A stretch of DNA of 64,000 bases from a virus. The notes beneath the pieces are model-generated. The model ran no database searches. It saw only the letters and a list, made by a program, of their open reading frames with translations, and was not told the DNA's origin. A program made the translations under genes and the position numbers. Shown here in pieces: positions 1 to 64,000 of the stretch. The stretch lies in the IMG/VR virus record IMGVR_UViG_3300044980_000010, positions 1 to 64,000 of that record; one strand, 5' to 3'. Position 1 is the stretch's first letter; each line of letters opens with the position of its first letter.

Positions 1-1
1 G

Positions 2-304
2 TACTACGATGCACTGGGAAACCCTTTGCCTCGTCCTCGACCGTTCGATCAACGCGCAGCACTCATCCACAGCGAAATCTCAGAAGCCTTCGAGGGGTGG
101 CGTAAGGATTTGATGGACGAACACCTGCCTCATCGCAAAGCCATGGAGTGTGAGTTGGCCGATGCAATCATCCGCATTCTTGACTGTGCCGCAGACAACG
201 GATTCGACATCGGAGGAGCAGTAGTCGAGAAGCTACTCTACAACCGTAAACGCGCAGACCACTCCAACGAGGCTCGTCTATCAGAGCACGGAAAGAAGTG
301 CTAG
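2..304 (+). CDS. MazG-like nucleotide pyrophosphohydrolase (5' end outside window)
   Basis: The frame is open from base 2, so the start lies left of the window; the TTG at 26 is probably internal because the codons before it look like ordinary protein. An EISEAFEGW helix is followed by an ELADAIIRILD helix and an NRKRADH tail, which is the all-alpha MazG/dUTPase-like layout with acidic metal ligands. Such phage enzymes hydrolyse (d)NTPs to monophosphates; the exact substrate is not visible here. The stop abuts the next start. Confidence 0.72.
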   Translation, partial: YYDALGNPLPRPRPFDQRAALIHSEISEAFEGWRKDLMDEHLPHRKAMECELADAIIRILDCAADNGFDIGGAVVEKLLYNRKRADHSNEARLSEHGKKC

Positions 305-745
305 ATGCTTCCATACGTCGTCAAAGTTGACCGCAAGAAGCAGAACTTCACCACCTACATAGGTCGAGCGTGGGCTGGCCTGCCAGAATCAAAGTGGCAC
401 AACCCATTTCACGAATGGCAGTACGGTCGAGCAGCTTGCATTGCCGAGTTTGAGCGGTACGTTCGAGGGAGCAACTTAATGAAGTTCATCCCTGAGCTAT
501 CAGATCAGGCTCTGGGTTGTTGGTGCTACCCTGAGCACTGCCACGGCGACGTGCTGGTCAAGATTTACAAGGAAGTGTGCCAGCCGGGAGTAGGAGACAT
601 GGCGCAGGCTGTGAACATGCACGGGGACTTCATGCTCCCAGAGCCGCTGATGGTCGAGTACATCACCAAACCGTTCAACGAAGAGTGGGTGAAGTTGTCT
701 GGACAGTTGGGACTGGTTCCCAGAAAGCAGGTTGTATGGCCTTAA
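305..745 (+). CDS. DUF4326 family protein
   Basis: The 146-aa product has the DUF4326 layout: an early KWHNPF segment and a central CWCYPEHCHGDVL motif whose Cys and His residues look like a metal site. The biochemical role of this family is not established; it is common in phages and sometimes sits near nucleotide-metabolism genes, as here. It starts on the base after the previous stop and overlaps RNase H by 10 bases. Confidence 0.75.
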   Translation: MLPYVVKVDRKKQNFTTYIGRAWAGLPESKWHNPFHEWQYGRAACIAEFERYVRGSNLMKFIPELSDQALGCWCYPEHCHGDVLVKIYKEVCQPGVGDMAQAVNMHGDFMLPEPLMVEYITKPFNEEWVKLSGQLGLVPRKQVVWP

Positions 746-1188
746 AAAAAGCGTACACTGACGGCGCTTGCAGATTGGGAAACCCCGGCGTCACGAGTTG
801 TGCGTGGGTGATGTATGAGGGCGAGAAAGAGATTGCCTTCGACACACGCTACCTCGGGCACCAGCGCCATACGAACAACTACGCCGAGTACCAAGGGCTG
901 ATCCTGCTGCTAGAGCACCTTTATCGCTACAGCATCAGGAACGTGATCATTCACTCTGATTCCGAGTTGGTAGTGAATCAGACGCTTGGAAACTGGGCGA
1001 TCAACCAAGACGACCTTCGTGGGTTCGCGGCAAAAGCCTACGGCCTGCTGACTCAGGGCTGTCACGTGTTGAAGCACATCAAAGGGCACGACGGAAACAC
1101 AGGCAACGAGCGAGCAGATCAACTCTGCAACATCACGCTCGACGAAAATATGGAGGCGTATGCAAAGTTTTCTCAGCAGTCTTCGTAG
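736..1188 (+). CDS. RNase HI-like ribonuclease
   Basis: This 150-aa protein carries the RNase H fold acidic residues in order: D9 in YTDGA, E51 in NNYAEY, D75 in HSDSE and D128 in NERADQ, with a GHDGNTGNE loop before the last. It would cut RNA in RNA:DNA hybrids, for instance primers left by the phage primase. The ATG at 736 was chosen because upstream codons in this frame only read DUF4326 out of frame. No separate hybrid-binding domain is visible. Confidence 0.9.
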   Translation: MALKKAYTDGACRLGNPGVTSCAWVMYEGEKEIAFDTRYLGHQRHTNNYAEYQGLILLLEHLYRYSIRNVIIHSDSELVVNQTLGNWAINQDDLRGFAAKAYGLLTQGCHVLKHIKGHDGNTGNERADQLCNITLDENMEAYAKFSQQSS

Positions 1189-1411
1189 CATCCTGCGCGG
1201 CTACTGGCTAGTGCTTGAGCGCGATGCTCGTGCGGCGTTCACCGCTTGCCGAAAATGCAAGACCTTGGGTGCATACCCATGCAGCATCTGCGGACTCGTA
1301 CCTCTGTGCGAACGATGCGCTCGTGAGGAGAGCATCAAGCTGGACAAGCACAAGACGACTCGTGCGTACGTCAGGGCCGGAGGCTTCGGTAGCTACAGTG
1401 AAACCATCTAA
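1160..1411 (+). CDS. Small zinc-ribbon-like protein
   Basis: The 83-aa product has three Cys pairs (CRKC, CSIC, CERC), suggesting one or two bound zinc ions. It overlaps the end of RNase H by 29 bases. Function unknown; it could be a nucleic-acid-binding or host-interaction protein. The C-terminal third is basic. Confidence 0.6.
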   Translation: MQSFLSSLRSILRGYWLVLERDARAAFTACRKCKTLGAYPCSICGLVPLCERCAREESIKLDKHKTTRAYVRAGGFGSYSETI

Positions 1412-1733
1412 GGAGTGGGTCGATTTCTTCGATCCATCTCTCGACCGAACATGGATTCCCACCACATGGTACGGCCAGATGCTATATGGGTTCACTGATC
1501 AGTTCCTGTACTACTTCATCGTGTGCGCGAACATGAGAGCCGTCGCAATCGGCCTAAAGGTCGCAACGGTGAGCACAGATGTGCTGATCACTCTGCAAGG
1601 ATTCATAGGGCACAAGGTTTCAATCGACAGAACAGAAGCACGCACTTGGTGGGTTGGGGCAGGACAGTCAATCGGCGGCGGACTCGGAAGTATACTCAGC
1701 ATCTGGGTGACGCAGAGGATATTCGGGAGGTAG
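1398..1733 (+). CDS. Hypothetical protein with hydrophobic segments
   Basis: The GTG at 1398 is preferred over longer upstream options because codons before it mirror the preceding gene. The 111-aa product has an aromatic hydrophobic stretch (LYGFTDQFLYYFIVC) and a Gly/Ser/Ile-rich C-terminus (SIGGGLGSILSIWV) that could be membrane associated. No family recognised. Confidence 0.5.
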   Translation: MKPSKEWVDFFDPSLDRTWIPTTWYGQMLYGFTDQFLYYFIVCANMRAVAIGLKVATVSTDVLITLQGFIGHKVSIDRTEARTWWVGAGQSIGGGLGSILSIWVTQRIFGR

Positions 1734-1734
1734 C

Positions 1735-2007
1735 ATGGCACGTTTACTCAAGAGAACACCAGTGGAAGCACCCAAGCCTCTCCCTGCACGCGGCAAAGAG
1801 GAAGAGCCGGAGACGTACACCTGCAAAGGTGTGGAGACTGATCTGAAGCCTGAGGACAAAGTTCCTCTGATGGGAATGTGTGTCGATTGTGGCATGCACG
1901 CCTCGCACTCTGAAGTGGATCACCTCTGCTACAACTGCCACAAGTTGAAAGCAGGGTTCGTATTTGATGAAGACCTGAAGCGTTGGGTCAAGAAGGGGAA
2001 GAAATAA
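1735..2007 (+). CDS. Hypothetical zinc-finger-like protein
   Basis: A 90-aa charged protein with CVDCGMH and CYNCHK near residues 50-68, a likely single zinc site in the C-terminal half. The N-terminal half is Pro/Glu/Lys rich and probably flexible. The stop overlaps the next start in a TAATG. No family recognised. Confidence 0.6.
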   Translation: MARLLKRTPVEAPKPLPARGKEEEPETYTCKGVETDLKPEDKVPLMGMCVDCGMHASHSEVDHLCYNCHKLKAGFVFDEDLKRWVKKGKK

Positions 2008-2432
2008 TGGGATGCGATTCTCAGTTCGACGAACCAAAACAGCGCGGTGACGTGGAGTCTTATCAAGGAGTGAAGAGACTGGTCAAGGACAACGGGCCGC
2101 GTATTGACACAACCCGTATGGCAACTTTACCTGCGCCTCCGGCGTGGAAGTTGAAGGAAACCAGCACGGGGCAGTTCACTCGGGACTTCGATGTACCCGG
2201 ACAGACTGGGCCTGTCGTGGTGGAAGAGAAAGCACTGGAGCCTCTGCAATCGGAGCGCCCACCGCTGATGGAGTTCGAGCAGAAGCTGAAGAGCCTGATC
2301 AACAAGTACTCCATGGAGAACCTGAGCGGCACGCCAGACTTTATCCTCGCGGAGTTTATGGCTCACTGCCTGAAGACTTTCAATCTGGTTACACGCGCTC
2401 GTGAGCACTGGTATGGTCGGAGGGTGTTCTGA
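2007..2432 (+). CDS. Hypothetical protein
   Basis: The ATG at 2007 overlaps the previous stop (TAATG) with AAGGGGAAG upstream as ribosome-binding site, so it is preferred over an in-frame start at 1983. The 141-aa product has a disordered-looking N-terminus and a helical C-terminus (EFEQKLKSLINKY onward). Nothing points to a function. Confidence 0.6.
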   Translation: MGCDSQFDEPKQRGDVESYQGVKRLVKDNGPRIDTTRMATLPAPPAWKLKETSTGQFTRDFDVPGQTGPVVVEEKALEPLQSERPPLMEFEQKLKSLINKYSMENLSGTPDFILAEFMAHCLKTFNLVTRAREHWYGRRVF

Positions 2433-2686
2433 TGGAGCACACAGAAGCGGTGGTGCAGACTACGATCAGCCTGCATCAAGTCCTGAACGCTCTGGATCAG
2501 TTGTCTTACGATTATCCATGTGAGCGGTTGGCTCCGGCTCAGATCGAGCGCATCGAGGGCGCGGCACGAGTGTTCGGCCAGCGCCTAGCAGAGTACAGGA
2601 TCGCGGCGCAGAAGAAGACAATCGAAAACGCGGTCGCCGGATTGCCGGACTTGCACTACGATGGAAAGCAACAGGTGTGGAAATGA
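2432..2686 (+). CDS. Hypothetical small helical protein
   Basis: An 84-aa protein predicted to be helical, with heptad-like Leu/Ile spacing across the first 60 residues. It starts in a TGATG overlap with the gene before and ends in an ATGA overlap with the one after, so it is part of one translationally coupled run. No family recognised. Confidence 0.6.
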   Translation: MEHTEAVVQTTISLHQVLNALDQLSYDYPCERLAPAQIERIEGAARVFGQRLAEYRIAAQKKTIENAVAGLPDLHYDGKQQVWK

Positions 2687-2841
2687 CGACTCACGCAAAA
2701 CTCAGTTACATCAAGAGCGCGATCCGAATCCTCGGGTATGCGAACCTGTTCTACGTTTCTCATCACCCTCCCATCTGGGGAGCCGCAGCACTTCTGATCC
2801 TTGCAGAGATCATCGGGATCGTAGAGGAGTTTGGACAATGA
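2683..2841 (+). CDS. Small membrane protein
   Basis: A 52-aa ORF coupled by ATGA overlaps on both sides. Residues 30-46 (PIWGAAALLILAEIIGI) form one plausible transmembrane helix and the N-terminus is mildly basic. Function unknown; single-helix proteins of this size are frequent in phage early regions. Confidence 0.6.
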   Translation: MTTHAKLSYIKSAIRILGYANLFYVSHHPPIWGAAALLILAEIIGIVEEFGQ

Positions 2842-3158
2842 ACTCAGCATTGATCAGCGCATACGAGTTCAGGACGAACCCAAAGATCGTGGAGACGATC
2901 ATTGACAAGTTTCTGAACGTCAACAACACCGGGACTCTGTGGCTTCACATGGAGCGCAACGGGTCCACCGAGAGCGAAGAGATACAGCGCAACCGCGTTA
3001 ACAAGTGGATCAAGGACCGATGGAACGACGGAGGAGACTTCAGCGACACGGTAATGTTGCTGCTGGACTTCGAGAACTTCTTGCTCACAGAATCAACCCT
3101 GCGGTTTATTGAGTCCAAGAAAAAGGAAGTGAACGATGAACCTGCCAGAGACGTATAA
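2838..3158 (+). CDS. Hypothetical protein
   Basis: The ATG at 2838 overlaps the previous TGA. The 106-aa product is mixed helical with a charged C-terminus (ESKKKEVNDEPARDV); no Cys cluster, signal or recognisable motif. It overlaps the next gene by 23 bases. Confidence 0.6.
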   Translation: MNSALISAYEFRTNPKIVETIIDKFLNVNNTGTLWLHMERNGSTESEEIQRNRVNKWIKDRWNDGGDFSDTVMLLLDFENFLLTESTLRFIESKKKEVNDEPARDV

Positions 3159-3327
3159 CATCACTGTTGATCCTCTGGATCGCAGAGCACTGCCGAGACC
3201 AGAGATCATCCAGTTCACTGCGCGGTACGACTACCTGCTGGCGCTCGCTCACACCGATCACTTCATCTTCCACTGCCCTATCTGGAAAGATGAAGGCAGT
3301 CTGATCAAGGCGGCAATGGGTGAGTAA
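3136..3327 (+). CDS. Hypothetical protein
   Basis: A 63-aa ORF starting inside the end of the previous gene, with GAAG before the ATG. Residues 33-60 contain an ALAHTDHFIFHCP segment with several His/Cys. No family recognised. Confidence 0.5.
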   Translation: MNLPETYNITVDPLDRRALPRPEIIQFTARYDYLLALAHTDHFIFHCPIWKDEGSLIKAAMGE

Positions 3328-3523
3328 CCTCTGGGAAGTATTCCGCGAAGTGGGTGAACTCTACATCGAGAGTCCAGACAAGGACACTCGCGTGCATGTT
3401 GTGAACACCAACGACGTGCGCTTTGCTCGCGCACTTTGCCATCTGCTGAACAGGACGCCGATTCACGACCTGAAGCGCACCATGGAAGAGATGGATCAAC
3501 GAGGAGTGCCACATGTTGGCTGA
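3320..3523 (+). CDS. Hypothetical protein
   Basis: A 67-aa ORF with a GTG start lying within the last codons of the previous gene. A beta segment (YIESPDKDTRVHVVNTND) is followed by two short helices. No family recognised; kept because it continues the chain of coupled genes. Confidence 0.5.
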   Translation: MSNLWEVFREVGELYIESPDKDTRVHVVNTNDVRFARALCHLLNRTPIHDLKRTMEEMDQRGVPHVG

Positions 3524-3875
3524 CAAGCTGGGGCAGGAACTCAAGCCGGGGCGCTGGATCGTCTACGGTCATAACTTAGGAAGATGCGCCGGACTTCGCA
3601 TCGGGCTGTTACTAGCAGCGGAAATGGGAGAATCCAGTTTCCACGGCGTGCCTACTCCATGGAATAGGCAGGACCGCATCACAGTGTGGAGCATCGACGA
3701 TAACCACATAGAGTATCATAGGTTCCACCCGGAAGATGAATGGGCACGACCGAAGCCGTTGAGCAAGAAGAGCACGTTGCTCTTTTCCAGCCGCTGCTTG
3801 GTGATCCCAACAGAGTTGGTTCCTGAGCAGTATAGAAAGCAAATTGCAGAACTCACAAAGGAGAAGCATGCTTAA
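3513..3875 (+). CDS. Hypothetical protein
   Basis: A 120-aa protein with a GAGG ribosome-binding site ahead of the ATG. Residues 1-20 (KLGQELKPGRWIVYGHN) and the following beta-rich region resemble a small barrel; the last 20 residues form a charged helix. No known family. Confidence 0.55.
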   Translation: MLADKLGQELKPGRWIVYGHNLGRCAGLRIGLLLAAEMGESSFHGVPTPWNRQDRITVWSIDDNHIEYHRFHPEDEWARPKPLSKKSTLLFSSRCLVIPTELVPEQYRKQIAELTKEKHA

Positions 3876-4068
3876 ACGCACATCGAAGATTTACGCCAAG
3901 GACAACAAGCTGGAGATCGAAATCACGATCAGGATCAAGCAGAAAGAGTTCGGCTCATACGCTGCCGTCTCTGAGGCCAGCAGCACACTGAAGAGGATCG
4001 AGGACGAGATCACAGAGAATGTCTTCACCAAACGCTATCACGCTCGCAACATTCAGTTCTCAGCATAA
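3868..4068 (+). CDS. Hypothetical small basic protein
   Basis: AAAGGAG sits just before the ATG at 3868, which overlaps the previous gene, so this start is preferred to the in-frame 3844. The 66-aa product has a two-stranded beta start (LEIEITIRIKQ) followed by a long helix. Function unknown. Confidence 0.55.
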   Translation: MLKRTSKIYAKDNKLEIEITIRIKQKEFGSYAAVSEASSTLKRIEDEITENVFTKRYHARNIQFSA

Positions 4069-4083
4069 CCCTGACTAGGCGAC

Positions 4084-4296
4084 ATGAAGATACACGACTT
4101 GAAAAAGCAATGCGAGGACGAAGCCGTTCGCAACGGAGCGCAGTTCATCGTGCTCGTCGCAGATCACTTCCCTCGCGCTGGGTTTCCCAGAGGAGAGTTG
4201 CTGTGCGTGAACTCAGATAGGAAGCAGGTTCGTCGCTTCAAGATTCAAGCGGTGCTCACAGCACTGGACAAGATCATTGCATCACAGAACACATAG
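4084..4296 (+). CDS. Hypothetical protein, last gene of the left run
   Basis: A 70-aa protein of mixed fold (FIVLVADH beta strand, then a C-terminal helix). It is the last rightward gene before a rho-independent terminator that begins 10 bases after its stop, so it closes the operon. No family recognised. Confidence 0.55.
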   Translation: MKIHDLKKQCEDEAVRNGAQFIVLVADHFPRAGFPRGELLCVNSDRKQVRRFKIQAVLTALDKIIASQNT

Positions 4297-4306
4297 CCTC
4301 ACACTG

Positions 4307-4338
4307 GCCCCGCGCCTTTGTGGGGCTATTTTTTTTTG
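4307..4338 (+). terminator. Rho-independent terminator of the left operon
   Basis: A 7-bp stem (GCCCCGC with GTGGGGC, one G-T pair) with a 6-base loop is followed by TATTTTTTTTT. It is immediately downstream of the last rightward gene and upstream of the convergent endonuclease gene. Confidence 0.9.
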
Positions 4339-4467
4339 GCCCAACGGCCTCCGGCTCGCGCCGCTTTCTGCCGCAGGCTTCCCGATTTTTTCCGTGAGGA
4401 CCGCAGCTACCGCGTGTCGCCAAGCGTGTGATCTTCGCGTTCTTCTCTCAGGCAGTCCAGACAACTG

Positions 4468-4926
4468 CTAGCCCTTGCATGGTTTGTTCCAGTGACGCAA
4501 ATACTTGGCAGCGGCTTCGCATCTTTCCGGTGAGTCCTTCAGTAGTCCTATAGCTGAGTTGCAGCCGGGGCACAGCAATGCTCTGGGCACTGGAGGTTTG
4601 CCGTGTTTGTGGTCCGGCACCAACTGCTCTTCACCTTGGCCATGCGGTTGCTCAGGCATTTCTCCGCAGATCGCACAGCGATTACTCTGGGCTTGCTTGG
4701 CAGTTTCAAAGCTGTCTGGCGTCCACCCTTTGTAGCGCAGTGATAGCCTGCGGTTTCTCTCTTTGGTTGTCTCCTCCGGCGCTGCCTCTCCGCGCACCCA
4801 CTGTCGAGACCCAGTTCCACCTCGGGCACGGCTTTGTCCGGCCAGTTCTTTGCAGCGACGATTGCAATACTTCTGCCGCGCTACGCGAGGGGAAAAATCC
4901 CCGTTACACCACAAGCACTTCTTCAT
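4468..4926 (-). CDS. Endonuclease VII-type (HNH) nuclease
   Basis: The 152-aa product has an N-terminal CLWC ... CNRRC zinc motif and a C-terminal recombination endonuclease VII module: CAICGEM, VPDHKHG, LCPGCNSAIG and a closing KYLRHW helix. Family members cut branched DNA (as T4 gp49) or act as free-standing homing enzymes. The ATG at 4926 has GGAGG eight bases upstream and is chosen over a TTG at 4941. It points against its neighbours, has its own promoter, and its partner at 5944 diverges from it, which suggests insertion as a selfish gene (inference). Confidence 0.85.
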   Translation of the reverse strand: MKKCLWCNGDFSPRVARQKYCNRRCKELAGQSRARGGTGSRQWVRGEAAPEETTKERNRRLSLRYKGWTPDSFETAKQAQSNRCAICGEMPEQPHGQGEEQLVPDHKHGKPPVPRALLCPGCNSAIGLLKDSPERCEAAAKYLRHWNKPCKG

Positions 4927-4949
4927 TGTGTGTTCCTCCAACTACCTTC

Positions 4950-4979
4950 AGTATATCACAATAGGGTGGTCATTGTCAA
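4950..4979 (-). promoter_or_regulatory. Sigma70-type promoter of the leftward endonuclease gene
   Basis: Read on the minus strand: TTGACA (4979-4974), an 18-base spacer, then TATACT (4955-4950). The ATG of the endonuclease gene follows 24 bases later. Confidence 0.85.
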
Positions 4980-5894
4980 TTTCTAAACGGGTGGTCATGT
5001 ATCATTCTGAGACTAACTGAGCGTTTGCAACGAGTTAGCTTCGCAGTGGTCCTGCCATCTTACTGAATACACTGACTTGGCGTTTTCCAAGGCCGCGCCT
5101 GTGGAACATTTATGAGCACATTCACCCCCGCGTCCGCAAGGAGGCCCCGTTTTCAGGGGTATGCCCCCGGTTGATCTTCACCAAGGATTCGCCCTAGGTC
5201 GGGCTGGGCCTTCGCTCTGTGTTCGCCCCGCGTCTGTGTTCGGTGGTCGAGCCTTCGCCTTGCATTCGCCCCGGCGCTCGCCACGCACCAGAGCCTGACC
5301 GTACGCTATACGCCTTCCCTTCGCCGCCCGAGCTACGGGTGAGTGAGAGGCAGGAGCACAGGGTGTTCCCATGCATTCGCTTTGTGTTCGCCCTACCGTT
5401 TCTTTGCTATGACTTAGCTTCGCCATGCATTCGCTATGTCGTTGCAACGCAAGGATCGAGGCTTTCGCAAGGCGTTCGCCACGTTCAGGTGCCATGGGAA
5501 CAGGGCGATGAGTTGGGGCGGGGAAACCCACGGCGAATGCAGAGCGAAGACTGGGAGTGAGCGAGGAGGATGCAAGGCGAATGAAATGAGAAGGTTAGGC
5601 AGTGGCTTGGTGGCTCAGTGTGTGTTACAACCTGTAGCGTTACACCGTGTAACAAGGCTAGGCAAGGACTCGGGTGTTCGCTATTTGTTTGTTATCAATA
5701 TGTTAACTGGCCTTCATCCATGCTAACACCTACAAAGCAAACGCATGGCAATATGCTGGGGAAACGCACGGAGGGAACACAGCCGTCCCATGGTGCTACG
5801 CTGTGCCTGTCTCCTGTGTGCTTACTCCTGCTGGCATTACGAGTCGTCGGCGCGAAGCTAGGCGCACCGTGTACGCTCAGGCACAACTTAGCTA
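4980..5894. other. Gene-free region with iteron-like repeats
   Basis: About 900 bases with no convincing gene: the open frames present are rich in Arg, Pro, Ser and Cys, without plausible starts. Content is biased: TTCGC words dominate on the plus strand up to about 5480, GCGAA words after it. It holds the 17-bp repeats described separately. It may be a replication origin or a partition/regulatory site (inference). Confidence 0.6.
5211..5548. repeat. Iteron-like 17-bp repeats TTCGC-N6-TTCGCC
   Basis: Copies start at 5211, 5254, 5376, 5419 (last base T) and 5464 on the plus strand, and one inverted copy lies at 5532-5548. Within each unit TTCGC recurs at 11 bp, about one helical turn; two adjacent pairs are 43 bp apart. 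This phasing fits an array bound by a protein on one DNA face. Confidence 0.7.
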
Positions 5895-5923
5895 TTGACA
5901 GAGCTAGCATTCCGTGGTATACT
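5895..5923 (+). promoter_or_regulatory. Sigma70-type promoter of the rightward endonuclease gene
   Basis: TTGACA (5895-5900), a 17-base spacer ending CCGTGG, then TATACT (5918-5923). The sequence GTGGTATACT is shared with the promoter at 57401-57429. Confidence 0.9.
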
Positions 5924-5943
5924 GAAAGTAGATGGAGGAACTA

Positions 5944-6384
5944 ATGCCAAACCAATACAGCCGGACCACTCACTGCAAGCGCAGGCACGAGCGGACGCCG
6001 GAGAACACCACGAAGCGCGGAGGCTGCAAACAGTGCCTAGCGATCCGCAAAGCGAACTGGACGAAAGCCCACCCCGGCGCACAGCATGAGCTAGACCGAA
6101 AGAGGAAGAGGCAGCAAACTGGATGGACAGAGGAACGCTTCGCCACCGCGATGTGTGAGCAAGGCGGGCGCTGTGCCAACACCGCGTGCGGAGTAGAACT
6201 AGTCATCGGCGGACCAAACACTGAGGAGCGATGCTGCGAAGACCACGAGCACAGCGCGGCTGTGCCAACTCCCAGAGGCTTGCTCTGCAATCGCTGCAAT
6301 CGGTCGCTTGGGCATATTGAGAACGATCTAGATCGCGTGGCCGGACTGCTGGCGTATCTCAGGCGCTACGGGAAACACCTGTAG
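5944..6384 (+). CDS. Endonuclease VII-type (HNH) nuclease
   Basis: The 146-aa product starts at the ATG preceded by GGAGG (an upstream in-frame ATG at 5932 lies within the ribosome-binding site). It has an N-terminal CKRRH ... CKQC finger and a C-terminal module GGRCAN..CG, CCEDHEH, LLCNRCNRSLGHIEND and a YLRRYGK helix, all typical of recombination endonuclease VII. It is monocistronic, has a strong promoter and diverges from the related gene at 4468, with iteron repeats between them. Likely a free-standing homing or branch-cutting enzyme. Confidence 0.85.
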   Translation: MPNQYSRTTHCKRRHERTPENTTKRGGCKQCLAIRKANWTKAHPGAQHELDRKRKRQQTGWTEERFATAMCEQGGRCANTACGVELVIGGPNTEERCCEDHEHSAAVPTPRGLLCNRCNRSLGHIENDLDRVAGLLAYLRRYGKHL

Positions 6385-6546
6385 AGGCACCAGCGCGGCG
6401 CATACGCTTCGATTCTAGCTAGGTTCTGCCCTCTGGTGACAGTCAGAGCCATGGCGCGGACGGCGAGCGCACAGCGGACGCCTAGCGGTCTATATAGTAA
6501 GGTCCGGCATGGTGAAACGCCTGCAAGTGCAGCCGATTCAAAGGCA

Positions 6547-6656
6547 TAGCACGAAGGTGCTAGTGGCAGTGGCCCGATAGTTGTAATCAGCCCAACTTTA
6601 TTCGCTTTGTTTGCAACACTTTGGCACCAAAGTGCCATGCCTTCGCACTTTTGTGC
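6547..6656. repeat. Three GCAC-N4-GTGC palindromes
   Basis: TAGCAC-GAAG-GTGCTA at 6547-6562, TGGCAC-CAAA-GTGCCA at 6622-6637 and GCAC-TTTT-GTGC at 6645-6656. The last two centres are 21 bp apart, two helical turns. A related imperfect site (CAC-GAAA-GTG) lies within the promoter at 19489-19517. They may be protein operators or RNA hairpins. Confidence 0.6.
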
Positions 6657-7270
6657 TGTTTTCGTACACGCCCCATGGGCTATGATGGCTTCAGTCGCCG
6701 GAGTCCTCCACCGGATGGGCGATCAGCAAAGCCGATATGTCAAGAGGCCGAGCGGGGTTCCCGAGCACGCCGTCAGGTAGATGCGAGGGAGAGTTCAAAG
6801 GCCAATGAAGCGAGCGGCGCACAAAGAGCGCAGCGACGGCAAGCAGTGAGCCGGACACAATCACTAGGCACTTCGCAGAGCACGGAGCGAAGCGACTGAC
6901 AGCATTCCATGGGGTAGGCGACCGAAGGCAACTAGGGCGCGTAGGAACATGGCGTGAGACCAACACCGCAAGACATCAGCCGCACACACGCACCGCAAGC
7001 CGAGCGATTCAGACCGAAGCGAAGACATATAAGGGGAAGCAATCGCAACTACCAGCTTGATCCGTTCTGACGGGCAATCACTGGCGTGACGCCGCGAACC
7101 AACCGCACCTTATATCGAATGGGAACCTTCGCAATAGGACAGCCGAAGCCGTACTGATCAAGTGGACGAAGGCAGACTGTAGAGCGCACGCTGTGAAGCG
7201 TACGCAAAGCACAATGCCCAACCGAGCCCCACATCATTACGTTAAACCCAACGACTACAAAGTCGCTGGC

Positions 7271-7439
7271 GAGTGAACCTGCACAGAGTGAACCTGTGCT
7301 GTATGAAGTGCATTGCGTCTCATGCCCGAAACCCTCCGACAATGGGAACTTAACTGAAACCCTATAGGACTGAGAGTAGGCCCATCATCGTAATGCATTT
7401 CATACAGCACAGCGAGCGACCCATGCAGCGAGCGACCCA
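7271..7439. repeat. Symmetric repeat block with 20-bp inverted repeat
   Basis: GAGTGAACCTG occurs twice (7271, 7286). A 20-bp arm at 7295-7314 is repeated in inverted form at 7392-7411 with one mismatch, enclosing 77 bp. AGCGAGCGACCCA then occurs twice (7411-7423, 7427-7439). Tandem repeats thus flank each arm of the inverted repeat, an arrangement common at origins or recombination sites. Confidence 0.65.
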
Positions 7440-7524
7440 CAGCGCACATCTTGAGCAAGTGTACTGCTTATGCAAACTCTAAATGGTCACACAGACCAGA
7501 GCCTAAGATCAGTAGGCATGAGCA

Positions 7525-7740
7525 GTGCGATTCACTCAAGCCAAACACGGAGGATACGACAATGGCGATCCGTGCCGTGCAGAGGTGCCACGAAAGAACG
7601 CTGGCAGCGTCAACGGCTACTATGTAGAGATCGAAGCCAGTGCGTCAGAGTACGGGCAGAGTTTGAACATAGACCACTTGAGCGTGGAGCAGGCAGAGCA
7701 CATCCTGCAATACCTCAAGGCACAGCCGAAGCGCAGCTAA
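7525..7740 (+). CDS. Hypothetical small protein (start uncertain)
   Basis: The C-terminal half (YYVEIEASASEYGQSLNIDH then an amphipathic helix) reads as real protein. The start is unclear: GTG at 7525 or 7585 are possible, and a strong GGAGGA site precedes an ATG at 7562 that is in another frame and stops after 21 codons. A frameshift here is possible. No family recognised. Confidence 0.45.
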   Translation: MRFTQAKHGGYDNGDPCRAEVPRKNAGSVNGYYVEIEASASEYGQSLNIDHLSVEQAEHILQYLKAQPKRS

Positions 7741-7790
7741 CACGTCAGCCCTTCCCATAACTCACATCTTGCACCACACAGGAGACCACC

Positions 7791-7991
7791 ATGGCAACTC
7801 GCATCGCTCAGAAGTACGCAAACAAACTCCAAGGACAACGGTTCGATGATGCCATCAGCATCTGTGAGCACGTGTCACGCGAGTACGGCGAAGAACTGAC
7901 CGTCAACGATGGCCGCGCCGTTTACAATGCAATCACACCAGCACCCACCAGACTCGACTACCATGTTGAGTTAGCCACAGCACGCGAGTAA
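7791..7991 (+). CDS. Hypothetical small protein
   Basis: A 66-aa helical protein with AGGAGACCACC before the ATG. It opens a rightward run of very small genes, each with a near-consensus ribosome-binding site. Charged residues are evenly spread; no motif recognised. Confidence 0.6.
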   Translation: MATRIAQKYANKLQGQRFDDAISICEHVSREYGEELTVNDGRAVYNAITPAPTRLDYHVELATARE

Positions 7992-8003
7992 AAGGAGAAC
8001 GCC

Positions 8004-8258
8004 ATGTTTGGACTGCAAGAGATCGTCGCACTCAACAACGGCAGCGCACGCATCGTGCCTGCTGCTACGCTCGAACTGAGCACGAATGCCGCTGCACTAC
8101 GCGCCGCAGTCACAGCGCGTGACAGCGTGCATGGTTCGCAACCTGACGCCAACGCTGAAGAGCTACGGCGGCAGAACGCTGGAGGCTTTTGCAGTGGCTG
8201 TGGCAGCACGACGGGTCACTTTGACTTCTGCTACATCGTGAGAGGTCACCGTGGCTAA
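8004..8258 (+). CDS. Hypothetical protein with C-terminal Cys motif
   Basis: An 84-aa protein preceded by AAAGGAG. Ala-rich helices are followed by GGFCSGCGSTTGHFDFCY, a possible zinc site in the last 25 residues. Function unknown. Confidence 0.6.
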   Translation: MFGLQEIVALNNGSARIVPAATLELSTNAAALRAAVTARDSVHGSQPDANAEELRRQNAGGFCSGCGSTTGHFDFCYIVRGHRG

Positions 8259-8361
8259 GAGGGAGCCGATCAAAGAGGGAATCAACAACCTGCTGTACAT
8301 CGTGGTGCTGGCGCTGGGAGTCATCGCCGCGATGTACATACACAGCACTGGCATACACTAG
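8251..8361 (+). CDS. Single-helix membrane peptide
   Basis: A 36-aa ORF from GTG at 8251, overlapping the previous stop. Residues 13-30 (NLLYIVVLALGVIAAMYI) form a clear transmembrane helix after a basic N-terminus. Function unknown. Confidence 0.55.
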   Translation: MAKREPIKEGINNLLYIVVLALGVIAAMYIHSTGIH

Positions 8362-8371
8362 GAGGTGTGCT

Positions 8372-8821
8372 TTGAAATCACTCGCAGAACTCAAGCGCAG
8401 CATTCACAACGGCTCGCTCCTCAAGATGGTGCGTCACGACTGGTTCAAGGGTGGCGCAATGACTGTGCATGGCAACACTGGCACCTCACAACTCAAAGGG
8501 AACCTGCTTGGAGTCGTGAGACCTGTGACGCTGGTGCAGGCTAACCAGATCGCACTGGAAAAGCCCATCGCAATCGGCAAAGGCTGCTGGCAAGGCGACG
8601 GCAAGAAGTCGTACCTGACTTGGCCGAAGGCGAGCAACGTGCGATTCACAGAGCGCAATGACAATGGCGTGACCGTGCAGGGATTCGAGATCGACCTGAA
8701 CGGCGACGGCAAGTTCAGCGACATCATGGCCTATGAAGATGTCACGTACAAAGCCAACACGCACTGCGAATGCGGAGCAGCTTACGACGTAGTGAGCGGA
8801 GGCTACCTCTGCGCTAGATGA
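8372..8821 (+). CDS. Hypothetical protein with C-terminal zinc motif
   Basis: This 149-aa ORF starts at TTG; GGAGG lies six bases upstream and no ATG is better placed. The product is beta-rich and ends with CECGAAYDVVSGGYLC, a possible single zinc site. The DLNGDGKFSD segment resembles a Ca-binding-like loop but could be chance. No family recognised. Confidence 0.65.
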   Translation: MKSLAELKRSIHNGSLLKMVRHDWFKGGAMTVHGNTGTSQLKGNLLGVVRPVTLVQANQIALEKPIAIGKGCWQGDGKKSYLTWPKASNVRFTERNDNGVTVQGFEIDLNGDGKFSDIMAYEDVTYKANTHCECGAAYDVVSGGYLCAR

Positions 8822-9048
8822 GTACTGACTGACACGCTACCACGGATAACCCGCCAAACGGGACAAACTACTGGTCGCAAGGCGTGCAGACAAGCAACGG
8901 GCTATACGTGAAAGCCCACAGCGAAGCGCGTGACCGCGTGTACAGCATTCTGGTCCGTGGGATTCGGATAAAGCCTGGCCAGACACCAGAGTGCTGTGCG
9001 AGTACGTCACACGGAGGCAATCATGCTCAGTCTCACCAACGATCCTAA
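8818..9048 (+). pseudogene. ORF interrupted by an in-frame TGA at codon 5
   Basis: An ATG overlapping the previous TGA (ATGA, the usual coupling here) opens MSTD, then TGA (8830-8832), then about 71 codons of protein-like sequence (NYWSQGVQTSNG, LYVKAHSEARDRVYSILVRG) to TAA at 9046-9048. Other genes in the window use TGA as a normal stop, so recoding is unlikely; a nonsense mutation or a later GTG start (for example in SQGVQ) are the simplest readings. Confidence 0.45.
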
Positions 9049-9268
9049 CCTGACGCTCACAGAGCGCATCGAAGCAGAGCAACGACGCCGTGAGCAGGGC
9101 AACTGGGTGGCAGCTTGCAACGGCACGGAAACACCATTCACTACGCGCACAGGGCGCAGGCTGCTGTACTGCTGGCAACCAAGCACAGGCCGTCACGCTT
9201 ACCTCGATGTCAACGTGGACCTGATTCTGAGCGACGAGGAAGCACGGCTCGCACTCGCAACTTACTAG
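9023..9268 (+). CDS. Hypothetical protein
   Basis: The ATG at 9023 has GGAGG seven bases upstream and is preferred over an in-frame ATG at 8996. The 81-aa product has a helical, charged first half (ERIEAEQRRREQGN) and a beta-rich second half. No family recognised. Confidence 0.6.
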   Translation: MLSLTNDPNLTLTERIEAEQRRREQGNWVAACNGTETPFTTRTGRRLLYCWQPSTGRHAYLDVNVDLILSDEEARLALATY

Positions 9269-9277
9269 GAGGACGCT

Positions 9278-9427
9278 ATGAAGTTTTTCACCTATCGCTG
9301 GCTGCACATTCCCACAGGCACAGGCGGCATCAAGTCGGAAACGTTTGTCAGCCGCGAGTCATTCCTGTCCTTTCTCAATAGCTGTAATCGCTCACTGCCG
9401 GGACACTGGCAGTACTGGGAGGCGTGA
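9278..9427 (+). CDS. Hypothetical small protein
   Basis: A 49-aa ORF with a strong AGGAGGA ribosome-binding site. It has aromatic residues at both ends (FFTYRW and GHWQYWEA). It lies between two equally small coupled genes; function unknown. Confidence 0.55.
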   Translation: MKFFTYRWLHIPTGTGGIKSETFVSRESFLSFLNSCNRSLPGHWQYWEA

Positions 9428-9430
9428 GCC

Positions 9431-9589
9431 ATGGCACCCCAGTGGATGGATCAAGGCAAGATGTCACGCAAAGAAGCTGTGAAGCTAGGCCGTCACTGGA
9501 CGGCGCTAGGCCACGCAATCAGGACTGAGCCGCTGCACTGGCGCAACATGGTGCGCGTGTACCTCAAGATCACACGGAGACCGCAATGA
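9431..9589 (+). CDS. Hypothetical small basic protein
   Basis: A 52-aa ORF with GGAGG eight bases upstream of its ATG. Basic and Trp-containing (KEAVKLGRHWTALG), it could fold as a short helix-turn-helix-like unit, but no family can be claimed. Its stop overlaps the next start (ATGA). Confidence 0.5.
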   Translation: MAPQWMDQGKMSRKEAVKLGRHWTALGHAIRTEPLHWRNMVRVYLKITRRPQ

Positions 9590-9831
9590 ACCACATCGAC
9601 AAGCAGATCGCGGACATCAGCAGGCGCATTGCAGCAGTGGAGCGCAGAGGGAAGGTAGTCTATACGCAAGAGATTGCAGGCTACACCATCCAGCTTCGCA
9701 AGCGCAGCGCCAACAGTTTTACAGTCGTCTACGGCAAGCAAGTGAAGCCGTTGCTATCCTACGCGGACGCCGCGAAGGAGCTAGGCCAGTGCATCATGCA
9801 CGCGCTGGCATGCGAAGGACGACTCGACTGA
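9586..9831 (+). CDS. Hypothetical protein
   Basis: An 81-aa protein: an N-terminal coiled-coil-like helix (KQIADISRRIAAVERRG), a beta hairpin, then a C-terminal helix. Coupled to the preceding gene by ATGA. No family recognised. Confidence 0.6.
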   Translation: MNHIDKQIADISRRIAAVERRGKVVYTQEIAGYTIQLRKRSANSFTVVYGKQVKPLLSYADAAKELGQCIMHALACEGRLD

Positions 9832-10123
9832 CTTCTTAGGAGGCACGCATGAAACTCAACTAGGCTGGCACGCCTTGAAGTGGGAACATTGCATTGCTGG
9901 AACCTAATCAACCGCAACACTAATAGCGCAGGAGGCGCAACGTTATGAAACCCGTGCTGGTCAAAGCCAGCAGCAGAGGATAGGAACACAGGCGCACCGT
10001 CTGTGTCCTCTGTCAGCACCGGATATTAGAATCGGATCAAGACCTGCTCAGTAGCCGCGACTATAGCGCGGAGACTCAGTGACCGATGGTGCTAACAGAA
10101 GGCACAGACACAAGGAGACCACC
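9832..10123 (+). other. Intergenic stretch with two mini-ORFs
   Basis: Two strong ribosome-binding sites precede very short frames: AGGAGG before a 4-codon frame (9849-9863) and AGGAGG before a 12-codon frame encoding MKPVLVKASSRG (9945-9983). They may be decayed genes or leader peptides. A short hairpin (ACACAG with CTGTGT) lies near 9990-10010. No full gene is visible. Confidence 0.35.
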
Positions 10124-10270
10124 ATGAGTGAAAGCACAATCCGCATTCCACACAAGATTGGCAGCGAGTCAGAGTTAGCTGCTACATGCGCTGCTCTTCT
10201 GAAAGAGGGCGTGTTGTTTGAAGCTACGGACGAAGGGCGCGAGTACGTCATCGTCCTGAAAGGATACTGA
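10124..10270 (+). CDS. Hypothetical small protein
   Basis: The ATG at 10124 has CAAGGAG upstream. The 48-aa product has a helix (ESELAATCAALLKEG) between two short beta strands. It is separated by one base from the next gene. Function unknown. Confidence 0.55.
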   Translation: MSESTIRIPHKIGSESELAATCAALLKEGVLFEATDEGREYVIVLKGY

Positions 10271-10271
10271 C

Positions 10272-10514
10272 ATGGCATTCGGAGTAGAGATCGAAGTCGC
10301 AGGCCGTAGACGCTGGATCGAGCGTCATGTGCCACTGACACAGCGCGGAGTGCTTGGCAACATTCCGATTGAAGCAGTCGTGACTGTGCAGGCCGATGGT
10401 CACGAACTGGACGAGATCATTCACACCTTCAGCAACGTACCGTGGTCAACGGCTCGCGTCAACAAGTGGCGCGGAGAATGGGCGCGGTTCATCGTTGAGA
10501 ATCTTCCGTACTGA
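10272..10514 (+). CDS. Hypothetical protein
   Basis: An 80-aa protein with a beta-rich first half (GVEIEVAGRRRWIERHV) and a C-terminal helix containing two Trp. GAAAGGA precedes the ATG. No family recognised. Confidence 0.55.
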   Translation: MAFGVEIEVAGRRRWIERHVPLTQRGVLGNIPIEAVVTVQADGHELDEIIHTFSNVPWSTARVNKWRGEWARFIVENLPY

Positions 10515-10522
10515 GGAGCACC

Positions 10523-10723
10523 ATGAGCACAGCATCAAAAGTCGCAGCACACAAAGAGGCGCACCCAGAACTGTACTGTCCGCACACGCGCTGCTTATGG
10601 CGCACAGGTGGATCGCTGTGCAAACGCCACGCATCCGCGCTGGCAACTGGGAAGCCAAAGGAGGAAGCATGCAGCCCGACCACTACACCTTCGCCAGCTA
10701 CGAAAGCACAGGCAATGCTCTAG
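10523..10723 (+). CDS. Small Cys/His protein
   Basis: A 66-aa ORF with a GAGGAG site before the ATG. CPHTRCLW ... LCKRH suggests one zinc ion. The last 18 residues are Thr/Pro/Ala rich and overlap the next gene in another frame, so that tail may be low-constraint. Confidence 0.5.
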   Translation: MSTASKVAAHKEAHPELYCPHTRCLWRTGGSLCKRHASALATGKPKEEACSPTTTPSPATKAQAML

Positions 10724-10878
10724 GCTTGGCAGGCGCATGGGAATGCACAATAAATCTCAGGCGTCACGGTTACAAAACACGACTGGCAACGCGGCAGATC
10801 ACGAGGACCACCATCGTGCAGACTGTAGTAGCAACTCCCCCGGCGCGGCCCACACGTGCAGAGCGAGGTCTACTGTGA
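10669..10878 (+). CDS. Hypothetical protein
   Basis: AAAGGAGG lies six bases before the ATG at 10669. The 69-aa product reads as a small mixed fold (YTFASYESTGNALGLAGAWE). It overlaps the previous gene by 55 bases and the next GTG start by four bases. Confidence 0.55.
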   Translation: MQPDHYTFASYESTGNALGLAGAWECTINLRRHGYKTRLATRQITRTTIVQTVVATPPARPTRAERGLL

Positions 10879-11789
10879 CCATCAGGTACTCATGGTATCC
10901 CAAGCCGCACCAAGCACAGAATCTTCAGCAGCAAGTCTCTGGACCCAAGTGCAAAGGGTGCGGAGCATTCACAACGTACAAGCGCGTAAACACGCACGGC
11001 TTGTGCATGAAGTGCGAGTGTGAGTTCACACAGGAGGTGTACATGATGCAGCCACAACGCTGCTACGAGTTCAAGGTGGATGGGTGCGGCAAGCTGGTCT
11101 ACAAAGACTCGCAAGGCAACATCCGCAATCGTCTAAACGGCTGGCGTCACGTCTGCACAGGCGAAGATGTTGTGCAGGGAGTAGTATCACTATCCAGCGT
11201 GCTCCAACGTGTCGCGCCTGCACCTGCTAGTGATTATTTCAGAAACATCACACCAACAAAGTGCGAAGGCTTTTCCTGTGAAGCTTGGGTGTACCAGAAC
11301 AAAGACTACCCCGGTACGTGGTATGGGTACAACACGGGTGTTGCCCACACTTGTACCACAGGCCAACTGAAGTTAACAACCATTCCATCATTCGCAAAGG
11401 AGCGAACCATGAACAACAACGTGAAAGTCATTAGCACTCCCGCTCGCGGTATCTCTGCCTCTTCTCTCAGCATCGGAGAGTACGGGCGCATTGTTGGCAA
11501 CCACTCGCATGTCGGTGATGTTGTGCTGAAGGCTGGCACACTCGTGGTCAACCTCTCAACTCCCAGCATCGTGTGGGATTCACCGTTCTCCGCGCCGTTT
11601 GTTGAACGTCTGAAGACGGGCGACAAGGTGGAGATCACGGTCGGATTCACGCCGGAGTTTGAAGAGTGCATCCGCAACGAAGCACAGCGCGGCAACAAGA
11701 TCATGGCGATCAAGTCCGTGCGCGAAGCGACGAACTGGGGCTTGAAAGAGGCCAAGGATTACGTCGAAGCACTTCTGTTAAAGTTCTAG
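10875..11789 (+). CDS. Hypothetical multidomain protein with L7/L12-like C-terminus
   Basis: The 304-aa frame begins at a GTG overlapping the previous TGA. Residues 24-50 hold a CKGC ... CMKCEC zinc motif; the middle holds more Cys/His; the last 30 residues (MAIKSVREATNWGLKEAKDY) match the helix-turn-helix signature of the ribosomal protein bL12 C-terminal domain. Two further in-frame ATGs (11043, 11409) each have a strong ribosome-binding site, so shorter products are likely. It may be two or three genes fused by loss of stop codons. Confidence 0.55.
   Translation: MTIRYSWYPKPHQAQNLQQQVSGPKCKGCGAFTTYKRVNTHGLCMKCECEFTQEVYMMQPQRCYEFKVDGCGKLVYKDSQGNIRNRLNGWRHVCTGEDVVQGVVSLSSVLQRVAPAPASDYFRNITPTKCEGFSCEAWVYQNKDYPGTWYGYNTGVAHTCTTGQLKLTTIPSFAKERTMNNNVKVISTPARGISASSLSIGEYGRIVGNHSHVGDVVLKAGTLVVNLSTPSIVWDSPFSAPFVERLKTGDKVEITVGFTPEFEECIRNEAQRGNKIMAIKSVREATNWGLKEAKDYVEALLLKF
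11409..11789 (+). CDS. bL12 C-terminal-domain-like protein (internal start)
   Basis: AAAGGAG lies seven bases before the ATG at 11409, in frame with the longer ORF. The 126-aa product would have a beta-rich first two thirds and a C-terminal GLKEAKDYVEALL helix pair like that of ribosomal protein L7/L12. Phage proteins with bL12-type domains are known; whether this one touches the ribosome is inference. Confidence 0.5.
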   Translation: MNNNVKVISTPARGISASSLSIGEYGRIVGNHSHVGDVVLKAGTLVVNLSTPSIVWDSPFSAPFVERLKTGDKVEITVGFTPEFEECIRNEAQRGNKIMAIKSVREATNWGLKEAKDYVEALLLKF

Positions 11790-11798
11790 GAGGAGACT

Positions 11799-12065
11799 AT
11801 GGCAATAAGCGCAGATTACAACACCATACCTGAGTCTGCGCTTGTTGCGCTGGCTTTTCTGATCTTGAAGCGTACGCACTTGAGCCTGCTTGTCGCTAAC
11901 CGTGAGCAGGCCATTGCGGTTATCCGTGGCGTTAAACCTGCACCGCCACGCAAACAACCTTTGAGTGTAAAACAAGTTGTGCCTTTATGTGCAGTGTGCC
12001 ATAGGCCCTTACCTGTGGGAACTTTGTGCGATCCACACGGACGCATGCACATAGCATGTAGCTAA
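11799..12065 (+). CDS. Hypothetical protein with Cys motif
   Basis: An 88-aa protein with AGGAGGAGA before the ATG. The N-terminal half is helical (SALVALAFLILKRTHLSLLV) and the C-terminal half has CAVCHRP and further Cys/His, a likely zinc site. No family recognised. Confidence 0.6.
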   Translation: MAISADYNTIPESALVALAFLILKRTHLSLLVANREQAIAVIRGVKPAPPRKQPLSVKQVVPLCAVCHRPLPVGTLCDPHGRMHIACS

Positions 12066-12092
12066 AGCAACTACCGCTAGGAGAACACGACG

Positions 12093-13028
12093 ATGAAACC
12101 AGAGCATCGCCCGAACTACGCAAACACTGTTACGCACCTCAAGGAGTTCATCAACCCACGTGAAGCGAAGAAGATCGTGGAACAGTCGGTGCGCTACTTG
12201 CGCCGCCTTGAGGAGCAAGGCTTGGAGTTCACCACCATTGCTTTCCGTGGCTTGTCCGGCGCATTGATAGCGCCGTCGATTGCTATGGAGATGGACAAGA
12301 GTCTGCTTGCTGTCCGCAAAGTGAAGCGCACAGGGCACGGCAGCAATCCAGTCGAAGGTGATTACAACGCTGGCAAATACATCATCGTGGATGACTTCAT
12401 TGCCACAGGCGATACGTGCCACGAGATTATGCAAGAGATCGACGAGTGCTACAGCATGAAGTACAACGGCGGCACAGCCGTTTGTGTAGGCGTGCTGCAA
12501 GCATACTTCTTCGCGCACCCAGAGTGCCGGGAGTTCCGAGGACACCCCGACATCTTCGACACAACTCTGGTCAATGGCTGGCATCAAGAACAGAGCAGGC
12601 GGCGACAGCGCCAGCAAGAGCAGGCCAAAGAAGAGCGCATGAAGACCGAGCAGGCCATCGCACGGATGAGAAAAACACAAGAGGAACCACGCTGTGAAGT
12701 CAGCATGAATGCCGAAGGGAGATCGACATGGCCGAGCAAGACATACGCGGAGATCGACAGGGACTCTTGGGACCAGTGCAGGTACATGGGACTGTTCAGG
12801 AGCGAACCGAGATCACTCAGCAGCCTGCTGGACATCATGGGACTGCCACCGGAACCGAAACGGCTGGAAGCACCGAAGGGACCGCTGAAGACGTACGTGG
12901 CGAAGGAGAAAGCACGCCTTGCGAAGCTGAAGTCCGACAGGGACAACTTCAACGCACGGATGTCCACAGGCCCTCAGCGATCATTCCCGAGGATTACCAG
13001 TTCGTCGCTCAGGAATATCTCAAGGTAG
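12093..13028 (+). CDS. Phosphoribosyltransferase-domain protein
   Basis: The 311-aa product has a type I phosphoribosyltransferase fold in its first 160 residues, with the PRPP-binding loop YIIVDDFIATGDT near residue 98. The C-terminal 130 residues are charged and helical and not part of the usual enzyme. Phage PRTases of this kind are assumed to act in nucleotide or NAD salvage, but the substrate cannot be read. Its 3' 300 bases overlap the next ORF in another frame. Confidence 0.75.
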   Translation: MKPEHRPNYANTVTHLKEFINPREAKKIVEQSVRYLRRLEEQGLEFTTIAFRGLSGALIAPSIAMEMDKSLLAVRKVKRTGHGSNPVEGDYNAGKYIIVDDFIATGDTCHEIMQEIDECYSMKYNGGTAVCVGVLQAYFFAHPECREFRGHPDIFDTTLVNGWHQEQSRRRQRQQEQAKEERMKTEQAIARMRKTQEEPRCEVSMNAEGRSTWPSKTYAEIDRDSWDQCRYMGLFRSEPRSLSSLLDIMGLPPEPKRLEAPKGPLKTYVAKEKARLAKLKSDRDNFNARMSTGPQRSFPRITSSSLRNISR

Positions 13029-13948
13029 AAGACCTTGGGACTGCTTTGTTCCTGAAGGCAGAGCGCGAGAAGATTCAGGCGCACATGGCGAACACTGGTG
13101 GGCGCTACAGTGGTCACGAGCACGGTGGAAACTGCATGGTGTGCGGCAGCGTCAACGCGCTGTACACTATGCTCTTCTACCATGCGAAGACCAACACCTA
13201 CGTACGCATGGGCACCGAGTGCGCCGACAAAGTTTACAATGGCGCAGACTTCGGAATGAATCAGTTCAAGCGCAACGTTCTGGACGCACGAGAGAACCAG
13301 CGCGGCAAGAGCAAAGCACGCTTGCTGCTGGCCGATGCTGGCGTGCCTGCCGCGTACGACATCTACGCAGCCGACTACGACTCACTGCCGCGTGACCCCA
13401 AGACGATAGTGAACCGTGCGGAGAAGCTGGATGAGTTCGGTGCAGTGATTCAGGAGGCGTACCACTTCGCCGGAGACACGTTCTACGAAGAGCGCACAAT
13501 CCGCGACATCGTTGGCAGGCTGGTGAAGTATGGCAGCGTCAACGAAGCGCAGATGAATCTGGTCAAGCAACTGACGGAGCGCATCCCCGACCGCGACCGT
13601 CGCAATGCTGAATGGGAAGCCAAGCGCAAAGCGGAGAAAGAAGCCGCAGCGCCGTGTCCCAAAGGGCGCGTGAAAGTCGAAGGCACCGTGTTGAAGGTGG
13701 AGGAGCGCGAGACTCAGTGGGGATTCCGCACAGTGATGACAGTGAAGGCGACCGATGGTTTTGTACTTTGGGGCAGCGTTCCGTCCAACGTCATTGTCGA
13801 GAAGGACTGCAAGATAGTGTTCGTTGCAACTATAGAACCGAGTGAACAAGATGCAAAGTTCGGATTCTTCAAACGACCTGTGCTCTACATGACACCGGAA
13901 GAGAAGAAGGCGCTGAAAGCAGCACAAGCTAACATCACGCTTGATTAA
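12728..13948 (+). CDS. Conserved-looking phage protein with zinc motif and OB-like domain (start uncertain)
   Basis: From about 12980 the frame is strongly protein-like: NCMVCGSVNA ... GTECADKVY (a zinc or knuckle motif), a long helical middle and a C-terminal beta segment (VKVEGTVLKVEERETQWGFR) resembling an OB-fold. The ATG at 12728 has AAGGGAG upstream, but its first 80 residues (Gly/Thr/Gln/Glu rich) overlap the PRTase gene out of frame and look like a shadow. Alternative starts are TTG at 13046 and ATG at 13085. Function unknown; nucleic-acid binding is plausible. Confidence 0.65.
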   Translation: MAEQDIRGDRQGLLGPVQVHGTVQERTEITQQPAGHHGTATGTETAGSTEGTAEDVRGEGESTPCEAEVRQGQLQRTDVHRPSAIIPEDYQFVAQEYLKVEDLGTALFLKAEREKIQAHMANTGGRYSGHEHGGNCMVCGSVNALYTMLFYHAKTNTYVRMGTECADKVYNGADFGMNQFKRNVLDARENQRGKSKARLLLADAGVPAAYDIYAADYDSLPRDPKTIVNRAEKLDEFGAVIQEAYHFAGDTFYEERTIRDIVGRLVKYGSVNEAQMNLVKQLTERIPDRDRRNAEWEAKRKAEKEAAAPCPKGRVKVEGTVLKVEERETQWGFRTVMTVKATDGFVLWGSVPSNVIVEKDCKIVFVATIEPSEQDAKFGFFKRPVLYMTPEEKKALKAAQANITLD

Positions 13949-13958
13949 AGGAGGCACT

Positions 13959-14168
13959 ATGCACACGCTGATTGTTGTTCTAGTAGCGTTAGCTGTTCTC
14001 GTGATAGGATTCACAGTGGGACTGTGCATCACCGCGAAGCAAGCTGACGAAGCCATTTACAGAGCACTGCGCGAGCAGGTTGAAGAGAGAACCTGCACGC
14101 GGCCTGCGCCACACATCTGCAAAATCAACGGCCCATGCAATGGGTACCCAAAGGAGAAGCAACGATGA
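13959..14168 (+). CDS. Small membrane-anchored protein
   Basis: AAAGGAGG precedes the ATG at 13959. Residues 2-25 (HTLIVVLVALAVLVIGFTVGLC) form a transmembrane helix, followed by a charged helix and a Cys-containing tail. Function unknown. Confidence 0.6.
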   Translation: MHTLIVVLVALAVLVIGFTVGLCITAKQADEAIYRALREQVEERTCTRPAPHICKINGPCNGYPKEKQR

Positions 14169-14299
14169 AAGACAAGCAAGTTCTCAGCCACAAGCAGAAG
14201 AGAGTCGCACGGAAACTCTTCAAGAAGCAACCACACTCAACTCGTCCGTTCACCAGCGCGGACTACGCAGCGTTGCCGAAGGGAGGCGACCTTGAATAG
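14165..14299 (+). CDS. Small basic protein
   Basis: A 44-aa ORF coupled to its neighbour by ATGA, with AAAGGAGAA upstream. The first 24 residues are strongly basic (KQKRVARKLFKK), suggesting nucleic-acid contact. Function unknown. Confidence 0.5.
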   Translation: MKDKQVLSHKQKRVARKLFKKQPHSTRPFTSADYAALPKGGDLE

Positions 14300-14720
14300 A
14301 CCGTTCAACCTCTCAGAGGCACTCGCCGGGAAACCTGTGGTCAATGGTCACGGTGAGAAGGTGATGAACATCACAAAGTTCCCAGTAAACGCCGTATACA
14401 CCATATACGGTGTGTTGCACGCAAATAATGAAACTTCGGTGGAGTCGTACACAGCCGAAGGCGTGTTCGTAATTAGCAACCCAAACAGCTCATCCAATCT
14501 ATTCATGGTCGATCCGGTGGATAAGCGCACAGGCTATGTCAACATCTGGCAGAATAGCGACAATTACCCTCCGGTCTACGCGAATTTTCATTACTCACTG
14601 GAACAAGCCGAAGCCGAGCGCACCAGTAGCTGCTCCAACAAGAAAAAGGTTCTGCTGGCGCGTCTGTCGTTTGAGTACACATTTAATCAGGACACCAAGG
14701 AGATCAAAATCAAAACTTAA
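14292..14720 (+). CDS. Hypothetical protein
   Basis: A 142-aa ORF from a TTG with GGGAGG upstream, overlapping the previous stop. Beta-rich throughout (NAVYTIYGVLH, SYTAEGVFVIS), possibly a small sandwich. No motif recognised. Confidence 0.6.
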   Translation: MNRPFNLSEALAGKPVVNGHGEKVMNITKFPVNAVYTIYGVLHANNETSVESYTAEGVFVISNPNSSSNLFMVDPVDKRTGYVNIWQNSDNYPPVYANFHYSLEQAEAERTSSCSNKKKVLLARLSFEYTFNQDTKEIKIKT

Positions 14721-14745
14721 AAAACAGTGCAGGGACATCCTGCAC
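14721..14745 (-). terminator. Hairpin with an A-run, terminator-like on the minus strand
   Basis: GTGCAGG-GACAT-CCTGCAC (14727-14745) is a perfect 7-bp stem. The plus-strand run AAAAAACA before it makes it terminator-like only for leftward transcription, although no leftward gene is visible here. It may instead be an RNA stability hairpin. Confidence 0.35.
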
Positions 14746-14821
14746 GATGTGCCTGTGTCCCCGTGTGGAGCACTAAACTGGTAGGGATACGTCCAACAGG
14801 CATGTCGTGGAGGGTGTCAAC

Positions 14822-14881
14822 ATGCTGATCGGATTTGTACTTGGAATTATATTCACCTTGCTTTTGATGAAGAGGAGATAA
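14822..14881 (+). CDS. Very short membrane peptide
   Basis: A 19-aa ORF (MLIGFVLGIIFTLLLMKRR) with GGAGGG upstream: one hydrophobic helix followed by basic residues. Its end overlaps the ribosome-binding site of the next gene. Could be a real micropeptide or a leader. Confidence 0.35.
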   Translation: MLIGFVLGIIFTLLLMKRR

Positions 14882-14882
14882 C

Positions 14883-15074
14883 ATGCGTTTAGTGACGCTT
14901 GTTCTGGCTCTGCTAACCGTGGTGCACAACAGAGCAGACCGTGTGGCAGTCATCCGTAGCAATCAAATGATCGTGGCTTTTACAGATGGCATGTTGTGCT
15001 ACGGTACGTACGCTCCACGCGAACCTGTGTGCCACAAAGCCGTACCAAAGCCTACTTACAAGGAGATTAAATAA
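14883..15074 (+). CDS. Small exported protein
   Basis: A 63-aa ORF with AGAGGAG before the ATG. Residues 2-16 (RLVTLVLALLTVVHN) look like a signal peptide or anchor. The rest contains two Cys. The stop overlaps the DNA ligase start (TAATG). Confidence 0.55.
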   Translation: MRLVTLVLALLTVVHNRADRVAVIRSNQMIVAFTDGMLCYGTYAPREPVCHKAVPKPTYKEIK

Positions 15075-15997
15075 TGCCATTCAAACCGATGCTGGCTCCC
15101 AATGAGACGCCGGACTTCAACACGCTGCGTTTCCCTTTCTTAGCCTCGACTAAACTGGATGGCATCCGCGCCACGCTACAGGGTGGAGTCCTCCTGAGCC
15201 GGAGCCTTAAGCCCATTCCCAACAAGTTCGTACAGGAACGCTTCACCAACCTCGGATTACCTGAAGGTCTGGATGGTGAGTTAATCTGCGGCGATCCGTT
15301 CAGCGATCCGTACAAACGCACTCACAGCATAGTAATGAGCGATGACAAACCGCTGGACTTCTACGGCGACACCATGCGCTGGAACATCTTCGACCGCTAC
15401 AATGAGAAACTCGGCTTCTCATTGCGGTATAGTGATGTGCTGTGTACCATCAACAGCGCCTCGCATGAAGTTCGCAGCGTGGTGAAACTTGTGGAACACA
15501 ACAAACTCACCAGTATTGACGAACTAGAAAACTACGAGCGCAGTGTTCTGGCGATGGGTTTTGAAGGTGTCATGCTCCGCAGCGTGGATGGCCCGTACAA
15601 GCAAGGCCGCGCCACACTGGGACAGGGCTGGCTCCTAAAGGTGAAGCGGTATCAGGAAGCCGAAGCACTCATCTTGGACACTTACGCGGAGATGGAGAAT
15701 ACCAATGAAGAGTTTACTAACGAATTGGGCCGAACGGCTCGTTCGTCTGCGAAAGCTGGGAAGGTTGCAAAAGATCAGCTTGGCGGGTTCCACGTCGTCG
15801 GGCAAGGCGCGTTCTACAACGGGATCGACTTCGATGTCCCGAACTCCAGCATCACGCACGAAGAGCGCAAAGAACTGTGGAAGAAGCGCGACGATCTGAA
15901 AGGAAAGTTGCTGGTCTACAAGTTCTTCCCGTGTGGCAGCGACGTGCGGCCACGGCACCCAGTGTTCAAATGGTTCAGAGATCGGAGGGACGTGTGA
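15074..15997 (+). CDS. ATP-dependent DNA ligase
   Basis: A 307-aa protein with nucleotidyltransferase motif I STKLDGIRA (adenylated Lys27), motif IV EGVMLRS, motif V LLKVKRY and a C-terminal OB-type region (VYKFFPCGSDVRPRHPVF). Length and layout match small T7-like phage ligases. It would seal nicks during replication and recombination. No zinc finger or BRCT domain. Confidence 0.92.
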   Translation: MPFKPMLAPNETPDFNTLRFPFLASTKLDGIRATLQGGVLLSRSLKPIPNKFVQERFTNLGLPEGLDGELICGDPFSDPYKRTHSIVMSDDKPLDFYGDTMRWNIFDRYNEKLGFSLRYSDVLCTINSASHEVRSVVKLVEHNKLTSIDELENYERSVLAMGFEGVMLRSVDGPYKQGRATLGQGWLLKVKRYQEAEALILDTYAEMENTNEEFTNELGRTARSSAKAGKVAKDQLGGFHVVGQGAFYNGIDFDVPNSSITHEERKELWKKRDDLKGKLLVYKFFPCGSDVRPRHPVFKWFRDRRDV

Positions 15998-16212
15998 GCA
16001 CCTGCACAGTTTGCTTTGTACTCCACGATGAGGAAGTGCCTCTATCGTCTGACGGAGGATGCTTGTGTTGCCAGTCAAACCACGAGCCTTTCTGTGCTTG
16101 TGGTGTGGCTGGTAACGTAGGGCCTGATCCGTACAGCAGCGACGTGGACAACGATGACGAACCCTGCATACTTTGCGACGAGTGTGCAGAGACCAGAAGG
16201 GACGATATATGA
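15994..16212 (+). CDS. Cys-rich small protein
   Basis: A 72-aa ORF starting at a GTG overlapping the ligase stop. It has CTVC, CLCC, CAC and CILCDEC, nine Cys in all, and is acidic otherwise. Probably binds two zinc ions; role unknown. Confidence 0.55.
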   Translation: MSTCTVCFVLHDEEVPLSSDGGCLCCQSNHEPFCACGVAGNVGPDPYSSDVDNDDEPCILCDECAETRRDDI

Positions 16213-16418
16213 GCATGGTGAGAGTGGTCCGGGTCGAACTCACGTACATCGTGAAGGGCGACAACGAAGCAGCATTCAAACAGGGCGTGGCGGCACTGAC
16301 GCACGCCTTCGACAAATACCAAGGACGCACTGAAAGCATCTCAAGCTGCGGCAGAGAAGGTAGCAGCGAAGCGATCTGTGCATCACCCACGCCGAACATA
16401 GTAGTGGAGGGACAGTGA
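16209..16418 (+). CDS. Hypothetical protein
   Basis: A 69-aa ORF coupled by ATGA to the gene before. A beta strand (VVRVELTYIVKG) followed by a helix (EAAFKQGVAALTHAFDK) resembles a small ferredoxin-like half. No family recognised. Confidence 0.55.
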   Translation: MSMVRVVRVELTYIVKGDNEAAFKQGVAALTHAFDKYQGRTESISSCGREGSSEAICASPTPNIVVEGQ

Positions 16419-16558
16419 AAGTCGTACACCTACTGCTGCTCATCTGCTTCTTCGTACTCACCCTGACCGTCTACCATCAAGGTGAGACGATCACAGCACA
16501 ACGACAACTGATCCGAGAGATGACACGCAACCCTCAGTGTCTGATCCCGAAGGAGTAA
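16415..16558 (+). CDS. Small membrane-anchored protein
   Basis: A 47-aa ORF from GTG, GGAGG upstream. Residues 4-20 (VHLLLLICFFVLTLTVY) form one transmembrane helix; the tail is charged and helical. Function unknown. Confidence 0.55.
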   Translation: MKVVHLLLLICFFVLTLTVYHQGETITAQRQLIREMTRNPQCLIPKE

Positions 16559-16559
16559 A

Positions 16560-16799
16560 ATGGAAGACGCAAGAGACAAGCGCAAGGAGTGGACGAACAT
16601 CAGAATGCAGCGCGTGCTGTCTAGGCCGTTCTGTCCGAAGTGCTACCTATTCTTGGAGGAGCACGACGACGAAGCCTGCGACATGCGCTGGGAGGAGGAC
16701 AAGCCTGTATGTGCTACATCTGCACCGAAGCTGCCGTCGCTGGAGTCGCTGCAATCGCTGGATGGCGACTCTGGTTTTTCCGGCTCACAGCGATCTTGA
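16560..16799 (+). CDS. Hypothetical protein with Cys motif
   Basis: A 79-aa protein with AAGGAG upstream. FCPKCYLF followed by a distant Cys pair could bind zinc; the C-terminus is Ser/Leu rich. No family recognised. Confidence 0.55.
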   Translation: MEDARDKRKEWTNIRMQRVLSRPFCPKCYLFLEEHDDEACDMRWEEDKPVCATSAPKLPSLESLQSLDGDSGFSGSQRS

Positions 16800-16811
16800 G
16801 AAAGTTAAGAA

Positions 16812-17138
16812 ATGAACAAAGCATATAAAGCTGCATGGGCCAGCAGATGGAGAAAGAAACACCGAAAGACTGTGAACGACAGCAAACGTGTGGCCTACCA
16901 CAAGAAGAAAGTACGAGCCATAAAGTTCCTTGGTGGTAAATGTCGAAGCTGCAAACTGAAGTACAACGGAAAGAATGCCGCAGCATTTGAGTTTCACCAT
17001 CGTAAACCCAAGACAAAACTGTTTGCAGTTGGGAACAAAGTCATAACCTACAGTTGGACTAGGATTAAAAGAGAACTGAAGAAGTGCGACTTGACCTGTG
17101 CAAACTGTCACAATATACACCACGGAGGTGAGTGGTAA
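16812..17138 (+). CDS. HNH-type endonuclease domain protein
   Basis: A 108-aa basic protein: CRSCKLKY, then AFEFHHRKPKTK (the His pair of an HNH core) and CANCHNIHHG (second Cys pair plus His). This is the compact HNH layout seen in phage homing endonucleases. The stop overlaps the RtcB start in a TAATG. Confidence 0.75.
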   Translation: MNKAYKAAWASRWRKKHRKTVNDSKRVAYHKKKVRAIKFLGGKCRSCKLKYNGKNAAAFEFHHRKPKTKLFAVGNKVITYSWTRIKRELKKCDLTCANCHNIHHGGEW

Positions 17139-18367
17139 TGGATAACCTTTTCGACGTGATTGATGCTGGGAATGGGAGAATCATCAAAGCATGGAAGCGC
17201 GGTGTCCCTTTCGAGGAGGCCGCTGTAGAGCAGTTAAAGAAAACTGCACAATTGCCGTTTGTGTTTAAGCACATAGCGGCTATGCCAGATACTCATTTAG
17301 GCATAGGTGCAACTATCGGGACTGTGTTGCCAACCAAAGGTGCGTGTGTACCAAGCGCCGTAGGCGTGGACTTAGGCTGCGGCATGATCGCAGAGCGCAC
17401 CACGCTGAAGCTGTCGGACCTGAACGGTATCAGCCTGCCGGGACTACGCTTGGCGATTGAAGCGGCAGTACCATGCGGACGCACCAACAACGGTGGGCCG
17501 GGAGATCGCGGAGCATGGCACAACGTGCCGGACGACATCTCCATGGTGTGGACGCGGGAGTTCAACACGCCGTACGAGGAGATGTGCGAGAGGATTCCCG
17601 GCATGCGAGCACGCAACACACGCACGCAACTGGGAACGCTGGGCACTGGGAATCACTTCATCGAACTGACGACCGATGAGGAAGGCTTTGTGTGGATCGT
17701 GCTGCACTCCGGCTCACGTGGTTTGGGCAACAAGATCGGTACGTACTTCACCAATGTTGCCAAAGACCTGTGCGATAAGTGGAGCATTACGCTGCCTGAC
17801 CCAGACCTCGCGTACCTTCCCATCCACACGCAGGAGTTCAAGGACTACAAGGATGCGGTGACTCTGGCGCAGAAGTTTGCGTGGGAGAATCGCCTCATCA
17901 TGCTGGGCCAAGTCAAGAACGTCCTGTCGCGCACTGGTCTGGTGTTCGACAAGAAGCTGCTCGTTCACTGTCACCACAACTACATCTCTTGGGAGAGACA
18001 CTTTGGCGAAAACATCATGGTCACTCGCAAAGGTGCAGTCCGTGTGCAGAGCGGTGAACTCGGAATCATTCCGGGTTCTATGGGCGCACGCACCTACATC
18101 GTCGAAGGTTTGGGAAATCGTGAATCGTTCTGTACGTGCTCTCATGGCGCAGGACGTGCGATGGGCCGCAAGGCCGCTGAACGAACCTTTACTGTTGCTG
18201 AACACGCAGCAGCCACCGCTGGGATCGAGTGCGACAAAACTGCGGATACGCTGGATGAAACGCCGCGAGCCTACAAAGACATCGAAGCTGTCATGGCCGC
18301 ACAGGCGGATATTGTGAAGCCGCTGTTCATCCTCAAACAGTTCCTCAACGTGAAAGGAAAGAAATAA
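17138..18367 (+). CDS. rtcB: RtcB-like RNA ligase
   Basis: A 409-aa RtcB protein. Metal and GMP-binding signatures are present: VGVDLGCGM, LGTGNHF, HSGSRGLGN, HCHHNY and SFCTCSHGAGRAMGR with the guanylated His. RtcB joins 2',3'-cyclic phosphate and 5'-OH RNA ends, the products left by many tRNA-cleaving toxins. The ATG at 17138 has GGAGG at a good distance; a GTG at 17132 is too close. It probably repairs tRNAs cut during infection (inference), together with the RNA ligase at 36362. Confidence 0.93.
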   Translation: MDNLFDVIDAGNGRIIKAWKRGVPFEEAAVEQLKKTAQLPFVFKHIAAMPDTHLGIGATIGTVLPTKGACVPSAVGVDLGCGMIAERTTLKLSDLNGISLPGLRLAIEAAVPCGRTNNGGPGDRGAWHNVPDDISMVWTREFNTPYEEMCERIPGMRARNTRTQLGTLGTGNHFIELTTDEEGFVWIVLHSGSRGLGNKIGTYFTNVAKDLCDKWSITLPDPDLAYLPIHTQEFKDYKDAVTLAQKFAWENRLIMLGQVKNVLSRTGLVFDKKLLVHCHHNYISWERHFGENIMVTRKGAVRVQSGELGIIPGSMGARTYIVEGLGNRESFCTCSHGAGRAMGRKAAERTFTVAEHAAATAGIECDKTADTLDETPRAYKDIEAVMAAQADIVKPLFILKQFLNVKGKK

Positions 18368-18369
18368 CC

Positions 18370-18582
18370 ATGGCGAAACCAGTCGGACTGCAAAGCAAGC
18401 TGAAGGACAACTCGAAGAAGAAGTACCGCGAGCATGAAGAGTGGATGGTCGCCAAGAAAATCGGGCGGCGCAAACAGGTGTGGGTGTGGGACTTGAAACC
18501 ACTCACCGTCATCACACACGAAGGAGATCAGTCCACCATCACAGAGACAGGGTACGGTCACTGGGAGAAGGTGAGCGCCTGA
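18370..18582 (+). CDS. Hypothetical basic protein
   Basis: A 70-aa Lys-rich protein (LKDNSKKKYREHEEWMVAKK) with one Trp-rich beta segment. It starts two bases after rtcB and shares its last base with the next ATG. Role unknown. Confidence 0.55.
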   Translation: MAKPVGLQSKLKDNSKKKYREHEEWMVAKKIGRRKQVWVWDLKPLTVITHEGDQSTITETGYGHWEKVSA

Positions 18583-18782
18583 TGCCAGCGAAGATCACCT
18601 ACACTCCACTCTCTGGAACTTCAAGGAGCATCGCGGTGTTCCTTGAGGGAAAGAGAGTTGGGTCAATCACCCAGAGCGTCATCGACAGTCAGTGGCAGTA
18701 CTTCCCGAAGGGCGAGATGGAAGAGGGTGGAGACAAATTCCCCACACTCGCGCTCTGCAAGCAATCGCTGGAGGGAGACTGA
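18582..18782 (+). CDS. Hypothetical protein
   Basis: A 66-aa ORF in a TGATG overlap. Beta-rich (YTPLSGTSRSIAVFLEGKRV) with a C-terminal helix; resembles small phage proteins that pair with larger partners, but no family can be named. Confidence 0.55.
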   Translation: MPAKITYTPLSGTSRSIAVFLEGKRVGSITQSVIDSQWQYFPKGEMEEGGDKFPTLALCKQSLEGD

Positions 18783-18964
18783 TGGCAGGCTGCGGAAAAC
18801 CTGACAACAATGGCAAAGTGGTGAGCGGAAGCCCACTGCTTTGCGGCACCAAGCTGTCGTACGGTGTGAACAAAGAACCCCGGCGCACGGAGATTCACCT
18901 GTGCCGAGAATGCGAGGCGAACAGTGGCAGTGGACACGACGCACAACTACAGTCTGGCAACTGA
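18782..18964 (+). CDS. Small zinc-finger-like protein
   Basis: A 60-aa ORF in a TGATG overlap with GGAG upstream. CGKP, CGTK and CRECE supply four or five Cys for a zinc site. Overlaps the start of the acidic protein that follows. Confidence 0.55.
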   Translation: MAGCGKPDNNGKVVSGSPLLCGTKLSYGVNKEPRRTEIHLCRECEANSGSGHDAQLQSGN

Positions 18965-19085
18965 CGACGAAGACTTCATCGAGTCTGAGCCGTGGTGGGA
19001 AGAAGAGGAAGACGACTTGTACGCAGATGAGGTAGAGAGCGAAGAAGAGGAATGGGAAAGGCAACAAAACGGCGAAGAACTATGA
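18924..19085 (+). CDS. Very acidic small protein
   Basis: A 53-aa ORF from GTG at 18924 (or 18930) with 23 Asp/Glu and a single Arg, including WWEEEEDD and EVESEEEEWE. It overlaps the previous gene and its stop overlaps the deaminase ATG. Such charge is seen in phage DNA-mimic inhibitors, but also in simple acidic tails; function is not assignable. Confidence 0.5.
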   Translation: MAVDTTHNYSLATDDEDFIESEPWWEEEEDDLYADEVESEEEEWERQQNGEEL

Positions 19086-19468
19086 GTCAGGTTGACCGTG
19101 GATTTGACGCAGCGTTTGCCGCGTCCGAACTGAGCGATGCTCCCCGCATTGGACTCAGGATGGGCGCGGCACTATTCTCTGGCTCTCGCATGCTGTCTGT
19201 GGGTGCCAACCTCTACAGGCGCACGCATCCAGCTTCAGCGCAGGCCGAGGGCTTCGCATACAGCACGCACTGCGAGCACGTGGCGCTACTGCGCCGCCAG
19301 CACTACGATACGCGCAGCAGACTGACGCTGTACGTAGCACGCCGTAAGTCAGACGGCAGCATCGGGAACTCTCGACCGTGTGTCAACTGCCTCAACCTGT
19401 GCAAGCTGGCCGGGGTCACACGCATCTGGTTCTACGAGTACGGGGTGCGGAAAGAGATGTCGCTCTGA
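19082..19468 (+). CDS. Cytidine/dCMP deaminase-like protein
   Basis: The 128-aa product has the zinc deaminase signature: THCEHVALL (HxE type) and PCVNCLNLC (PCxxC). It would bind one zinc ion and deaminate a cytosine base, nucleotide or nucleic acid; the substrate is unknown. ATG at 19082 overlaps the previous stop; an in-frame ATG at 19052 would add ten residues. Last gene before the promoter at 19489. Confidence 0.75.
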   Translation: MSQVDRGFDAAFAASELSDAPRIGLRMGAALFSGSRMLSVGANLYRRTHPASAQAEGFAYSTHCEHVALLRRQHYDTRSRLTLYVARRKSDGSIGNSRPCVNCLNLCKLAGVTRIWFYEYGVRKEMSL

Positions 19469-19488
19469 GCCGCATAAACACTGGGGTA

Positions 19489-19517
19489 TTGCATATAGCA
19501 CGAAAGTGTGGTATCAT
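19489..19517 (+). promoter_or_regulatory. Promoter with internal palindrome
   Basis: TTGCAT (19489-19494), a 17-base spacer and TATCAT (19512-19517). The spacer holds CAC-GAAA-GTG, similar to the palindromes at 6547-6656, a possible operator. GTGGTATCAT resembles the GTGGTATACT of the other promoters. It reads into the genes from 19542. Confidence 0.7.
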
Positions 19518-19541
19518 GGTTAAGTCCAAAGGAGCCGAACA

Positions 19542-19775
19542 ATGGTCAAGGTAGTCACAATCGACGCAACGTTCCCAGAACTGAAATCCGGCGCGATGTA
19601 CCAGACTGGCCGAGGGCGCGGCAGTTCTGTGCGTGTGGCCGGGGCGCGAGCCTTTGCCAACCTCCTGCGCCAGCCCAAGCTACGCGGCAAGAAGGGCATC
19701 ACCATGTTCAAAGCCACGGTCTCTATCGGGACCGAGGCTGAAGTTGTCGAGAGCACACCGGAGGCTCAACAGTGA
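19542..19775 (+). CDS. Hypothetical protein, first gene after promoter
   Basis: A 77-aa ORF with AAAGGAGCC upstream. Beta-rich N-terminus (VKVVTIDATFPELKSG), then a basic helix. It sits between the promoter and the ParB-domain gene and overlaps the latter by four bases, so it may be its partner. No family recognised. Confidence 0.6.
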   Translation: MVKVVTIDATFPELKSGAMYQTGRGRGSSVRVAGARAFANLLRQPKLRGKKGITMFKATVSIGTEAEVVESTPEAQQ

Positions 19776-21112
19776 AGTTGAAGCTGAAAGACATTTTGCC
19801 GAACCCGTTCCGTGATCTGAAAGCCAACCCGCTGATCGAGGAGAAGATCGCGGAGTTGGTAGGTTCGATCAACCTCACTGGGTTCTGGGACAACGTAGTC
19901 GTGCGAAAGAACGCCGATGGCAAGTACGAACTAGCGTACGGTCATCACCGTCTTGCCGCAGCGATTCGCGCTGGTCTCATAGAGGCTGACTTCATCGTGA
20001 AGAAGCTGGACGATGCCACGATGATCCAGATCATGGACAACGAGAACCGAGACACCTACGGTTCCACTCCCGCATCACTCATTGAATCCGTCAAAGCGAT
20101 TGTCACTGCGCTGGCTGCTGGCTCTATTCCAGCTTTCGCCGTAGCAGAGAAGACGAACGCGCAGTACATCTGCTATGCGCCTTCTTTCGTTCCGGGCATG
20201 CGTCCCCAATCTGGGGACGGACACCCCTACACGACACTGCACATCGCTCAGTTCCTAGGCCGCACAAAGAAGAACGGCACGGAAGCTGAGAACAGCGTGG
20301 TGGCGGCACTGAATGCGCTGTACCTCAAGGAGCGCGGACGCTTCAGCGACTCCATGCTGGTCACAAAGGATCGCACAGGGGCGAAGGTTCCTGTCACCAC
20401 TAACGAACTGCTGAAGATGACTGCCGACATCAAGCGCGATGTTGTGGCAGTCGATGCACGCGCAGCAGAACGTAAGCAGACAGCAGCGGAGTTCGATAAG
20501 CAGCAGCGTGCTATCCAAGCACAACTGAAAGCTGTCGCCGCAGAAGCTGAAACTGCTCGCAAGAAGTTAGTGTCCGATCTGGCGAAAGCCAAGGTGGAGG
20601 AGAACAAGCCCAAGGTTGCCGAGATCAAGGAGAAGATCGCGGAGAAAGAGCAGTACGCTGTAGAGAAGAAACTCGACCTTGAAGTGCGAGCGGCTGAACT
20701 CGATAAGCGTGTCGAGCAGCGCAAGCTGCAAGAAGCTGCCGCGAAGAAAGAGGACGCCTACCTCCCTATCAAACGTGAGGTGGAGCGCATCCTGCACAAG
20801 CTGGAAGGCGAAACAGCCACAACGAAAGAAGCACTGGTCGCGGAGATCAAGTCCTTAGCTCGCCAGCCCATGAACAACACGGACAGGGAGCGACTGCGAC
20901 AAGCTGCACTGAACTACGGCACATGGTACTGCGAGTGGGCAGCACAGCAGTTCTTGCCACCTCTCACCAGCGGCAGTAAGAAGCTGAATGAGTACCGCAG
21001 CCGAGAAGCAGCGAACCGACGCGCCGCCGAGGCGAAAGCCGAACGTGAGCGCGAGAAGGCCGAGCGTAAAGCCGCAAAGGAGAAGAAAAAAGTTGCTCAA
21101 CCTAAAAAGTGA
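19772..21112 (+). CDS. ParB N-terminal-domain protein with long coiled coil
   Basis: A 446-aa protein. Residues 1-75 form a ParB/Srx-like nuclease domain (IAELVGSINLTGFWDN, then GHHRLAAAIRAG). A middle domain is followed by a long Ala/Glu/Lys coiled coil from about 215 to 310 and a very basic C-terminal tail. Phage ParB-domain proteins act as DNA-binding regulators, nucleases or partition factors; which applies is unknown. The start is GTG overlapping the previous gene. A REP-like palindrome lies inside it at 20198. Confidence 0.75.
   Translation: MKLKLKDILPNPFRDLKANPLIEEKIAELVGSINLTGFWDNVVVRKNADGKYELAYGHHRLAAAIRAGLIEADFIVKKLDDATMIQIMDNENRDTYGSTPASLIESVKAIVTALAAGSIPAFAVAEKTNAQYICYAPSFVPGMRPQSGDGHPYTTLHIAQFLGRTKKNGTEAENSVVAALNALYLKERGRFSDSMLVTKDRTGAKVPVTTNELLKMTADIKRDVVAVDARAAERKQTAAEFDKQQRAIQAQLKAVAAEAETARKKLVSDLAKAKVEENKPKVAEIKEKIAEKEQYAVEKKLDLEVRAAELDKRVEQRKLQEAAAKKEDAYLPIKREVERILHKLEGETATTKEALVAEIKSLARQPMNNTDRERLRQAALNYGTWYCEWAAQQFLPPLTSGSKKLNEYRSREAANRRAAEAKAEREREKAERKAAKEKKKVAQPKK
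20198..20221. repeat. Dispersed palindrome, copy 1
   Basis: CGTCCCC-AATCT-GGGGACG with flanking ATG and GA, matching 54385-54408 at all but two loop bases. This copy lies inside the ParB-domain gene and encodes GMRPQSGDGH in it. Confidence 0.75.
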
Positions 21113-21545
21113 CAGCATCAACAACAGCCGAGTGAATGACAACGATGTGATTGGCAGCTTCTGCGGCCAGCGCATTGTCACCATCGACGAGATCGGAGCA
21201 GAGGCCGACGATGAGGCTGACCTCTACCTGCGGCTCATGTCGAGTACACACACAAGCGTTCCAGCAGAGATTCTGCCGGGAGAAGAGCGGTGCGCGGACG
21301 GCATCATCCGGCGCGTGACCACAGCAGAAGCCGTGGGCTACGACAACTACCACAACCAAGAGCAGATCGAGAAGGGCCAGAAGCGCGGAGGTCTCGCACT
21401 TGGCAAACTCGCATCGCTGGCTGGCAAGATGGTGTACTGGCGTCCTAACCGTGCGACGATTGAAGTCTACGCGGTGGGCACAGAGCTACCTTGCTTGAAG
21501 AGTGAACCCGAACCGTTCGTCCTGATCGTCGATGAGGGTGACTGA
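21093..21545 (+). CDS. Hypothetical protein
   Basis: A 150-aa product if started at the TTG at 21093 (AAAGGAG ten bases upstream); a GTG at 21132 is an alternative. It overlaps the end of the ParB-domain gene. Mixed fold with a beta-rich C-terminus (TIEVYAVGTELPC). No family recognised. Confidence 0.6.
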   Translation: MLNLKSDSINNSRVNDNDVIGSFCGQRIVTIDEIGAEADDEADLYLRLMSSTHTSVPAEILPGEERCADGIIRRVTTAEAVGYDNYHNQEQIEKGQKRGGLALGKLASLAGKMVYWRPNRATIEVYAVGTELPCLKSEPEPFVLIVDEGD

Positions 21546-21769
21546 TGCTCAAACCCTTAGGAGAGGAGCAGGCCGACATGCGAGCACGTTGGTCTGATCC
21601 TGCCTACAGGTGGGCCAACGATTCAGAACTAAGACGCCGTTACTCAAAGGAGTTTCGACATGACGGAAACAAACCGGAAGTACCTAGCAGCGTGCAGGGC
21701 GCAGGCGGCGAAGTTGAACAAGGAGTACAAGCAGAAAGTGCTCCGCGAGAAGAAGGAGAACGCGAGTAA
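21545..21769 (+). CDS. Hypothetical protein
   Basis: A 74-aa ORF in a TGATG overlap. The first 45 residues (ADMRARWSDPAYRWANDSE) look genuine; the last 35 are Gly/Glu rich and overlap a better-looking small ORF in another frame (21660). Confidence 0.5.
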   Translation: MLKPLGEEQADMRARWSDPAYRWANDSELRRRYSKEFRHDGNKPEVPSSVQGAGGEVEQGVQAESAPREEGERE

Positions 21770-21773
21770 GTGA
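21660..21773 (+). CDS. Small helical basic protein
   Basis: A 37-aa ORF with AAAGGAG before the ATG, entirely helical and Lys-rich (AAKLNKEYKQKVLREKK). It overlaps the tail of the previous ORF and the start of the exonuclease gene. Short but with a strong ribosome-binding site. Confidence 0.5.
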   Translation: MTETNRKYLAACRAQAAKLNKEYKQKVLREKKENASK

Positions 21774-23401
21774 GTTTTGCTGATCTGATTGCGAAGAAGT
21801 CCGGCTCAGGGTCCGAGGAAGAATCGTACCCTGAAACTGGGCTACCGCAGCGATCTGGAAGTCTGGAAGCATTCATCCAGAAGTTCGGACACGTTACGGA
21901 GGAGTACAAGTTCTACGGCGGCGAGATCACTCTGCGGTTCAACGTAGATGAGCACCGCTACTATCGCGTGGAAACCCTTGGCAACCTGACCGCGCTTAAC
22001 GGTGTGACGAACACTGTTGGCATCATCGACAAGTCCCACATGCTGACTCCGTGGGCGGCGAAGATGGCGATCCAGAAGTTGCTACGCATCATGCCTACCG
22101 AGATGGATTCGGCAGGCGTGATCCGCATCAAGCCGCTGACGTTTGAAGAGTTCACCGTCATTGCGCTGGAAGCAAAGGGAGCACACAAAGAGAAGCTGGA
22201 TGAGGCAGGAGACATCGGTCACTTGGCGCACAAGTGCCTTGAAGACTCGATCAACTTTGCGATGCAGAACGATCCAGAAAAGATCGTTCGGCAACTCATC
22301 AACATCCCCACTGATGAACTGGCTGCGAACGCGGCGAGTGGTGGCTTCAACTGGATGTGCAAGCACAATGTACGCTGGAAGGAAACCGAATCGAAAATCT
22401 ACTCGCGGGAGTTTGAGTACGCGGGAACGATGGACGGTTTGGCGCTCTGTGACTCCTGCGATGATCGTGCGTGCTGCCCTGAAGTGTTCAAGGACAGACT
22501 GTCACTGATCGACTGGAAGTCATCGAACCATCTGAAGATTGAGTACCTGTTTCAAACTGCGAGCTACAAGCACGCGAAGATGGAAGAGTACCCGGACCTG
22601 CAAATCCTCGACACGTGGATTCTGCGTCTGGGAAAGAGCGACGAGGAAGCTGGAAAGTTTGAGCCATGGCACATGACGCCGGACGAGTACGAGGAAGACT
22701 TCCAAGGATTCTTGGCCTGTCTTCGACTCACTCGACTCGTGGACAGTGTTGAAGAACGCATGAAGAAGCAGAAGGGCACCATCCGCGCAGTGAAGAAAGA
22801 ACAGCGCGAAACTGCCAAGGCTCTTGCGAAGGAACAGGAGAAGTTGAAGAAGGCCCTCGACAAAGCTGCGAAGAAGGCTGAGGCCGAAGCGAACAAGAAG
22901 CGCATCAAAGAAGAGGCCAAGGTCCGGCGCGAAGAGTTGAAGGCTGCGAAGAAGGCTGGCATCAAGCCGGGAAGTGTGCGATACAAACCTAGCGATAGCG
23001 AGGAATGGATCGTGACGCAACCGGGGGAACCGCTGTTCTCTACGGCACAGTTTGCCGCAACACAGGTGCTGCTTGAGACTGGCTGGGAACCAATAGAGGG
23101 TAAAGTACAGGAGGAAGAATGTACGTCTACATCCCCGGAACCGATCTCTACCAATGGGGGAACGCCAACAGAGACACAACAGGATTCGCCGTTGGCTTCT
23201 ACGCTCCTAACGGAAACTTCAAACTCGAATCAAAGCACACCAGCGCCAGAGATGCCGCAGCCAGAGTTAACTACCTCAATGGCGGTAGTGGATACGCCAT
23301 CGGAACCCTCCCAATCACTAGCAACGGTGGGCACGGTGTTCGCACAGCAGATTTATGAAGGGGAGATAGCAGCACCTGTGTTTAAGCTGCCCATGGAATG
23401 A
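21770..23401 (+). CDS. PD-(D/E)XK exonuclease
   Basis: A 543-aa protein. Residues 130-280 carry the RecB/Cas4-like nuclease core: GDIGHLAHKCLED helix, FEYAGTMDGLAL (metal Asp), LSLIDWKSS (D-x-K) and FQTASYKHA (motif Q-x3-Y). A Lys/Ala/Glu coiled coil follows (about 325-400), then a Ser/Thr/Pro-rich tail from about 445. It probably resects double-strand ends, working with the downstream protein at 23864. The tail is explained by an overprinted gene (23119-23358). Confidence 0.85.
   Translation: MSFADLIAKKSGSGSEEESYPETGLPQRSGSLEAFIQKFGHVTEEYKFYGGEITLRFNVDEHRYYRVETLGNLTALNGVTNTVGIIDKSHMLTPWAAKMAIQKLLRIMPTEMDSAGVIRIKPLTFEEFTVIALEAKGAHKEKLDEAGDIGHLAHKCLEDSINFAMQNDPEKIVRQLINIPTDELAANAASGGFNWMCKHNVRWKETESKIYSREFEYAGTMDGLALCDSCDDRACCPEVFKDRLSLIDWKSSNHLKIEYLFQTASYKHAKMEEYPDLQILDTWILRLGKSDEEAGKFEPWHMTPDEYEEDFQGFLACLRLTRLVDSVEERMKKQKGTIRAVKKEQRETAKALAKEQEKLKKALDKAAKKAEAEANKKRIKEEAKVRREELKAAKKAGIKPGSVRYKPSDSEEWIVTQPGEPLFSTAQFAATQVLLETGWEPIEGKVQEEECTSTSPEPISTNGGTPTETQQDSPLASTLLTETSNSNQSTPAPEMPQPELTTSMAVVDTPSEPSQSLATVGTVFAQQIYEGEIAAPVFKLPME
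23119..23358 (+). CDS. Overprinted small phage protein inside the exonuclease gene
   Basis: A 79-aa ORF in the +1 frame, wholly inside the exonuclease gene, with AGGAGGAAG before its ATG. It reads as a compact beta protein (FAVGFYAPNGNFKLESKHTS, then AAARVNYLNGG), a pattern I recognise from short phage proteins of unknown function. The other frame here is low-complexity Ser/Thr/Pro, so the selected frame seems to be this one. Confidence 0.75.
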   Translation: MYVYIPGTDLYQWGNANRDTTGFAVGFYAPNGNFKLESKHTSARDAAARVNYLNGGSGYAIGTLPITSNGGHGVRTADL

Positions 23402-23871
23402 ACACTAAGCAGTGCAGTAAATGTAAGAAAAGCAGGCTGCTAAAGTTCTTCGCTAAGAGAACAGACAGGCCGTGCGGAGTACAATCGCGCTGCAAGAAGT
23501 GTTTCCGTGGATACAGCACTAAGTTAACAAAGCAGCGACAACAGAAAGGCAACAAAGAAGCATACCGAACTTATCACAGGCTTTACTACTACACACCCAA
23601 GGGACAAGCCAAAGCAAAACGCAGGCGCTTGAAGATGTATCACCTAACCCTTGAGCAGTGGGAAGCAAAGCTGAAAAAGCAGAAGTATAGGTGCGCCATT
23701 TGTAAATGCAGACTCAAGGTGCCCTACACCGATCACGACCACGCCACAGGTCAAACAAGAGACATACTCTGTGGTTTGTGCAACTGCCTTTTAGGCTTTG
23801 CAAAAGACAATCTACGCACGTTGAGGCGTGCTATACAATACCTCATAAAACACCGGAGAAAGCATGTCTGA
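23398..23871 (+). CDS. Endonuclease VII-type nuclease
   Basis: A 157-aa basic protein: CSKCKKSR ... CKKCFRGY finger at the N-terminus and YRCAICKCRL, YTDHDHATG, LCGLCNCLLGFAKDN at the C-terminus, the recombination endonuclease VII layout. It starts in an ATGA overlap and its end overlaps the next start, so it is woven into the operon. Branched-DNA resolution or homing are both possible. Codon use is more A/T rich than neighbours, suggesting transfer. Confidence 0.85.
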   Translation: MNTKQCSKCKKSRLLKFFAKRTDRPCGVQSRCKKCFRGYSTKLTKQRQQKGNKEAYRTYHRLYYYTPKGQAKAKRRRLKMYHLTLEQWEAKLKKQKYRCAICKCRLKVPYTDHDHATGQTRDILCGLCNCLLGFAKDNLRTLRRAIQYLIKHRRKHV

Positions 23872-24805
23872 AAATCCACTAGTAGTTGTAAACCGAGCGC
23901 CTATTGAACTGGTACAGGCCAAGAAGCAAAACGCTTTGGCAAAATTGTTCCAGTTGAAGCCGAAGACATTGGAGCTAGTCTCCAAGTCCACGCACCAAGA
24001 AGGGGCCGTACCGGGAACGTTCCGCGTCACCTCCACGAACGAGTCGTTCAAAGAGATGCGTGCCGTCATCCTGTTCGAGCCAGTCGAGCAGCGCGAGAAG
24101 TATCGCAAGGGCGAGTACACGAAGGACTCAAAGGAGTGCTTCTCCCTCGACAACGTGCAGCCTCACCCGAAGGCGAAGACGCCGTATGCGCTGTACTGCG
24201 ACCAGTGCCCCATGGGCGACATCAACTGGGTGAAGTACCGCGAAGCGAAGAACAAAGGCATCACCGGGGAAGCACTCTCCGCGTATCTGCCTCCTTGCCG
24301 CAAGTTCTGGCATCTGTTCATCGCGGCGCGTGAGACGCAGCGCCCGTACTACTTCAACGTGAAGGGCGGCAGCGTGAAGCCGTTTGAAGACGCCATGCAG
24401 AACGTGGCCGACCTGTTCCAGATGATCCTGCAAAACATCAAGGCAGAGAACAAAGCGCACGCTCTGAAGAACGAGCCGCTGATTCCTCTCCCTGAGAGCA
24501 TCGGAGACATCATCTGGCACATCAGCTTCACAATGTACGCATGGCAGCAGAACGGCGGCCAATTCAAGCTGGGCATGAAGGATTTCAAGGTGATGTCCGA
24601 AGAGGACCGCAAGGACTTCGGCAAAATCATCGAGGACATCAAAGCACGCCGCGAGGCTGGTCAACTCCAGACTCAGGAAGCCTCTGAAGCTGAAGAGGAA
24701 GCGGCAGCAGTGAGCGAACCAGCAGCCGGAGCCATTCCGGTCGCACAGGTGACCTCTGTTGTGACCGACGAGGTCGCACTGATGAACGCTCAGATTCAGA
24801 TTTAA
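23864..24805 (+). CDS. Hypothetical protein, possible ssDNA-binding or annealing partner
   Basis: A 313-aa protein of unknown family. A Cys pair (YCDQCPMG) and PPCRKFWHL suggest a zinc site; the middle is helical; the last 50 residues are an acidic Ala/Glu/Pro tail (QEASEAEEEAAAVSE), as often seen in single-strand DNA-binding proteins. Being directly downstream of the exonuclease supports a recombination role, but no recognised annealing or SSB motif is visible. Confidence 0.6.
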   Translation: MSENPLVVVNRAPIELVQAKKQNALAKLFQLKPKTLELVSKSTHQEGAVPGTFRVTSTNESFKEMRAVILFEPVEQREKYRKGEYTKDSKECFSLDNVQPHPKAKTPYALYCDQCPMGDINWVKYREAKNKGITGEALSAYLPPCRKFWHLFIAARETQRPYYFNVKGGSVKPFEDAMQNVADLFQMILQNIKAENKAHALKNEPLIPLPESIGDIIWHISFTMYAWQQNGGQFKLGMKDFKVMSEEDRKDFGKIIEDIKARREAGQLQTQEASEAEEEAAAVSEPAAGAIPVAQVTSVVTDEVALMNAQIQI

Positions 24806-24814
24806 TGGCAAGCG

Positions 24815-24970
24815 ATCCTGAGCGCGAGTACTCAGGATGGTGGAGGGAAGCCACTGTGGCCTCCCCCGGCGATCTACTCAGGGTCGCCGCAGCATTACAG
24901 GTATAGCGGTATTACCGCCGTACGCACGGCGAGCGTGCCCTGTTGTAATGCTGCGAAGGCCCTGAGCCTT
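24815..24970 (+). ncRNA. Candidate structured RNA with five consecutive stems
   Basis: Perfect stems in order: 24815-24822/24831-24838 (8 bp); GGAGG/CCTCC 24842-24864 with an inner CCA/TGG; CGGCGA/TCGCCG 24867-24889; a 12-bp helix 24888-24899/24944-24955 enclosing GCGGT/ACCGC (24906-24918) and GCACG/CGTGC (24924-24938); AAGGC/GCCTT 24956-24970. The loop of the third stem (CTCAGG, 24877-24882) can pair with CCTGAG of the last loop (24961-24966). There is no U-run, so it is not a terminator. It could be a 5' UTR element of the gene at 25002 or a free RNA. Confidence 0.65.
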
Positions 24971-25001
24971 GTACCAAACCCAATCCAAAGGAGAAACACA
25001 A

Positions 25002-25196
25002 ATGGCTACATCACGCACGGCTGACGGAAAGCACACGAAGCGGTTCATCGTTCTGAAGAAGAACTCGGATGATGTCAAGTTCGTTCGGTCCTTCTCGATC
25101 CCCGGCTTCTTCGAGACGCGAGAACTGGCGCAAGCCCAGATCGACAAGGTTTCACCGAACTGTCCGAACGTGCAGTTCAAAGTTCGCCAGAAGTAA
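25002..25196 (+). CDS. Hypothetical small protein
   Basis: A 64-aa ORF with AAAGGAG before the ATG. Beta strand, helix, beta strand (RFIVLKKNSDDVKFVRSFSI). It lies between the structured RNA and a LAGLIDADG gene. Function unknown. Confidence 0.65.
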   Translation: MATSRTADGKHTKRFIVLKKNSDDVKFVRSFSIPGFFETRELAQAQIDKVSPNCPNVQFKVRQK

Positions 25197-25622
25197 ATGA
25201 AGCGCGACGACCTGATCTACACAGCAGCACTGATCGACGGAGAAGGGTCAGTGCTGCTGCAACATTCCCGTGCAAGTGAACGACGCTCTCCGGCTGTGAC
25301 TGTACCAAGCACAACTTGGTGCTTCATGGTTTATCTGAAGAAGACTTTCGGTGGCGCAGTTTCATCGAAGCGAACGTACAAGAAGAACCACAGCAAGTCG
25401 TGGAACTGGTCTGTGCGATACAATGGAGCCATAGACCTATTGCGACGGGTACTGCCGTACTTGAAGCACCCTGAGAAGAAACGCAGGGCTAGACTTATAG
25501 TTGAGCATTTCAAAGCTGTGACGCCGCGCAACGGTCGGTACACAAAGATTCAGGCCAAGCGCAAAGCAGAGTTTGAGCGAGCCTTTCTTAGCCGCTCTAC
25601 AAGAACACACGTTAACAGGTAG
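25197..25622 (+). CDS. LAGLIDADG homing endonuclease
   Basis: A 141-aa protein with a single LAGLIDADG motif (YTAALIDGEGSV, residues 8-19), so it would act as a homodimer. KTFGGAVSSKRTYKKNHS and a basic C-terminus fit DNA contact. It is free-standing: no group I intron core was found around it. Its stop lies only a few bases before the tmRNA acceptor piece, which may have been its target site (inference). Confidence 0.85.
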   Translation: MKRDDLIYTAALIDGEGSVLLQHSRASERRSPAVTVPSTTWCFMVYLKKTFGGAVSSKRTYKKNHSKSWNWSVRYNGAIDLLRRVLPYLKHPEKKRRARLIVEHFKAVTPRNGRYTKIQAKRKAEFERAFLSRSTRTHVNR

Positions 25623-25624
25623 TT

Positions 25625-25985
25625 GTAGCGTTGTCGGACTCGGCTTCGATGCCGACAGGTCCACCAAGAGCCACAAGGTTGCACCCCGTTGAAAGGCGAT
25701 CACTCAAGATCGTTACGAGGGTGGTCCCGGTTTTGTGGTTCTTGGTGGGCCTGAACTGGATTCGACGGCGACGGGCTAGGACTCACCTGCGTGTCGGATT
25801 CGCCTTGCCACGTTACGGAGAGGCAAACCAAAAATGCTAACGACGGAGTTATTGTCACTGCACCCAAGGCGAAAGCCATGGGCGCAGCCGCAGGCCGCTA
25901 ACCACGGGCTGTAGCTGTGAGTTTCACCCACACGAACCGGGGGCTGGTCCCCCGGACCTCGTAGTGGTAGCAAGGAGAAGTAAGG
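25625..25985 (+). ncRNA. ssrA: Circularly permuted (two-piece) tmRNA
   Basis: The 3' acceptor piece comes first: P2 strand 25629-25636, T arm 25640-25655 (TCGGC/GCCGA), CAGGTCC 25656-25662, then A-CCA 25663-25666. An 80-base linker follows, then the 5' end GGGCCTG at 25747-25753 and TGGATTCGACG. GGGCCTG pairs with CAGGTCC including the G3-U70 pair that marks alanine charging; in the precursor the helix runs 21 bp (25656-25676 with 25733-25753). P2 closes as 25763-25770 with 25629-25636. The tag frame starts at GCT 25836: ANDGVIVTAPKAKAMGAAAGR, stop TAA 25899-25901. A 7-bp hairpin follows at 25937-25955. Ends are approximate. Confidence 0.88.
25836..25901 (+). other. tmRNA tag reading frame with unusual end
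   Basis: The resume codon context GCT AAC GAC gives the classic A-N-D start. The frame encodes 21 residues ending AAAGR, not the usual LAA, VAA or similar hydrophobic-Ala-Ala end that directs tagged proteins to ClpXP. Confidence 0.75.
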
Positions 25986-25998
25986 CACCACACAACGT

Positions 25999-26164
25999 GG
26001 GGGCGTAGCTCAATGGCAGAGCGCCAAGGGGCACAACCGTGGATGAAGTAAGCAAACAGGCACGCCTGTTCTAGACAGGAAGCCGGGGATCAGAGCGATC
26101 CATAAAAGCTGAAGGCCACACCAGTTGTCCTTGGAGGTTGGAGGTTCGAGTCCTTCCGTCCCCT
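25999..26164 (+). tRNA. tRNA-like gene with 101 nt in place of the anticodon loop
   Basis: All tRNA parts but the anticodon loop are regular: acceptor GGGGGCG/CGTCCCC (25999-26005, 26157-26163), TA, D arm GCTC-AATGGCA-GAGC (26008-26022), anticodon stem CCAAG/CTTGG (26024-26028, 26130-26134), variable AGGTT, T arm GGAGG-TTCGAGT-CCTTC (26140-26156). Instead of 7 loop bases there are 101 (26029-26129), partly folded (ACAAC/GTTGT, AACAGG-CACG-CCTGTT, GGATC-AGAGC-GATCC). No split gives U33, so identity is unknown. It may be an interrupted tRNA or a tRNA mimic. Confidence 0.55.
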
Positions 26165-26220
26165 GCTTACTTACCAGAACGAGGCGTCAGCGCACGCCTA
26201 CCTTGCACACAGGAGATCAC

Positions 26221-26352
26221 ATGTTCTATCACGGGCACTTCACACACCCTGAGCTATGGATGATGTGGTTCTCATTCGTGGTTAGTTGCTTCACCACGGC
26301 AGCGGCAATCGCTGCGTTCGCATACCTAATCCTCAAGGAGAAAAAGAAATGA
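26221..26352 (+). CDS. Small membrane protein
   Basis: A 43-aa ORF with CAGGAG upstream of the ATG. Residues 13-37 (WMMWFSFVVSCFTTAAAIAAFAYLI) make one transmembrane helix ahead of a Lys-rich tail. First gene after the RNA island; function unknown. Confidence 0.55.
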   Translation: MFYHGHFTHPELWMMWFSFVVSCFTTAAAIAAFAYLILKEKKK

Positions 26353-26609
26353 ACAAACTGACCGGACTGAGCAAGTTGGCAAACGCCTACAATGACCAGA
26401 AAGCCCAACTGAACCTGATCCCACTCGCCACGGACGAAGAGGGACTTGCAAAGGTACAGGCCAAGGTTGACACCATGCAGACGCTGGCGTATGTGTTCGG
26501 CTACATCCGCCGCAGCCTTCGCATTGAAGACTTGGCACCAGCGGCAAAGCCGACGCCGGAAGAAGTGAAACCTGAAGGTCTCAACGGACCAATGCCGCGC
26601 TATTTCTAA
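26349..26609 (+). CDS. Hypothetical helical protein
   Basis: An 86-aa ORF coupled by ATGA with AAGGAG upstream. A long helix (AKVQAKVDTMQTLAYVFGYI) is followed by a Pro-rich tail. No family recognised. Confidence 0.6.
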   Translation: MNKLTGLSKLANAYNDQKAQLNLIPLATDEEGLAKVQAKVDTMQTLAYVFGYIRRSLRIEDLAPAAKPTPEEVKPEGLNGPMPRYF

Positions 26610-26620
26610 GGAGAACCACT

Positions 26621-26983
26621 ATGGCAACAGCATATAATCACATGAAACCGTTCCAGCGCGTCAACTCGTTCGTTGCAGCTAAGATTTACGAGATTGAAAA
26701 AGAGATCGAACTGCTGGAGAGTGAACGCCGCATGTGGGGTGAGAAAGAAGTTCAGAGCCTGCTGGGTGTCATAGACACTTCGGCAGAGAACTTCAAATGC
26801 AACACGCGCCTCGGGGAGTTGCAAGTCAACGAACTACCGAAGTGGAAGGCGTTCCAAGCGAAGTTGATGCGCTGCCAAGGATGCAACGGCTGCGGAGAAT
26901 ACTACATTCACGAGTCGCAGGACAGTGGGCATTATGAGAAGTGCGTTCACTGTGGTGGTACTGGGAAGAACCCGAACCGATAG
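26621..26983 (+). CDS. Helical protein with DnaJ-type zinc motif
   Basis: A 120-aa protein with AAGGAG upstream. Residues 20-85 are a coiled-coil-like helix; residues 83-118 hold CQGCNGCGEYY and CVHCGGTGK, the two CxxCxGxG-type knuckles of DnaJ-like zinc domains. Likely a protein- or RNA-contact module; role unknown. Confidence 0.65.
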   Translation: MATAYNHMKPFQRVNSFVAAKIYEIEKEIELLESERRMWGEKEVQSLLGVIDTSAENFKCNTRLGELQVNELPKWKAFQAKLMRCQGCNGCGEYYIHESQDSGHYEKCVHCGGTGKNPNR

Positions 26984-26992
26984 AGGAGCACC

Positions 26993-27121
26993 ATGAAGAC
27001 GTGGATCAAGAACGTGAAGATGCGTAGGGCCGAGATTGCGATGCTGCACGTGGGCCTCAACAGTGGAGTATGGCACCCCATGGACGTGATCTTCGTGCTG
27101 ACATGGTGGGTGATCGGATGA
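26993..27121 (+). CDS. Small hydrophobic-tailed protein
   Basis: A 42-aa ORF with AGAGGAG upstream: a basic N-terminus (KTWIKNVKMRR) and a hydrophobic C-terminal helix (MDVIFVLTWWVIG). Ends in ATGA with the next gene. Function unknown. Confidence 0.5.
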   Translation: MKTWIKNVKMRRAEIAMLHVGLNSGVWHPMDVIFVLTWWVIG

Positions 27122-27873
27122 GTGAAATCATTAACCTCTCATCACCCCCTGCGATCTACGGGGAACAAGTCGCCGGACGCGCAGCGCGTGTTCGCAAGCA
27201 ACTCAAAGATTTGAGCGCGGACGTGAAGTCCTCAACGTTCGACATGGCCGACCTTCTATTCGAGGCACAGGAGAACAACTATCCCACAGCGTGGGGCTAC
27301 GCTTCTCTGCCTGATTACGCAGCCAAGGAGTTAGGGCTGAAGGAACGCAAGGCTCAGTACCTAGCACGCATCACGAAGGTCTGTCTGGCTGTGGGCCTGA
27401 AGCGTGTCGAATACGAACCTGCTGGGATCAGCAAGCTGCGGGAAATCTGCACACTGGACCCTGAGGGCACTTACTGGAACGCTGCCGAGCACGTTTCGGA
27501 GCCGCTGGACGAGCACATCGTGCGGCTGATCCTAGACTCAGACAAGATGAACGTGGATCAGGTGAAGCTGGAAGTAGCGAAGCTGAAGGGGCAAATCGGT
27601 AAGGACCGACGAGTGCTCCGCTCTTACTCAACAGACATCACGACTTGGACAAACGTCATCGACGTGGCAATCGAGCGAGCAAGAAAGTTTCTGGGCAGCA
27701 AAGGGCGCGACGACGGCGGCAATGCCAAGGAGTACTCGGAGGGAGAATGCTACGAGTGCATCTGTGCAGCCTTCAACGCGGACCCGAACTACGATGAAGA
27801 CCCCGGCGACAAACCGGAAGTTCCGACTGAGGAAACTCAGGCACCACCAACCCTACCAATGGAGATAATCTAA
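27118..27873 (+). CDS. Hypothetical phage protein, helical
   Basis: A 251-aa ORF coupled by ATGA. The segment STFDMADLLFEAQENNYPTA followed by YASLPDYAAKELGLKER resembles helix-turn-helix-containing phage proteins of unknown function. The C-terminus is acidic and Pro/Thr rich. Possibly DNA binding. Confidence 0.65.
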   Translation: MSEIINLSSPPAIYGEQVAGRAARVRKQLKDLSADVKSSTFDMADLLFEAQENNYPTAWGYASLPDYAAKELGLKERKAQYLARITKVCLAVGLKRVEYEPAGISKLREICTLDPEGTYWNAAEHVSEPLDEHIVRLILDSDKMNVDQVKLEVAKLKGQIGKDRRVLRSYSTDITTWTNVIDVAIERARKFLGSKGRDDGGNAKEYSEGECYECICAAFNADPNYDEDPGDKPEVPTEETQAPPTLPMEII

Positions 27874-28430
27874 TGTCAGAAAAGCAGAGACTCAAGCACA
27901 TCGCTGATAACGAAGCAGAGCAGGCACTGCTGCTCAATGGCACAGACAAACCAGAGGCCGAACCAACTCCCGATGGTCTGGGCAAGTGGGAAGGCGGAAC
28001 GCAGGCCCTGAAGGGCAGCAACCGCTGGGTGTCGGAGAGGTCGCACGCGCAACGCACTGGCGACAGCAAGAATGCACCGAGTCTGGACTATGCGTCGAAG
28101 ATCACGCACCGTCAGGACGCAGACTTCAATGAGATTCACACTGACGCTGACGGGAACTTCTTCCTGTACAATGTCAAGACCGACAAGTGGGACATTCCCA
28201 CAGATGCACAGACGATCCCGTTCTACGAAGACGCTGAGGGTAAGACCTTCGCGTTTAACTACAAGACCGGGGCATGGGATGTTCCTGTGACAGTCGTGTA
28301 CGAAGGCGACGATGAGCCATACTTCGACGCGGCGGCAATCGAGCACAACACTGTGCAACAGGACGAAGGCGACACCATCGCTGCGGCGCTGACTGACACC
28401 GAGGTGGTGAGTGAATCAACGCCTGCCTGA
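27873..28430 (+). CDS. Hypothetical protein with repeated beta motif
   Basis: A 185-aa ORF in a TAATG overlap. Two similar segments (FFLYNVKTDKWDIPTD and FAFNYKTGAWDVPVT) suggest a duplicated beta unit. N-terminal third and C-terminus are disordered-looking and acidic. No family named. Confidence 0.6.
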   Translation: MSEKQRLKHIADNEAEQALLLNGTDKPEAEPTPDGLGKWEGGTQALKGSNRWVSERSHAQRTGDSKNAPSLDYASKITHRQDADFNEIHTDADGNFFLYNVKTDKWDIPTDAQTIPFYEDAEGKTFAFNYKTGAWDVPVTVVYEGDDEPYFDAAAIEHNTVQQDEGDTIAAALTDTEVVSESTPA

Positions 28431-28710
28431 GAAGGAATACGCGACCCTCTGCAAGTCGATCTTGCAGAGGGATCGGTACAAGTGTCGCTCGTGCGGACTG
28501 CGAAACAATCTGCACGTGCATCACATTGTATTTCGGTCGCAGCAAGGGCCGGACGAGGCGTGGAACCTGATCACCATCTGCAATGGCTGTCACGATGGCG
28601 TCCACAAAGATGTGAAGGATGGCGTCTACGGGTTGACCATTACCGTGACGTTCGTGCATGACACCACAGTGGTGACTATGATTCGCAGGCCGGGGTGGAA
28701 ACCATGTTGA
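28411..28710 (+). CDS. HNH endonuclease
   Basis: A 99-aa protein from GTG with the complete HNH core: CRSCGLRN, HVHHIVFRSQQG, WNLITICNGCHDGVH. This is the classic small phage HNH nuclease. It overlaps both neighbours, so it is integrated in the operon. Homing enzyme or packaging-type nuclease; the former is more likely without a terminase nearby. Confidence 0.85.
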   Translation: MNQRLPEKEYATLCKSILQRDRYKCRSCGLRNNLHVHHIVFRSQQGPDEAWNLITICNGCHDGVHKDVKDGVYGLTITVTFVHDTTVVTMIRRPGWKPC

Positions 28711-28916
28711 TGTACAGACTGAAGCTGGTGTGGGCAGACAACACGGTGACGTTCTCTCAGTTCTGGGAGACACCAGAGTTCTTTCGAGTTCCAGTACGCC
28801 TGCCCATTCAGGGCACCGAGGCGATGGCGCTAGGCAAGTCGCAGTGGAAAGCTGTGATGTTCAAGCGCGAAGGTGAAACCCAAACGTACCACGAGGTTCC
28901 AAGTGAAAACAGTTGA
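28704..28916 (+). CDS. Hypothetical protein
   Basis: A 70-aa ORF overlapping the HNH stop. Beta-rich, Trp/Phe-containing (KLVWADNTVTFSQFWETPEF). No family recognised. Confidence 0.5.
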   Translation: MLMYRLKLVWADNTVTFSQFWETPEFFRVPVRLPIQGTEAMALGKSQWKAVMFKREGETQTYHEVPSENS

Positions 28917-29199
28917 GGTGTTCTTCAAGAAGACGTTCACACTGCGAGACGACCAGCCGGACAACGAACCAGTGAAGAACTGGACGCGAGACATGGGTCT
29001 GACCTACGTCTACCACAGGAGGATCGACAATGAAAACGCTGCTGACATTTCTCTTGATGATCTTGTGCGTTACATCAGCGGAGGCGAAGCGTCACCATCA
29101 ATCGCGGCATGGATTAGCTCTGCTGCCTCCAAGCCGACAATCGCTTCTCTTGCAGAACCAGATGATCAATCAGATGGGGCTGGAGCGCATTGGAGATGA
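28903..29199 (+). CDS. Hypothetical protein overlapping a peptidase gene
   Basis: A 98-aa ORF from GTG at 28903. Residues 1-60 (VFFKKTFTLRDDQPDNEP, VYHRRIDNENA) look like protein; the last 55 overlap the signal-peptide region of the next gene in another frame. The 170-base overlap is unusually long. Confidence 0.5.
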   Translation: MKTVEVFFKKTFTLRDDQPDNEPVKNWTRDMGLTYVYHRRIDNENAADISLDDLVRYISGGEASPSIAAWISSAASKPTIASLAEPDDQSDGAGAHWR

Positions 29200-29629
29200 G
29201 CGCAGGCTCTCGCGTTTGGTAGAAGACGGGACACTCGTAGCCCTCCCCATAAACGACGCGGTGAAAATCGCGCCGAGTCTCCCGTCAAGCAGGCGCTATG
29301 TGCTTCCGATGGTGAACGACTTCCTCGTGAAGCTGGCGACTGATTCCGTAGCGGAGAATGATCTGCCCCTACAGGTCAACTCCGCTGTGCGGCCAGTGTC
29401 AGTGCAGAGATGGCTTCGCAGAGTGAACGCTAGCGCCGCACCAGTCCATGGCGAGATGGCGAGCAGTCACGAGGCAGGTTGCACAGTAGACCTTGAACGC
29501 ATCCGCATGTCGCGGCAGCAAAGGTTCTGGTTGCAGCTACGGCTGCTGAGGTATCAGGCACTGGGTTACATCCTCGTCGAAGAGGAGTCGCGGTGCTTCC
29601 ACATCATGGTTCTGAAGGAGATCGAATGA
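29030..29629 (+). CDS. Secreted M15-like peptidase (DUF5715-type)
   Basis: A 199-aa protein with a signal peptide (MKTLLTFLLMILCVTSAEA). The C-terminal domain has SSHEAGCTVDLERI, the SxHxxGxxxD zinc motif of M15 D-Ala-D-Ala carboxypeptidases/endolysins, and a later CFHIMV for the third His ligand. It would cleave peptidoglycan peptides outside the membrane, as a second lysis enzyme beside the lysozyme at 42712 or as an exclusion factor. The length suits a single catalytic domain plus a spacer. Confidence 0.7.
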   Translation: MKTLLTFLLMILCVTSAEAKRHHQSRHGLALLPPSRQSLLLQNQMINQMGLERIGDERRLSRLVEDGTLVALPINDAVKIAPSLPSSRRYVLPMVNDFLVKLATDSVAENDLPLQVNSAVRPVSVQRWLRRVNASAAPVHGEMASSHEAGCTVDLERIRMSRQQRFWLQLRLLRYQALGYILVEEESRCFHIMVLKEIE

Positions 29630-29823
29630 AGATCGACATCTATCTGCACAGTGACAAAGACTCTGTGTACGACAAGGGACAGGCCGCTGGGCTTTCAGAA
29701 GAGGCTCTGAGGAAGTTCATGTACACGGGGTACGAAGTGAAGATGACGTACGACGTGAATGCCGAGACCGGAGATTCAAAGCTGATCGCCGTGGACGACA
29801 TCACGCTAGGAGCCAAGCGATGA
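29626..29823 (+). CDS. Hypothetical protein
   Basis: A 65-aa ORF coupled by ATGA to the peptidase gene. Alternating beta and helix (MKIDIYLHSDKDSVYDKG, then EEALRKFMYTGYEVKM). The order suggests it could modulate the peptidase, but no family is known to me. Confidence 0.55.
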   Translation: MKIDIYLHSDKDSVYDKGQAAGLSEEALRKFMYTGYEVKMTYDVNAETGDSKLIAVDDITLGAKR

Positions 29824-30032
29824 TGACCATTGCTGAAGCAAAGATGCGTGCCGCGCATGCCGACTGGATGCTGGCAAAGCAAGCGTGGGGCGAGGCCCTA
29901 GCAGCGATCAATGCTGCGAAGCTGGAGTGGGAGCAGGCGCAAAACGAGTTTTATGGAAGCAAGAATGCCATGAGCACCGCAGCAGGCTGCGGAGGCTGCA
30001 CTGGGTGCAGCACAGGGAAGGGATGCCAATGA
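29820..30032 (+). CDS. Coiled-coil protein with Cys-rich tail
   Basis: A 70-aa ORF: residues 1-48 are an Ala/Trp-rich helix (ADWMLAKQAWGEALAAINAA), residues 55-70 a Gly/Cys tail (AAGCGGCTGCSTGKGC) with four Cys. Overlaps both neighbours. Function unknown. Confidence 0.55.
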   Translation: MMTIAEAKMRAAHADWMLAKQAWGEALAAINAAKLEWEQAQNEFYGSKNAMSTAAGCGGCTGCSTGKGCQ

Positions 30033-30589
30033 GCAGATTCGACGACGCCACAGCAGGCTGCAACGTGAACGCTCTGCCGTTAGACGTGATTTCCGAAGAG
30101 GAGATCGAGCGTGAGCGTGATGCGGAACGTGCAGATGTGATGCACATCACCTGCAAGGACACCGCAGAGGACAACCGCAAGTACGACTTCTGGACGATCC
30201 AGAGCAGCAACGCCTTCAAGCAGGCCAAAGAGGCTGGTGAATATGTAGTGCTGCCGGAGGACAACCAACTCCTGATCGACATCGACTCGCCGGAAGCTGA
30301 GGCGGTCTACAATAAGAACAAGCCGAAGTTCGAGATGCACATCGCCGGGATCGTCACAGAAGAGCGAAAGCCTTCTCGCAACGGCAACACGCACATCTAC
30401 GTCACGCTGGATCGAACCATCGACGCTGAACGCCGCGTGTTGTACCAAGCGTTACTCGGTTCAGATCAGACACGAGAACTGCTGAGTTTTGTACGCATAC
30501 TGAACGAGGACGCACACCCGACTCTCTTCATCGAGAAGCCGCTGCTCCTGCTAGGAGATGGCAATGCTGGACAACCTGACGAAGTGTAA
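30029..30589 (+). CDS. Hypothetical protein
   Basis: A 186-aa ORF coupled by ATGA. Acidic helical N-terminus (ISEEEIERERDAERAD), beta-rich middle (KFEMHIAGIVTEERK ... THIYVTLDR) and helical end. It overlaps the next gene by 26 bases. No family recognised. Confidence 0.6.
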   Translation: MSRFDDATAGCNVNALPLDVISEEEIERERDAERADVMHITCKDTAEDNRKYDFWTIQSSNAFKQAKEAGEYVVLPEDNQLLIDIDSPEAEAVYNKNKPKFEMHIAGIVTEERKPSRNGNTHIYVTLDRTIDAERRVLYQALLGSDQTRELLSFVRILNEDAHPTLFIEKPLLLLGDGNAGQPDEV

Positions 30590-30986
30590 CGCAAACAACT
30601 CAGCCATTTCTCCCGGCATTGTGATGGTCGCTCTCGTAGGGGCCGTCAGAGACCACGAAGTACCTGCGTATGCTCGAATGCACGAGGCCCAGCGCGTTGC
30701 GTGGCACAACTGCGCGATCATGGCGAACGAGGTAGAGTTCAGACCGGACCAGTTGCCAAACTACCCATTCATCAAAGAGACGGTAGGTGGACTGCCCATC
30801 ATAATCGACAATAAGCTGTGCCCCAGCACCGTAGTGTTTCACAATGCTGAGGGAAAGCCTGTGTCGCGGATTCAGATGCTCGCTGTTCCCATCGGGATCG
30901 GTGAGGAGTTTCCGGGGTACACCAACTGCAAGACCTACGAAGAGATCGAGCGCCGCGTCAAAGAAGAAGGCTGGGTGTACGAATAG
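30564..30986 (+). CDS. Hypothetical protein
   Basis: The ATG at 30564 has AGGAG at normal spacing, whereas the ATG at 30558 directly abuts it, so 30564 is chosen. The 140-aa product is mixed fold, with GLPIIIDNKLCPSTVVFHN in the middle. No motif recognised. It precedes the helicase gene by nine bases. Confidence 0.6.
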   Translation: MLDNLTKCNANNSAISPGIVMVALVGAVRDHEVPAYARMHEAQRVAWHNCAIMANEVEFRPDQLPNYPFIKETVGGLPIIIDNKLCPSTVVFHNAEGKPVSRIQMLAVPIGIGEEFPGYTNCKTYEEIERRVKEEGWVYE

Positions 30987-30995
30987 AGGAGACGC

Positions 30996-32843
30996 ATGCT
31001 AGAGCTACGACCAAGACAAAACGAATGCCTTGACTCGATCCGAAACGAGTACTTGGCTGGTGTGTACCAGCAACTCGTCGTAGCAGCTACGGGAATCGGC
31101 AAAGCCGTGATCCTAGCAAACCTCCGGCGCAGGATGCTGGACCTTCTGCCGGGGAAGATGCTGGTGTTCGCGCACCGAGAAGAACTGGTGAACCAGTTGA
31201 TGGTCACCTTGCAAGAGTGGAACCCCGACTGGAAGATCGGCAAGGAGATGGCAGATGATCGAGCAGATGATGATTGCGATGTTGTTGTGTCTTGTGTTGC
31301 TAGTATCGGTCGTGCTGGTTGTGTTCGTCTCCTACGTTTCGGTGGTTTTGACATTGTTGTATGCGACGAGGCTCATCACAGTATTGCGGCCACGTACCTA
31401 AACGTATTCGAGATCACTGGTGTACTGAAGCCGGACTCCACGAAACTGCTGGTGGGATTCACGGCAACGCCAAAACGCAAGAACATCACGCGCAACCAGA
31501 AGAAGCAGATGACGGTGCTGGACGACGAGGAACTTCTCTCGTTGAAATCGGTGTACCGCAAGATCGTGTTCTCCTACCCAATCCGCAAAGCGATCAAGGA
31601 AGGCTGGCTGGTGCCACTACGTGGCTACCGACTGAAGACCAAGATCGACCTGTCGGAAGTTAAGTCTTCCATGGGTGAGTACAAGCAGGAGGAGTTGGAG
31701 TCAGCAGTCAACACGCCGGAGCGCAACTACGGTATCGTCAACGCATGGCGCAAAGATTGTGAGAACAGGCAAACCGTGGTCTTCTGTGTGCTCATCAAGC
31801 ACGCTGAGGATTTAGCAAAAGCCTTCCGCAGTCTGGGCGTGAAAGCAGAGGCCGTGTGGGGCGTCGATCCGAGACGCGCAGAGAAACTAGCAGCGCACAA
31901 AGCCAAAGAGATCACAGTGCTGTGCAACGCGCAGCTACTGGTGGAGGGTTACGATGACTGGAGGGTATCTTGCGTCGTTGACGCAGCGCCTACTAAAAGC
32001 CCATCTGTCTACACTCAACGAATCGGTCGCGGAACAAGACTCCAAGCAGGTACTGGAAACCTTCTCGAAGCACTTTCCAGAGGTCTCGTCTTGGAGAAAA
32101 AGGACTGCATCGTTCTTGACGTTGTGGACAACAACAAGCGTTGCTCACTCGTCACTCTCCCGTCACTTGTAGGGCTGAATCCAGAGATGGACCTACAGGG
32201 ACAGTCAGTCACCGCCGTGGCAGAGAAGATGGAGGAACTTCAAGAGAAGTACCCCACGATTGATCTGTCGCAGTTGACTGACATCACCAAGGTCGATGCA
32301 TACATCGAATCGCTGGACCTGTTTGCTGCCCCCTACACTGAAGAGGTGGAGAAGTTCTCTAAGCTGACATGGATGGGCTGTTCAGACGGCTCGTACGTGC
32401 TCCAGATTCCAGAGAAGAAAGAACTGAAGGACGCCAAGGCGTTCTCCCAGTTCAAGCATGAGCGGCTACAGATCACACCGAACGATCTGGACGAGTTTGA
32501 GTTGTCCATCTCATCGGTTAGCGTCGAAGCAAAGAAGCTGGGCATCTACAACTCACTGAAAGAAGCGTTCGAGTCAGCAGATGAAGTCATGCAACGCTGC
32601 CGCCCTGATCGCATGAAGCTAGTGACGAGAGAAGCCGAGTGGCACACGCATCCAGCCTCGGAGCCAGCCAAGAAGTTGCTGCGCTCACTGAGCAAGGATC
32701 GGCCTGTGCTATACTGCTTGTGTCCCAATCCCACGAACAGAGTTCAACCTCAGCAGTGTCCGGTGTGCCGCTTGGCGACCGGGATCACCGCTGGGCAAGC
32801 GTCCGTAGCAATCAACCTGCTTCAAGCGAGGAAACGAAAATGA
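30996..32843 (+). CDS. SF2 DEAH-type helicase
   Basis: A 615-aa protein with motif I AATGIGKAV, motif II DEAH, motif III FTATP, and motif VI YTQRIGRGTR, plus a C-terminal extension (about 430-615) ending with a Cys-containing region (CLCPNPTNRVQPQQCPVC). It resembles phage UvsW-type branch-migration or restart helicases. Oddly, the Walker A Thr/Ser after the Lys is Ala (GKA), which could weaken ATP use. Preceded by GAGGAG. Confidence 0.88.
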   Translation: MLELRPRQNECLDSIRNEYLAGVYQQLVVAATGIGKAVILANLRRRMLDLLPGKMLVFAHREELVNQLMVTLQEWNPDWKIGKEMADDRADDDCDVVVSCVASIGRAGCVRLLRFGGFDIVVCDEAHHSIAATYLNVFEITGVLKPDSTKLLVGFTATPKRKNITRNQKKQMTVLDDEELLSLKSVYRKIVFSYPIRKAIKEGWLVPLRGYRLKTKIDLSEVKSSMGEYKQEELESAVNTPERNYGIVNAWRKDCENRQTVVFCVLIKHAEDLAKAFRSLGVKAEAVWGVDPRRAEKLAAHKAKEITVLCNAQLLVEGYDDWRVSCVVDAAPTKSPSVYTQRIGRGTRLQAGTGNLLEALSRGLVLEKKDCIVLDVVDNNKRCSLVTLPSLVGLNPEMDLQGQSVTAVAEKMEELQEKYPTIDLSQLTDITKVDAYIESLDLFAAPYTEEVEKFSKLTWMGCSDGSYVLQIPEKKELKDAKAFSQFKHERLQITPNDLDEFELSISSVSVEAKKLGIYNSLKEAFESADEVMQRCRPDRMKLVTREAEWHTHPASEPAKKLLRSLSKDRPVLYCLCPNPTNRVQPQQCPVCRLATGITAGQASVAINLLQARKRK

Positions 32844-33091
32844 AATACATAGCAAACCCTGTGATTGTTGATGTAGAGGAGATAACTGCGGTGTTCTCTG
32901 CTGGTGCCTCGGATCAAGTCACCAGCTACGCTGTGCTGCTTGGCAACGGGCAGAGGATTTCCCTCAGCTACGAGATGACCGCACGCTACGAGCCGAAGGT
33001 GGGTGATTACATTGTCACCCAAGAAGACGGCTACGTATACCTCAACCCAAAGGCTGTGCTGGAACGCAAATACCGACCGCTGGAGAACTAA
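32840..33091 (+). CDS. Hypothetical beta-rich protein
   Basis: An 83-aa ORF coupled by ATGA to the helicase. Beta-rich (VIVDVEEITAVFSAG, QRISLSYEMTARYEPKVGDY) like a small barrel; no family recognised. Shares its last base with the next ATG. Confidence 0.6.
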   Translation: MKYIANPVIVDVEEITAVFSAGASDQVTSYAVLLGNGQRISLSYEMTARYEPKVGDYIVTQEDGYVYLNPKAVLERKYRPLEN

Positions 33092-33396
33092 TGGCCTTCC
33101 CACAAATCAACGAAGAGCAGGTGTCCGCGCTTACGGGGATGTCCACTGGTCTAGGGGCCATCTCCGTCGCGGTGCCTGACATGAAGAAGGACAGCTACGA
33201 GAGCTACAACTTGATGACTGCGGAACTTTGCGATCTCAATCAGTTGGTGATCCTCGGGCTGCTGAAGGAGATCACGGATCAGTGCGGCGACAAACTGGCA
33301 ACGATGTACGCCATGTCGAACCGTCACTTCCGCATCTTCGAGATCACGGAAATCGGACGCAAGTTGTTTGATGGAGTCGAACGCACTATTCAATAG
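33091..33396 (+). CDS. Hypothetical helical protein
   Basis: A 101-aa ORF in a TAATG overlap, mostly helical (NLMTAELCDLNQLVILGLLK). It sits between helicase and primase-helicase genes, so a replication role is possible but unsupported by motif. Confidence 0.6.
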   Translation: MAFPQINEEQVSALTGMSTGLGAISVAVPDMKKDSYESYNLMTAELCDLNQLVILGLLKEITDQCGDKLATMYAMSNRHFRIFEITEIGRKLFDGVERTIQ

Positions 33397-33404
33397 GGAG
33401 AGCA

Positions 33405-35489
33405 ATGAACAAGGCTGTACCAGCAGAACTGAGTAAGAGCGCCGCCATGGCGTTTGTTATCTCCCAAGGCTGGAACTGGGAAGGCCCCAACGGTGGGCAG
33501 ATTCAAGTCGAGGTGTGCCCCTTCTGCAAGAAGGGCGAGAGCAAGTTCTACATCGCAGTCTGCGATCCAGAGGAGTCAACACGGGATGGTTTATTCTTTT
33601 GCCACCACGGAAGCTGCCAAAAAACTGGTAATCTACGAACCCTCCAAGAACACCTTGGCTTACGGGTGGCTGGAGTCGATTCTCGCAAGGAGTGGGCGGG
33701 AACTAAGGGCGAACAAGAGCAACTGCCTAACGCCGACATGTGCCACGCAAATCTTCTATCTGATGCGGATGCTATGGACTACCTCTTACATGTCCGTGGT
33801 TTCTCAAGAGAGATTATCGAGAAGCAAAAACTTGGATTGGTGCCGCAGCGGTTCTTTCGTGAGGCTGGAACCGTCAAGGCTCTGGTCATCCCATATCTAG
33901 TCAACGGCAACGTGGTGTTTGCAAAATACCGCACTCTGCCGCCGTCACCTAAGGACTTCACGTCTTCAACTGGGTGGGACGCTCCGCTGTACAACGGAGA
34001 GGTGCTGAACGAGGACATCCACGACGTGGTATTCGTCGAGGGTGAGACCAACACAATCTCTCTGCTCAACTACGGCGTCCACAACATTGTGGGAGTGCCG
34101 GGAGCGAACATCAAGAAGGCCACGTGGATCGAGCAGTTGGACAAGATGATCGAGACCGGACTCAAGGTCTACATCCTGTACGACGATGACAAGGTGGGCC
34201 GCAAAGCCGCACAGGAGATCGCCTCGCGCATCGGCTACGACAAGTGCTACCGCATGATGCTGCCTCGTTTTGAGGTGGTGGTCCCTGTGGATCAGTGCAA
34301 GTTGTGCGACAAGGACGGCTGGGCACTGAAGGACGGCATCGACAAGCACTCACCCTGCGATCACAAACGTTTGGGCAAAGACATCAACGAGTGGTTCCAA
34401 CTTGGCGGCGGTACACTGGAAGCCTTCGAGGAAATGAAGAAGGCCGCAGTGCTCTTCGACGTGACAGGCGTCACAGGTATTACGGACGCTCTGCAACAGA
34501 TCGAGGACGAACTGAACGGCAAGGTTGATCTGGCTCCTACGTACACCTCGCAGTACCCCGAGCTAAACAAGCTGGTGGGATTCGAGGACGGCGACATCAT
34601 CGACATCGTTGCGCCGGAGAAGGTTGGCAAGACGACGCTGGGCCTCAACCTGTTAGACCACATGGTCAAGACGTACGGCGAGGATGGACTTCTGGTCTGT
34701 CTGGAGATGACACAAGCGCGACTTGCTAAGAAGTGGGTCTCGTTGGTGACAGGCTGGGAAGACAAGATTGTAGAGGCTGGCACACCTGAAGCAAAGGTGA
34801 AGCTGATTGAGTTGAAGAGTGCAGTGAAGCAGGCGCGTGACATTCAGCAAACGCGCACCGCAGACCTGTACTTCGCGTACCCACAGATGGTGAAGGAACC
34901 TGAGGACGTTTTCAAACTCATCAGGGACTGCATCCGGCGCTACGGCGTCAAATGGGTCATGTTCGACAACGTGCAGCGCCTGTGCGACGACACTCTGAAA
35001 AACCAAGCGCACCGCACGGTTCACATGTCGCAAATCAGCAAAGGGTTCGCAAAGCTGGCGAAGGATTACCGGATCAAGTTGATTCGCATCCTCCAGCCGA
35101 AGCGCATCGAGAAAGGACAGGTCATCACCACGAACGACGTTGACGGCAGCAGCCAAGTCGCCAAAGATTGCGATTGCATGATTACCATGTGGCGCAAGGT
35201 CGTAGGGGAGATGAAGAAGAGCGAGTATGAGGAAGAATCTGAGGGGTTCAAAGAGACCGACATCTCCTTTGAGCCAAAGACAAAACTTACTGTCGGACTG
35301 TCTCGCTATTCTGCTGGGGGTTCGTGTTACGTCTTTTGTGATGGAGCACGTTCTCAGTTCCGATCCTACAAGGAAGAAGAGAAGGCACAGCTAAACGCGA
35401 ACCTTCAGAAGTTCAACAACCTGATCCCGATGGAGTCCGGCGCACAAGTGCCTGTGGCTCCTGCCTCAACAGCAAACATTCCAATCTAA
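33405..35489 (+). CDS. Primase-helicase (T7 gp4 type)
   Basis: A 694-aa fusion. N-terminal zinc-binding primase domain (CPFCKKGESKFYI ... CHHGSCQKTGNL), TOPRIM domain (VVFVEGETNTISLL, VYILYDDDKVGRKA) and a C-terminal RecA-like DnaB-type helicase with Walker A APEKVGKTTLGLN and Walker B-like KWVMFDNVQ. It would synthesise primers and unwind the fork. A second Cys cluster (CKLCDKDGW ... CDHKR) lies between the domains. Preceded by GGGAGAG. Confidence 0.92.
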   Translation: MNKAVPAELSKSAAMAFVISQGWNWEGPNGGQIQVEVCPFCKKGESKFYIAVCDPEESTRDGLFFCHHGSCQKTGNLRTLQEHLGLRVAGVDSRKEWAGTKGEQEQLPNADMCHANLLSDADAMDYLLHVRGFSREIIEKQKLGLVPQRFFREAGTVKALVIPYLVNGNVVFAKYRTLPPSPKDFTSSTGWDAPLYNGEVLNEDIHDVVFVEGETNTISLLNYGVHNIVGVPGANIKKATWIEQLDKMIETGLKVYILYDDDKVGRKAAQEIASRIGYDKCYRMMLPRFEVVVPVDQCKLCDKDGWALKDGIDKHSPCDHKRLGKDINEWFQLGGGTLEAFEEMKKAAVLFDVTGVTGITDALQQIEDELNGKVDLAPTYTSQYPELNKLVGFEDGDIIDIVAPEKVGKTTLGLNLLDHMVKTYGEDGLLVCLEMTQARLAKKWVSLVTGWEDKIVEAGTPEAKVKLIELKSAVKQARDIQQTRTADLYFAYPQMVKEPEDVFKLIRDCIRRYGVKWVMFDNVQRLCDDTLKNQAHRTVHMSQISKGFAKLAKDYRIKLIRILQPKRIEKGQVITTNDVDGSSQVAKDCDCMITMWRKVVGEMKKSEYEEESEGFKETDISFEPKTKLTVGLSRYSAGGSCYVFCDGARSQFRSYKEEEKAQLNANLQKFNNLIPMESGAQVPVAPASTANIPI

Positions 35490-35497
35490 GGAGAACC

Positions 35498-35701
35498 ATG
35501 AAGAACGTTCTGGCACGCTACGCAAAAGCAATCGCAGGAATCTACGCTCGCGCCGCACGGCGTCAGCAAGTGACACTCACAGACGATCAACTGAAGGGTG
35601 TCGCCTACTACACCGCAGCCGCAGAGACGGTGCAGGCGCTGATGCTTCAGCCGACGCCAGCATGGACCTTCCTGAAGTTTGAGAAGTCACGCATTCTGTA
35701 A
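35498..35701 (+). CDS. Hypothetical small basic protein
   Basis: A 67-aa ORF with AAGGAG upstream; Ala/Arg-rich helix (RYAKAIAGIYARAARRQQ) then a second helix. It lies between the primase-helicase gene and a terminator. Function unknown. Confidence 0.6.
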   Translation: MKNVLARYAKAIAGIYARAARRQQVTLTDDQLKGVAYYTAAAETVQALMLQPTPAWTFLKFEKSRIL

Positions 35702-35709
35702 GACGCCTT

Positions 35710-35744
35710 GGGACCGAGCGAGTATCGGTCCCGCCATTTTTGTT
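35710..35744 (+). terminator. Rho-independent terminator
   Basis: GGGACCGA pairs with TCGGTCCC (8 bp, 7-base loop) and is followed by GCCATTTTTGTTT. It ends the replication operon from the left; the next gene starts 12 bases after the T-run. Confidence 0.88.
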
Positions 35745-35756
35745 TCTGGAGACGAC

Positions 35757-36365
35757 ATGAACAGAATCTACTTCAGCATGGACATTGAGACTGACGGCGT
35801 GGTCGCCGGACGCAACAACATGCTTTCTCTCGGTGCCTGTGCAATCGACATGGAAACGGGAGACATCATCTCCACGTTCAAGATGAATCTGTCACTGGTG
35901 CCGGACCTTCTGGTTGACCGGGACACAATGAACTGGTGGAAGCAACACCCTGAGGCGTACCAAGCGGCAAGGAAAGATGCAGTACCGCCATCTGTGGTGA
36001 TGATTGAGTTCGTGCGCTGGGTGCTGAACTTCTCGACGCCTGATTCCATCATCTTCGCATGGAAGCCTGTGATGGACTTAGCATTCGTCCGTTACTACCT
36101 GCACAGGTTTCACCCGCAGGGAGAGTTTCTGGCGATCCACAGCATCTTTGGGCGTCAGGGCTTCGGGATGGATCAAAAGACAGTCGCGGCGCTAACGCTG
36201 CGCCAGCCGTACCGCAAGACCAAAATGGACAGCCTGCCGAACTCGGTGCGGCTGAATGACAAGAGCGAAGTGATCGAGCAGCACAGCCATGATGCGTTAG
36301 AAGACGCCATGGAGCAGGCACACATCTTCTGGAACTGTGTCCGCAGAATCGGAGTGGAACTATGA
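35757..36365 (+). CDS. DnaQ-like 3'-5' exonuclease
   Basis: A 202-aa DEDD-family protein. SMDIETDG supplies the first two acidic ligands, LAFVRYYL region the third and SHDALEDA the His/Asp of the ExoIII motif. It could proofread or trim DNA or RNA ends. TGGAG precedes the ATG. Confidence 0.82.
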   Translation: MNRIYFSMDIETDGVVAGRNNMLSLGACAIDMETGDIISTFKMNLSLVPDLLVDRDTMNWWKQHPEAYQAARKDAVPPSVVMIEFVRWVLNFSTPDSIIFAWKPVMDLAFVRYYLHRFHPQGEFLAIHSIFGRQGFGMDQKTVAALTLRQPYRKTKMDSLPNSVRLNDKSEVIEQHSHDALEDAMEQAHIFWNCVRRIGVEL

Positions 36366-37597
36366 GTTGGTTCAATCAAGTTGCAAGCGCACGAGCGGAG
36401 AAGACGAACAGCACGCATCGCGTGAACGTCATCCGCATTGACGAAATCCTACCTCACCCAACGCAGGTGAGGGATTACCCAGACGACACAAACAAGCTGG
36501 GCATCGTCTACGTAGGAGGCTACCAGTGCGTAGTCAGCCTGAAGGAGTACAAGGTGGGAGACCTTGCGCTCTACATCCAGCCGGACACCATCGTTCCTCC
36601 CACGGACCCGTTCAAGTTCCTGTGGGCTGACCGTGAGTTCGCAGACGGCACGATCCCAGAGAAGTTGCGACGGATCACCGTACGCCGCTTCCGCAAGGAG
36701 TGGTCTGAAGGTCTTCTGATGCCAATCAGCGCGTTCGGTACGCAGGTGGATGCCGACGTGGCGTTCCTCAACAGCGGCCACACGATGCGCGAAGGAGAAG
36801 ACGTTGCGGCGCTGCTGGGCTTCAAGCACTATGTGGAGCCGGAGCCTGTCGCCAACATCAACGCGAAGCAGCAATACAAGGGTTGGCCGAAGAGCGCGAA
36901 GGGATGGTTCTACTACATCCTTGAAGTCTTGCACATCTACAAGCAGGTTACTTACGGCAGCGACCAGACGAAGCCGCCGAAGCAGTTCTGCCCTGTGTAC
37001 GACGTGGAAGCACTCAAGAACTATCCACGGACGTTCGCAGAGGATGAGAACGTGTTCGTCACTGAGAAGTTGCACGGCTCGAACGCTCGCTACATCTTCA
37101 CCTCAGCGGACCAGAAGATGCATGTGGGATCGCATAACTACTGGAAGTCTGAAGCCTCGACGTGCATCTGGCGCAGGGCGCTGAAAGAGTTCCCGTGGAT
37201 CGAGCAGTTCTGCCGCGAGTTCCCAGATCACGTGCTGTACGGTGAAATCCTGCCGACTCAGACTGGCTACCGCTACGGTTGCGCGAAGGACGAGATCAAG
37301 TTCCGCGCATTCGACGTGCTGAAGCCAGACGGCACCTACGTGGACAAGCAGCAGCTTTACGGCATGGGCCCACTGGGCCTCGGCCAGAACTTGGTTCCGC
37401 TCCTCTACGTGGGACAGTGGGGAACCGGGGAGTCCATCAAGGCTCTGGCTCAGGGCAAGAGCAAGCTGGACAGTTCGCACCTGCTGGAAGGCATCGTCAT
37501 CAGTTCGGCTGTGGAGCGCGTCGTGCGCGGCCTTGGTCGAGCGCAACTGAAGTTGAAATCCATGGCGTTCATGGAGAAGGAAGGCAAAAACAAATGA
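36362..37597 (+). CDS. ATP-grasping RNA ligase (DRB0094/Rnl5-like)
   Basis: A 411-aa protein. The nucleotidyltransferase motif I is VTEKLHGSNARYIF near residue 230, motif III FRAFDVLKPDG, motif IV LLEGIVIS and motif V QLKLKSMAF. An N-terminal beta-rich region of about 200 residues fits the OB-type domain of the DRB0094 family. Such ligases join 3'-OH and 5'-phosphate RNA ends, complementing RtcB at 17138. Coupled by ATGA to the exonuclease gene. Confidence 0.85.
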   Translation: MSWFNQVASARAEKTNSTHRVNVIRIDEILPHPTQVRDYPDDTNKLGIVYVGGYQCVVSLKEYKVGDLALYIQPDTIVPPTDPFKFLWADREFADGTIPEKLRRITVRRFRKEWSEGLLMPISAFGTQVDADVAFLNSGHTMREGEDVAALLGFKHYVEPEPVANINAKQQYKGWPKSAKGWFYYILEVLHIYKQVTYGSDQTKPPKQFCPVYDVEALKNYPRTFAEDENVFVTEKLHGSNARYIFTSADQKMHVGSHNYWKSEASTCIWRRALKEFPWIEQFCREFPDHVLYGEILPTQTGYRYGCAKDEIKFRAFDVLKPDGTYVDKQQLYGMGPLGLGQNLVPLLYVGQWGTGESIKALAQGKSKLDSSHLLEGIVISSAVERVVRGLGRAQLKLKSMAFMEKEGKNK

Positions 37598-37863
37598 CAG
37601 CACTGAACCTGACTCAGACCATAATCGAGTTCTACGAGCTACGGCTCAAAGGTCTCGACGTGCATGGTAAGCCAATCCCCGGCGAGAATCCGACGCGCTT
37701 CACTGCGAACGATCTTCGTCAGTATGTGAACGCCAAGAACTTTGGCACGGCTCCGGCCTCGGCTGATCGCGTCATGCGTAATCTACGCAAGGCAGAGAAG
37801 ATCAACTACGTGTTGACCAACCGAGCGCAGTCGCTGTACACTGCAATCCCTCTGGTGAAATAG
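37594..37863 (+). CDS. Hypothetical winged-helix-like protein
   Basis: An 89-aa ORF coupled by ATGA. Helix-rich with a C-terminal beta pair (SADRVMRNLRKAEKINYVLT), compatible with a winged helix, though no family is certain. Next gene starts one base after the stop. Confidence 0.55.
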   Translation: MTALNLTQTIIEFYELRLKGLDVHGKPIPGENPTRFTANDLRQYVNAKNFGTAPASADRVMRNLRKAEKINYVLTNRAQSLYTAIPLVK

Positions 37864-37864
37864 T

Positions 37865-38371
37865 TTGATCATCATCGGGATTGACCCCGGCCTCAATGGC
37901 GCTGTGGGAGTGATCGACGAACGTTTGGACCCTCGTTGCAGGGCCAAGGTCTTCGACACTCCCACCATGACGGTATCGGGTGAGAAAGACAAGCGCGTGT
38001 ACAACAAAGCTGCAATGGCTTCGCTGCTGACTCCGTACGTAGGGCAAGATGTCCTCGTCGTTCTGGAGTCTGTCCACAGCATGCCAAAGCAGGGTGTAGC
38101 ATCGTCGTTTTCCTTTGGGCGCGGCCTCGGTATGTGGGAAGGCATCATCGCAGCACTCGCTCTTCCCCTTGAAATGCCCAGCCCCCAGAGGTGGAAGAAA
38201 GAAATGCTTGCCGATCAGGGCAAGTCGAAGGACGCGGCACGCTACAAAGCTGTCCAATTGTTCCCTGAAATCGCAGACCAGTTCAAGTTGGTGAAGCACG
38301 ACGGTCGCGCAGAGGCACTGCTGATGGCTGTCTACGGACAACGACTGAGAAAGCGAGACAATGACAACTAG
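37865..38371 (+). CDS. RuvC-like Holliday junction resolvase
   Basis: A 168-aa protein from TTG. IIGIDPGLNGAVG has the first catalytic Asp, VVLESVHSMPKQG the Glu, and KHDGRAEALLMA the C-terminal His/Asp pair of RuvC-family nucleases. It would cut four-way junctions arising from RecA-driven recombination. The endonuclease VII-like genes may overlap in function. Confidence 0.88.
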   Translation: MIIIGIDPGLNGAVGVIDERLDPRCRAKVFDTPTMTVSGEKDKRVYNKAAMASLLTPYVGQDVLVVLESVHSMPKQGVASSFSFGRGLGMWEGIIAALALPLEMPSPQRWKKEMLADQGKSKDAARYKAVQLFPEIADQFKLVKHDGRAEALLMAVYGQRLRKRDNDN

Positions 38372-38789
38372 AGAAGTAGAGTTGAAGCAGAGTTGGATGG
38401 AAGCATTCAACAATGTTACCGCGCTGTATTCGATCCTGAAAGCCAACACACAAGCCCTGCGACCGAAGCAGGTTCTGTACCGTGCTGACGAAGCCGAGTC
38501 GTTACCTATCGACTTTGTGATCGACGTGGAAATCAAGGCGAAGCGGCTCTTAGGTGAGTCGATCTACCTCGTGTTCCTGCGTGCGGTGTTCAACGAGAAT
38601 CTGGAAATCCTGCCCGTGTACACACGGGAGGCTTTGGGACGGAACTGGCTGAGTTATGGTCTCGGACCCGAAGGCGCGTACCGCAAGCTGTTCTTTGCGG
38701 TGAAGAACGAACAAATCCGCAGCTACCTCAAGGAGCAAAATGGAAACGGCAACGCCAGTGACGGAAACACTACCTACGCCACCGCTTAA
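38361..38789 (+). CDS. Hypothetical protein
   Basis: A 142-aa ORF overlapping the resolvase end by 11 bases and the next gene by 50. Helical N-terminus, beta middle (IYLVFLRAVFNENLEIL). The last 20 residues (NGNGNASDGNTT) are low complexity and lie in the overlap. No family recognised. Confidence 0.6.
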   Translation: MTTREVELKQSWMEAFNNVTALYSILKANTQALRPKQVLYRADEAESLPIDFVIDVEIKAKRLLGESIYLVFLRAVFNENLEILPVYTREALGRNWLSYGLGPEGAYRKLFFAVKNEQIRSYLKEQNGNGNASDGNTTYATA

Positions 38790-39318
38790 CCCACCTGAAG
38801 TCGGAGATACCTTGACAGTCAACGGAGAAGACGTAACCGTGACTGCCGTAGAGGTGAACTCCGAGAACATCCCTGAACCCGCTGCACCGCCTGCTGCGCC
38901 GGATAAGTTGACGCCGAAGCAGATCGGACAACTGCGCCGCCAGTACATCACCAATGTGAACGGCACGGTGAAATCCTGCGGACACAAGGACAACTTCAGC
39001 AAGAACGAGAAGCGAGAAGGCAAGACGCCGAACAACAACTGCGCCGGATGCTGGGAAGCGTACTTTATGACCAGCGTCGATCTGGACTTCATTCACACTG
39101 TCCTGACCACGAAGGGTGCCAAAGCACTCGTGGCGATGAAGGGCACGAAGTTCGTTCGCATGTTCCACGGCTTCCTCTCCAGCAAGATGTTGCCAATGCT
39201 GGCAGCGGAGATCAATAACAAGACGCTACCCGAAGAGGTGGCACCAGCGCAGATCGTAGGAGGAACTTTTGGAACAAACGAAGTCAGCGAAGTTTCGTCA
39301 GTTGGAAGCCCTCAGTAA
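38740..39318 (+). CDS. Hypothetical zinc-motif protein upstream of recA
   Basis: A 192-aa ORF with AAGGAG upstream. Pro/Thr-rich N-terminus, then SCGHKDNF ... NNCAGCWEAYF (Cys/His zinc site, about residues 79-110) and a helical C-terminus. It overlaps recA by 50 bases, so a recombination-accessory role is possible (inference). Confidence 0.6.
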   Translation: METATPVTETLPTPPLNPPEVGDTLTVNGEDVTVTAVEVNSENIPEPAAPPAAPDKLTPKQIGQLRRQYITNVNGTVKSCGHKDNFSKNEKREGKTPNNNCAGCWEAYFMTSVDLDFIHTVLTTKGAKALVAMKGTKFVRMFHGFLSSKMLPMLAAEINNKTLPEEVAPAQIVGGTFGTNEVSEVSSVGSPQ

Positions 39319-40426
39319 ACAACTGGACGAACAGCACACGATCACCAAGATCGGGCGCGAAGTAAAGAACTCTCTGGTTAGGTTGGGGGACAGACCTGTT
39401 CTGCGAGTACCGTGTTTCCACACCGATCTCCCAACGCTGGACTACGATGTGCTTCAGTACGGCGGCATTCCCAAAGGACGCATCATTGAAGTGTTCGGGC
39501 CGGAAGCGTCTGGCAAGACCACCACGTCCTTGTACGTCATAGCCTGCGCTCAGGCGCAAGGTGAGCTAGCGGCCTACATCGACGCTGAACACAAGCTGGA
39601 ACCGTCGTACGCCAAGATTCTAGGCGTGGACATCGACGAGTTGCTATTCAACCAGCCCAACAGCGGTGAAGAGGCACTGGATACGGTAGACAAACTGGTG
39701 GAGTCCGGCACATTGGGCCTCATCGTTGTTGACTCTGCCGCAGCACTCGTACCTGAGGCCGAACTGGCCGGGGACATCGGAGATCAGCACATGGGCCTTC
39801 AGGCTCGTATGTTCTCTCAGGCGATGCGTATTCTTACAGGCAAGGCGGCTCGCAGCGGAACCACTCTGATCTTCATCAACCAGATTCGTGAGAAGATCGG
39901 CGTGATGTATGGCAACCCAGAAACGACTCCCGGTGGACGCGCACTGAAGTTTTACTCCAGCGTGCGACTCAGCATCAGCCGCAAGGAAGCGATCTGGGAA
40001 GGCACCAAGGAAAACATCATCGGGCACAGCATTGACCTTCGCTGCGTCAAGAACGGCGGCGGCATTCCGTTCCGGCGCACGCAGATCAACCTGATCTACC
40101 CCGGCAAGGGGCGGCAACCGGGATTCGACAAGATCGACAACATGATCGAGTTCGCGGACGGTCGCGGCCTGTTCGACAAGCGCGGCAGTTGGTACTGGCT
40201 CGATCTCGGCAATGTCGAGACAAAAGAAGTGAAGGGCGTACCAGTGCCTGCGCTGAAGGACGGAAAGCCCGTGCCTATAGGGCCAGAAAAAATCGCAAAC
40301 GGAATGGACAACCTGAAGGCTTTTCTTGGGACCAGACCGGATGTGATTTCGCTATTGCAAAAACGTGTCACGGCGCTCATCCAGAAAGAAGAAGAGCAAC
40401 CCGTGGGGGCGGTGCCAAGTGTCTGA
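39269..40426 (+). CDS. RecA-like recombinase (UvsX role)
   Basis: A 385-aa RecA-family protein from a TTG with AGGAGG upstream. Walker A GPEASGKTTTS, catalytic Glu in YIDAEHKLEPSYAK, Walker B LIVVDSAAAL and FINQIREKIGVMYGNPETT (L2 region) are intact. It would pair strands in recombination-dependent replication with the exonuclease at 21770 and the UvsW-like helicase. Confidence 0.94.
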   Translation: MEQTKSAKFRQLEALSKQLDEQHTITKIGREVKNSLVRLGDRPVLRVPCFHTDLPTLDYDVLQYGGIPKGRIIEVFGPEASGKTTTSLYVIACAQAQGELAAYIDAEHKLEPSYAKILGVDIDELLFNQPNSGEEALDTVDKLVESGTLGLIVVDSAAALVPEAELAGDIGDQHMGLQARMFSQAMRILTGKAARSGTTLIFINQIREKIGVMYGNPETTPGGRALKFYSSVRLSISRKEAIWEGTKENIIGHSIDLRCVKNGGGIPFRRTQINLIYPGKGRQPGFDKIDNMIEFADGRGLFDKRGSWYWLDLGNVETKEVKGVPVPALKDGKPVPIGPEKIANGMDNLKAFLGTRPDVISLLQKRVTALIQKEEEQPVGAVPSV

Positions 40427-40997
40427 GCACAGAGGCATCCTCTACACGTACAGCGGTAAGATTGCGTTCCCCGGTGGAGCGCCCTCACTTCTCGATACAG
40501 CCGTCTCGCTGTCGAGAGAGGGACGCTTCGCCGGGGCGGGGCAGAGATTCTTCCCTGTCGCACTGCACTCATTCGTGGTGGCTGATCTGCTCCCCGTTGG
40601 TTTGCAGTTCGATGGACTGATGCACGACTCTCCAGAGGTCATCACTGGCGACACACCGAAGCCAGCGAAGACTGACGAGATCGAACAGTTTGAAGAAGAA
40701 CTGCTCGCTGCCAAATACACAGAGATGCGTGTAACTTTTCCGAACGAAGGCATCCGGCACACCGTGAAGGAAGCGGATCGCAAGGTCATGCGCGGCGAGG
40801 TCTACACTGTGGGCAACCTGTGGCTACAGGAGTTTTACCAACCGTGCCCAGAGGCAGAGGAGTTGATTTTCAAGTACGTCAAGGAATACACCTACGAGGA
40901 CATGCTTGAGGCAAGCGGTCGAGTGCCCATGGAGTTCATGCGTAGGTTCCGGCTGTACAGGCTTCAGTTATCACCAGATCGTCTTGTGAAGACGTAA
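40419..40997 (+). CDS. HD-domain phosphohydrolase (YfbR-like)
   Basis: A 192-aa ORF from a GTG overlapping recA. LHSFVVADLL supplies the first His and LMHDSPEVITGDTPKPAK the HD pair and following Glu/Asp of YfbR/YpgQ-type 5'-deoxynucleotidases. It would dephosphorylate dNMPs or hydrolyse modified dNTPs. Confidence 0.82.
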   Translation: MSEHRGILYTYSGKIAFPGGAPSLLDTAVSLSREGRFAGAGQRFFPVALHSFVVADLLPVGLQFDGLMHDSPEVITGDTPKPAKTDEIEQFEEELLAAKYTEMRVTFPNEGIRHTVKEADRKVMRGEVYTVGNLWLQEFYQPCPEAEELIFKYVKEYTYEDMLEASGRVPMEFMRRFRLYRLQLSPDRLVKT

Positions 40998-41016
40998 ACT
41001 CACACAAGGAGACCCA

Positions 41017-41574
41017 ATGTGCGCTCAACCCAATACCCCGAACACTCCCAGCACTTCCACCAAGCAGGCGTCCACCAAGCCGGAGCCGAAGTGGTTAACG
41101 TTGAAGAAGAAGAACTTGTCTTCAGCCGGAAGGAACGCAAAGCGTACCGCCAAGCAATCCTCCAGCAGCGCACAGAAGCCAAACCAGCAGTCACGAAACG
41201 AAAAGCGAGCACGGTGGGCAAAGAAAAATAAGCCCACGGCTAAACGCCCAGCCGCGCCGCGTGGTCCCGTGAAGGAGTACCTGTGCGATTGCCATGGAGA
41301 ACCCGCCCGAAAGCCCAGAGCCGGGACGAAGGTAGCAGTGCAAGACCCCGAGTCGAAAAAGATGAAGGACAAGTTTCTCGGCCTCGGGAAGTGGCGCTGT
41401 GCCACTACTGGGAAACGCTGCAAGGTAACTCCTCAGGCTCCGAAGCCCAAAGAAGTGCCGCAGCCAACAATCGGAGGGACGGTGCCGGACATCATCTATC
41501 CGGCCAAGCTACAGACTCCGATGCTCGTTGTGCCACCACCCACGGAGGTGCTGGATGCGACAACTGCGGTCTAA
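41017..41574 (+). CDS. Basic disordered protein with Cys motif
   Basis: A 185-aa protein with AAGGAG upstream. The first 85 residues are Lys/Arg/Ser/Pro rich and likely disordered; CDCHGE ... WRCATTGKRC follows, then a Pro-rich tail. High basicity suggests DNA or RNA binding. No family recognised. Confidence 0.6.
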   Translation: MCAQPNTPNTPSTSTKQASTKPEPKWLTLKKKNLSSAGRNAKRTAKQSSSSAQKPNQQSRNEKRARWAKKNKPTAKRPAAPRGPVKEYLCDCHGEPARKPRAGTKVAVQDPESKKMKDKFLGLGKWRCATTGKRCKVTPQAPKPKEVPQPTIGGTVPDIIYPAKLQTPMLVVPPPTEVLDATTAV

Positions 41575-41749
41575 CGATTGGGAGTATATCGTGGCGGGGG
41601 TCAATCTGATCCTCGCCTTCATCCTCATCGCGGCGTGGAAGCGTACAGGCAGCGATGCCTACGCTATGGCCTCGGCGTGGTGCTCTGCAACATCAGTGGT
41701 CATGCTCGTTCAGATTCTACGGAGGGTTATCCATGACGGTAGGCATTAA
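41555..41749 (+). CDS. Small membrane protein
   Basis: A 64-aa ORF from ATG with GGAGG seven bases upstream. Two hydrophobic stretches (VAGVNLILAFILIAAW and SATSVVMLVQIL) suggest two transmembrane helices. It is one of several membrane genes leading to the lysis genes. Confidence 0.6.
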   Translation: MRQLRSNDWEYIVAGVNLILAFILIAAWKRTGSDAYAMASAWCSATSVVMLVQILRRVIHDGRH

Positions 41750-42143
41750 AGGCCAACACATCTTCATCGTTCTGTTCTTCTTGCTCGCGTTGTTCCTGCT
41801 GTTTGAGGAAGAATCTAACGGAGCCGTGGGGAAGAGGCACGACAACTCGCTTGGCACCATGATGTACATGGACAACCCAATGTCGTACGTAGCTGGCTTA
41901 GTCACTGCGATTGCCTACGTCGATGAGGGCAAAGGAATCGTGGTGCGCGTGCAGCCCATTGGGACGTACAGCCTGTACACCGACGAGAAGCTATTCTGCA
42001 ATCCCGGCGCGGTCGAGAAGTTCAAGAACGTGGGGAACCCCATGGTGCTCACCTACCGCACCAAAGCAAGTCGCCTGATCGAAGGTATCGGATGCCACGA
42101 GCTAGTGAGCGTAGACGGCTTGAAGCCGAAGGAGATACAATGA
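41733..42143 (+). CDS. Membrane-anchored hypothetical protein
   Basis: A 136-aa ORF with GGAGGG upstream. Residues 8-23 (HIFIVLFFLLALFLLF) form an N-terminal anchor; the rest is a soluble beta-rich domain presumably outside the membrane. Function unknown. Confidence 0.6.
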   Translation: MTVGIKGQHIFIVLFFLLALFLLFEEESNGAVGKRHDNSLGTMMYMDNPMSYVAGLVTAIAYVDEGKGIVVRVQPIGTYSLYTDEKLFCNPGAVEKFKNVGNPMVLTYRTKASRLIEGIGCHELVSVDGLKPKEIQ

Positions 42144-42394
42144 ACGTCACACACACAATGTGCGACCGAGAGTTCTGCAAGCACGACCATGCTCTCAAGA
42201 ACAGCTTGTTCAAAGAGAGGAAGGCTGATGGTGCCGGGAGCAGCGAGGACTGGTTCTATGTTTTCGATCTCTGTGCCACCTGTCAACAAACGCTGATCGA
42301 CGAAATCTTTGAGATCGTTCGCGTACGCCCATTCACCGAAGTGGATGCGCTGGCTCTGCTCAAGAAACTCCTTATCAAGTTCAGGGTGGGATAG
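42140..42394 (+). CDS. Hypothetical Cys/His protein
   Basis: An 84-aa ORF coupled by ATGA. MCDREFCKHDH and LCATCQQ could form a zinc site. A C-terminal helix (DALALLKKLLIKF) is amphipathic. No family recognised. Confidence 0.55.
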   Translation: MNVTHTMCDREFCKHDHALKNSLFKERKADGAGSSEDWFYVFDLCATCQQTLIDEIFEIVRVRPFTEVDALALLKKLLIKFRVG

Positions 42395-42547
42395 ATGCAA
42401 ACACTGAGCGCAATAGGGAGCGTAGCCTCCATCTTGGGCCTGCTCGTTTCCCTATACGTTCTGTGGAGAGAGTTGGCTCTGCAAGCCGACGTGACAAAAC
42501 TCAAGAAGGAAGAAGAGGATTGGCATGACCACAACCCTCGTCCGTAA
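42395..42547 (+). CDS. Small membrane-anchored protein
   Basis: A 50-aa ORF starting right after the previous stop. Residues 5-23 (SAIGSVASILGLLVSLYVL) form a transmembrane helix, followed by a charged helix (ELALQADVTKLKKEEED). Its position near the lysozyme and holin genes suggests a lysis accessory (inference). Confidence 0.55.
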   Translation: MQTLSAIGSVASILGLLVSLYVLWRELALQADVTKLKKEEEDWHDHNPRP

Positions 42548-42761
42548 ACAAAGTTTGATCGAGCGGCTGCTTCGATGCAAGCATACCGCTGGAGAGTTCC
42601 GGTGCTGCAAGTACATCTGGCACCGCTGGTTTGGAACCGACATGAACCGATGGAGCCACTGCTACTACGAAGGGTGGCACACGGACTGCAAAGGCAGCAG
42701 GAGATGGGACAATGAATATGCAGTACTCAAAGCAGGGCCTACAACTCACCGAATCGTTTGA
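42525..42761 (+). CDS. Hypothetical protein
   Basis: A 78-aa ORF with GAAGAGG upstream, Trp/His/Cys rich (EFRCCKYIWHRWFG, HCYYEGWHTDC). It overlaps both neighbours. The Cys/His pattern could bind metal. Function unknown. Confidence 0.5.
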   Translation: MTTTLVRKQSLIERLLRCKHTAGEFRCCKYIWHRWFGTDMNRWSHCYYEGWHTDCKGSRRWDNEYAVLKAGPTTHRIV

Positions 42762-43152
42762 GTCGTGCAGGCTGACAGCATACCCGGACATCAAAGGCAT
42801 CTGGACAATCGGCTGGGGTCACACTGGGCCGGAAGTAGTCGAAGGCTTGGTGTGGACTCAGGACCAGGCCGACAGTCAACTCGTGATCGACCTGCAACGG
42901 GCCGAGAACATGGTGAACAACAACGTCACCGTCGATTTGACGCAGGGGCAGTTCGACGCTCTGGTTGACTTCGCGTTCAACCTCGGCACCAATGCAGAAA
43001 AGGGTTCTACGCTGCTAAAGCTGGTCAACGAAAATGACACGCCTGATGCTGCGAAAGAGTTCGAGAAGTGGGATCATGCCTCAGGCGTCGTTGTGGCAGG
43101 ATTGCTGCGCCGTCGCCTAGCGGAGAAGCAGGAGTTCATCAATGGCGTATAA
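42712..43152 (+). CDS. Endolysin, T4-type lysozyme (GH24)
   Basis: A 146-aa muramidase. ESFESCRLTAYPD ... GIWTIGWGHT gives catalytic Glu17, Asp26 and Thr32 with the exact spacing of T4 lysozyme. The C-terminal LRRRLAEKQEF is the usual end of the family. No signal peptide, so release needs the holin at 43931. Confidence 0.93.
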   Translation: MNMQYSKQGLQLTESFESCRLTAYPDIKGIWTIGWGHTGPEVVEGLVWTQDQADSQLVIDLQRAENMVNNNVTVDLTQGQFDALVDFAFNLGTNAEKGSTLLKLVNENDTPDAAKEFEKWDHASGVVVAGLLRRRLAEKQEFINGV

Positions 43153-43672
43153 TGAGAAGGCGTGGAAGATCGTCAAGAACTACCTGCCCACTCACTACAT
43201 CGGAGCCACTGGACCTTGCTGCGACAGGTGCAGCATGATGCTCCGTGCTGTGGTTGAAGCACAGATGGTAGCCGAGGCCGATAACCGTACCAGTTGTGCT
43301 GTCTCCTACAGGCTGGGCTATGACGCTGGCAAGCACGATGCCCATGTGGACGATCCAGACATGGACGGCACAGACTTCGCGCATCCGGCATGGTGGCGCG
43401 GTCACGAGTACTCCTTTGCAATGATGTGCAGAGAAGTGAATGACATTCTGGACGGCAAGAAAGCGAACGTGGGAACTGCCACGCAGCCATGGCAAGCATT
43501 GCGGCAACGGCTGTACGACATCCGCACGCTGCTAGGTTTAGCCGAGCGAGTCATCACGCAGATGCACTTCGACCGAATGAGCCAGTTCTACACGACCATT
43601 ATGCAGTGGTACAAGGTTCGCCAAGACTACGCAAAGCGCGTGGCTCAAATCCAAAAGGAGAACACCAAGTGA
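43142..43672 (+). CDS. Hypothetical protein
   Basis: A 176-aa ORF overlapping the lysozyme end. CCDRCSMML is a possible metal knuckle; otherwise helical with Trp/His-rich middle (FAHPAWWRGHEYS) and a basic C-terminal helix. No family recognised. Confidence 0.6.
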   Translation: MAYNEKAWKIVKNYLPTHYIGATGPCCDRCSMMLRAVVEAQMVAEADNRTSCAVSYRLGYDAGKHDAHVDDPDMDGTDFAHPAWWRGHEYSFAMMCREVNDILDGKKANVGTATQPWQALRQRLYDIRTLLGLAERVITQMHFDRMSQFYTTIMQWYKVRQDYAKRVAQIQKENTK

Positions 43673-43950
43673 TCGTTAAGCACATTGGAGCAGACGGCAG
43701 GGTGCGCCGGACGTTTGAAAACGTCAGTAGCATCTACCAGCACCAAAGCAATCACATCGTCACCGTTAACCGCGCACAACTCTATACCCAGACCGAGGGT
43801 GGCGTACCAACAGGGTTGACAGCCATGGAGGTGCCTCTGAAATACCGCACCGACAGTTTTGGGTGGAGCGTTGAGTACCCCATTTCTCTGATCCACTTGG
43901 CTGAAGGAGAATCAGTGGAGAGAGCAGACGATGAGCCTGCACGGGGTTAA
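43669..43950 (+). CDS. Hypothetical beta-rich protein
   Basis: A 93-aa ORF from GTG with AAAGGAG upstream, overlapping the previous stop. Beta-rich (VIVKHIGADGRVRRTFENV). Overlaps the holin start by 20 bases. Confidence 0.55.
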   Translation: MIVKHIGADGRVRRTFENVSSIYQHQSNHIVTVNRAQLYTQTEGGVPTGLTAMEVPLKYRTDSFGWSVEYPISLIHLAEGESVERADDEPARG

Positions 43951-44095
43951 CTGGGGCGTTGTCGGAGGCTGGGCCGGAGCGGTGCTCAGTCTCATCTCGG
44001 CAGTGGGCTATGCGTACGCCAGAGACTGGCGGCATGCTTTGTACTTCTTCTTCGCGTTTGGAATAACCGTTGTAGTCATCTGGCCGGGGAGGTAA
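43931..44095 (+). CDS. Probable holin
   Basis: A 54-aa ORF with two hydrophobic segments (VVGGWAGAVLSLISAVGYAYA and ALYFFFAFGITVVVIW) joined by a charged turn (RDWRH). Size, topology and position just downstream of the lysozyme fit a small class II holin that opens the inner membrane. No sequence family is certain. Confidence 0.65.
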   Translation: MSLHGVNWGVVGGWAGAVLSLISAVGYAYARDWRHALYFFFAFGITVVVIWPGR

Positions 44096-44096
44096 A

Positions 44097-44561
44097 ATGC
44101 CGAAGGGCGTGTACGAAAGATCGCCGGGACACCTAAAGAAACTGACGGCGCAAGTACTCAGGATCAAGCCTGAGCAAATGCGTGGTGTGTCGCACGGCGG
44201 CAAGGCACCACGTGGCTCTGAAGCCTTCAAACAACTATTGCGCGATGATCGAAACAGATACTCACGCACACCGAAGGGTCGCTACCAGCATTTGAAGTCC
44301 TCAGCGAAGTTACGAGGGCTTGAACTGAACCTCTCCTTGGAGGAGATGGAGGAAGTCAGAGCTATAGCCATCTGCTTTTATTGCAGAGGGCCGCTTCCGC
44401 AATGTGGGCACGGGTTAGACCGACTCAACAGTGACAAGGGCTACACCAAAGAGAACGTAGTGGCCTGCTGTAGCGGCTGCAACCGTAAGAAGGGCAGGCT
44501 TGAGGGGATAGGATTCAAGTTCCCACGGACTGTCGCTCTGATGAAGGAGCTAATGCAATGA
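44097..44561 (+). CDS. HNH endonuclease
   Basis: A 154-aa protein with GGGGAGG upstream. A basic N-terminal half leads to CFYCRGPLPQCGHGLDRLNSDKGYTKENVVACCSGCN in two parts: the Cys pair, the catalytic His/Asp and the second Cys pair. The C-terminal KKGRLEGIGFKFPRTVALM closely resembles that of the HNH gene at 53053, so the two are paralogues. Confidence 0.85.
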   Translation: MPKGVYERSPGHLKKLTAQVLRIKPEQMRGVSHGGKAPRGSEAFKQLLRDDRNRYSRTPKGRYQHLKSSAKLRGLELNLSLEEMEEVRAIAICFYCRGPLPQCGHGLDRLNSDKGYTKENVVACCSGCNRKKGRLEGIGFKFPRTVALMKELMQ

Positions 44562-45004
44562 ATCGCATATTTATCGACATGGATGGAGTGCTGGTGGACT
44601 TCCAGAAGCGCATGGAAGAACGCGGACTCACCGGAGACGAACTGAAGCGCGAGCAGGGTGCCTACCTTAGCATGCCTCCGTTCCCCGGTGGGCTGGAAGC
44701 GGTTCGCTCTCTCATTGGCGCAGGCTTCGAGGTATGGGTTGCCACCAAGCCGCCTACGGGAATCTGGTGGGCGTACGCGGACAAGGCTGAGTGGGTCATA
44801 CAGCACCTGCCGGAGTTGAAGCGCCGCATCATCATCACGCATGACAAAGGTCTGCTGGGCGACGAAGGAGACATACTCGTCGATGACAGGCCACACAAAG
44901 CGAACTGCGAGAAGTTCCGTGGTACGCTGATCCGCTTCGGCCAGTTCCAATGGAAATCTTGGACCGAGGTGCTGGGATACCTGTTGAGCAGGAAGCCACA
45001 ATGA
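44558..45004 (+). CDS. HAD-family 5'(3')-deoxyribonucleotidase
   Basis: A 148-aa protein with the HAD nucleophile motif FIDMDGVLVDF at the N-terminus, VATKPPT (motif II) and ILVDDRPHK (motif IV). It would dephosphorylate deoxynucleotides. Coupled by ATGA to the HNH gene. Confidence 0.85.
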   Translation: MNRIFIDMDGVLVDFQKRMEERGLTGDELKREQGAYLSMPPFPGGLEAVRSLIGAGFEVWVATKPPTGIWWAYADKAEWVIQHLPELKRRIIITHDKGLLGDEGDILVDDRPHKANCEKFRGTLIRFGQFQWKSWTEVLGYLLSRKPQ

Positions 45005-45336
45005 TCGGAGAAGACATGGAGTATCCGAAGTGCCCCAAGTGTCCGTACAATCAGGATGGACACATCGCACCGTCCACTGTTAAAATAGGAAGCTGGTACT
45101 GCCACAAGTGCGGCTCCTACTTCGACAAAATCTCAGGCATCGCTCCACCTGCTCCCGAGTTGAAGTCTCTGGTCGTTCTGGAGACCGATGAGAACCTTCG
45201 CTGGGCCGCAGAGGAAGTGGAAGGCGCTATCGACAGGGCGCTGGCTCAGTTCTACGCCGGGATCAACAGCACAGACCGTGAACTGCTGGCGAGCAAGCAC
45301 ATCGCCGTCAATGGCGACTTCAGGAGACCCGAGTGA
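45001..45336 (+). CDS. Zinc-ribbon protein
   Basis: A 111-aa ORF coupled by ATGA. CPKCPYN and CHKCGSY (residues 11-40) form a zinc ribbon; the rest is an acidic helix (AAEEVEGAIDRALAQFY). Possibly nucleic-acid binding. Confidence 0.6.
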   Translation: MIGEDMEYPKCPKCPYNQDGHIAPSTVKIGSWYCHKCGSYFDKISGIAPPAPELKSLVVLETDENLRWAAEEVEGAIDRALAQFYAGINSTDRELLASKHIAVNGDFRRPE

Positions 45337-45542
45337 ACGCCAGACAGCGCACACCAGAGCAGAACGCACGGGTAGAGAGACTGGCGAAGGACTTGCATCG
45401 CCACTACCGCGCCGGAGAGAAGGCGCTAGGACCTCCATGGATGGAACGCCCACGACCACGGCTGGGATGCGTGCAGCAAGCAGAAGTACTTCCGGCAGAG
45501 AGCCGTCAGAGAACTACGCGGCGTGCTATAATGAAGTTGTGA
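45333..45542 (+). CDS. Hypothetical basic protein
   Basis: A 69-aa ORF from a GTG coupled to the previous stop. Arg-rich helix (QNARVERLAKDLHRHYRAG) then Pro-rich. The last part overlaps a promoter-like site for the next gene. Confidence 0.5.
   Translation: MNARQRTPEQNARVERLAKDLHRHYRAGEKALGPPWMERPRPRLGCVQQAEVLPAESRQRTTRRAIMKL
45524..45532 (+). promoter_or_regulatory. Possible extended -10 promoter
   Basis: TGCTATAAT (TG 45524-45525, TATAAT 45527-45532) is an extended -10 element 17 bases before a Cys-rich endonuclease-like gene. No good -35 is present. Confidence 0.4.
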
Positions 45543-45549
45543 GGAGTAG

Positions 45550-45909
45550 ATGAAGAACCGTAAGAGTTGGAGACGTAAGAGGTGTGAAGGGTGCAAGAAG
45601 AAGTTCTGGGTGAGACTGTGCTACTTGCGCCGAAGGTGGAACGCCGGAAGATTTTGCAGCATACCATGCAGATCAAAGAAGCCACGCCTTTCGGAGTTGA
45701 GCAAGAAGATAGGAAAGAAAGTCGCAAGGCAGTACCGCCAGAAGGAACTGTTTCAGAAAACTAGGATAAACGCTCTTAGGAGGCTAGTGCTACAACTCGG
45801 TAGCAAGGCTAGGAAGTTCTTCAACGTGAAGTGCAAGGTGTGTAATCAACTAGAATACGTGGAACGATGCTTCGGAGTTCGTAAGCACAGCGTAATCTGG
45901 AGAGGATAA
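45550..45909 (+). CDS. Basic Cys-rich protein, HNH-endonuclease-like
   Basis: A 119-aa very basic protein (CEGCKKKFWVR ... RFCSIPCRSKK, later VKCKVCNQLEYVE). The RFCS..C finger is typical of the N-terminus of phage HNH homing endonucleases, but a catalytic HNH core is not evident, so it may be a shortened or diverged copy. It has its own possible promoter and A/T-richer codons than its neighbours. Confidence 0.55.
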   Translation: MKNRKSWRRKRCEGCKKKFWVRLCYLRRRWNAGRFCSIPCRSKKPRLSELSKKIGKKVARQYRQKELFQKTRINALRRLVLQLGSKARKFFNVKCKVCNQLEYVERCFGVRKHSVIWRG

Positions 45910-45913
45910 ATAT

Positions 45914-46498
45914 ATGCGTATTGGGATAGATTGCGACGACGTGTGTTGTGATTTCCAGAGTTCCTACGTGGCTCTGTTGAATAGGATTTTCGGGAAACCT
46001 CCATTGGGGACAGCACCCATTGACTGGGAAGGTTCCAATCTTCAACTGAACGCAGAGGAAACAGCACGGTCATGGGCTGAGGTTGCCAAAGTGAAGAACT
46101 TCTGGTCAACTCTTGCCCCTCTCCCTTCTTTCGATACAGAGACCATCAGGTTGCTACAGACTGCGTTAACTCTGCATGACGTGTTCTTCGTAACCAACCG
46201 CTTCGAGACACCGGGAGCCAGCCCGTTGAAGCAGACGAAGTACTGGCTGTACATCAACGCTTACATCCAAGCGCCAAACGTGCTGATCGCCAAGGACAAA
46301 GGCCCCATGGCTTCAGTCCTGCAACTCGATGCCTTCATCGACGACCGTCCGAAGAACTGCATCGACGTGCTGGCTGCGCGGCCTGCCTGCAAGATTTATC
46401 TGGCCGACTCCTCGCACAACCAAGCCTTCAACGATCCGCGCTTCCCGCGTGTGAAAGACCTGAAGGAGTTCTTGAAGCTGATCTTGGAGGCTAACTAA
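45914..46498 (+). CDS. HAD-like nucleotidase
   Basis: A 194-aa protein with RIGIDCDDVCCDF (DxD nucleophile motif), FFVTNRFETPG (motif II) and LDAFIDDRPKN (motif IV), so a second HAD phosphatase of the deoxyribonucleotidase group. Only distantly similar to the gene at 44558. The stop overlaps the next ATG (TAATG). Confidence 0.75.
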   Translation: MRIGIDCDDVCCDFQSSYVALLNRIFGKPPLGTAPIDWEGSNLQLNAEETARSWAEVAKVKNFWSTLAPLPSFDTETIRLLQTALTLHDVFFVTNRFETPGASPLKQTKYWLYINAYIQAPNVLIAKDKGPMASVLQLDAFIDDRPKNCIDVLAARPACKIYLADSSHNQAFNDPRFPRVKDLKEFLKLILEAN

Positions 46499-46668
46499 TG
46501 GCGAAGACGCCTGCCGAGAAGATCGCTGATTTGATTCGCAAGACGAGCACGGATAACCGTGGCGACTTGTTCCGCGAGATCGCGGTCGCACTGAAGACTA
46601 ACGGCCAAGCGTACACGGCGAAGGGTTTTGATGTCCTCGCCGTGGTCTACGAGAAAGGATTCTGCTAA
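46498..46668 (+). CDS. Hypothetical small protein
   Basis: A 56-aa ORF in TAATG overlaps on both sides. Helical (PAEKIADLIRKTS, RGDLFREIAVALKTNG). Function unknown. Confidence 0.6.
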   Translation: MAKTPAEKIADLIRKTSTDNRGDLFREIAVALKTNGQAYTAKGFDVLAVVYEKGFC

Positions 46669-47237
46669 TGTTCGGAAACGACATTGAAGGTCGCTACAAG
46701 CATGACAGCACGTTCCGGCGCGTCGTGGATCAGATGCGTGCTCTGCTTAGTGCCTACCACATCACTCCCGGCGAACTGCGCGAGGCTTCCATCCTAGCCG
46801 CGACGATGCATGAGTCCGAGAACATACGGCCTCTCTACATCCTCAAGTATGACCGGGATGCAATGATTTATCCCATGCGCTTTGACATGAACCCTCCCGC
46901 TTTGTTTGGTGGCGACTCTCGTACAGGTCGGTGGGTGACGAGCACTCCCAACGTAACCGAGCAGGACAAGAAGTCTGAGCCTGAGAAACCCAAGTACAAA
47001 TGCATCTGTAACTACACTGGCACGGTAGCTGCGCTGCATTCTCAGACGTGCAAGGATTACAACTGGTCCGTGACTCACCCCTCGCTGTTCACCGAGCACG
47101 TGTATGGCGAATGGCACAAAGGTCTGGGCAACGACAATGAGTGGCGCATGTGTATACGGTGTCAGATGAGCAGCACCTACATCGAGCACAACAAGATCAC
47201 CACCTGCACTGGCAAGTACGTTCAACCAAAATCATAG
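46668..47237 (+). CDS. Hypothetical protein with zinc motifs
   Basis: A 189-aa ORF. N-terminal helical region; C-terminal half has CICNYTG, HSQTC and CIRCQMSS, plus a final Cys, so one or two zinc sites. No family recognised. It precedes the Clp-type ATPase by eight bases. Confidence 0.6.
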   Translation: MFGNDIEGRYKHDSTFRRVVDQMRALLSAYHITPGELREASILAATMHESENIRPLYILKYDRDAMIYPMRFDMNPPALFGGDSRTGRWVTSTPNVTEQDKKSEPEKPKYKCICNYTGTVAALHSQTCKDYNWSVTHPSLFTEHVYGEWHKGLGNDNEWRMCIRCQMSSTYIEHNKITTCTGKYVQPKS

Positions 47238-47245
47238 GAGGCACC

Positions 47246-48322
47246 ATGGCACTCTTCGGCACAGCCGCTGCACCAAAGAAGCTGGACCTGACAAAACGAA
47301 ATCCCATTCTCGACCCACTGCTCAAGAAGATGCAGGATCGCCTAGTAGGGCAAGGTAACGCCGCAGAGGTGCTGGTTGACATGGTGGCGACTCACCTGTC
47401 AGGTTTCGGTGCTCCCGGTAGGCCAGCAGGCAATGCGCTGCTCCTTGGGCCTACAGGCGCTGGCAAGACGCACGCCGTGGAGGTTCTGTGCGAGGGACTT
47501 GTAGGGGATGCAAAGGGTCTGATCAAAGTAGATTGTGCCGAGTTTCAACACTCGCACGAGATCGCCAAGCTGATAGGCTCGCCTCCCGGCTACCTAGGGC
47601 ACCGCGAGACACCTCCTCTGTTGACTCAGGAGCGCATCAACGCGCTGCACAAAGAGGGCATGCCGTTATCTGTCATTCTCTTCGATGAGATCGAGAAGGC
47701 TTCGGACGCTCTGTGGCAGTTGCTGCTGGGCGTGCTCGACAAAGCCACGCTGACTCTAGGTGACAACCGCGTGACTAACTTCGAGCACTGCATCATTCTG
47801 ATGACCTCCAACCTTGGTGCTAAGGAGATGCACGCCAAGAAGTACGGCTTCAAACAGAGCGAAGAGATCGAAATCATCAACGATGAGAAGAACGAGGAGA
47901 TCGCGCTCTCTGCCGCCAAGAAGCACTTCACGGCTGAGTTCATCAACCGCCTCGATCACATCGTGACGTTCAATACGTTGACCAAGCCGCAGGTGGCTCA
48001 GGTTATGAAGATCGAACTGGACCTGATCCAGAAGATGTTCTGGGACAAGGCGAAGTTCATCTACCAACTCACCCCTGCTGCGAAGTACACGATCTTGGAA
48101 GAGGGCTACAGCATCGAGTACGGCGCTCGCAATCTGAAGCGCGTCATTGAGAAGCGCCTGCGGCTTCCGCTGGCTGGACTAGTGTCCTCTGGGCAGATTT
48201 CACCGGGAGCTACACTGGTCATCGACCAAGCCCACCCGAAGGACAAGCAGTTCGAGTTCATCTCGACCAAGCTGGCCGGGACGAACATCACATTCAAAGA
48301 TGCCGAGGAGGCAATATTATGA
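47246..48322 (+). CDS. Clp-type AAA+ ATPase (ClpA/B D2-like)
   Basis: A 358-aa protein with AGGAGG upstream. Walker A GPTGAGKTHA, Walker B VILFDEIEK, sensor 1 MTSNLGA, sensor 2 IEYGARNLKRVIEKR and a C-terminal Clp small domain. No N-domain, no M-domain and no ClpX zinc finger, so it is a single-ring unfoldase by itself or a modifier of host Clp. It might act on tmRNA-tagged or host proteins (inference). Confidence 0.88.
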   Translation: MALFGTAAAPKKLDLTKRNPILDPLLKKMQDRLVGQGNAAEVLVDMVATHLSGFGAPGRPAGNALLLGPTGAGKTHAVEVLCEGLVGDAKGLIKVDCAEFQHSHEIAKLIGSPPGYLGHRETPPLLTQERINALHKEGMPLSVILFDEIEKASDALWQLLLGVLDKATLTLGDNRVTNFEHCIILMTSNLGAKEMHAKKYGFKQSEEIEIINDEKNEEIALSAAKKHFTAEFINRLDHIVTFNTLTKPQVAQVMKIELDLIQKMFWDKAKFIYQLTPAAKYTILEEGYSIEYGARNLKRVIEKRLRLPLAGLVSSGQISPGATLVIDQAHPKDKQFEFISTKLAGTNITFKDAEEAIL

Positions 48323-48639
48323 AGAAAACAAAAGTAACCGTAAAGTCGCTGCGTGAGGAACTGAAGAACGTGCAAGAGAACTTCGACGTGTACCGCGAGA
48401 AGACTCGCGCTTACATCTTCGAGAACGCCAGTCTGGGAAACCGCCGTCGCCTGATGTCGATCACGCCTGCCAACGAAAAAGGCATGATCAACGGTATGAC
48501 GATTCCAGAACTGGTCATGCTCGTCAACCTCAACGAAGGAACCGGAGAAGTGGTTCTGTTGGAGACTGAGAACAACAAGAAAGACCTCGTGGTCATAGCC
48601 AAGAAGAAAGGGCCGCGCACCCCGGTGGACCTCCTGTGA
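48319..48639 (+). CDS. Hypothetical protein
   Basis: A 106-aa ORF coupled by ATGA to the ATPase gene. Coiled-coil start (VKSLREELKNVQENFDVYRE) and beta-rich end (GEVVLLETENNKKDLVVIA). May be an adaptor or substrate of the ATPase; no family known. Confidence 0.6.
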   Translation: MKKTKVTVKSLREELKNVQENFDVYREKTRAYIFENASLGNRRRLMSITPANEKGMINGMTIPELVMLVNLNEGTGEVVLLETENNKKDLVVIAKKKGPRTPVDLL

Positions 48640-49496
48640 TAATCGACCCTCTCTTCAAAGGAACCGCCCTCAGCAACGAAGGGCTGGACAAGGCAGTGGG
48701 CATCGGGGAAGCCTTCACGAAGCTGCTGCAAGTGCTGGACGAAGTTTGTCCAAAGAGCCGCGAGTTCTCCATCGCTCGCACCAAACTGGAAGAGGCTTCG
48801 TTCTACGCAAAGAAATCTCTCACCAACTACGAAGGCAACCGCCAACCGTTGCCAGAAGGGAACTCTAACGTGGGATTCACTATCGAGTTCTCATACAACG
48901 ACGCGCCTTTCACGGCATCCAGCAATGACTCTCTCACCACAAACGGAGAGAGTCTGGATAACGTGGTATTCCAAGATCGCGCAGCAGCGGAGAAAGAAGC
49001 AACTCTGCAAGAACACCAGATGGGAATACGCTACAAATACTGGGTGGTGAGCACTGGCATTACAGTTGCGCCTAGCACTGGTCTTAAAGTTGTGCCTCGC
49101 ACTGCGATCTACGACGCCATTACCAAAGAAGATCAGTACGCGCAGGGCTGGGCAAAGGGCAAGCGCAGCGTGGATGGCACCGTGCCGGACCACCTCGTAT
49201 CTCGCCAGACAGGCCAGCCGTTCTCTTCCATGGAGTGGGTTATCTTCGCAGAGAAGTACCTCAACGAAGCAAAGACGGCCTACGCAAACTTCCTGCCTGA
49301 CATGAACGTGGTCAACATCCGTCTCCTCAAGGCAGCATCACTGCTAGTCAGTGCATTGCAGTGTTCTGCCTCCCAACAGGATTTGGACAAGATCGCGGGT
49401 GTGTCGAGCACTGGGTTCCCCATTCAACATGGAGGACTCTCCGCATTCAAACAGTACGCGAAAGACAATCCAGAGTTCGCAGGAGACCGAGCATGA
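48636..49496 (+). CDS. Protein with Acb2/Tad1-type hairpin domain (candidate anti-CBASS/anti-Thoeris)
   Basis: A 286-aa protein. Residues 17-65 have a helical hairpin with CPKSREFSIARTKLEEASFY, matching the SREKSLAxTKLEEAxxW pattern of the Acb2/Tad1 hairpin domain found in phage sponges that bind cyclic nucleotide or gcADPR signals. The C-terminal half (about 175-280) is a separate helical domain (EWVIFAEKYLNEAKTAY) resembling MazG-like bundles. If the match holds, it blocks CBASS or Thoeris signalling; the fusion is unusual. Confidence 0.65.
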   Translation: MIIDPLFKGTALSNEGLDKAVGIGEAFTKLLQVLDEVCPKSREFSIARTKLEEASFYAKKSLTNYEGNRQPLPEGNSNVGFTIEFSYNDAPFTASSNDSLTTNGESLDNVVFQDRAAAEKEATLQEHQMGIRYKYWVVSTGITVAPSTGLKVVPRTAIYDAITKEDQYAQGWAKGKRSVDGTVPDHLVSRQTGQPFSSMEWVIFAEKYLNEAKTAYANFLPDMNVVNIRLLKAASLLVSALQCSASQQDLDKIAGVSSTGFPIQHGGLSAFKQYAKDNPEFAGDRA

Positions 49497-50323
49497 GCGA
49501 CGGAATAAAGACCATAGCATTTGACGAAGCCAGCAACTTTGCTTGCACCGCTGCCGAAGAAGTTCGCGGCAAGCTGGTAGTGGGTGAGCCGGAGCAGGAA
49601 GAACTGACCATGGAAGAGGATGTCGTCGATGACTTCCTAACTCTGGAGAGCGACGGAGAGAAGCTGGTACTGGAGGCCGGGGATCAGCAACTGGTCCTAG
49701 CCGATTCCGAGTTCCACTCCAAACGCGACATCCGTGAGTTTGCAGACGACGTTCGCAACGTGCTCGAATCGCTGGCGTACTCAGTGACCGAGCGCCTACG
49801 TCAGCGCATCAGTGCCGAGCGCCGGGAAGAGCAGGCGAAGAACCTCAGATTCCTGAAGTTCATGCGAAACGTTTACAAAGCGTTAACGGAGAACTCCATT
49901 GCAGCAGCACAGAAGAAGGCCCAGTTCAAGTTCGACTTCTTGACCAAGGTTGCCTCCTCGGCTTTGACTTCGCTCCGGCAGGAGTTGGAAGGTCTGAAGA
50001 ACGCGCTGGCATCCGAGCGGCAAGAAGTGCGGCGTCTGCTGAACGTCATCAGCGAGAACAAGCGACCAGCGATCTACCTGATTGCTGAGGAACCATTCAT
50101 GGGAGTTCGTCAGCCGGGATGGGTTGTGATCGACGCCACATGGAAGCGCGGCCCAATGCACCTGAACGAGAGCGGTTACTTGGCGACCGCCTCAGAGGAC
50201 TTCAAGCCAACGGTGTTCTACAAGGAAGAAGACGCCCTGAAAGCCATCGAGGACACGCGGAACTTCAACAACGGTTCGCACACGTGGAGCAACAACGTGT
50301 ACTTCGCCGTCCAGATGGTGTAG
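49493..50323 (+). CDS. Hypothetical coiled-coil protein, last gene of rightward arm
   Basis: A 276-aa ORF coupled by ATGA. Acidic N-terminus (EPEQEELTMEEDVVDDF), coiled-coil middle (about residues 95-190) and a beta-rich C-terminal domain (GVRQPGWVVIDATWKRGPMH). It ends 37 bases before the bidirectional terminator. No family recognised. Confidence 0.65.
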   Translation: MSDGIKTIAFDEASNFACTAAEEVRGKLVVGEPEQEELTMEEDVVDDFLTLESDGEKLVLEAGDQQLVLADSEFHSKRDIREFADDVRNVLESLAYSVTERLRQRISAERREEQAKNLRFLKFMRNVYKALTENSIAAAQKKAQFKFDFLTKVASSALTSLRQELEGLKNALASERQEVRRLLNVISENKRPAIYLIAEEPFMGVRQPGWVVIDATWKRGPMHLNESGYLATASEDFKPTVFYKEEDALKAIEDTRNFNNGSHTWSNNVYFAVQMV

Positions 50324-50360
50324 TCAAGTTTTCTTGCAAATAAACTGGACAAAAAAAATA

Positions 50361-50405
50361 GCCCCACCGATTCCCGAAAGGGAGTTGGTGGGGCTTTTCT
50401 TATTT
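50361..50405. terminator. Bidirectional terminator between the two arms
   Basis: A 15-bp stem (50361-50375 with 50380-50394, two G-T pairs) capped by a GAAA tetraloop has AAAAAAAATA on its left and TTTTCTTATTT on its right, so it works from both sides. It separates the convergent arms. Confidence 0.95.
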
Positions 50406-50750
50406 CCGCATCATTTCTTTGTACCACTGTGGAGGCCACGTGCCGAAGTGTTCCTGCTTCCAGTCATACAACCATGAAGTGGGATCGTTGGCTTCTACGT
50501 AGCGGAACCAGTCGTGGTGATCCAGTCCTTGCCAAGTCTGATGGCCGTCGCGGTTCCACGAATAGACCTCGTTGTGGGCGCACTGCAAACGGTGTGGGAG
50601 AACCACGTCGAACTCTTCAGTGTGAAGAGCGATGTGGAGGGCTTGGCGGTGAGCACGGCGTACGCCACGGGCTGCAAGGGTCTTGTCGTACTGTGCTGAG
50701 TTGTTGCCGCAGATCGCGGCGAAGGGTTGGTGCTTGTAGCTTCTGCTCAT
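50400..50750 (-). CDS. Hypothetical protein (MSRSYK type)
   Basis: A 116-aa ORF with AAGGAG upstream. The MSRSYKHQP start followed by a basic, Arg/His-rich helix recalls a family of short phage and bacterial proteins of unknown function; the C-terminal half is Trp-rich (DHHDWFRYVEANDPTSWLYD). Its stop codon lies in the A/T-run of the bidirectional terminator. Confidence 0.6.
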   Translation of the reverse strand: MSRSYKHQPFAAICGNNSAQYDKTLAARGVRRAHRQALHIALHTEEFDVVLPHRLQCAHNEVYSWNRDGHQTWQGLDHHDWFRYVEANDPTSWLYDWKQEHFGTWPPQWYKEMMRK

Positions 50751-50811
50751 GTGACTCCTTAGAAAATCTAAAGTGTCATTGTGAGCCTCCTGTTCTGTCT
50801 GCTACGCGAAC

Positions 50812-50838
50812 CTTTAATAACGATTCGCCTTATTAAAG
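50812..50838. repeat. 9-bp perfect inverted repeat
   Basis: CTTTAATAA (50812-50820) and TTATTAAAG (50830-50838) with a 9-base loop, between the tRNA-Met 3' end and the gene at 50400-50750. Possibly an RNA processing site. Confidence 0.55.
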
Positions 50839-50840
50839 TT

Positions 50841-50918
50841 TGGTTGCGGTGGAAGGATTTGAACCTCCGTGATCAGGTTATGGGCCTGCGCTGGAACCGG
50901 ACTCCAGTCTACACCGCA
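50841..50918 (-). tRNA. tRNA-Met (CAT)
   Basis: Acceptor TGCGGTG/CACCGCA, T arm with GGTTCAAAT, CCA encoded. Anticodon loop CCCATAA gives anticodon CAT, with an unusual C at position 33. Last of seven leftward tRNAs. Confidence 0.88.
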
Positions 50919-50921
50919 TCA

Positions 50922-50999
50922 TGGTCAGGATGGCAGGATTTGAACCTGCGACCACTCGCATCCGAGGCGAGGACTCTGGCCAGACTGAGCTACATCCTG
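50922..50999 (-). tRNA. tRNA-Pro (CGG)
   Basis: Acceptor CAGGATG/CATCCTG, anticodon stem CTCGC/GCGAG, loop CTCGGAT (anticodon CGG), T arm GCAGG-TTCAAAT-CCTGC, discriminator A and encoded CCA. Only three bases separate it from tRNA-Met. Confidence 0.93.
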
Positions 51000-51014
51000 T
51001 TGTTGAAAAAAAAA

Positions 51015-51090
51015 TGGTAGGCATGGATGGGATCGAACCACCAACCAGTGGAATCAGAGTCCACCGTTCTGCCAGTTGAACTACATGCCT
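51015..51090 (-). tRNA. tRNA-Gln (CTG)
   Basis: Acceptor AGGCATG/CATGCCT, anticodon stem GTGGA/TCCAC, loop CTCTGAT (anticodon CTG), T arm GGTGG-TTCGATC-CCATC, CCA encoded. Confidence 0.93.
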
Positions 51091-51091
51091 G

Positions 51092-51167
51092 TGGTGGGGA
51101 TGGATGGAATCGAACCACCGACGCGCAGCTTTTCAGACTGCCGCTCTACCAACTGAGCTACATCCCC
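51092..51167 (-). tRNA. tRNA-Phe (GAA)
   Basis: Acceptor GGGGATG/CATCCCC, D arm GCTC-AGTTGGTA-GAGC, anticodon stem GCAGT/GCTGC, loop CTGAAAA (anticodon GAA), T arm GGTGG-TTCGATT-CCATC, CCA encoded. Confidence 0.94.
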
Positions 51168-51174
51168 GTGTTGC

Positions 51175-51552
51175 TTAGGAAACTTCCTGTGCCGATGTGA
51201 CGTTGCCTGCGGCAGTGCTGATGCTGTTGCCGGACGTTGCCAGCTTAACAGTAAGTGTTGCGTTCTGGCCGGAGCCACTGATGGCGGTGACCACGCCGAT
51301 TGCTGTGACCTGATTCCCGACAGCACCGTAGGACTTTCCGTCGATGCTCACTGCAACGTGGTTTGCGTCCGCCTGATGTTCGTTGGTGTAGGCGTCGTTA
51401 GCTTGGATGTTGAAGGTGCTCGCATCGAACGGTGCCTGTACAGTGACTGTTGCTTTCGATCCCGTGCCGGACACGGACGATACTCTTGCTGTGATGGAGA
51501 CGCTATCATTGACAGCGACCGTGGAGCCGTTCTTGTTGATTCCTGTGCTCAT
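51175..51552 (-). CDS. Hypothetical beta-rich protein between tRNA genes
   Basis: A 125-aa Ser/Thr/Val/Gly-rich protein (VNDSVSITARVSSVSGTGSK, ATLTVKLATSGNSIS) with the look of an Ig-like or virion surface domain. GAAAGGATC precedes the ATG. Its place inside the tRNA cluster is unusual. No Cys, no membrane segment. Confidence 0.65.
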   Translation of the reverse strand: MSTGINKNGSTVAVNDSVSITARVSSVSGTGSKATVTVQAPFDASTFNIQANDAYTNEHQADANHVAVSIDGKSYGAVGNQVTAIGVVTAISGSGQNATLTVKLATSGNSISTAAGNVTSAQEVS

Positions 51553-51570
51553 GTGTTGATCCTTTCAAAA

Positions 51571-51644
51571 TGGCACCCGAGGTTGGACTTGAACCAACAA
51601 CGCAGCGTTTTGGAGACGCGCAGTTTGCTTGAGCCTACTCGGGC
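51571..51644 (-). tRNA. tRNA-Trp (CCA), atypical D arm
   Basis: Acceptor GCCCGAG/CTCGGGT, T arm with GGTTCAAGTCC, discriminator G and encoded CCA. Loop CTCCAAA gives anticodon CCA on a stem with GCGT/ACGC. The D arm (GGCTCAAGCAAACTGC) lacks the usual pairing and G18G19. Confidence 0.78.
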
Positions 51645-51654
51645 AAAACTTTTA

Positions 51655-51731
51655 TGGAGCGACCGGAGAGATTTGAACTCTCGACCTTCCCCATGGCAAG
51701 GGGACGCTCTACCAGACTGAGCTACGGTCGC
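51655..51731 (-). tRNA. tRNA-Gly (GCC)
   Basis: Acceptor GCGACCG/CGGTCGC, D arm GCTC-AGTCTGGTA-GAGC, anticodon stem TCCCC/GGGGA, loop TTGCCAT (anticodon GCC), T arm GAGAG-TTCAAAT-CTCTC, CCA encoded. Confidence 0.93.
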
Positions 51732-51733
51732 GG

Positions 51734-51810
51734 GGTGACGTGTGGAAGTCGAATCCACCAGAACTGGGTTCACAAGCCAGTGCAACAGTTCCCAGAGTTG
51801 CCAACGTCAC
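51734..51810 (-). tRNA. tRNA-His-like (GTG)
   Basis: Acceptor GTGACGT/ACGTCAC, D arm GCAAC ... GTTGC, T arm GTGGA-TTCGACT-TCCAC, discriminator C. Loop TTGTGAA gives anticodon GTG with a C-C mismatch at the top of the stem. The base before the acceptor is T rather than the usual G-1, and CCA is not encoded. Confidence 0.78.
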
Positions 51811-51927
51811 AGTTGGTGCGCCTGTCCGGCGCGAAGCGTCTCAAAACGAGATTAAATAAGTCCTTTGTTTTCAACAAACCCTCATTGCGAGCGTTTGGTG
51901 GCGTTTTGGAGGGACTTTGGCTCCAAA

Positions 51928-51970
51928 CAAGGAAAGCCCCATGCGGAGGCTAAACCTCTCTGCACGGGGC
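51928..51970 (-). terminator. Terminator of the leftward genes 52-55 kb
   Basis: Read leftward, GCCCC-G-TGC-AG-AGAGG/CCTCC-GCA-T-GGGGC (51970-51936) is followed by TTTCCTTG. It follows the gene ending at 51994 and precedes the tRNA cluster. A second 7-bp hairpin (TTTGGAG/CTCCAAA) lies at about 51903-51927. Confidence 0.65.
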
Positions 51971-51993
51971 TGGAATGTGGCCTAGCGTTAGGG

Positions 51994-52302
51994 TTATTCT
52001 ATGGTGCCGATTGGGAATGGAGGCTCGTATTCCACATAAGTTGGAGCCACCCAAGCAAAGATGTCCTGACGGCCAGCATCACGGGCACTCTTGTTCCTGT
52101 AGATCGCGCCGGACGGGCTGACGGGTGCAGTCCTGACTTCCACACGCTTTACCACGGAACCTTTGACTATGATGAGATCGCAGCTTGCATCTGGCGAGAC
52201 TGCACGGAACACTTCCCAGCCTCTCGCCATAAGATCGACACATGCACGAAGTTCGCTCACTGCACCTGTCGTGCTTGTGTGTTTACGTTCTGGCATCTTC
52301 AT
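51994..52302 (-). CDS. PD-(D/E)XK endonuclease-like protein
   Basis: A 102-aa protein with GAVSELRACVDLMARGWEVF, SCDLIIV and VEVRTA: the helix-Glu, Asp and ExK-type motifs of small PD-(D/E)XK nucleases such as group I intron and homing endonucleases, with Arg in place of the usual Lys. Coupled closely to the gene upstream at 52307. Homing or restriction-type nuclease. Confidence 0.7.
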   Translation of the reverse strand: MKMPERKHTSTTGAVSELRACVDLMARGWEVFRAVSPDASCDLIIVKGSVVKRVEVRTAPVSPSGAIYRNKSARDAGRQDIFAWVAPTYVEYEPPFPIGTIE

Positions 52303-52306
52303 TTGA

Positions 52307-53056
52307 TCACAGCCCTGTCTCTGTCTTGATGAACTGACGAGATACAAACCCTGCGACGTAGCCAATGATGAACCATCGGCGTTTAGAGCGCCTTGCCTCG
52401 GCCTTGACCGTGGCGATCTGCGCGGTGCATACCTTGGCGTCATCCACAGCCTTCGCCTGAAGGCCCGTGATGAGCACGTCGCGGTCGGAGACCTGTTGGC
52501 CTTCTGCCGCAAGCAGGCTCTGTGCATTCTTCAGTTCTTCGGTCTCGGCGGTGAGTTGCTGCTGGAGCACTGGAGCCTTCTCCAGTTCTACCACTGTGGC
52601 AACCGCTCCGCTGTCCGGTAAAGTGACTTGTCCATTAGCCGAGGACGCGCTCGCTTCGGGAACAAGCGTGTTCCAACGTTGCGTCAGTTCGGTGGGCGTC
52701 AGTGTTTTGTCCACCTGCTGTTGCTTGGAGAGCGCCGTCACCAGCGTAACCTGTAACTGTTGAAGCTGTGCATCACGCGCTTCGATCTTCGCGTTAAGCG
52801 CCGCCGTATCCGCGTCGTGCTGGGCAATCAACTTCGCGGTGGCATCGTTCTTCTCTTGCTGGACCTGTGCGACGATCTGGGCTTGCTGCGTCATAGCGCG
52901 GTCATGGTTAATCAGCAAGGTGTCTACCTTACCGAGGGCGAACCACAGGATGAGACCAGCAAAGAACGTAAGAACCAGTCTCTCATGTGCTTTCAAATAA
53001 ACGCTGATCGGGTGCAGCGAGGACACAATAGGTTGTGGTGTTGGCGTGGTGCTCAT
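52307..53056 (-). CDS. Membrane protein with long coiled coil
   Basis: A 249-aa protein: transmembrane helix at about 27-46 (RLVLTFFAGLILWFALGKV), coiled coil from 55 to 120 and again 155-215, and a C-terminal hydrophobic segment (RWFIIGYVAGFVSRQF). The layout is spanin-like or a periplasmic tether; no sequence family is certain. It overlaps the HNH gene upstream by four bases. Confidence 0.6.
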   Translation of the reverse strand: MSTTPTPQPIVSSLHPISVYLKAHERLVLTFFAGLILWFALGKVDTLLINHDRAMTQQAQIVAQVQQEKNDATAKLIAQHDADTAALNAKIEARDAQLQQLQVTLVTALSKQQQVDKTLTPTELTQRWNTLVPEASASSANGQVTLPDSGAVATVVELEKAPVLQQQLTAETEELKNAQSLLAAEGQQVSDRDVLITGLQAKAVDDAKVCTAQIATVKAEARRSKRRWFIIGYVAGFVSRQFIKTETGL

Positions 53057-53460
53057 TTGTTCTCCTTTACAAGTTCAAACATCAGTTCGACGGTTCGCGG
53101 ATATTCAAAACCAATCTGCTCAAGTCTTCCCTTGCGAGCATTGCAGCTTTTGTCTCTGCTTCCCTCTTTCATTCCACAGCACGCTACTACGTTGTTCATT
53201 GTGTAGCCTTGGTGGTGATCGAGGCGATCTAGGTTGTATCCAAACTCCGACAATGGACCGGAGCAGTAGTAGCACACTGGGTGTTTCAACATGAAGAACT
53301 CGTAGTCCTCCATGGAGATTTCTAGCAGTCTTCCATCGCGTCTTGCTGCACGCTTCAGTTGTGCATACCTGCCGGGAAATGATCTGCGATACTTTGCAAC
53401 TACGTCGGGATTTGCGTCCCTCCATTTCCTAGCGTAACTTGCTCCGAGTCCTTTGCCCAT
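53053..53460 (-). CDS. HNH endonuclease
   Basis: A 135-aa protein with CYYCSGPLSEFGYNLDRLDH (Cys pair and catalytic His region), NNVVACC and SCNARKGRLE. The last Cys group is stretched by an insert (CCGMKEGSRDKSC) compared with its paralogue at 44097. Basic N-terminus. Likely a homing nuclease. Confidence 0.85.
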   Translation of the reverse strand: MGKGLGASYARKWRDANPDVVAKYRRSFPGRYAQLKRAARRDGRLLEISMEDYEFFMLKHPVCYYCSGPLSEFGYNLDRLDHHQGYTMNNVVACCGMKEGSRDKSCNARKGRLEQIGFEYPRTVELMFELVKENK

Positions 53461-53469
53461 CTGAGTCTC

Positions 53470-54216
53470 CTAGTTGAATAAATCGAAAAAGCTGTGCGGT
53501 ATTTTCTTAGGTTCCGGTTCTGTCTCACTCAGTGAGGCGTCACCTTTACCCACCGCGACGGCTGTGAGTTGTGTTGCGGTGAAGTTCACATCGAAGCTAG
53601 CACTAAGCCAGTTGTCGTCCTTTGGACCCCCGACCATGTACGTCGTGACCGCGATGATCCGTCCATCTTCTCCGTAGATAGCAGAGCCGCTGTCGCCGGG
53701 GATCACATGGATGGTGTAGTACACCAAGCCGTCCGCTTGATCCACTTCGCTGACATCTTGCACTGCAAACGACCTGTACCCTTCTTTGTACTGCGGAGGG
53801 TATGCACCACCACCAGAGCCGTAGAGGTAAACGTGCTCGAACGTCCCGGCTGGATGCGCTCCCGGCTGCAACGGTACGAAGTTGTGAAACTCCTGACCGT
53901 CCACGATGTAGATCACGTGGTCTCTACCGTCGATTGTTTTCGACAGCAGGTGGAACTTCTTCATAGAGAGATCGAGAGTGACCGTGGTGAGGTCAGACTC
54001 ATTGCAGTGTGCTGCTGTGAGTAGAGCATGTGGTCCTACTGCTGTAGCTGTGCATTGTCCATCTGGAAACTTGATGCGGTGCTCTGCTCTCTGCTGGATC
54101 GTGATTGGGCGTTGAACTGCTACTGACTGAATGGGTCTGTGCTTAACAGTGCCCACAACAAGGAGCGTAGCTGCTACAAAGAGCAGTGCGGTCCTGAGGA
54201 ACTTCTTGAACTGCAT
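53470..54216 (-). CDS. Secreted trypsin-like serine protease
   Basis: A 248-aa protein with a signal peptide or anchor (KKFLRTALLFVAATLLVVG). LLTAAHC carries the catalytic His, IPGDSGSA the nucleophile Ser and oxyanion loop; the Asp is not obvious. The ATG at 54216 was chosen over a frame opening at 54396 because the extension has no protein character and crosses a terminator. A secreted protease is unusual in a phage and may act at the cell surface or in virion maturation. Confidence 0.8.
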   Translation of the reverse strand: MQFKKFLRTALLFVAATLLVVGTVKHRPIQSVAVQRPITIQQRAEHRIKFPDGQCTATAVGPHALLTAAHCNESDLTTVTLDLSMKKFHLLSKTIDGRDHVIYIVDGQEFHNFVPLQPGAHPAGTFEHVYLYGSGGGAYPPQYKEGYRSFAVQDVSEVDQADGLVYYTIHVIPGDSGSAIYGEDGRIIAVTTYMVGGPKDDNWLSASFDVNFTATQLTAVAVGKGDASLSETEPEPKKIPHSFFDLFN

Positions 54217-54300
54217 GGTGTAACCCCGGAAGCCGCTCAGTCCAGAGCACAACGGCTTCGGCCACGTCCGCGTTAAGCGGCCCTCTGTTCGTGGTCTAAC

Positions 54301-54339
54301 GAAAGTCAAAGGCTCACCCGTCTCCGTCTGGGGTGAGCC
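54301..54339 (-). terminator. Terminator downstream of the dNMP kinase gene
   Basis: Leftward reading: GGCTCACCC (54339-54331) pairs with GGGTGAGCC (54319-54311), 9 bp, followed by TTTGACTTTC. It separates the kinase gene from the protease gene. Confidence 0.75.
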
Positions 54340-54384
54340 GAAAGGCCGTAGAAGGTGGGAAAGGTTAACCACCAACGGAAAGCC

Positions 54385-54408
54385 ATGCGTCCCCAACTTG
54401 GGGACGGA
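54385..54408. repeat. Dispersed palindrome, copy 2
   Basis: CGTCCCC-AACTT-GGGGACG with the same flanks (ATG before, GA after) as 20198-20221. It lies immediately after the kinase stop codon. Confidence 0.75.
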
Positions 54409-55110
54409 TTACTGCTTGTTACATCCAAACGGGAAGTTGGTCATCAGTTCGTCGAACGCTGTGACTGCACCTTCCTTGAACTCTTCCAGTGTGCCGTTGT
54501 TTTCGAGGATGATGCTCCAGTCCTCAGGCGACGTGTCTGCAAGAGCCGTTTCCGAGGCATGCGTACTTGGCGGAAGGCCATCGCGCTGCACAAGGACAGT
54601 TTCTCCGTACTGCTTCACAAACGCCATCTCGTTCGGAAAGCGCATATCCGTGATTAAAGCAATCTGCGGCTTCTCCAGTTCGATGCGCTGGGCCAGTTGC
54701 CGCACCCAGTAGTCTGTGTCGATGCTGCGACGATACTCGGTGCCCCACCATTGGAGCAAAGGCCGCTGTTTGCCGAGAGGGTATTGTTCATTGAATTCTG
54801 GATTCTCATCCAGCACTACCCATTCCGGCAGTTCAATCAAGTTCTCATTCGCCTGCACAAAGTGCGTAGGGCGATTTGCAACAAGAAGACTGAACGCGCC
54901 ACCTGCTCTCGCAAGGGCACCGTCCACTTCTTTACGCAGTGCGTCTGCAAAGGAGTACTTGCGGATGTCGTAACGATCCACAGTGTTGAGCGTAAGACCT
55001 AAACCATCCACTGAGTACGTCAAACCGCGCTGCTTAATGATCTCGGCAACGGCTGTGTCCTTTCCGCTTCTCGCTCTGTAGCCGAACCCAAATACTACCG
55101 AATCTATCAC
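54409..55110 (-). CDS. Deoxynucleoside monophosphate kinase
   Basis: A 233-aa P-loop kinase: GYRARSGKDTA at the N-terminus, RKYSFADALRKEV and LLQWWGTEYRR in the middle, DMRFPNE near the C-terminus; these are the motifs of the T4 gp1/T5-type dNMP kinase family. It would raise dNMPs, including those from host DNA, to dNDPs. It overlaps the HNH gene by four bases. Confidence 0.87.
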   Translation of the reverse strand: MIDSVVFGFGYRARSGKDTAVAEIIKQRGLTYSVDGLGLTLNTVDRYDIRKYSFADALRKEVDGALARAGGAFSLLVANRPTHFVQANENLIELPEWVVLDENPEFNEQYPLGKQRPLLQWWGTEYRRSIDTDYWVRQLAQRIELEKPQIALITDMRFPNEMAFVKQYGETVLVQRDGLPPSTHASETALADTSPEDWSIILENNGTLEEFKEGAVTAFDELMTNFPFGCNKQ

Positions 55111-55566
55111 TGAGTCTTCCTCCGTTTATGTGGGCAGTAGCCGTATAGACCGCGTGCCGAGTTGCAATTGTGACACAACACACGGAAACCTTTTGGGTAA
55201 CCGTTGCGTTTTAACCAGAACAAAAACTTAGAACCATAAGCATTGAGTTTCTTTCTATGCTTGTTGCCGCCTTTAATGTGGTCGAAGCACAGGAACTCAT
55301 ACCTTGGCTCACCACAGCACTTGCATTTATTTCCATAGTGTTTAAGAACCTCTGTTCTTATCCTACGGAGATATTTTGCATCATAGTGTGGATGGCGTTT
55401 ACGAAAGCGAGCACGCTTGGCTACTAGTTTCTTCCTGTTCTTTTCCCAGTACTTCTTTTGGGCTTTTGCCATTGCTTTGGGGTGGAGTTTCTTCCACGCT
55501 CGCATATACGCATTGATTCGTGCTTTGTTCTTCTTGCGATATTTTAAGGTATGCCTTGCGGCTCAC
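55107..55566 (-). pseudogene. HNH endonuclease gene with a one-base frameshift near its start
   Basis: The C-terminal 132 residues (ATG at 55505) hold a full HNH core: CKCCGEPRYEFLCFDHIKGG and LCHNCNSARG. A GTG at 55566, overlapping the preceding stop in the usual GTGA, opens MSRKAYLK; then, one base out of frame after an AAAA run (55545-55542), the frame YRKKNKARINAY joins the downstream sequence. The full-length gene is thus broken by one extra A, unless frameshifting restores it or the ATG at 55505 suffices. Confidence 0.7.
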
Positions 55567-55736
55567 CGCAGTGTAACCTTTCCAAGCCGCTTCATCTCGG
55601 CGTTGAGTTGGTCTTTCGTTAAGCCGTAGTTGCCGGACTTGAACAATGCCACGCCGGGGACCACGACCTCTCCCAGTCCGTACGTATAGGCTACGTCGGA
55701 CTGGGTGCGGATGATGTATTCCTGTTGTTCGCTCAT
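55563..55736 (-). CDS. Hypothetical small protein
   Basis: A 57-aa ORF coupled by ATGA to the A1-like gene (GGAGAG upstream). Beta-rich centre (YTYGLGEVVVPGVALFKSG) and a C-terminal helix. T5 A1 acts with small partner A2; whether this protein plays that part is unknown. Confidence 0.6.
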   Translation of the reverse strand: MSEQQEYIIRTQSDVAYTYGLGEVVVPGVALFKSGNYGLTKDQLNAEMKRLGKVTLR

Positions 55737-57367
55737 GCTCTCCATTTGCCGTTCTTCATAGTAACCACTGTGCGCTGCCCGTTTGGGTACTGAATCACGT
55801 GACTCCACGACCAGCTTGAAGGCCCCATCGTATAGTCCCAGTCCTGTGTCAGCTTTGTGGAAGTTCCCGCCACGAAAAGTCCGTGATAGATTCCTGCTGC
55901 ATGGGTGTGGGCTGTGGTAGCTTTCTTTCCTATTTTTGAAAGACTTGCTGGGTTGCCGAACATACCGTTCGGACCAAGATGGCCATGACAGCCTAACTCT
56001 ACTTCACCCACTGTGAAGGACTCATCAGGCAGCAAGAACGCTACTGCTCCCGGCTTCATTCCCGCTTCCTTCTCCATCACAAACTTCACGAGGTTCACGT
56101 TCTTAGCGGACTTCATCTTCTTCAGTTCTTTGAACATGAAGGTCTGCATACGTAAGAACACTTCGGTGTTTGGTGGATCGACGCGGTAGTCGTACTCTTG
56201 CAACCATGCCTTCAACCACGCACGGTCGTGATTCGCGTCTGGGGCGACGGTCTTGCACCATGGACGAAGATACTGCTCAAGAACTTCTCTCGTGCGCTTG
56301 AACTCTTCCTCCACCCTGTGCAACCCACGCAGCCAGACAGTGAACTTCTCGTGGATGGCTTTGTGCTTCCGGTTGTGTCTGTTGAAGCCTGCCCCTTCAA
56401 AAAGATCATGGAGGAACTGGTACTCAGGTCTGAGTGCGTCCAACATTTGCACAGATGCTTCTACCACTGCGGGGTGTGACATTGTTGCGTGCAGATCACC
56501 CCAAGTGATCGCAGAGACTCGGGCATCAGTTGCCACGACTTCTCCGTCTTTGATGCGAACATTCAAGTCTTGAATCTCTTTGCCGTTTTTCCTTGCGGCG
56601 ACTTGTCGCACCCACCAGTTGCCGTCTGCATCGACCTCTACAACGAGGCACGCATAGCGGTGATGGTGTTCAGCTTTGATTCCCAGTTTCTTTTGCAGGT
56701 AGTTCATCAGTGTGACTGCGCCCGTCGTGTAGATCATCTTCACTGGAGTTCCCGGCATGGTTGCAATGGACCGCATCTCAATCTTCGTGTGAGGGAAGAT
56801 AATGCTTGATGCGCCTTCATAGGTCTCCAGACCTGAGATCGGGTTGTCTTCCGTAGGAAGGATGTTCATGTTGCCACACCACTTCAACCCCGGTGCCAAC
56901 TCCCGGCGTGCGTCACTGATGTAAGGCTTGATCGCTGGGTCAAACCACAGTTCATCCTCGTACGGCCTCTTCGTGCCGTTCTTGACGGCCAAGTTTCCAA
57001 AGTTGTTCTGGTTGTACGAGAAGGTTCCCACCAGAATCTTTGCGTCGTAATACTTCGACAAGGCCAAGACGTTTTTCCAAAAATCTTCATGGACAAACGT
57101 GTTGTTCTGAGCAGAGGTCAGAATGTATCTCTTCACTCCCCCAGAGTTCGGTAACGTTTCTTTGATTTCAGCCGCACGTTGCTTACCGCCTGCAATGGGC
57201 TTTTTGATGCCCAGCTTTTGGAGGTGGTGCCACACAGTGCTGCGAGCCAGCCCTGCGGCTCTCGCAATCTCCGGCACTTTGCCAGCATACCGATCATACA
57301 GTTCGGCCACCTTCTTGCGTTGTTCCTCGCCGTGCTGCTGGTGCTTACTCTTCTTTTCCTGCTTCAT
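55733..57367 (-). CDS. T5 A1-like DNA transfer protein with N-terminal HTH
   Basis: A 544-aa protein. Residues 10-60 form a helix-turn-helix (VPEIARAAGLARSTVWHHLQ). The rest resembles the phage T5 pre-early protein A1: KRYILTSAQNNTFVHEDF, AKILVGTFSYNQ, and later His-rich metal-site-like segments (LGCHGHLGPNG, TAHTHAAGIYHG). T5 A1 is needed for host DNA degradation and second-step DNA transfer. ATG at 57367 has AAGGA; a GTG at 57394 would sit on the transcript start of the promoter at 57401-57429. Confidence 0.75.
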   Translation of the reverse strand: MKQEKKSKHQQHGEEQRKKVAELYDRYAGKVPEIARAAGLARSTVWHHLQKLGIKKPIAGGKQRAAEIKETLPNSGGVKRYILTSAQNNTFVHEDFWKNVLALSKYYDAKILVGTFSYNQNNFGNLAVKNGTKRPYEDELWFDPAIKPYISDARRELAPGLKWCGNMNILPTEDNPISGLETYEGASSIIFPHTKIEMRSIATMPGTPVKMIYTTGAVTLMNYLQKKLGIKAEHHHRYACLVVEVDADGNWWVRQVAARKNGKEIQDLNVRIKDGEVVATDARVSAITWGDLHATMSHPAVVEASVQMLDALRPEYQFLHDLFEGAGFNRHNRKHKAIHEKFTVWLRGLHRVEEEFKRTREVLEQYLRPWCKTVAPDANHDRAWLKAWLQEYDYRVDPPNTEVFLRMQTFMFKELKKMKSAKNVNLVKFVMEKEAGMKPGAVAFLLPDESFTVGEVELGCHGHLGPNGMFGNPASLSKIGKKATTAHTHAAGIYHGLFVAGTSTKLTQDWDYTMGPSSWSWSHVIQYPNGQRTVVTMKNGKWRA

Positions 57368-57400
57368 CGCGTCCTTAAAGTTGAGATATGCCACGTGTTG

Positions 57401-57429
57401 AGTATACCACGACTCGTGTTGGGTGTCAA
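57401..57429 (-). promoter_or_regulatory. Strong sigma70-type promoter of the A1-like gene
   Basis: Minus strand: TTGACA (57429-57424), 17-base spacer ending TCGTGG, TATACT (57406-57401). It gives the A1-like gene direct early expression by host polymerase. Confidence 0.92.
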
Positions 57430-57433
57430 CGCC

Positions 57434-57766
57434 TTATTTCTTAGCTGTGCGGCGTCTGCGGATTGGCTGAACCATTGCTGCTTTCAAGTACCCTGTCTGT
57501 TCGGCAAGGTCTAACCGTACTCCGTCTAGGGCCGCTACGGTCTTTCCCAGCAGTTCTATCTGTTGCACTCCCTGCGATTGCAGCGTTGTGAGGCAGTTGG
57601 TACGCTGCTGCACCAGTTCGGCGTGAATAGAGGCTTGTTCAGTTTTCATGTTATCCCATTCCTTACGAACCTTCCTCACAGGCCACAGAAGAATAGCCAT
57701 AGTAGCTCCCACCAAAATACTTACGGCTACCTTGTTCAACATTTGCAATAATTCTGGATTAAGCAT
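57434..57766 (-). CDS. Membrane protein with coiled coil
   Basis: A 110-aa ORF in a TAATG overlap with the gene upstream (ATG at 57781 is an in-frame alternative). Residues 12-30 (VAVSILVGATMAILLWPV) form a transmembrane helix, followed by a coiled coil and a basic tail. Could be a holin-like or spanin-like protein. Confidence 0.6.
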   Translation of the reverse strand: MLNPELLQMLNKVAVSILVGATMAILLWPVRKVRKEWDNMKTEQASIHAELVQQRTNCLTTLQSQGVQQIELLGKTVAALDGVRLDLAEQTGYLKAAMVQPIRRRRTAKK

Positions 57767-58155
57767 TAGATTTGTGTCCATGGCACATCTGTTCCCGGTA
57801 GCAATCCTCCCGTAACATCTACGAAGGCTTCCAACTGGTTTCGCAAGGCAATGACATTCGTCTGTTGTGTAGTAAGAGGGGTTCCTGTTATGGTGCCCCC
57901 ACCTGACTGCGTGCCATACGTGTAGCTCCATGCCCCGGTAGAGAGGTTGAACTGCACTGTAAGAGTGTAGCCATTTGCCAAAGCAGCAGGGCCTTGATTA
58001 AGGGAGTTGCCCACCAACGCTGTGCCTATTTTGTAGGTAACCGTCAGTGCTCTTGATTGAAAATCATACAGACAGCTTGTGGCTGCTCCTATCGTGTCTG
58101 TTTCTGTAACCCCATTGATTGTGAAAGATACTGGAGTAGTCAATGTTATACTCAT
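57766..58155 (-). CDS. Hypothetical virion-associated protein
   Basis: A 129-aa Thr/Gly-rich beta protein (SITLTTPVSFTINGVTETD, YTLTVQFNLSTGAWSYTYG). It directly follows the tail-fibre-like gene and shares a base with it, so it is probably a fibre-associated or chaperone protein. Confidence 0.6.
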   Translation of the reverse strand: MSITLTTPVSFTINGVTETDTIGAATSCLYDFQSRALTVTYKIGTALVGNSLNQGPAALANGYTLTVQFNLSTGAWSYTYGTQSGGGTITGTPLTTQQTNVIALRNQLEAFVDVTGGLLPGTDVPWTQI

Positions 58156-60002
58156 TACAGGGCCTCACATTTCAAGTGTGCTGAAAAGGTTGCTGTACCA
58201 ACTGTGCCTGTTAAAGCGATGGCGTATTGAATAGCAACACCTGTCTTTGCGTAAATGATGATTTCACCATTCAACGTTGAAGTGGTTGTGTTACCGCTGT
58301 TGCTTGTTGCCGATGCGCCTGCCTGCGTTGCTAACTGCATCACATCCGATTGTGCCACCGAATCGTCACCGTCAGTATATGTAATAGTGATTGGACCTAA
58401 AACCGGACTGGTCCCCGTGTGGGTGATCTTCAGCCTCGTTGATATACGAAACATTCCTGTAACGGTCGGAGTGTAAAGCGTGGTTGCCGAGATAGCCGCA
58501 ACCTGTCCTGTCAAATCAACCGTTGCCAGTTCAGATGGCACGCCACCTGATACCGTCGCAATGTTGTTGTATTTGGTGATTGTTCCGCTTGCGTTGGCAA
58601 GTGTAATCTTTCCTACGCTACCGACCCCACCTCCAATGGTTACGTCAAAATTACCAGACACACTAGAGCTTGAGAACCTAGCAACTTCGGACCCACCGGA
58701 CACAATGCCTACTTGATTGGTATTTCCTCCACCACCCGGACCAACTCCCCCAGTTCCTCCCGCCCATCCATACACGCCTAGGGTAGCGGGAGAGACGATC
58801 TTAGCAACGCCTATCGATCCGCTGTGCGTGATGTTAAGGCTAGGTACTCCGTTCGTCCCAGCAGCAAGAGAAGAACCTATAGACCAAGTATCTTGTGCTG
58901 ACGCTGAACCGTTCCAGTACTGACTTCCCAATTCTATTAGGGGAGATGCGTTGGTAGTCCCTGAGGTAGCGACTGTTGTGTTGTTCCACAGCCAAATTGC
59001 ATTTGAAGTTTGATTAAAAGTGGTAGTGAAAGCTGCATTCGATAAGGTTAGGTTGGCTCCGGCGTTGCCTAAAGCTGACCATAATACAGAACCCGATGGA
59101 GGTGTAGGTGTAGTTCCTGCAATATCTGCATAGTTTACCTGCGCCCATGCTGGAGCAGCAGATATTGTACCATTCCCTGTTTGACTAAGGTACATCTTTG
59201 TAGCTGTGGTGTTACCTGCCAAACGCGCTGTAGCAGGTGTTGCGTTTTCATAAATTATGTCGCCCAGCGTTGTCAGCAAAGAGGTAGCTATGTAAGGAAG
59301 CGTTGGCACATCTGCCGCCACCAGTGATCTGTAAGCTGGCGCTCCAGTGCCGCTTGTAGGCCCTGCCAACACAGAGTTCTGCGCTGCGTTACTCAAAGAA
59401 AAAGACAACGCAGGAGTCGTAGCAGATGTAGCTACAGATGTTGTGAACAAGGGGCTAAGGCTGCCTGCACTGAACGATGTAACGGTCCCTGATCCAAAAC
59501 CTGAAATAGCTGAGGCAAGAACTACCGCCCCAGTGCCAGTTACTCCGTTTGACAAGTCTGAGGCTGATGGTTGAGTTTGTGTAAACACCCCAGTGCTGGA
59601 AGTGTACGATGTTAAGAATTGGTGGGATACGGCTGCAATCGTCACAGGAAGCTGCGGAGTACCTGATATGTCGCTGTACGCTGGTTGCGAAGCTGTGAAC
59701 ATCCCTGTAGTGGAATCATAGCTGCTTAACCAGTTTGAGGTCACCTCTGCTTTTGTGATTGGCAACTGGGGCGTACCGCTTATCTGAGCGTAGGAATAGT
59801 CACCAATCTGCGCTATGACTGCTCCGGTGCGTCCGAATACTGAGGTAACTGCCCCACCGCCTGTTCCTATAGCTGCATCCGCTAGTACAAAGTTCTCTGC
59901 AATTATAGGGTCCATACCTATGATTGTAAACCCTACGTTTAGTGTTTTTGGGTTTGAACTTTGAACGTAGTATGATGGTAGTCCATCGTAGCCTTGTGGC
60001 AT
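58155..60002 (-). CDS. Tail fibre-like protein
   Basis: A 615-aa Gly/Ser/Thr/Ala-rich protein. The N-terminus has GAVTSVFGRTGAVIAQIGDY and repeats of YSYAQISGTPQLP / YSDISGTPQLPVT, a pattern common in tail fibres and collar proteins. Later repeats are beta-helical in character. It likely contributes to host binding. It is at the gene-order position of late structural genes. Confidence 0.75.
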   Translation of the reverse strand: MPQGYDGLPSYYVQSSNPKTLNVGFTIIGMDPIIAENFVLADAAIGTGGGAVTSVFGRTGAVIAQIGDYSYAQISGTPQLPITKAEVTSNWLSSYDSTTGMFTASQPAYSDISGTPQLPVTIAAVSHQFLTSYTSSTGVFTQTQPSASDLSNGVTGTGAVVLASAISGFGSGTVTSFSAGSLSPLFTTSVATSATTPALSFSLSNAAQNSVLAGPTSGTGAPAYRSLVAADVPTLPYIATSLLTTLGDIIYENATPATARLAGNTTATKMYLSQTGNGTISAAPAWAQVNYADIAGTTPTPPSGSVLWSALGNAGANLTLSNAAFTTTFNQTSNAIWLWNNTTVATSGTTNASPLIELGSQYWNGSASAQDTWSIGSSLAAGTNGVPSLNITHSGSIGVAKIVSPATLGVYGWAGGTGGVGPGGGGNTNQVGIVSGGSEVARFSSSSVSGNFDVTIGGGVGSVGKITLANASGTITKYNNIATVSGGVPSELATVDLTGQVAAISATTLYTPTVTGMFRISTRLKITHTGTSPVLGPITITYTDGDDSVAQSDVMQLATQAGASATSNSGNTTTSTLNGEIIIYAKTGVAIQYAIALTGTVGTATFSAHLKCEAL

Positions 60003-60007
60003 AGTAT

Positions 60008-60568
60008 TTAACCTCTGGTTGCTTGCCGGAGAATCTGCTTCAAGTGGTCCGACATCAATGGTGTGTCCGGCGTGTTGCCATCGGTGCCTTGTACGGCTTC
60101 GCCGGGGTTAGCGGCGTTGAGAGGTGGCACTGGGTGCTCCACGTTGATCTCTGTGGTGCTAGAAGGTTCAGACGGTGGGGCCGTAGCCGCGCTCTGCATT
60201 GCCTTCTTGTGCTGCTCTTCAATGAACTCTTGTTTGTTGATCTCATCGACCAACCACTGCAACTTTGATTCTTGCAGTTTGCGTGCCTCTTCGGCTGCGG
60301 CCAGAGAGTTTTCCAAAGCGATACGCGCTCTGGTTACTTCCTGAGCACGCTCTTGAGCCTCGGCTTCTTCTTTGGCCTTCTTGGCTTCACGCTTCTTCTC
60401 TGCCTCTTGGTACTCTGCCAGCCGTTGCTGGCGTTCAGCTTCCGCGAGTTGTGCGCGTTCGGCCACTTCTTTGCTGAACTGCTCTGCTTGCTCTTTGCGC
60501 TGCTTGTCGAGTGCTTCGATGCGCTCTGAAAGCTGGCGCTGTAGTTCCTCTACGTTCACGTTTTCCAC
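60008..60568 (-). CDS. Coiled-coil protein
   Basis: A 186-aa protein: residues 5-125 form one long Glu/Lys/Ala coiled coil, the C-terminus is Pro/Thr rich. It lies between tail genes; a tail-fibre or assembly scaffold is possible (inference). Confidence 0.65.
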   Translation of the reverse strand: MENVNVEELQRQLSERIEALDKQRKEQAEQFSKEVAERAQLAEAERQQRLAEYQEAEKKREAKKAKEEAEAQERAQEVTRARIALENSLAAAEEARKLQESKLQWLVDEINKQEFIEEQHKKAMQSAATAPPSEPSSTTEINVEHPVPPLNAANPGEAVQGTDGNTPDTPLMSDHLKQILRQATRG

Positions 60569-60594
60569 ACTGAGTCTCCTGAGTTAAATGTCTA

Positions 60595-60611
60595 CCCCGG
60601 CTGTGACGGGG
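60595..60611 (-). terminator. Weak hairpin between tail genes
   Basis: CCCCG/CGGGG with a 7-base loop, between the genes at 60008 and 60641. There is no long T-run, so termination would be weak. Confidence 0.35.
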
Positions 60612-60640
60612 CTTGCTAGGAGTTTCACCTAATACCGAGA

Positions 60641-61393
60641 TTAAATCTCGATCTTTCCTATTGCCAGACCTGAACCAATGATCGAAGTGAACTTGAATCG
60701 CAAGAAGCGATAGTTCACAATGTTTGCTCCACCGGGGTTCGATGTGATCGTGCCGGGGGTTGCACTGGGGGCAATGTTGTCAGAGCCAGTCTGGAACGTT
60801 TCGCTGGTGCCTGCACCAGTGACTGCTGAGAACGTGTGGATGGTCTTGTACTCGCTGTCCACGTCGAAGTCCGATCCTTGCAGAACGGCTACGATGCCTG
60901 ACAGGCTTCCACCTGAAGGCAGGTTCAATGTCGCAGTGAGGGACTTTCCTTCTTGCATCTCTGGGTTGTTGAACGGGATCGCAACCGGGACGGATGCGTA
61001 CGAAGAACCAGAGACCGTTTCTCCAACTTCTGGCTGAGGGATGAATACCTGTCCGCCGTCTGGAGTCGAAGACTGAGTGGTGCTGGCGATGGTGTAGGTA
61101 ACGGTGCAAATGCCAGCGTCCGTGGTAGACACAACGGTGATGGAGGCGTTTGTGACGTTGAAGTTCGCGCTGTTAGCGCAACCCACAACTGTGATCAGGG
61201 CACCAGTGACTGGCACGTTGCCAGACACAATGCGGAACACCAGAGTTCCAGTCGTGGTAGCCGCGCTGTTGCTCTGGACATACCCTAGAGTTGGTCCGGT
61301 CTTGTCGTTCCAGCTTCCCAGCAGGTACGACGGGGTTCCGGCTACAGCCAACTGAGGAGATGGCTTGAATGGTGATGCAATGTACTGAGACAT
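60641..61393 (-). CDS. Virion structural protein, beta-rich
   Basis: A 250-aa Thr/Ser/Gly/Val-rich protein with Ig-like or adhesin-like strands (TGTLVFRIVSGNVPVTGALI, GICTVTYTIASTT). No signal or membrane segment. Probably a head decoration or tail protein. Confidence 0.65.
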   Translation of the reverse strand: MSQYIASPFKPSPQLAVAGTPSYLLGSWNDKTGPTLGYVQSNSAATTTGTLVFRIVSGNVPVTGALITVVGCANSANFNVTNASITVVSTTDAGICTVTYTIASTTQSSTPDGGQVFIPQPEVGETVSGSSYASVPVAIPFNNPEMQEGKSLTATLNLPSGGSLSGIVAVLQGSDFDVDSEYKTIHTFSAVTGAGTSETFQTGSDNIAPSATPGTITSNPGGANIVNYRFLRFKFTSIIGSGLAIGKIEI

Positions 61394-61439
61394 TTGTGTT
61401 GATTCCTTCCGACCGATTCTACGGTCTCATTCACGTTGT

Positions 61440-61459
61440 GGGGCTGGGTGAGCAGCCCC
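61440..61459. terminator. GC-rich hairpin after the large virion gene
   Basis: GGGGCTG-GGTGAG-CAGCCCC (7 bp) lies between the stop at 61466 and the next gene. No T-run follows leftward, so it may only slow polymerase or protect RNA. Confidence 0.4.
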
Positions 61460-61465
61460 TTGCGG

Positions 61466-64000
61466 TTAGCGTACGCTTCCGAGTGGCGACTTCTTTTTCT
61501 TCTCACCAAGTTTGGTTAGACCAGACTCTTCATTCTCGAAGTCTGCTGGGTCGAACCGAGTCGCTTCATCACGGGGTTGGATCGTGTGTCCCGCGCCGGG
61601 GTTGTTTCGGTGCTCGAAGGCTGGGTTTTCTTTGAAGAGATTTCCTTGGACGCTTTTCGGTTCGGGGATTGCTCCTCGCCCTCTAGCTTCTTCGATGCGA
61701 TCCCTAAGTTGCCCAACACTGTGAGCAGTAGTTGGCGAACCTCTGCCGGAGACTTGGGGCTTTTCTCCGATGGCTTCGAGTTTGCTGTCGAGTTGTTCAA
61801 GATTGACTCCTAGTCCTTTCAGAAGGTCTCGGGTTTCGAGATCGTTTGCAAGAAGGTCTTTGAAGTCCTCGGAGTAATGACGTACCAACTCTGGGTCTTC
61901 TGTTCCCTTCTCGGTTAAGGCTTGCGTGAATGACCAGATTGCGGCTTGCGCTTCTTCTGGCTCCCAACCCAGTTCTTCGGCTGCTGCGCGAGTTGCAACG
62001 GACAGTGGGTGATAGTTCTCCGGCTTCGACAGTGCTGATTTGTCGATGCCTCCGAACAGTCCCATCCAGCTATCGTTCGTTACGTGCTTCGTACCCGTGC
62101 TCTTGCCGTCGATCCATTTTCTCAAGTTCTCCGCGAAGGATGGTGCCTTGAATGCCTGATTCTTCGTCAGGTCCGGCCACATCGGTTCTCCGTTAAGAGC
62201 CTTGATGATGTTGGGCACCTTGGTCTCAGGGAGGGTGAGATTCTTCAACAAAAGATTCTCAGCTTTCCACTTGGGTCCGGTAGGTGCGTAGTCCCAGTGC
62301 ATTGAGGCACCTTTTGCCATGCCTCGTGCTCTTGGGCTACCATCTTCTTTCCACGCTTTGTCAGTCTCTTCACCAAACTTCTTCCACTTATCCAGATCGA
62401 ACTTCGGACGACCAGCGTCGTTCCATTCTTTCCAGAAGCCAAGGGTCTCACGCAGGTTCATTGCTACGGACTGCTGTGGTGAACTGCCAGCCAGCACGCC
62501 CATGAACTTTTGCTTGTCACCCTCTTTGAAGTAGTCCGGTGCCTCTTCATGCATTGCGTCGAATGCCGCTGTGCTGCGGCTATACCATTTTCTAGCGCCT
62601 TCGCCCTGCTTGGCAATGTCCACATATTCTTGGACTGTCGGGATGTCCACCATGTTCTTGACGAACTTCTCGGTGCCAGCGTTGCGCGGTTTACCTGTTG
62701 CAGTGGTAGTGATGCTTGCCTTCTCTTCTGGTGTCAGGTGTTCTTGTGCCAGATCGGGGAGACGTTCCTGCAACTGCTCCGGCGTAAGGGGTGTGCCCTT
62801 CGCCATTTTCGTTCCTGCCTTAGCAGAGCCTACGCTTTGCTCACCACCGGGACCAGTTCCGCCCTCGCGGTACTTGTCCATATCCACAGTGTACTGTACC
62901 TGACCGTCTTTGAAGTCCTTCTTGGTGATGGCTTCAGGATAGTCAGCAGCCAACTTAGACCAGACGCCTTTCTCGGCGTTGGAGTTGCTGATGTCACTGC
63001 GTACAGTGTGAGTATCTTCGCTCACGCTGTCCAGAAGGTGCTTCATTTGGTCGTAGCCTCTGCCAGCACCTCTCAGGTTCTTGTCATACACCTGATCGGA
63101 TCGAACAGTGACTTCGCCATCAGCCGTGTCTTGTGCAGACACTTCACCAATCTTCTTTCCGCTGTCATCTTTTGTGGTGACACGGTGTTGTTGGTTGCTG
63201 TTCTCGATGCCCTCTGGTTTATGCTCGTAGGTCAAATCCTCGGCATGTCGGTTGGTGGCTTGATACGTGGGCTTTGTGCGCGGTTCCTCTTCCTTGTCGA
63301 AGTCCACAGACACGCTGAATGGCTTTCCAGCCACGGTGCTGTGATAGTCCTGCTTCTCTGCCTCTGGACTCTCTAAGATTCCAGTGGAAGGATGAACAGT
63401 GTTCTTCGCTAGGTCGTGAATACCCTGCTTCGTCATCACAGAGGCTTGGCCGAACTTGCGGCTAACCTTTGCGGCGTCTTCAGGCGTAATGTCAGGAACG
63501 AAGAATGAGTTCTCCTTCTGTCCCTCTACATCTTTCACGTGGCCTTCGATTGGTGTGGGCTTGTAGCCCATCTTCTCCAACTCTGCCTTCATCTCTCGGT
63601 TCTTCTGCGCGTTCTGCTCAGGTGTCGCTCTTTCGTTGTTCGGGTTCTCGGCGGTGAGGAGAGCGTAGTCCTTACCAGACTTGATGTGGTCGATCACAGC
63701 TTTCGGATCGGGCGCATCTTCGTTGAATCGCTCAGGAAGTATTCCCGCCTTCTGCTCAGGAAACTCATTGCCGCCGTTGAAGAAGGCAGCTACTTGTCCT
63801 TTGGTCTCAGTGGTCATGGCAGGGATGGCTTCTTTGCTCATCGTCTGGCGGTGAGTGTCAAATGCGTTTTGCTCACCTTTCTCGCTGAAGTCGTTGTCAT
63901 GCATCAGGTGCCCAATGGCATCATGCACGGCGCGGAACATCACGTTATACGTCTCTCCAGTCTTGGGGTCAACTTGTGCCAGCGGGTGATCCTTCGGTAG
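61466..64000 (-). CDS. Large polyvalent virion protein (5' end outside window)
   Basis: At least 844 residues; the frame is open to the right edge (LPKDHPLAQVDPKTGETYNV), so the GTG at 63943 is not the start. An N-terminal FRAVHDAIGHLMHDNDFSEK module with later H..GQ residues, a GNAT-like loop (LRGAGRGYDQMKHLL) near the middle, and a C-terminal KWYSRSTAAF ... LAGSSPQQSVAMN module are of the kind found in large phage virion proteins delivered with the DNA. Catalysis is not proven for any module. Confidence 0.7.
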   Translation of the reverse strand, partial: LPKDHPLAQVDPKTGETYNVMFRAVHDAIGHLMHDNDFSEKGEQNAFDTHRQTMSKEAIPAMTTETKGQVAAFFNGGNEFPEQKAGILPERFNEDAPDPKAVIDHIKSGKDYALLTAENPNNERATPEQNAQKNREMKAELEKMGYKPTPIEGHVKDVEGQKENSFFVPDITPEDAAKVSRKFGQASVMTKQGIHDLAKNTVHPSTGILESPEAEKQDYHSTVAGKPFSVSVDFDKEEEPRTKPTYQATNRHAEDLTYEHKPEGIENSNQQHRVTTKDDSGKKIGEVSAQDTADGEVTVRSDQVYDKNLRGAGRGYDQMKHLLDSVSEDTHTVRSDISNSNAEKGVWSKLAADYPEAITKKDFKDGQVQYTVDMDKYREGGTGPGGEQSVGSAKAGTKMAKGTPLTPEQLQERLPDLAQEHLTPEEKASITTTATGKPRNAGTEKFVKNMVDIPTVQEYVDIAKQGEGARKWYSRSTAAFDAMHEEAPDYFKEGDKQKFMGVLAGSSPQQSVAMNLRETLGFWKEWNDAGRPKFDLDKWKKFGEETDKAWKEDGSPRARGMAKGASMHWDYAPTGPKWKAENLLLKNLTLPETKVPNIIKALNGEPMWPDLTKNQAFKAPSFAENLRKWIDGKSTGTKHVTNDSWMGLFGGIDKSALSKPENYHPLSVATRAAAEELGWEPEEAQAAIWSFTQALTEKGTEDPELVRHYSEDFKDLLANDLETRDLLKGLGVNLEQLDSKLEAIGEKPQVSGRGSPTTAHSVGQLRDRIEEARGRGAIPEPKSVQGNLFKENPAFEHRNNPGAGHTIQPRDEATRFDPADFENEESGLTKLGEKKKKSPLGSVR

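Follow-up and report, generated by a model that had tools for sequence, protein, structure and literature searches.

What does a phage do with a circularly permuted (two-piece) tmRNA of its own, and which of its other genes could work together with it? The question is raised by a locus in the 64,000-nucleotide stretch of viral DNA analyzed here, hereafter the window, which is part of a 103,946-bp IMG/VR virus record. Phage tmRNAs have hitherto been treated as sporadic, host-like genes. The features discussed below are collected in Table 1.

The permuted tmRNA gene and its conservation

The window encodes, at positions 25630-25970, a circularly permuted tmRNA. The score of the Rfam permuted tmRNA model RF04321 at 25607-25874 (+) is 67.0 bits (gathering score 47; E = 1e-10 over the whole window), which bears out a sequence-only reading of this locus that had named the Rfam permuted models as the check on such a gene. 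The coordinates and numbers of that reading hold for the two-piece anatomy: the acceptor half comes first and ends in an encoded CCA, the acceptor stem forms 7 of 7 pairs including G3-U70, and P2, likewise with 7 of 7 pairs, joins both pieces. The 21-bp processing helix and the 80-base linker described there are also found, as 21 uninterrupted pairs in a precursor helix in which the spacer flanks lengthen the acceptor; the precursor fold has a z of -6.5 relative to shuffles. That the gene is phage-encoded was likewise correct, given the 104-kb virus record and relatives that include cultured phages. The shape of the terminal hairpin recurs, by eye, in the relatives G001 and G007. ARAGORN, run on the window, does not call the permuted tmRNA, probably owing to the 6-nt T loop. 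Neither a sigma-70 promoter nor a terminator is conspicuous in the vicinity of the gene, and Rfam identifies no glutamine riboswitch in the window.

Table 1. Positions of the tmRNA elements and of two protein-coding genes in the window
Feature	Positions	Strand	Evidence or remark
RtcB RNA ligase	17132-18367	+	PF01139, 371 bits; context, the tmRNA does not need RtcB
Acceptor (3') piece, core	25630-25666	+	RF04321 match and pairings; the piece reaches upstream to about 25607
P2 5' strand, GTTGTCG	25630-25636	+	followed by GAC
T arm, 6-nt loop TTCGAT	25640-25655	+	
Acceptor 3' strand, CAGGTCC	25656-25662	+	
A73	25663	+	
Encoded CCA	25664-25666	+	
Spacer (intervening sequence), exactly 80 nt	25667-25746	+	expected to be excised
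Acceptor 5' strand, GGGCCTG; start of the 5' (mRNA-like) piece	25747-25753	+	G3-U70; followed by ATTCGA
P2 3' strand, CGGCGAC	25766-25772	+	
Tag reading frame: resume codon GCT at 25836, 21 codons ANDGVIVTAPKAKAMGAAAGR, TAA at 25899-25901	25836-25901	+	translation
Terminal hairpin CCGGGGG...CCCCCGG, 3' end of the 5' piece	within 25930-25970, near 25937-25955	+	by eye
Clp AAA+ unfoldase, single ring	47141-48322, likely start Met at 47246	+	PF07724, 117 bits; PF10431, 55 bits

Relatives of the window phage were gathered with a primase/helicase query, which yielded 17 and later 76 related viral loci; at the DNA level, the tmRNA region and its surrounding 24 kb had no match among the phage records searched. 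A permuted tmRNA scores over the cut-off in all 22 related records of at least 85 kb, and in 29 records in total. Covariation was read from 25 distinct sequences, to which the unrelated phage Tunturi 5 contributes one. G3-U70 does not vary among them (25/25), and acceptor pairs 4, 5 and 6 are each represented by three or four pair types. Because the acceptor sites were located by demanding 7 pairs, the frequency of acceptor pairing carries no weight of its own, and it is the variety of pair types that counts. Of the 7 possible P2 pairs, 6.4 form on average when each strand is matched with its proper partner, vs 3.9 when partners are swapped in from other phages. The tmRNA gene is thus real and under selection, and belongs to a lineage of phages with genomes of roughly 85-110 kb.

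Other features of the RNA vary more freely across this lineage. The spacer ranges from 11 to 154 nt. The sequence-only reading had looked to conservation in related phages as a further check, and here the outcome is split: P2 pairing is retained, and a long precursor helix, of 18-35 pairs, persists in the majority of relatives, but it is short or absent with short spacers and in a few relatives with longer ones. The CCA is encoded in all but one type, being absent from the G009/G012 tmRNA, and non-canonical T loops of 5 to 8 nt occur in G009, G012 and several other relatives. In the primase/helicase of one relative (G017; L020 10001-12892), an intein of roughly 340 aa lies at the Walker A motif.

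Directly downstream of the tmRNA gene, at 25999-26165 (+), there is a tRNA-like element (45.9 bits with the Rfam tRNA model, not called by ARAGORN) in which about 101 nt replace the 7-nt anticodon loop and lengthen the anticodon stem. Removal of the insert yields no standard loop, and G001, the nearest relative, lacks the element at this place. The idea of a small group I intron was rejected, the insert being far too short and lacking a U at the expected splice position. A second tmRNA half was rejected as well, since the element cannot pair with the acceptor.

Gene form in the phages and in their hosts

Two of the relatives are cultured phages of Tunturiibacter (Acidobacteriota), namely, the podovirus Tunturi 3 and the siphovirus Tunturi 4, so that at least some phages of the tmRNA-bearing lineage infect Acidobacteriota. 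From these relatives, we infer an acidobacterial host for the window phage; a search of bacterial genomes for the primase, made for host prediction, gave no match. A third cultured phage, Tunturi 5, a jumbo phage reported to be unrelated, also carries a permuted tmRNA, which is unannotated (86.4 bits; tag end FAMAA; L300, PP885688.1 157899-158195), and none was found in Tunturi 1. The paper describing the Tunturi phages makes no mention of tmRNA (PMC11924767).

The host strain Tunturiibacter X5P2 encodes a one-piece tmRNA (tag AEPQFALAA), SmpB and ClpP. One-piece tmRNAs are also present in 11 other Acidobacteriota, and X5P2 relatives have both a one-piece tmRNA and SmpB. The host tmRNA being of the one-piece type, the form of the gene in the phage group differs from that of the host, and the earlier suggestion that the gene may come from the host finds no support for this group. 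Matches of the Rfam permuted tmRNA model that exceed the threshold do occur in 13 of 396 Acidobacteriota genomes, but an acidobacterial permuted tmRNA was rejected as a source: all 10 loci inspected out of these 13 (L267-L276) fall at one-piece genes. At 9 of the 10, a tRNA-Asp lies directly upstream of the one-piece ssrA, and it is this order of genes that accounts for the false matches.

The same arrangement could in principle deceive us in the phages, if a tRNA beside a one-piece tmRNA were misread by the covariance model as a permuted gene. The upstream half in the phages, however, is not accompanied by a tRNA 5' half, and no complementary 3' half lies downstream; the acceptor forms its 7 of 7 pairs with the downstream half and covaries across the relatives, and the tRNA-like element at 25999-26165 is unable to pair with GGGCCTG. 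A model artefact of this kind is therefore exceedingly improbable. Functionless cargo, recently taken from a host, is conceivable insofar as ssrA fragments are known in prophages, but it is very unlikely here: the cultured host and the sampled Acidobacteriota have the other gene form, and presence in 22 of 22 large relatives, with covariation, contradicts it for the group as a whole.

The sequence-only reading had known of few or no phage examples, which does not stand: a count made in 2021 lists 53 two-piece tmRNAs in 18,146 phage genomes, 50 of the 53 from marine or aquatic samples (PMC9004378), and 79 unique tmRNAs of bacteriophages, irrespective of form, are found in the 2025 tmRNA database (PMC11915505). 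Like the marine phage two-piece tmRNAs, such as those of Melnitz and the pelagimyophages (PMC9004378), the tmRNAs described here are phage-encoded, complete and two-piece. Most of the marine and aquatic phage tmRNAs correspond to bacterial lineages in which the two-piece form is likewise in use (PMC9004378), whereas here soil-type phages, whose cultured hosts have a one-piece tmRNA, carry the gene group-wide, with a tag class tied to Clp (see below). The mycobacteriophage tmRNAs (the Bxz1 group and DS6A) are also phage-borne ssrA, but are one-piece genes, and that of DS6A is tag-less. Another unannotated permuted tmRNA, with tag end AIAA, was seen in Caulobacter phage phiCbK (L298, JX163858.1, about 104.1-104.5 kb).

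Compared to the permuted tmRNAs of the alpha, beta and cyano lineages (RF04321, RF01849, RF01850, RF01851), the phage gene has the same gene order, G3-U70 acceptor, CCA, T arm, P2, spacer, resume codon and tag frame. Among the three older models, the beta model fits the window tmRNA best, but its score of 55.3 falls short of the beta cut-off of 84, and the phage group stays unplaced among the alpha, beta and cyano models, relatives scoring variously as beta or alpha. Unlike the tmRNAs of these lineages, those of the phages encode long tags (11-37 aa), many of them with unusual ends.

Tag peptides and the phage Clp unfoldase

The phage tags, of 11-37 residues, are highly diverse, and every member has an open tag frame followed by a stop. 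Most tags end like bacterial degrons (LAA, VAA, VLA, ATA, VMA). One class, however, ends in AMxAA[A/C], optionally followed by two more residues, VM replacing AM in two phages; the ends seen include MGAAAGR, MGAAAGV, MGAAAGC, MAAAAGR, MAAACGR, MSAAAGA, MEAAA and MAAAAA. The window tag, ANDGVIVTAPKAKAMGAAAGR, belongs here: it ends in GAAAGR and lacks the usual LAA or hydrophobic-Ala-Ala degron end. Published databases include atypical and tag-less tmRNAs, so that the hydrophobic-Ala-Ala end is typical but not a strict requirement; the long, variable phage tags and the AMxAA[A/C](Gx) end class are new here.

In four phages (G000, G001, G007 and G018), the tag contains KAMGAAAG, in which 6 of the 8 codons differ, all synonymously, and the last residue of the tag varies. 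Such synonymous-only change marks the peptide as translated and under selection. A pattern search for MGAAAGx in IMG/VR gave 14 matches, three of which proved to be tmRNAs, all from this clade. These observations bear on another possibility, a decoy role, in which the RNA would titrate host SmpB or alanine and so inhibit trans-translation in the host, the action proposed for the tmRNA of DS6A, which has no tag. Apart from that precedent, the decoy would suit phages in which no SmpB was found, but it needs no tag frame, and yet none of the members is without an open, stop-terminated tag, and amino acid conservation goes together with synonymous change in one clade; we consider a decoy improbable.

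The window phage also encodes a Clp protein that consists of AAA_2 and D2-small domains, with Walker A and B motifs and a GSPPGYLG pore loop. By sequence profile, it lies nearest to ClpC and ClpB D2, and the best matches of its predicted fold (pLDDT 84) are ClpC in ClpC-ClpP complexes. It resembles the ClpC and ClpA D2 unfoldases that feed ClpP in its AAA+ D2 module, Walker motifs and pore loop, and possibly in its [FILMY]GF tripeptide, but differs from them in being a single ring of about 350 aa, without an N domain or D1, at about 34% identity. At the position of the ClpP-docking loop of ClpC, all 9 phage Clps keep [FILMY]-G-[FY] (YGF in the window Clp; FGF, IGF, LGY and MGF in relatives), where ClpC has AGF or VGF and ClpB lacks the loop; YGF sits in a flexible loop of the model, and the set of tripeptides is looser than the strict [LIV]-G-[FL] motif. 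Near the Clp gene, at 48636-49496 (+), lies a gene for an Acb2/Tad1 hairpin domain protein (40 bits), possibly an anti-CBASS or anti-Thoeris factor.

Among the 22 phages of the tree with callable records, the AMxAA[A/C](Gx) tag is found in 9 of 9 that encode Clp and in none of 13 that do not (Fisher p = 2e-6, ancestry disregarded, for a class worded after the data had been seen). For the narrower class A[A/C]Gx, which preceded the Clp search (tags ending in AAG[RV] had been noted), the counts are 7/9 and 0/13 (p = 2e-4, ancestry again disregarded). On the primase tree, no fewer than three changes are required to account for the presence of Clp, and the tag class changes along with it in all of the independent pairs (3 of 3). 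This concordance of Clp and tag is suggestive, but the sign test gives p = 0.25, three pairs being too few to reach significance. Two phages with intermediate tag ends, G014 (KAMAVAA; 73 kb without a Clp) and G009 (KAMAAHA, a 13-kb fragment), were excluded from the test, their records being incomplete.

No Clp was detected, by tblastn and a custom profile, in twelve Clp-minus genomes and in 49-kb stretches of Tunturi 3 and 4. ORF38 of Tunturi 3, annotated as 'ATPase', was examined as a hidden Clp and belongs to a different AAA family. One Clp-encoding phage contains a ClpP-like frame with one in-frame TAG (G028:C1:49470-49937), which might encode a capsid maturation protease, be a broken gene or reflect TAG recoding.

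A phage-encoded tag and its possible reader

The phage RNA very probably is a functional rescue tmRNA, an expectation that draws on what is known of tmRNA processing, charging, SmpB use and ribosome rescue. In the folded transcript, the two halves would be connected through the acceptor and P2 stems, and host tRNA-processing enzymes would remove the spacer, leaving two RNAs held together by base pairs, the tRNA-like part of which would be charged with alanine by virtue of G3-U70. As the phages lack SmpB, that of the host would be used; the charged tmRNA would then enter stalled ribosomes and swap the message for its tag frame, so that a phage-specific peptide is added and ribosomes stalled on broken messages are recycled during infection. 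Maintenance of the gene to keep translation running, as the sequence-only reading put it, is still the most likely role, although the variable tags and the link to Clp had escaped that reading.

Ribosome rescue fits a wider translation-repair set, given RtcB, a T4-type RNA ligase and tRNAs in the window phage and GGQ proteins in relatives. The RF-1/GGQ release factor-like proteins of Tunturi 4 (PP885687.1 43946-44293, directly upstream of the tmRNA gene) and Tunturi 3 (PP885686.1 82616-82783) are possible second ribosome-rescue factors; as a general partner of the tmRNA, this protein was rejected, being present in these two phages only.

In the Clp-encoding sub-lineages, including that of the window phage, the tag end has shifted from hydrophobic-Ala-Ala to AMxAA[A/C](Gx). 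E. coli ClpX needs the free Ala-Ala of the ssrA tag, which ends such as AGR-COOH do not offer. On the simplest reading, the tagged products would no longer go to host ClpX but to the phage Clp, itself docked on the ClpP of the host. The phage would then possess a private tag-and-degrade channel, in which the phage tmRNA writes the AMxAA[A/C](Gx) degron and the phage Clp on host ClpP reads it, bypassing host ClpX, with tag and unfoldase co-evolving. We give this reading a probability of about 0.4.

It is also quite possible that the RNA is a rescue tmRNA whose odd tag ends merely shield tagged phage proteins from host ClpXP, the Clp being an unrelated chaperone of replication or capsid proteins and the association a matter of shared ancestry. 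There are only three independent switches, Clp ATPases are known in other phages, for example, the Pseudomonas jumbo phages, and ends such as AGR are without the free AA needed by ClpX. Shielding, however, does not readily explain G017 and G057, two Clp-encoding phages whose tags end in plain AAA, with the alanines unhidden; nor would it predict an association without exception among the phages sampled, or the retention of the putative ClpP-docking tripeptide in 9 of 9 Clps.

If the tag is indeed read by the phage Clp, this would be, to our knowledge, the first virus to encode the writer of a trans-translation degron together with its reader. The phages would then provide a natural series of tags with matching unfoldases, suited to studying how AAA+ proteases choose their C-terminal signals. 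Here, a tmRNA is present in every large sampled member of a phage group, the known hosts use the other form of the gene, and the tags lie far from the bacterial degron. Tunturi 3 and Tunturi 4, with their hosts, are two cultured phage-host pairs in which phage trans-translation is testable.
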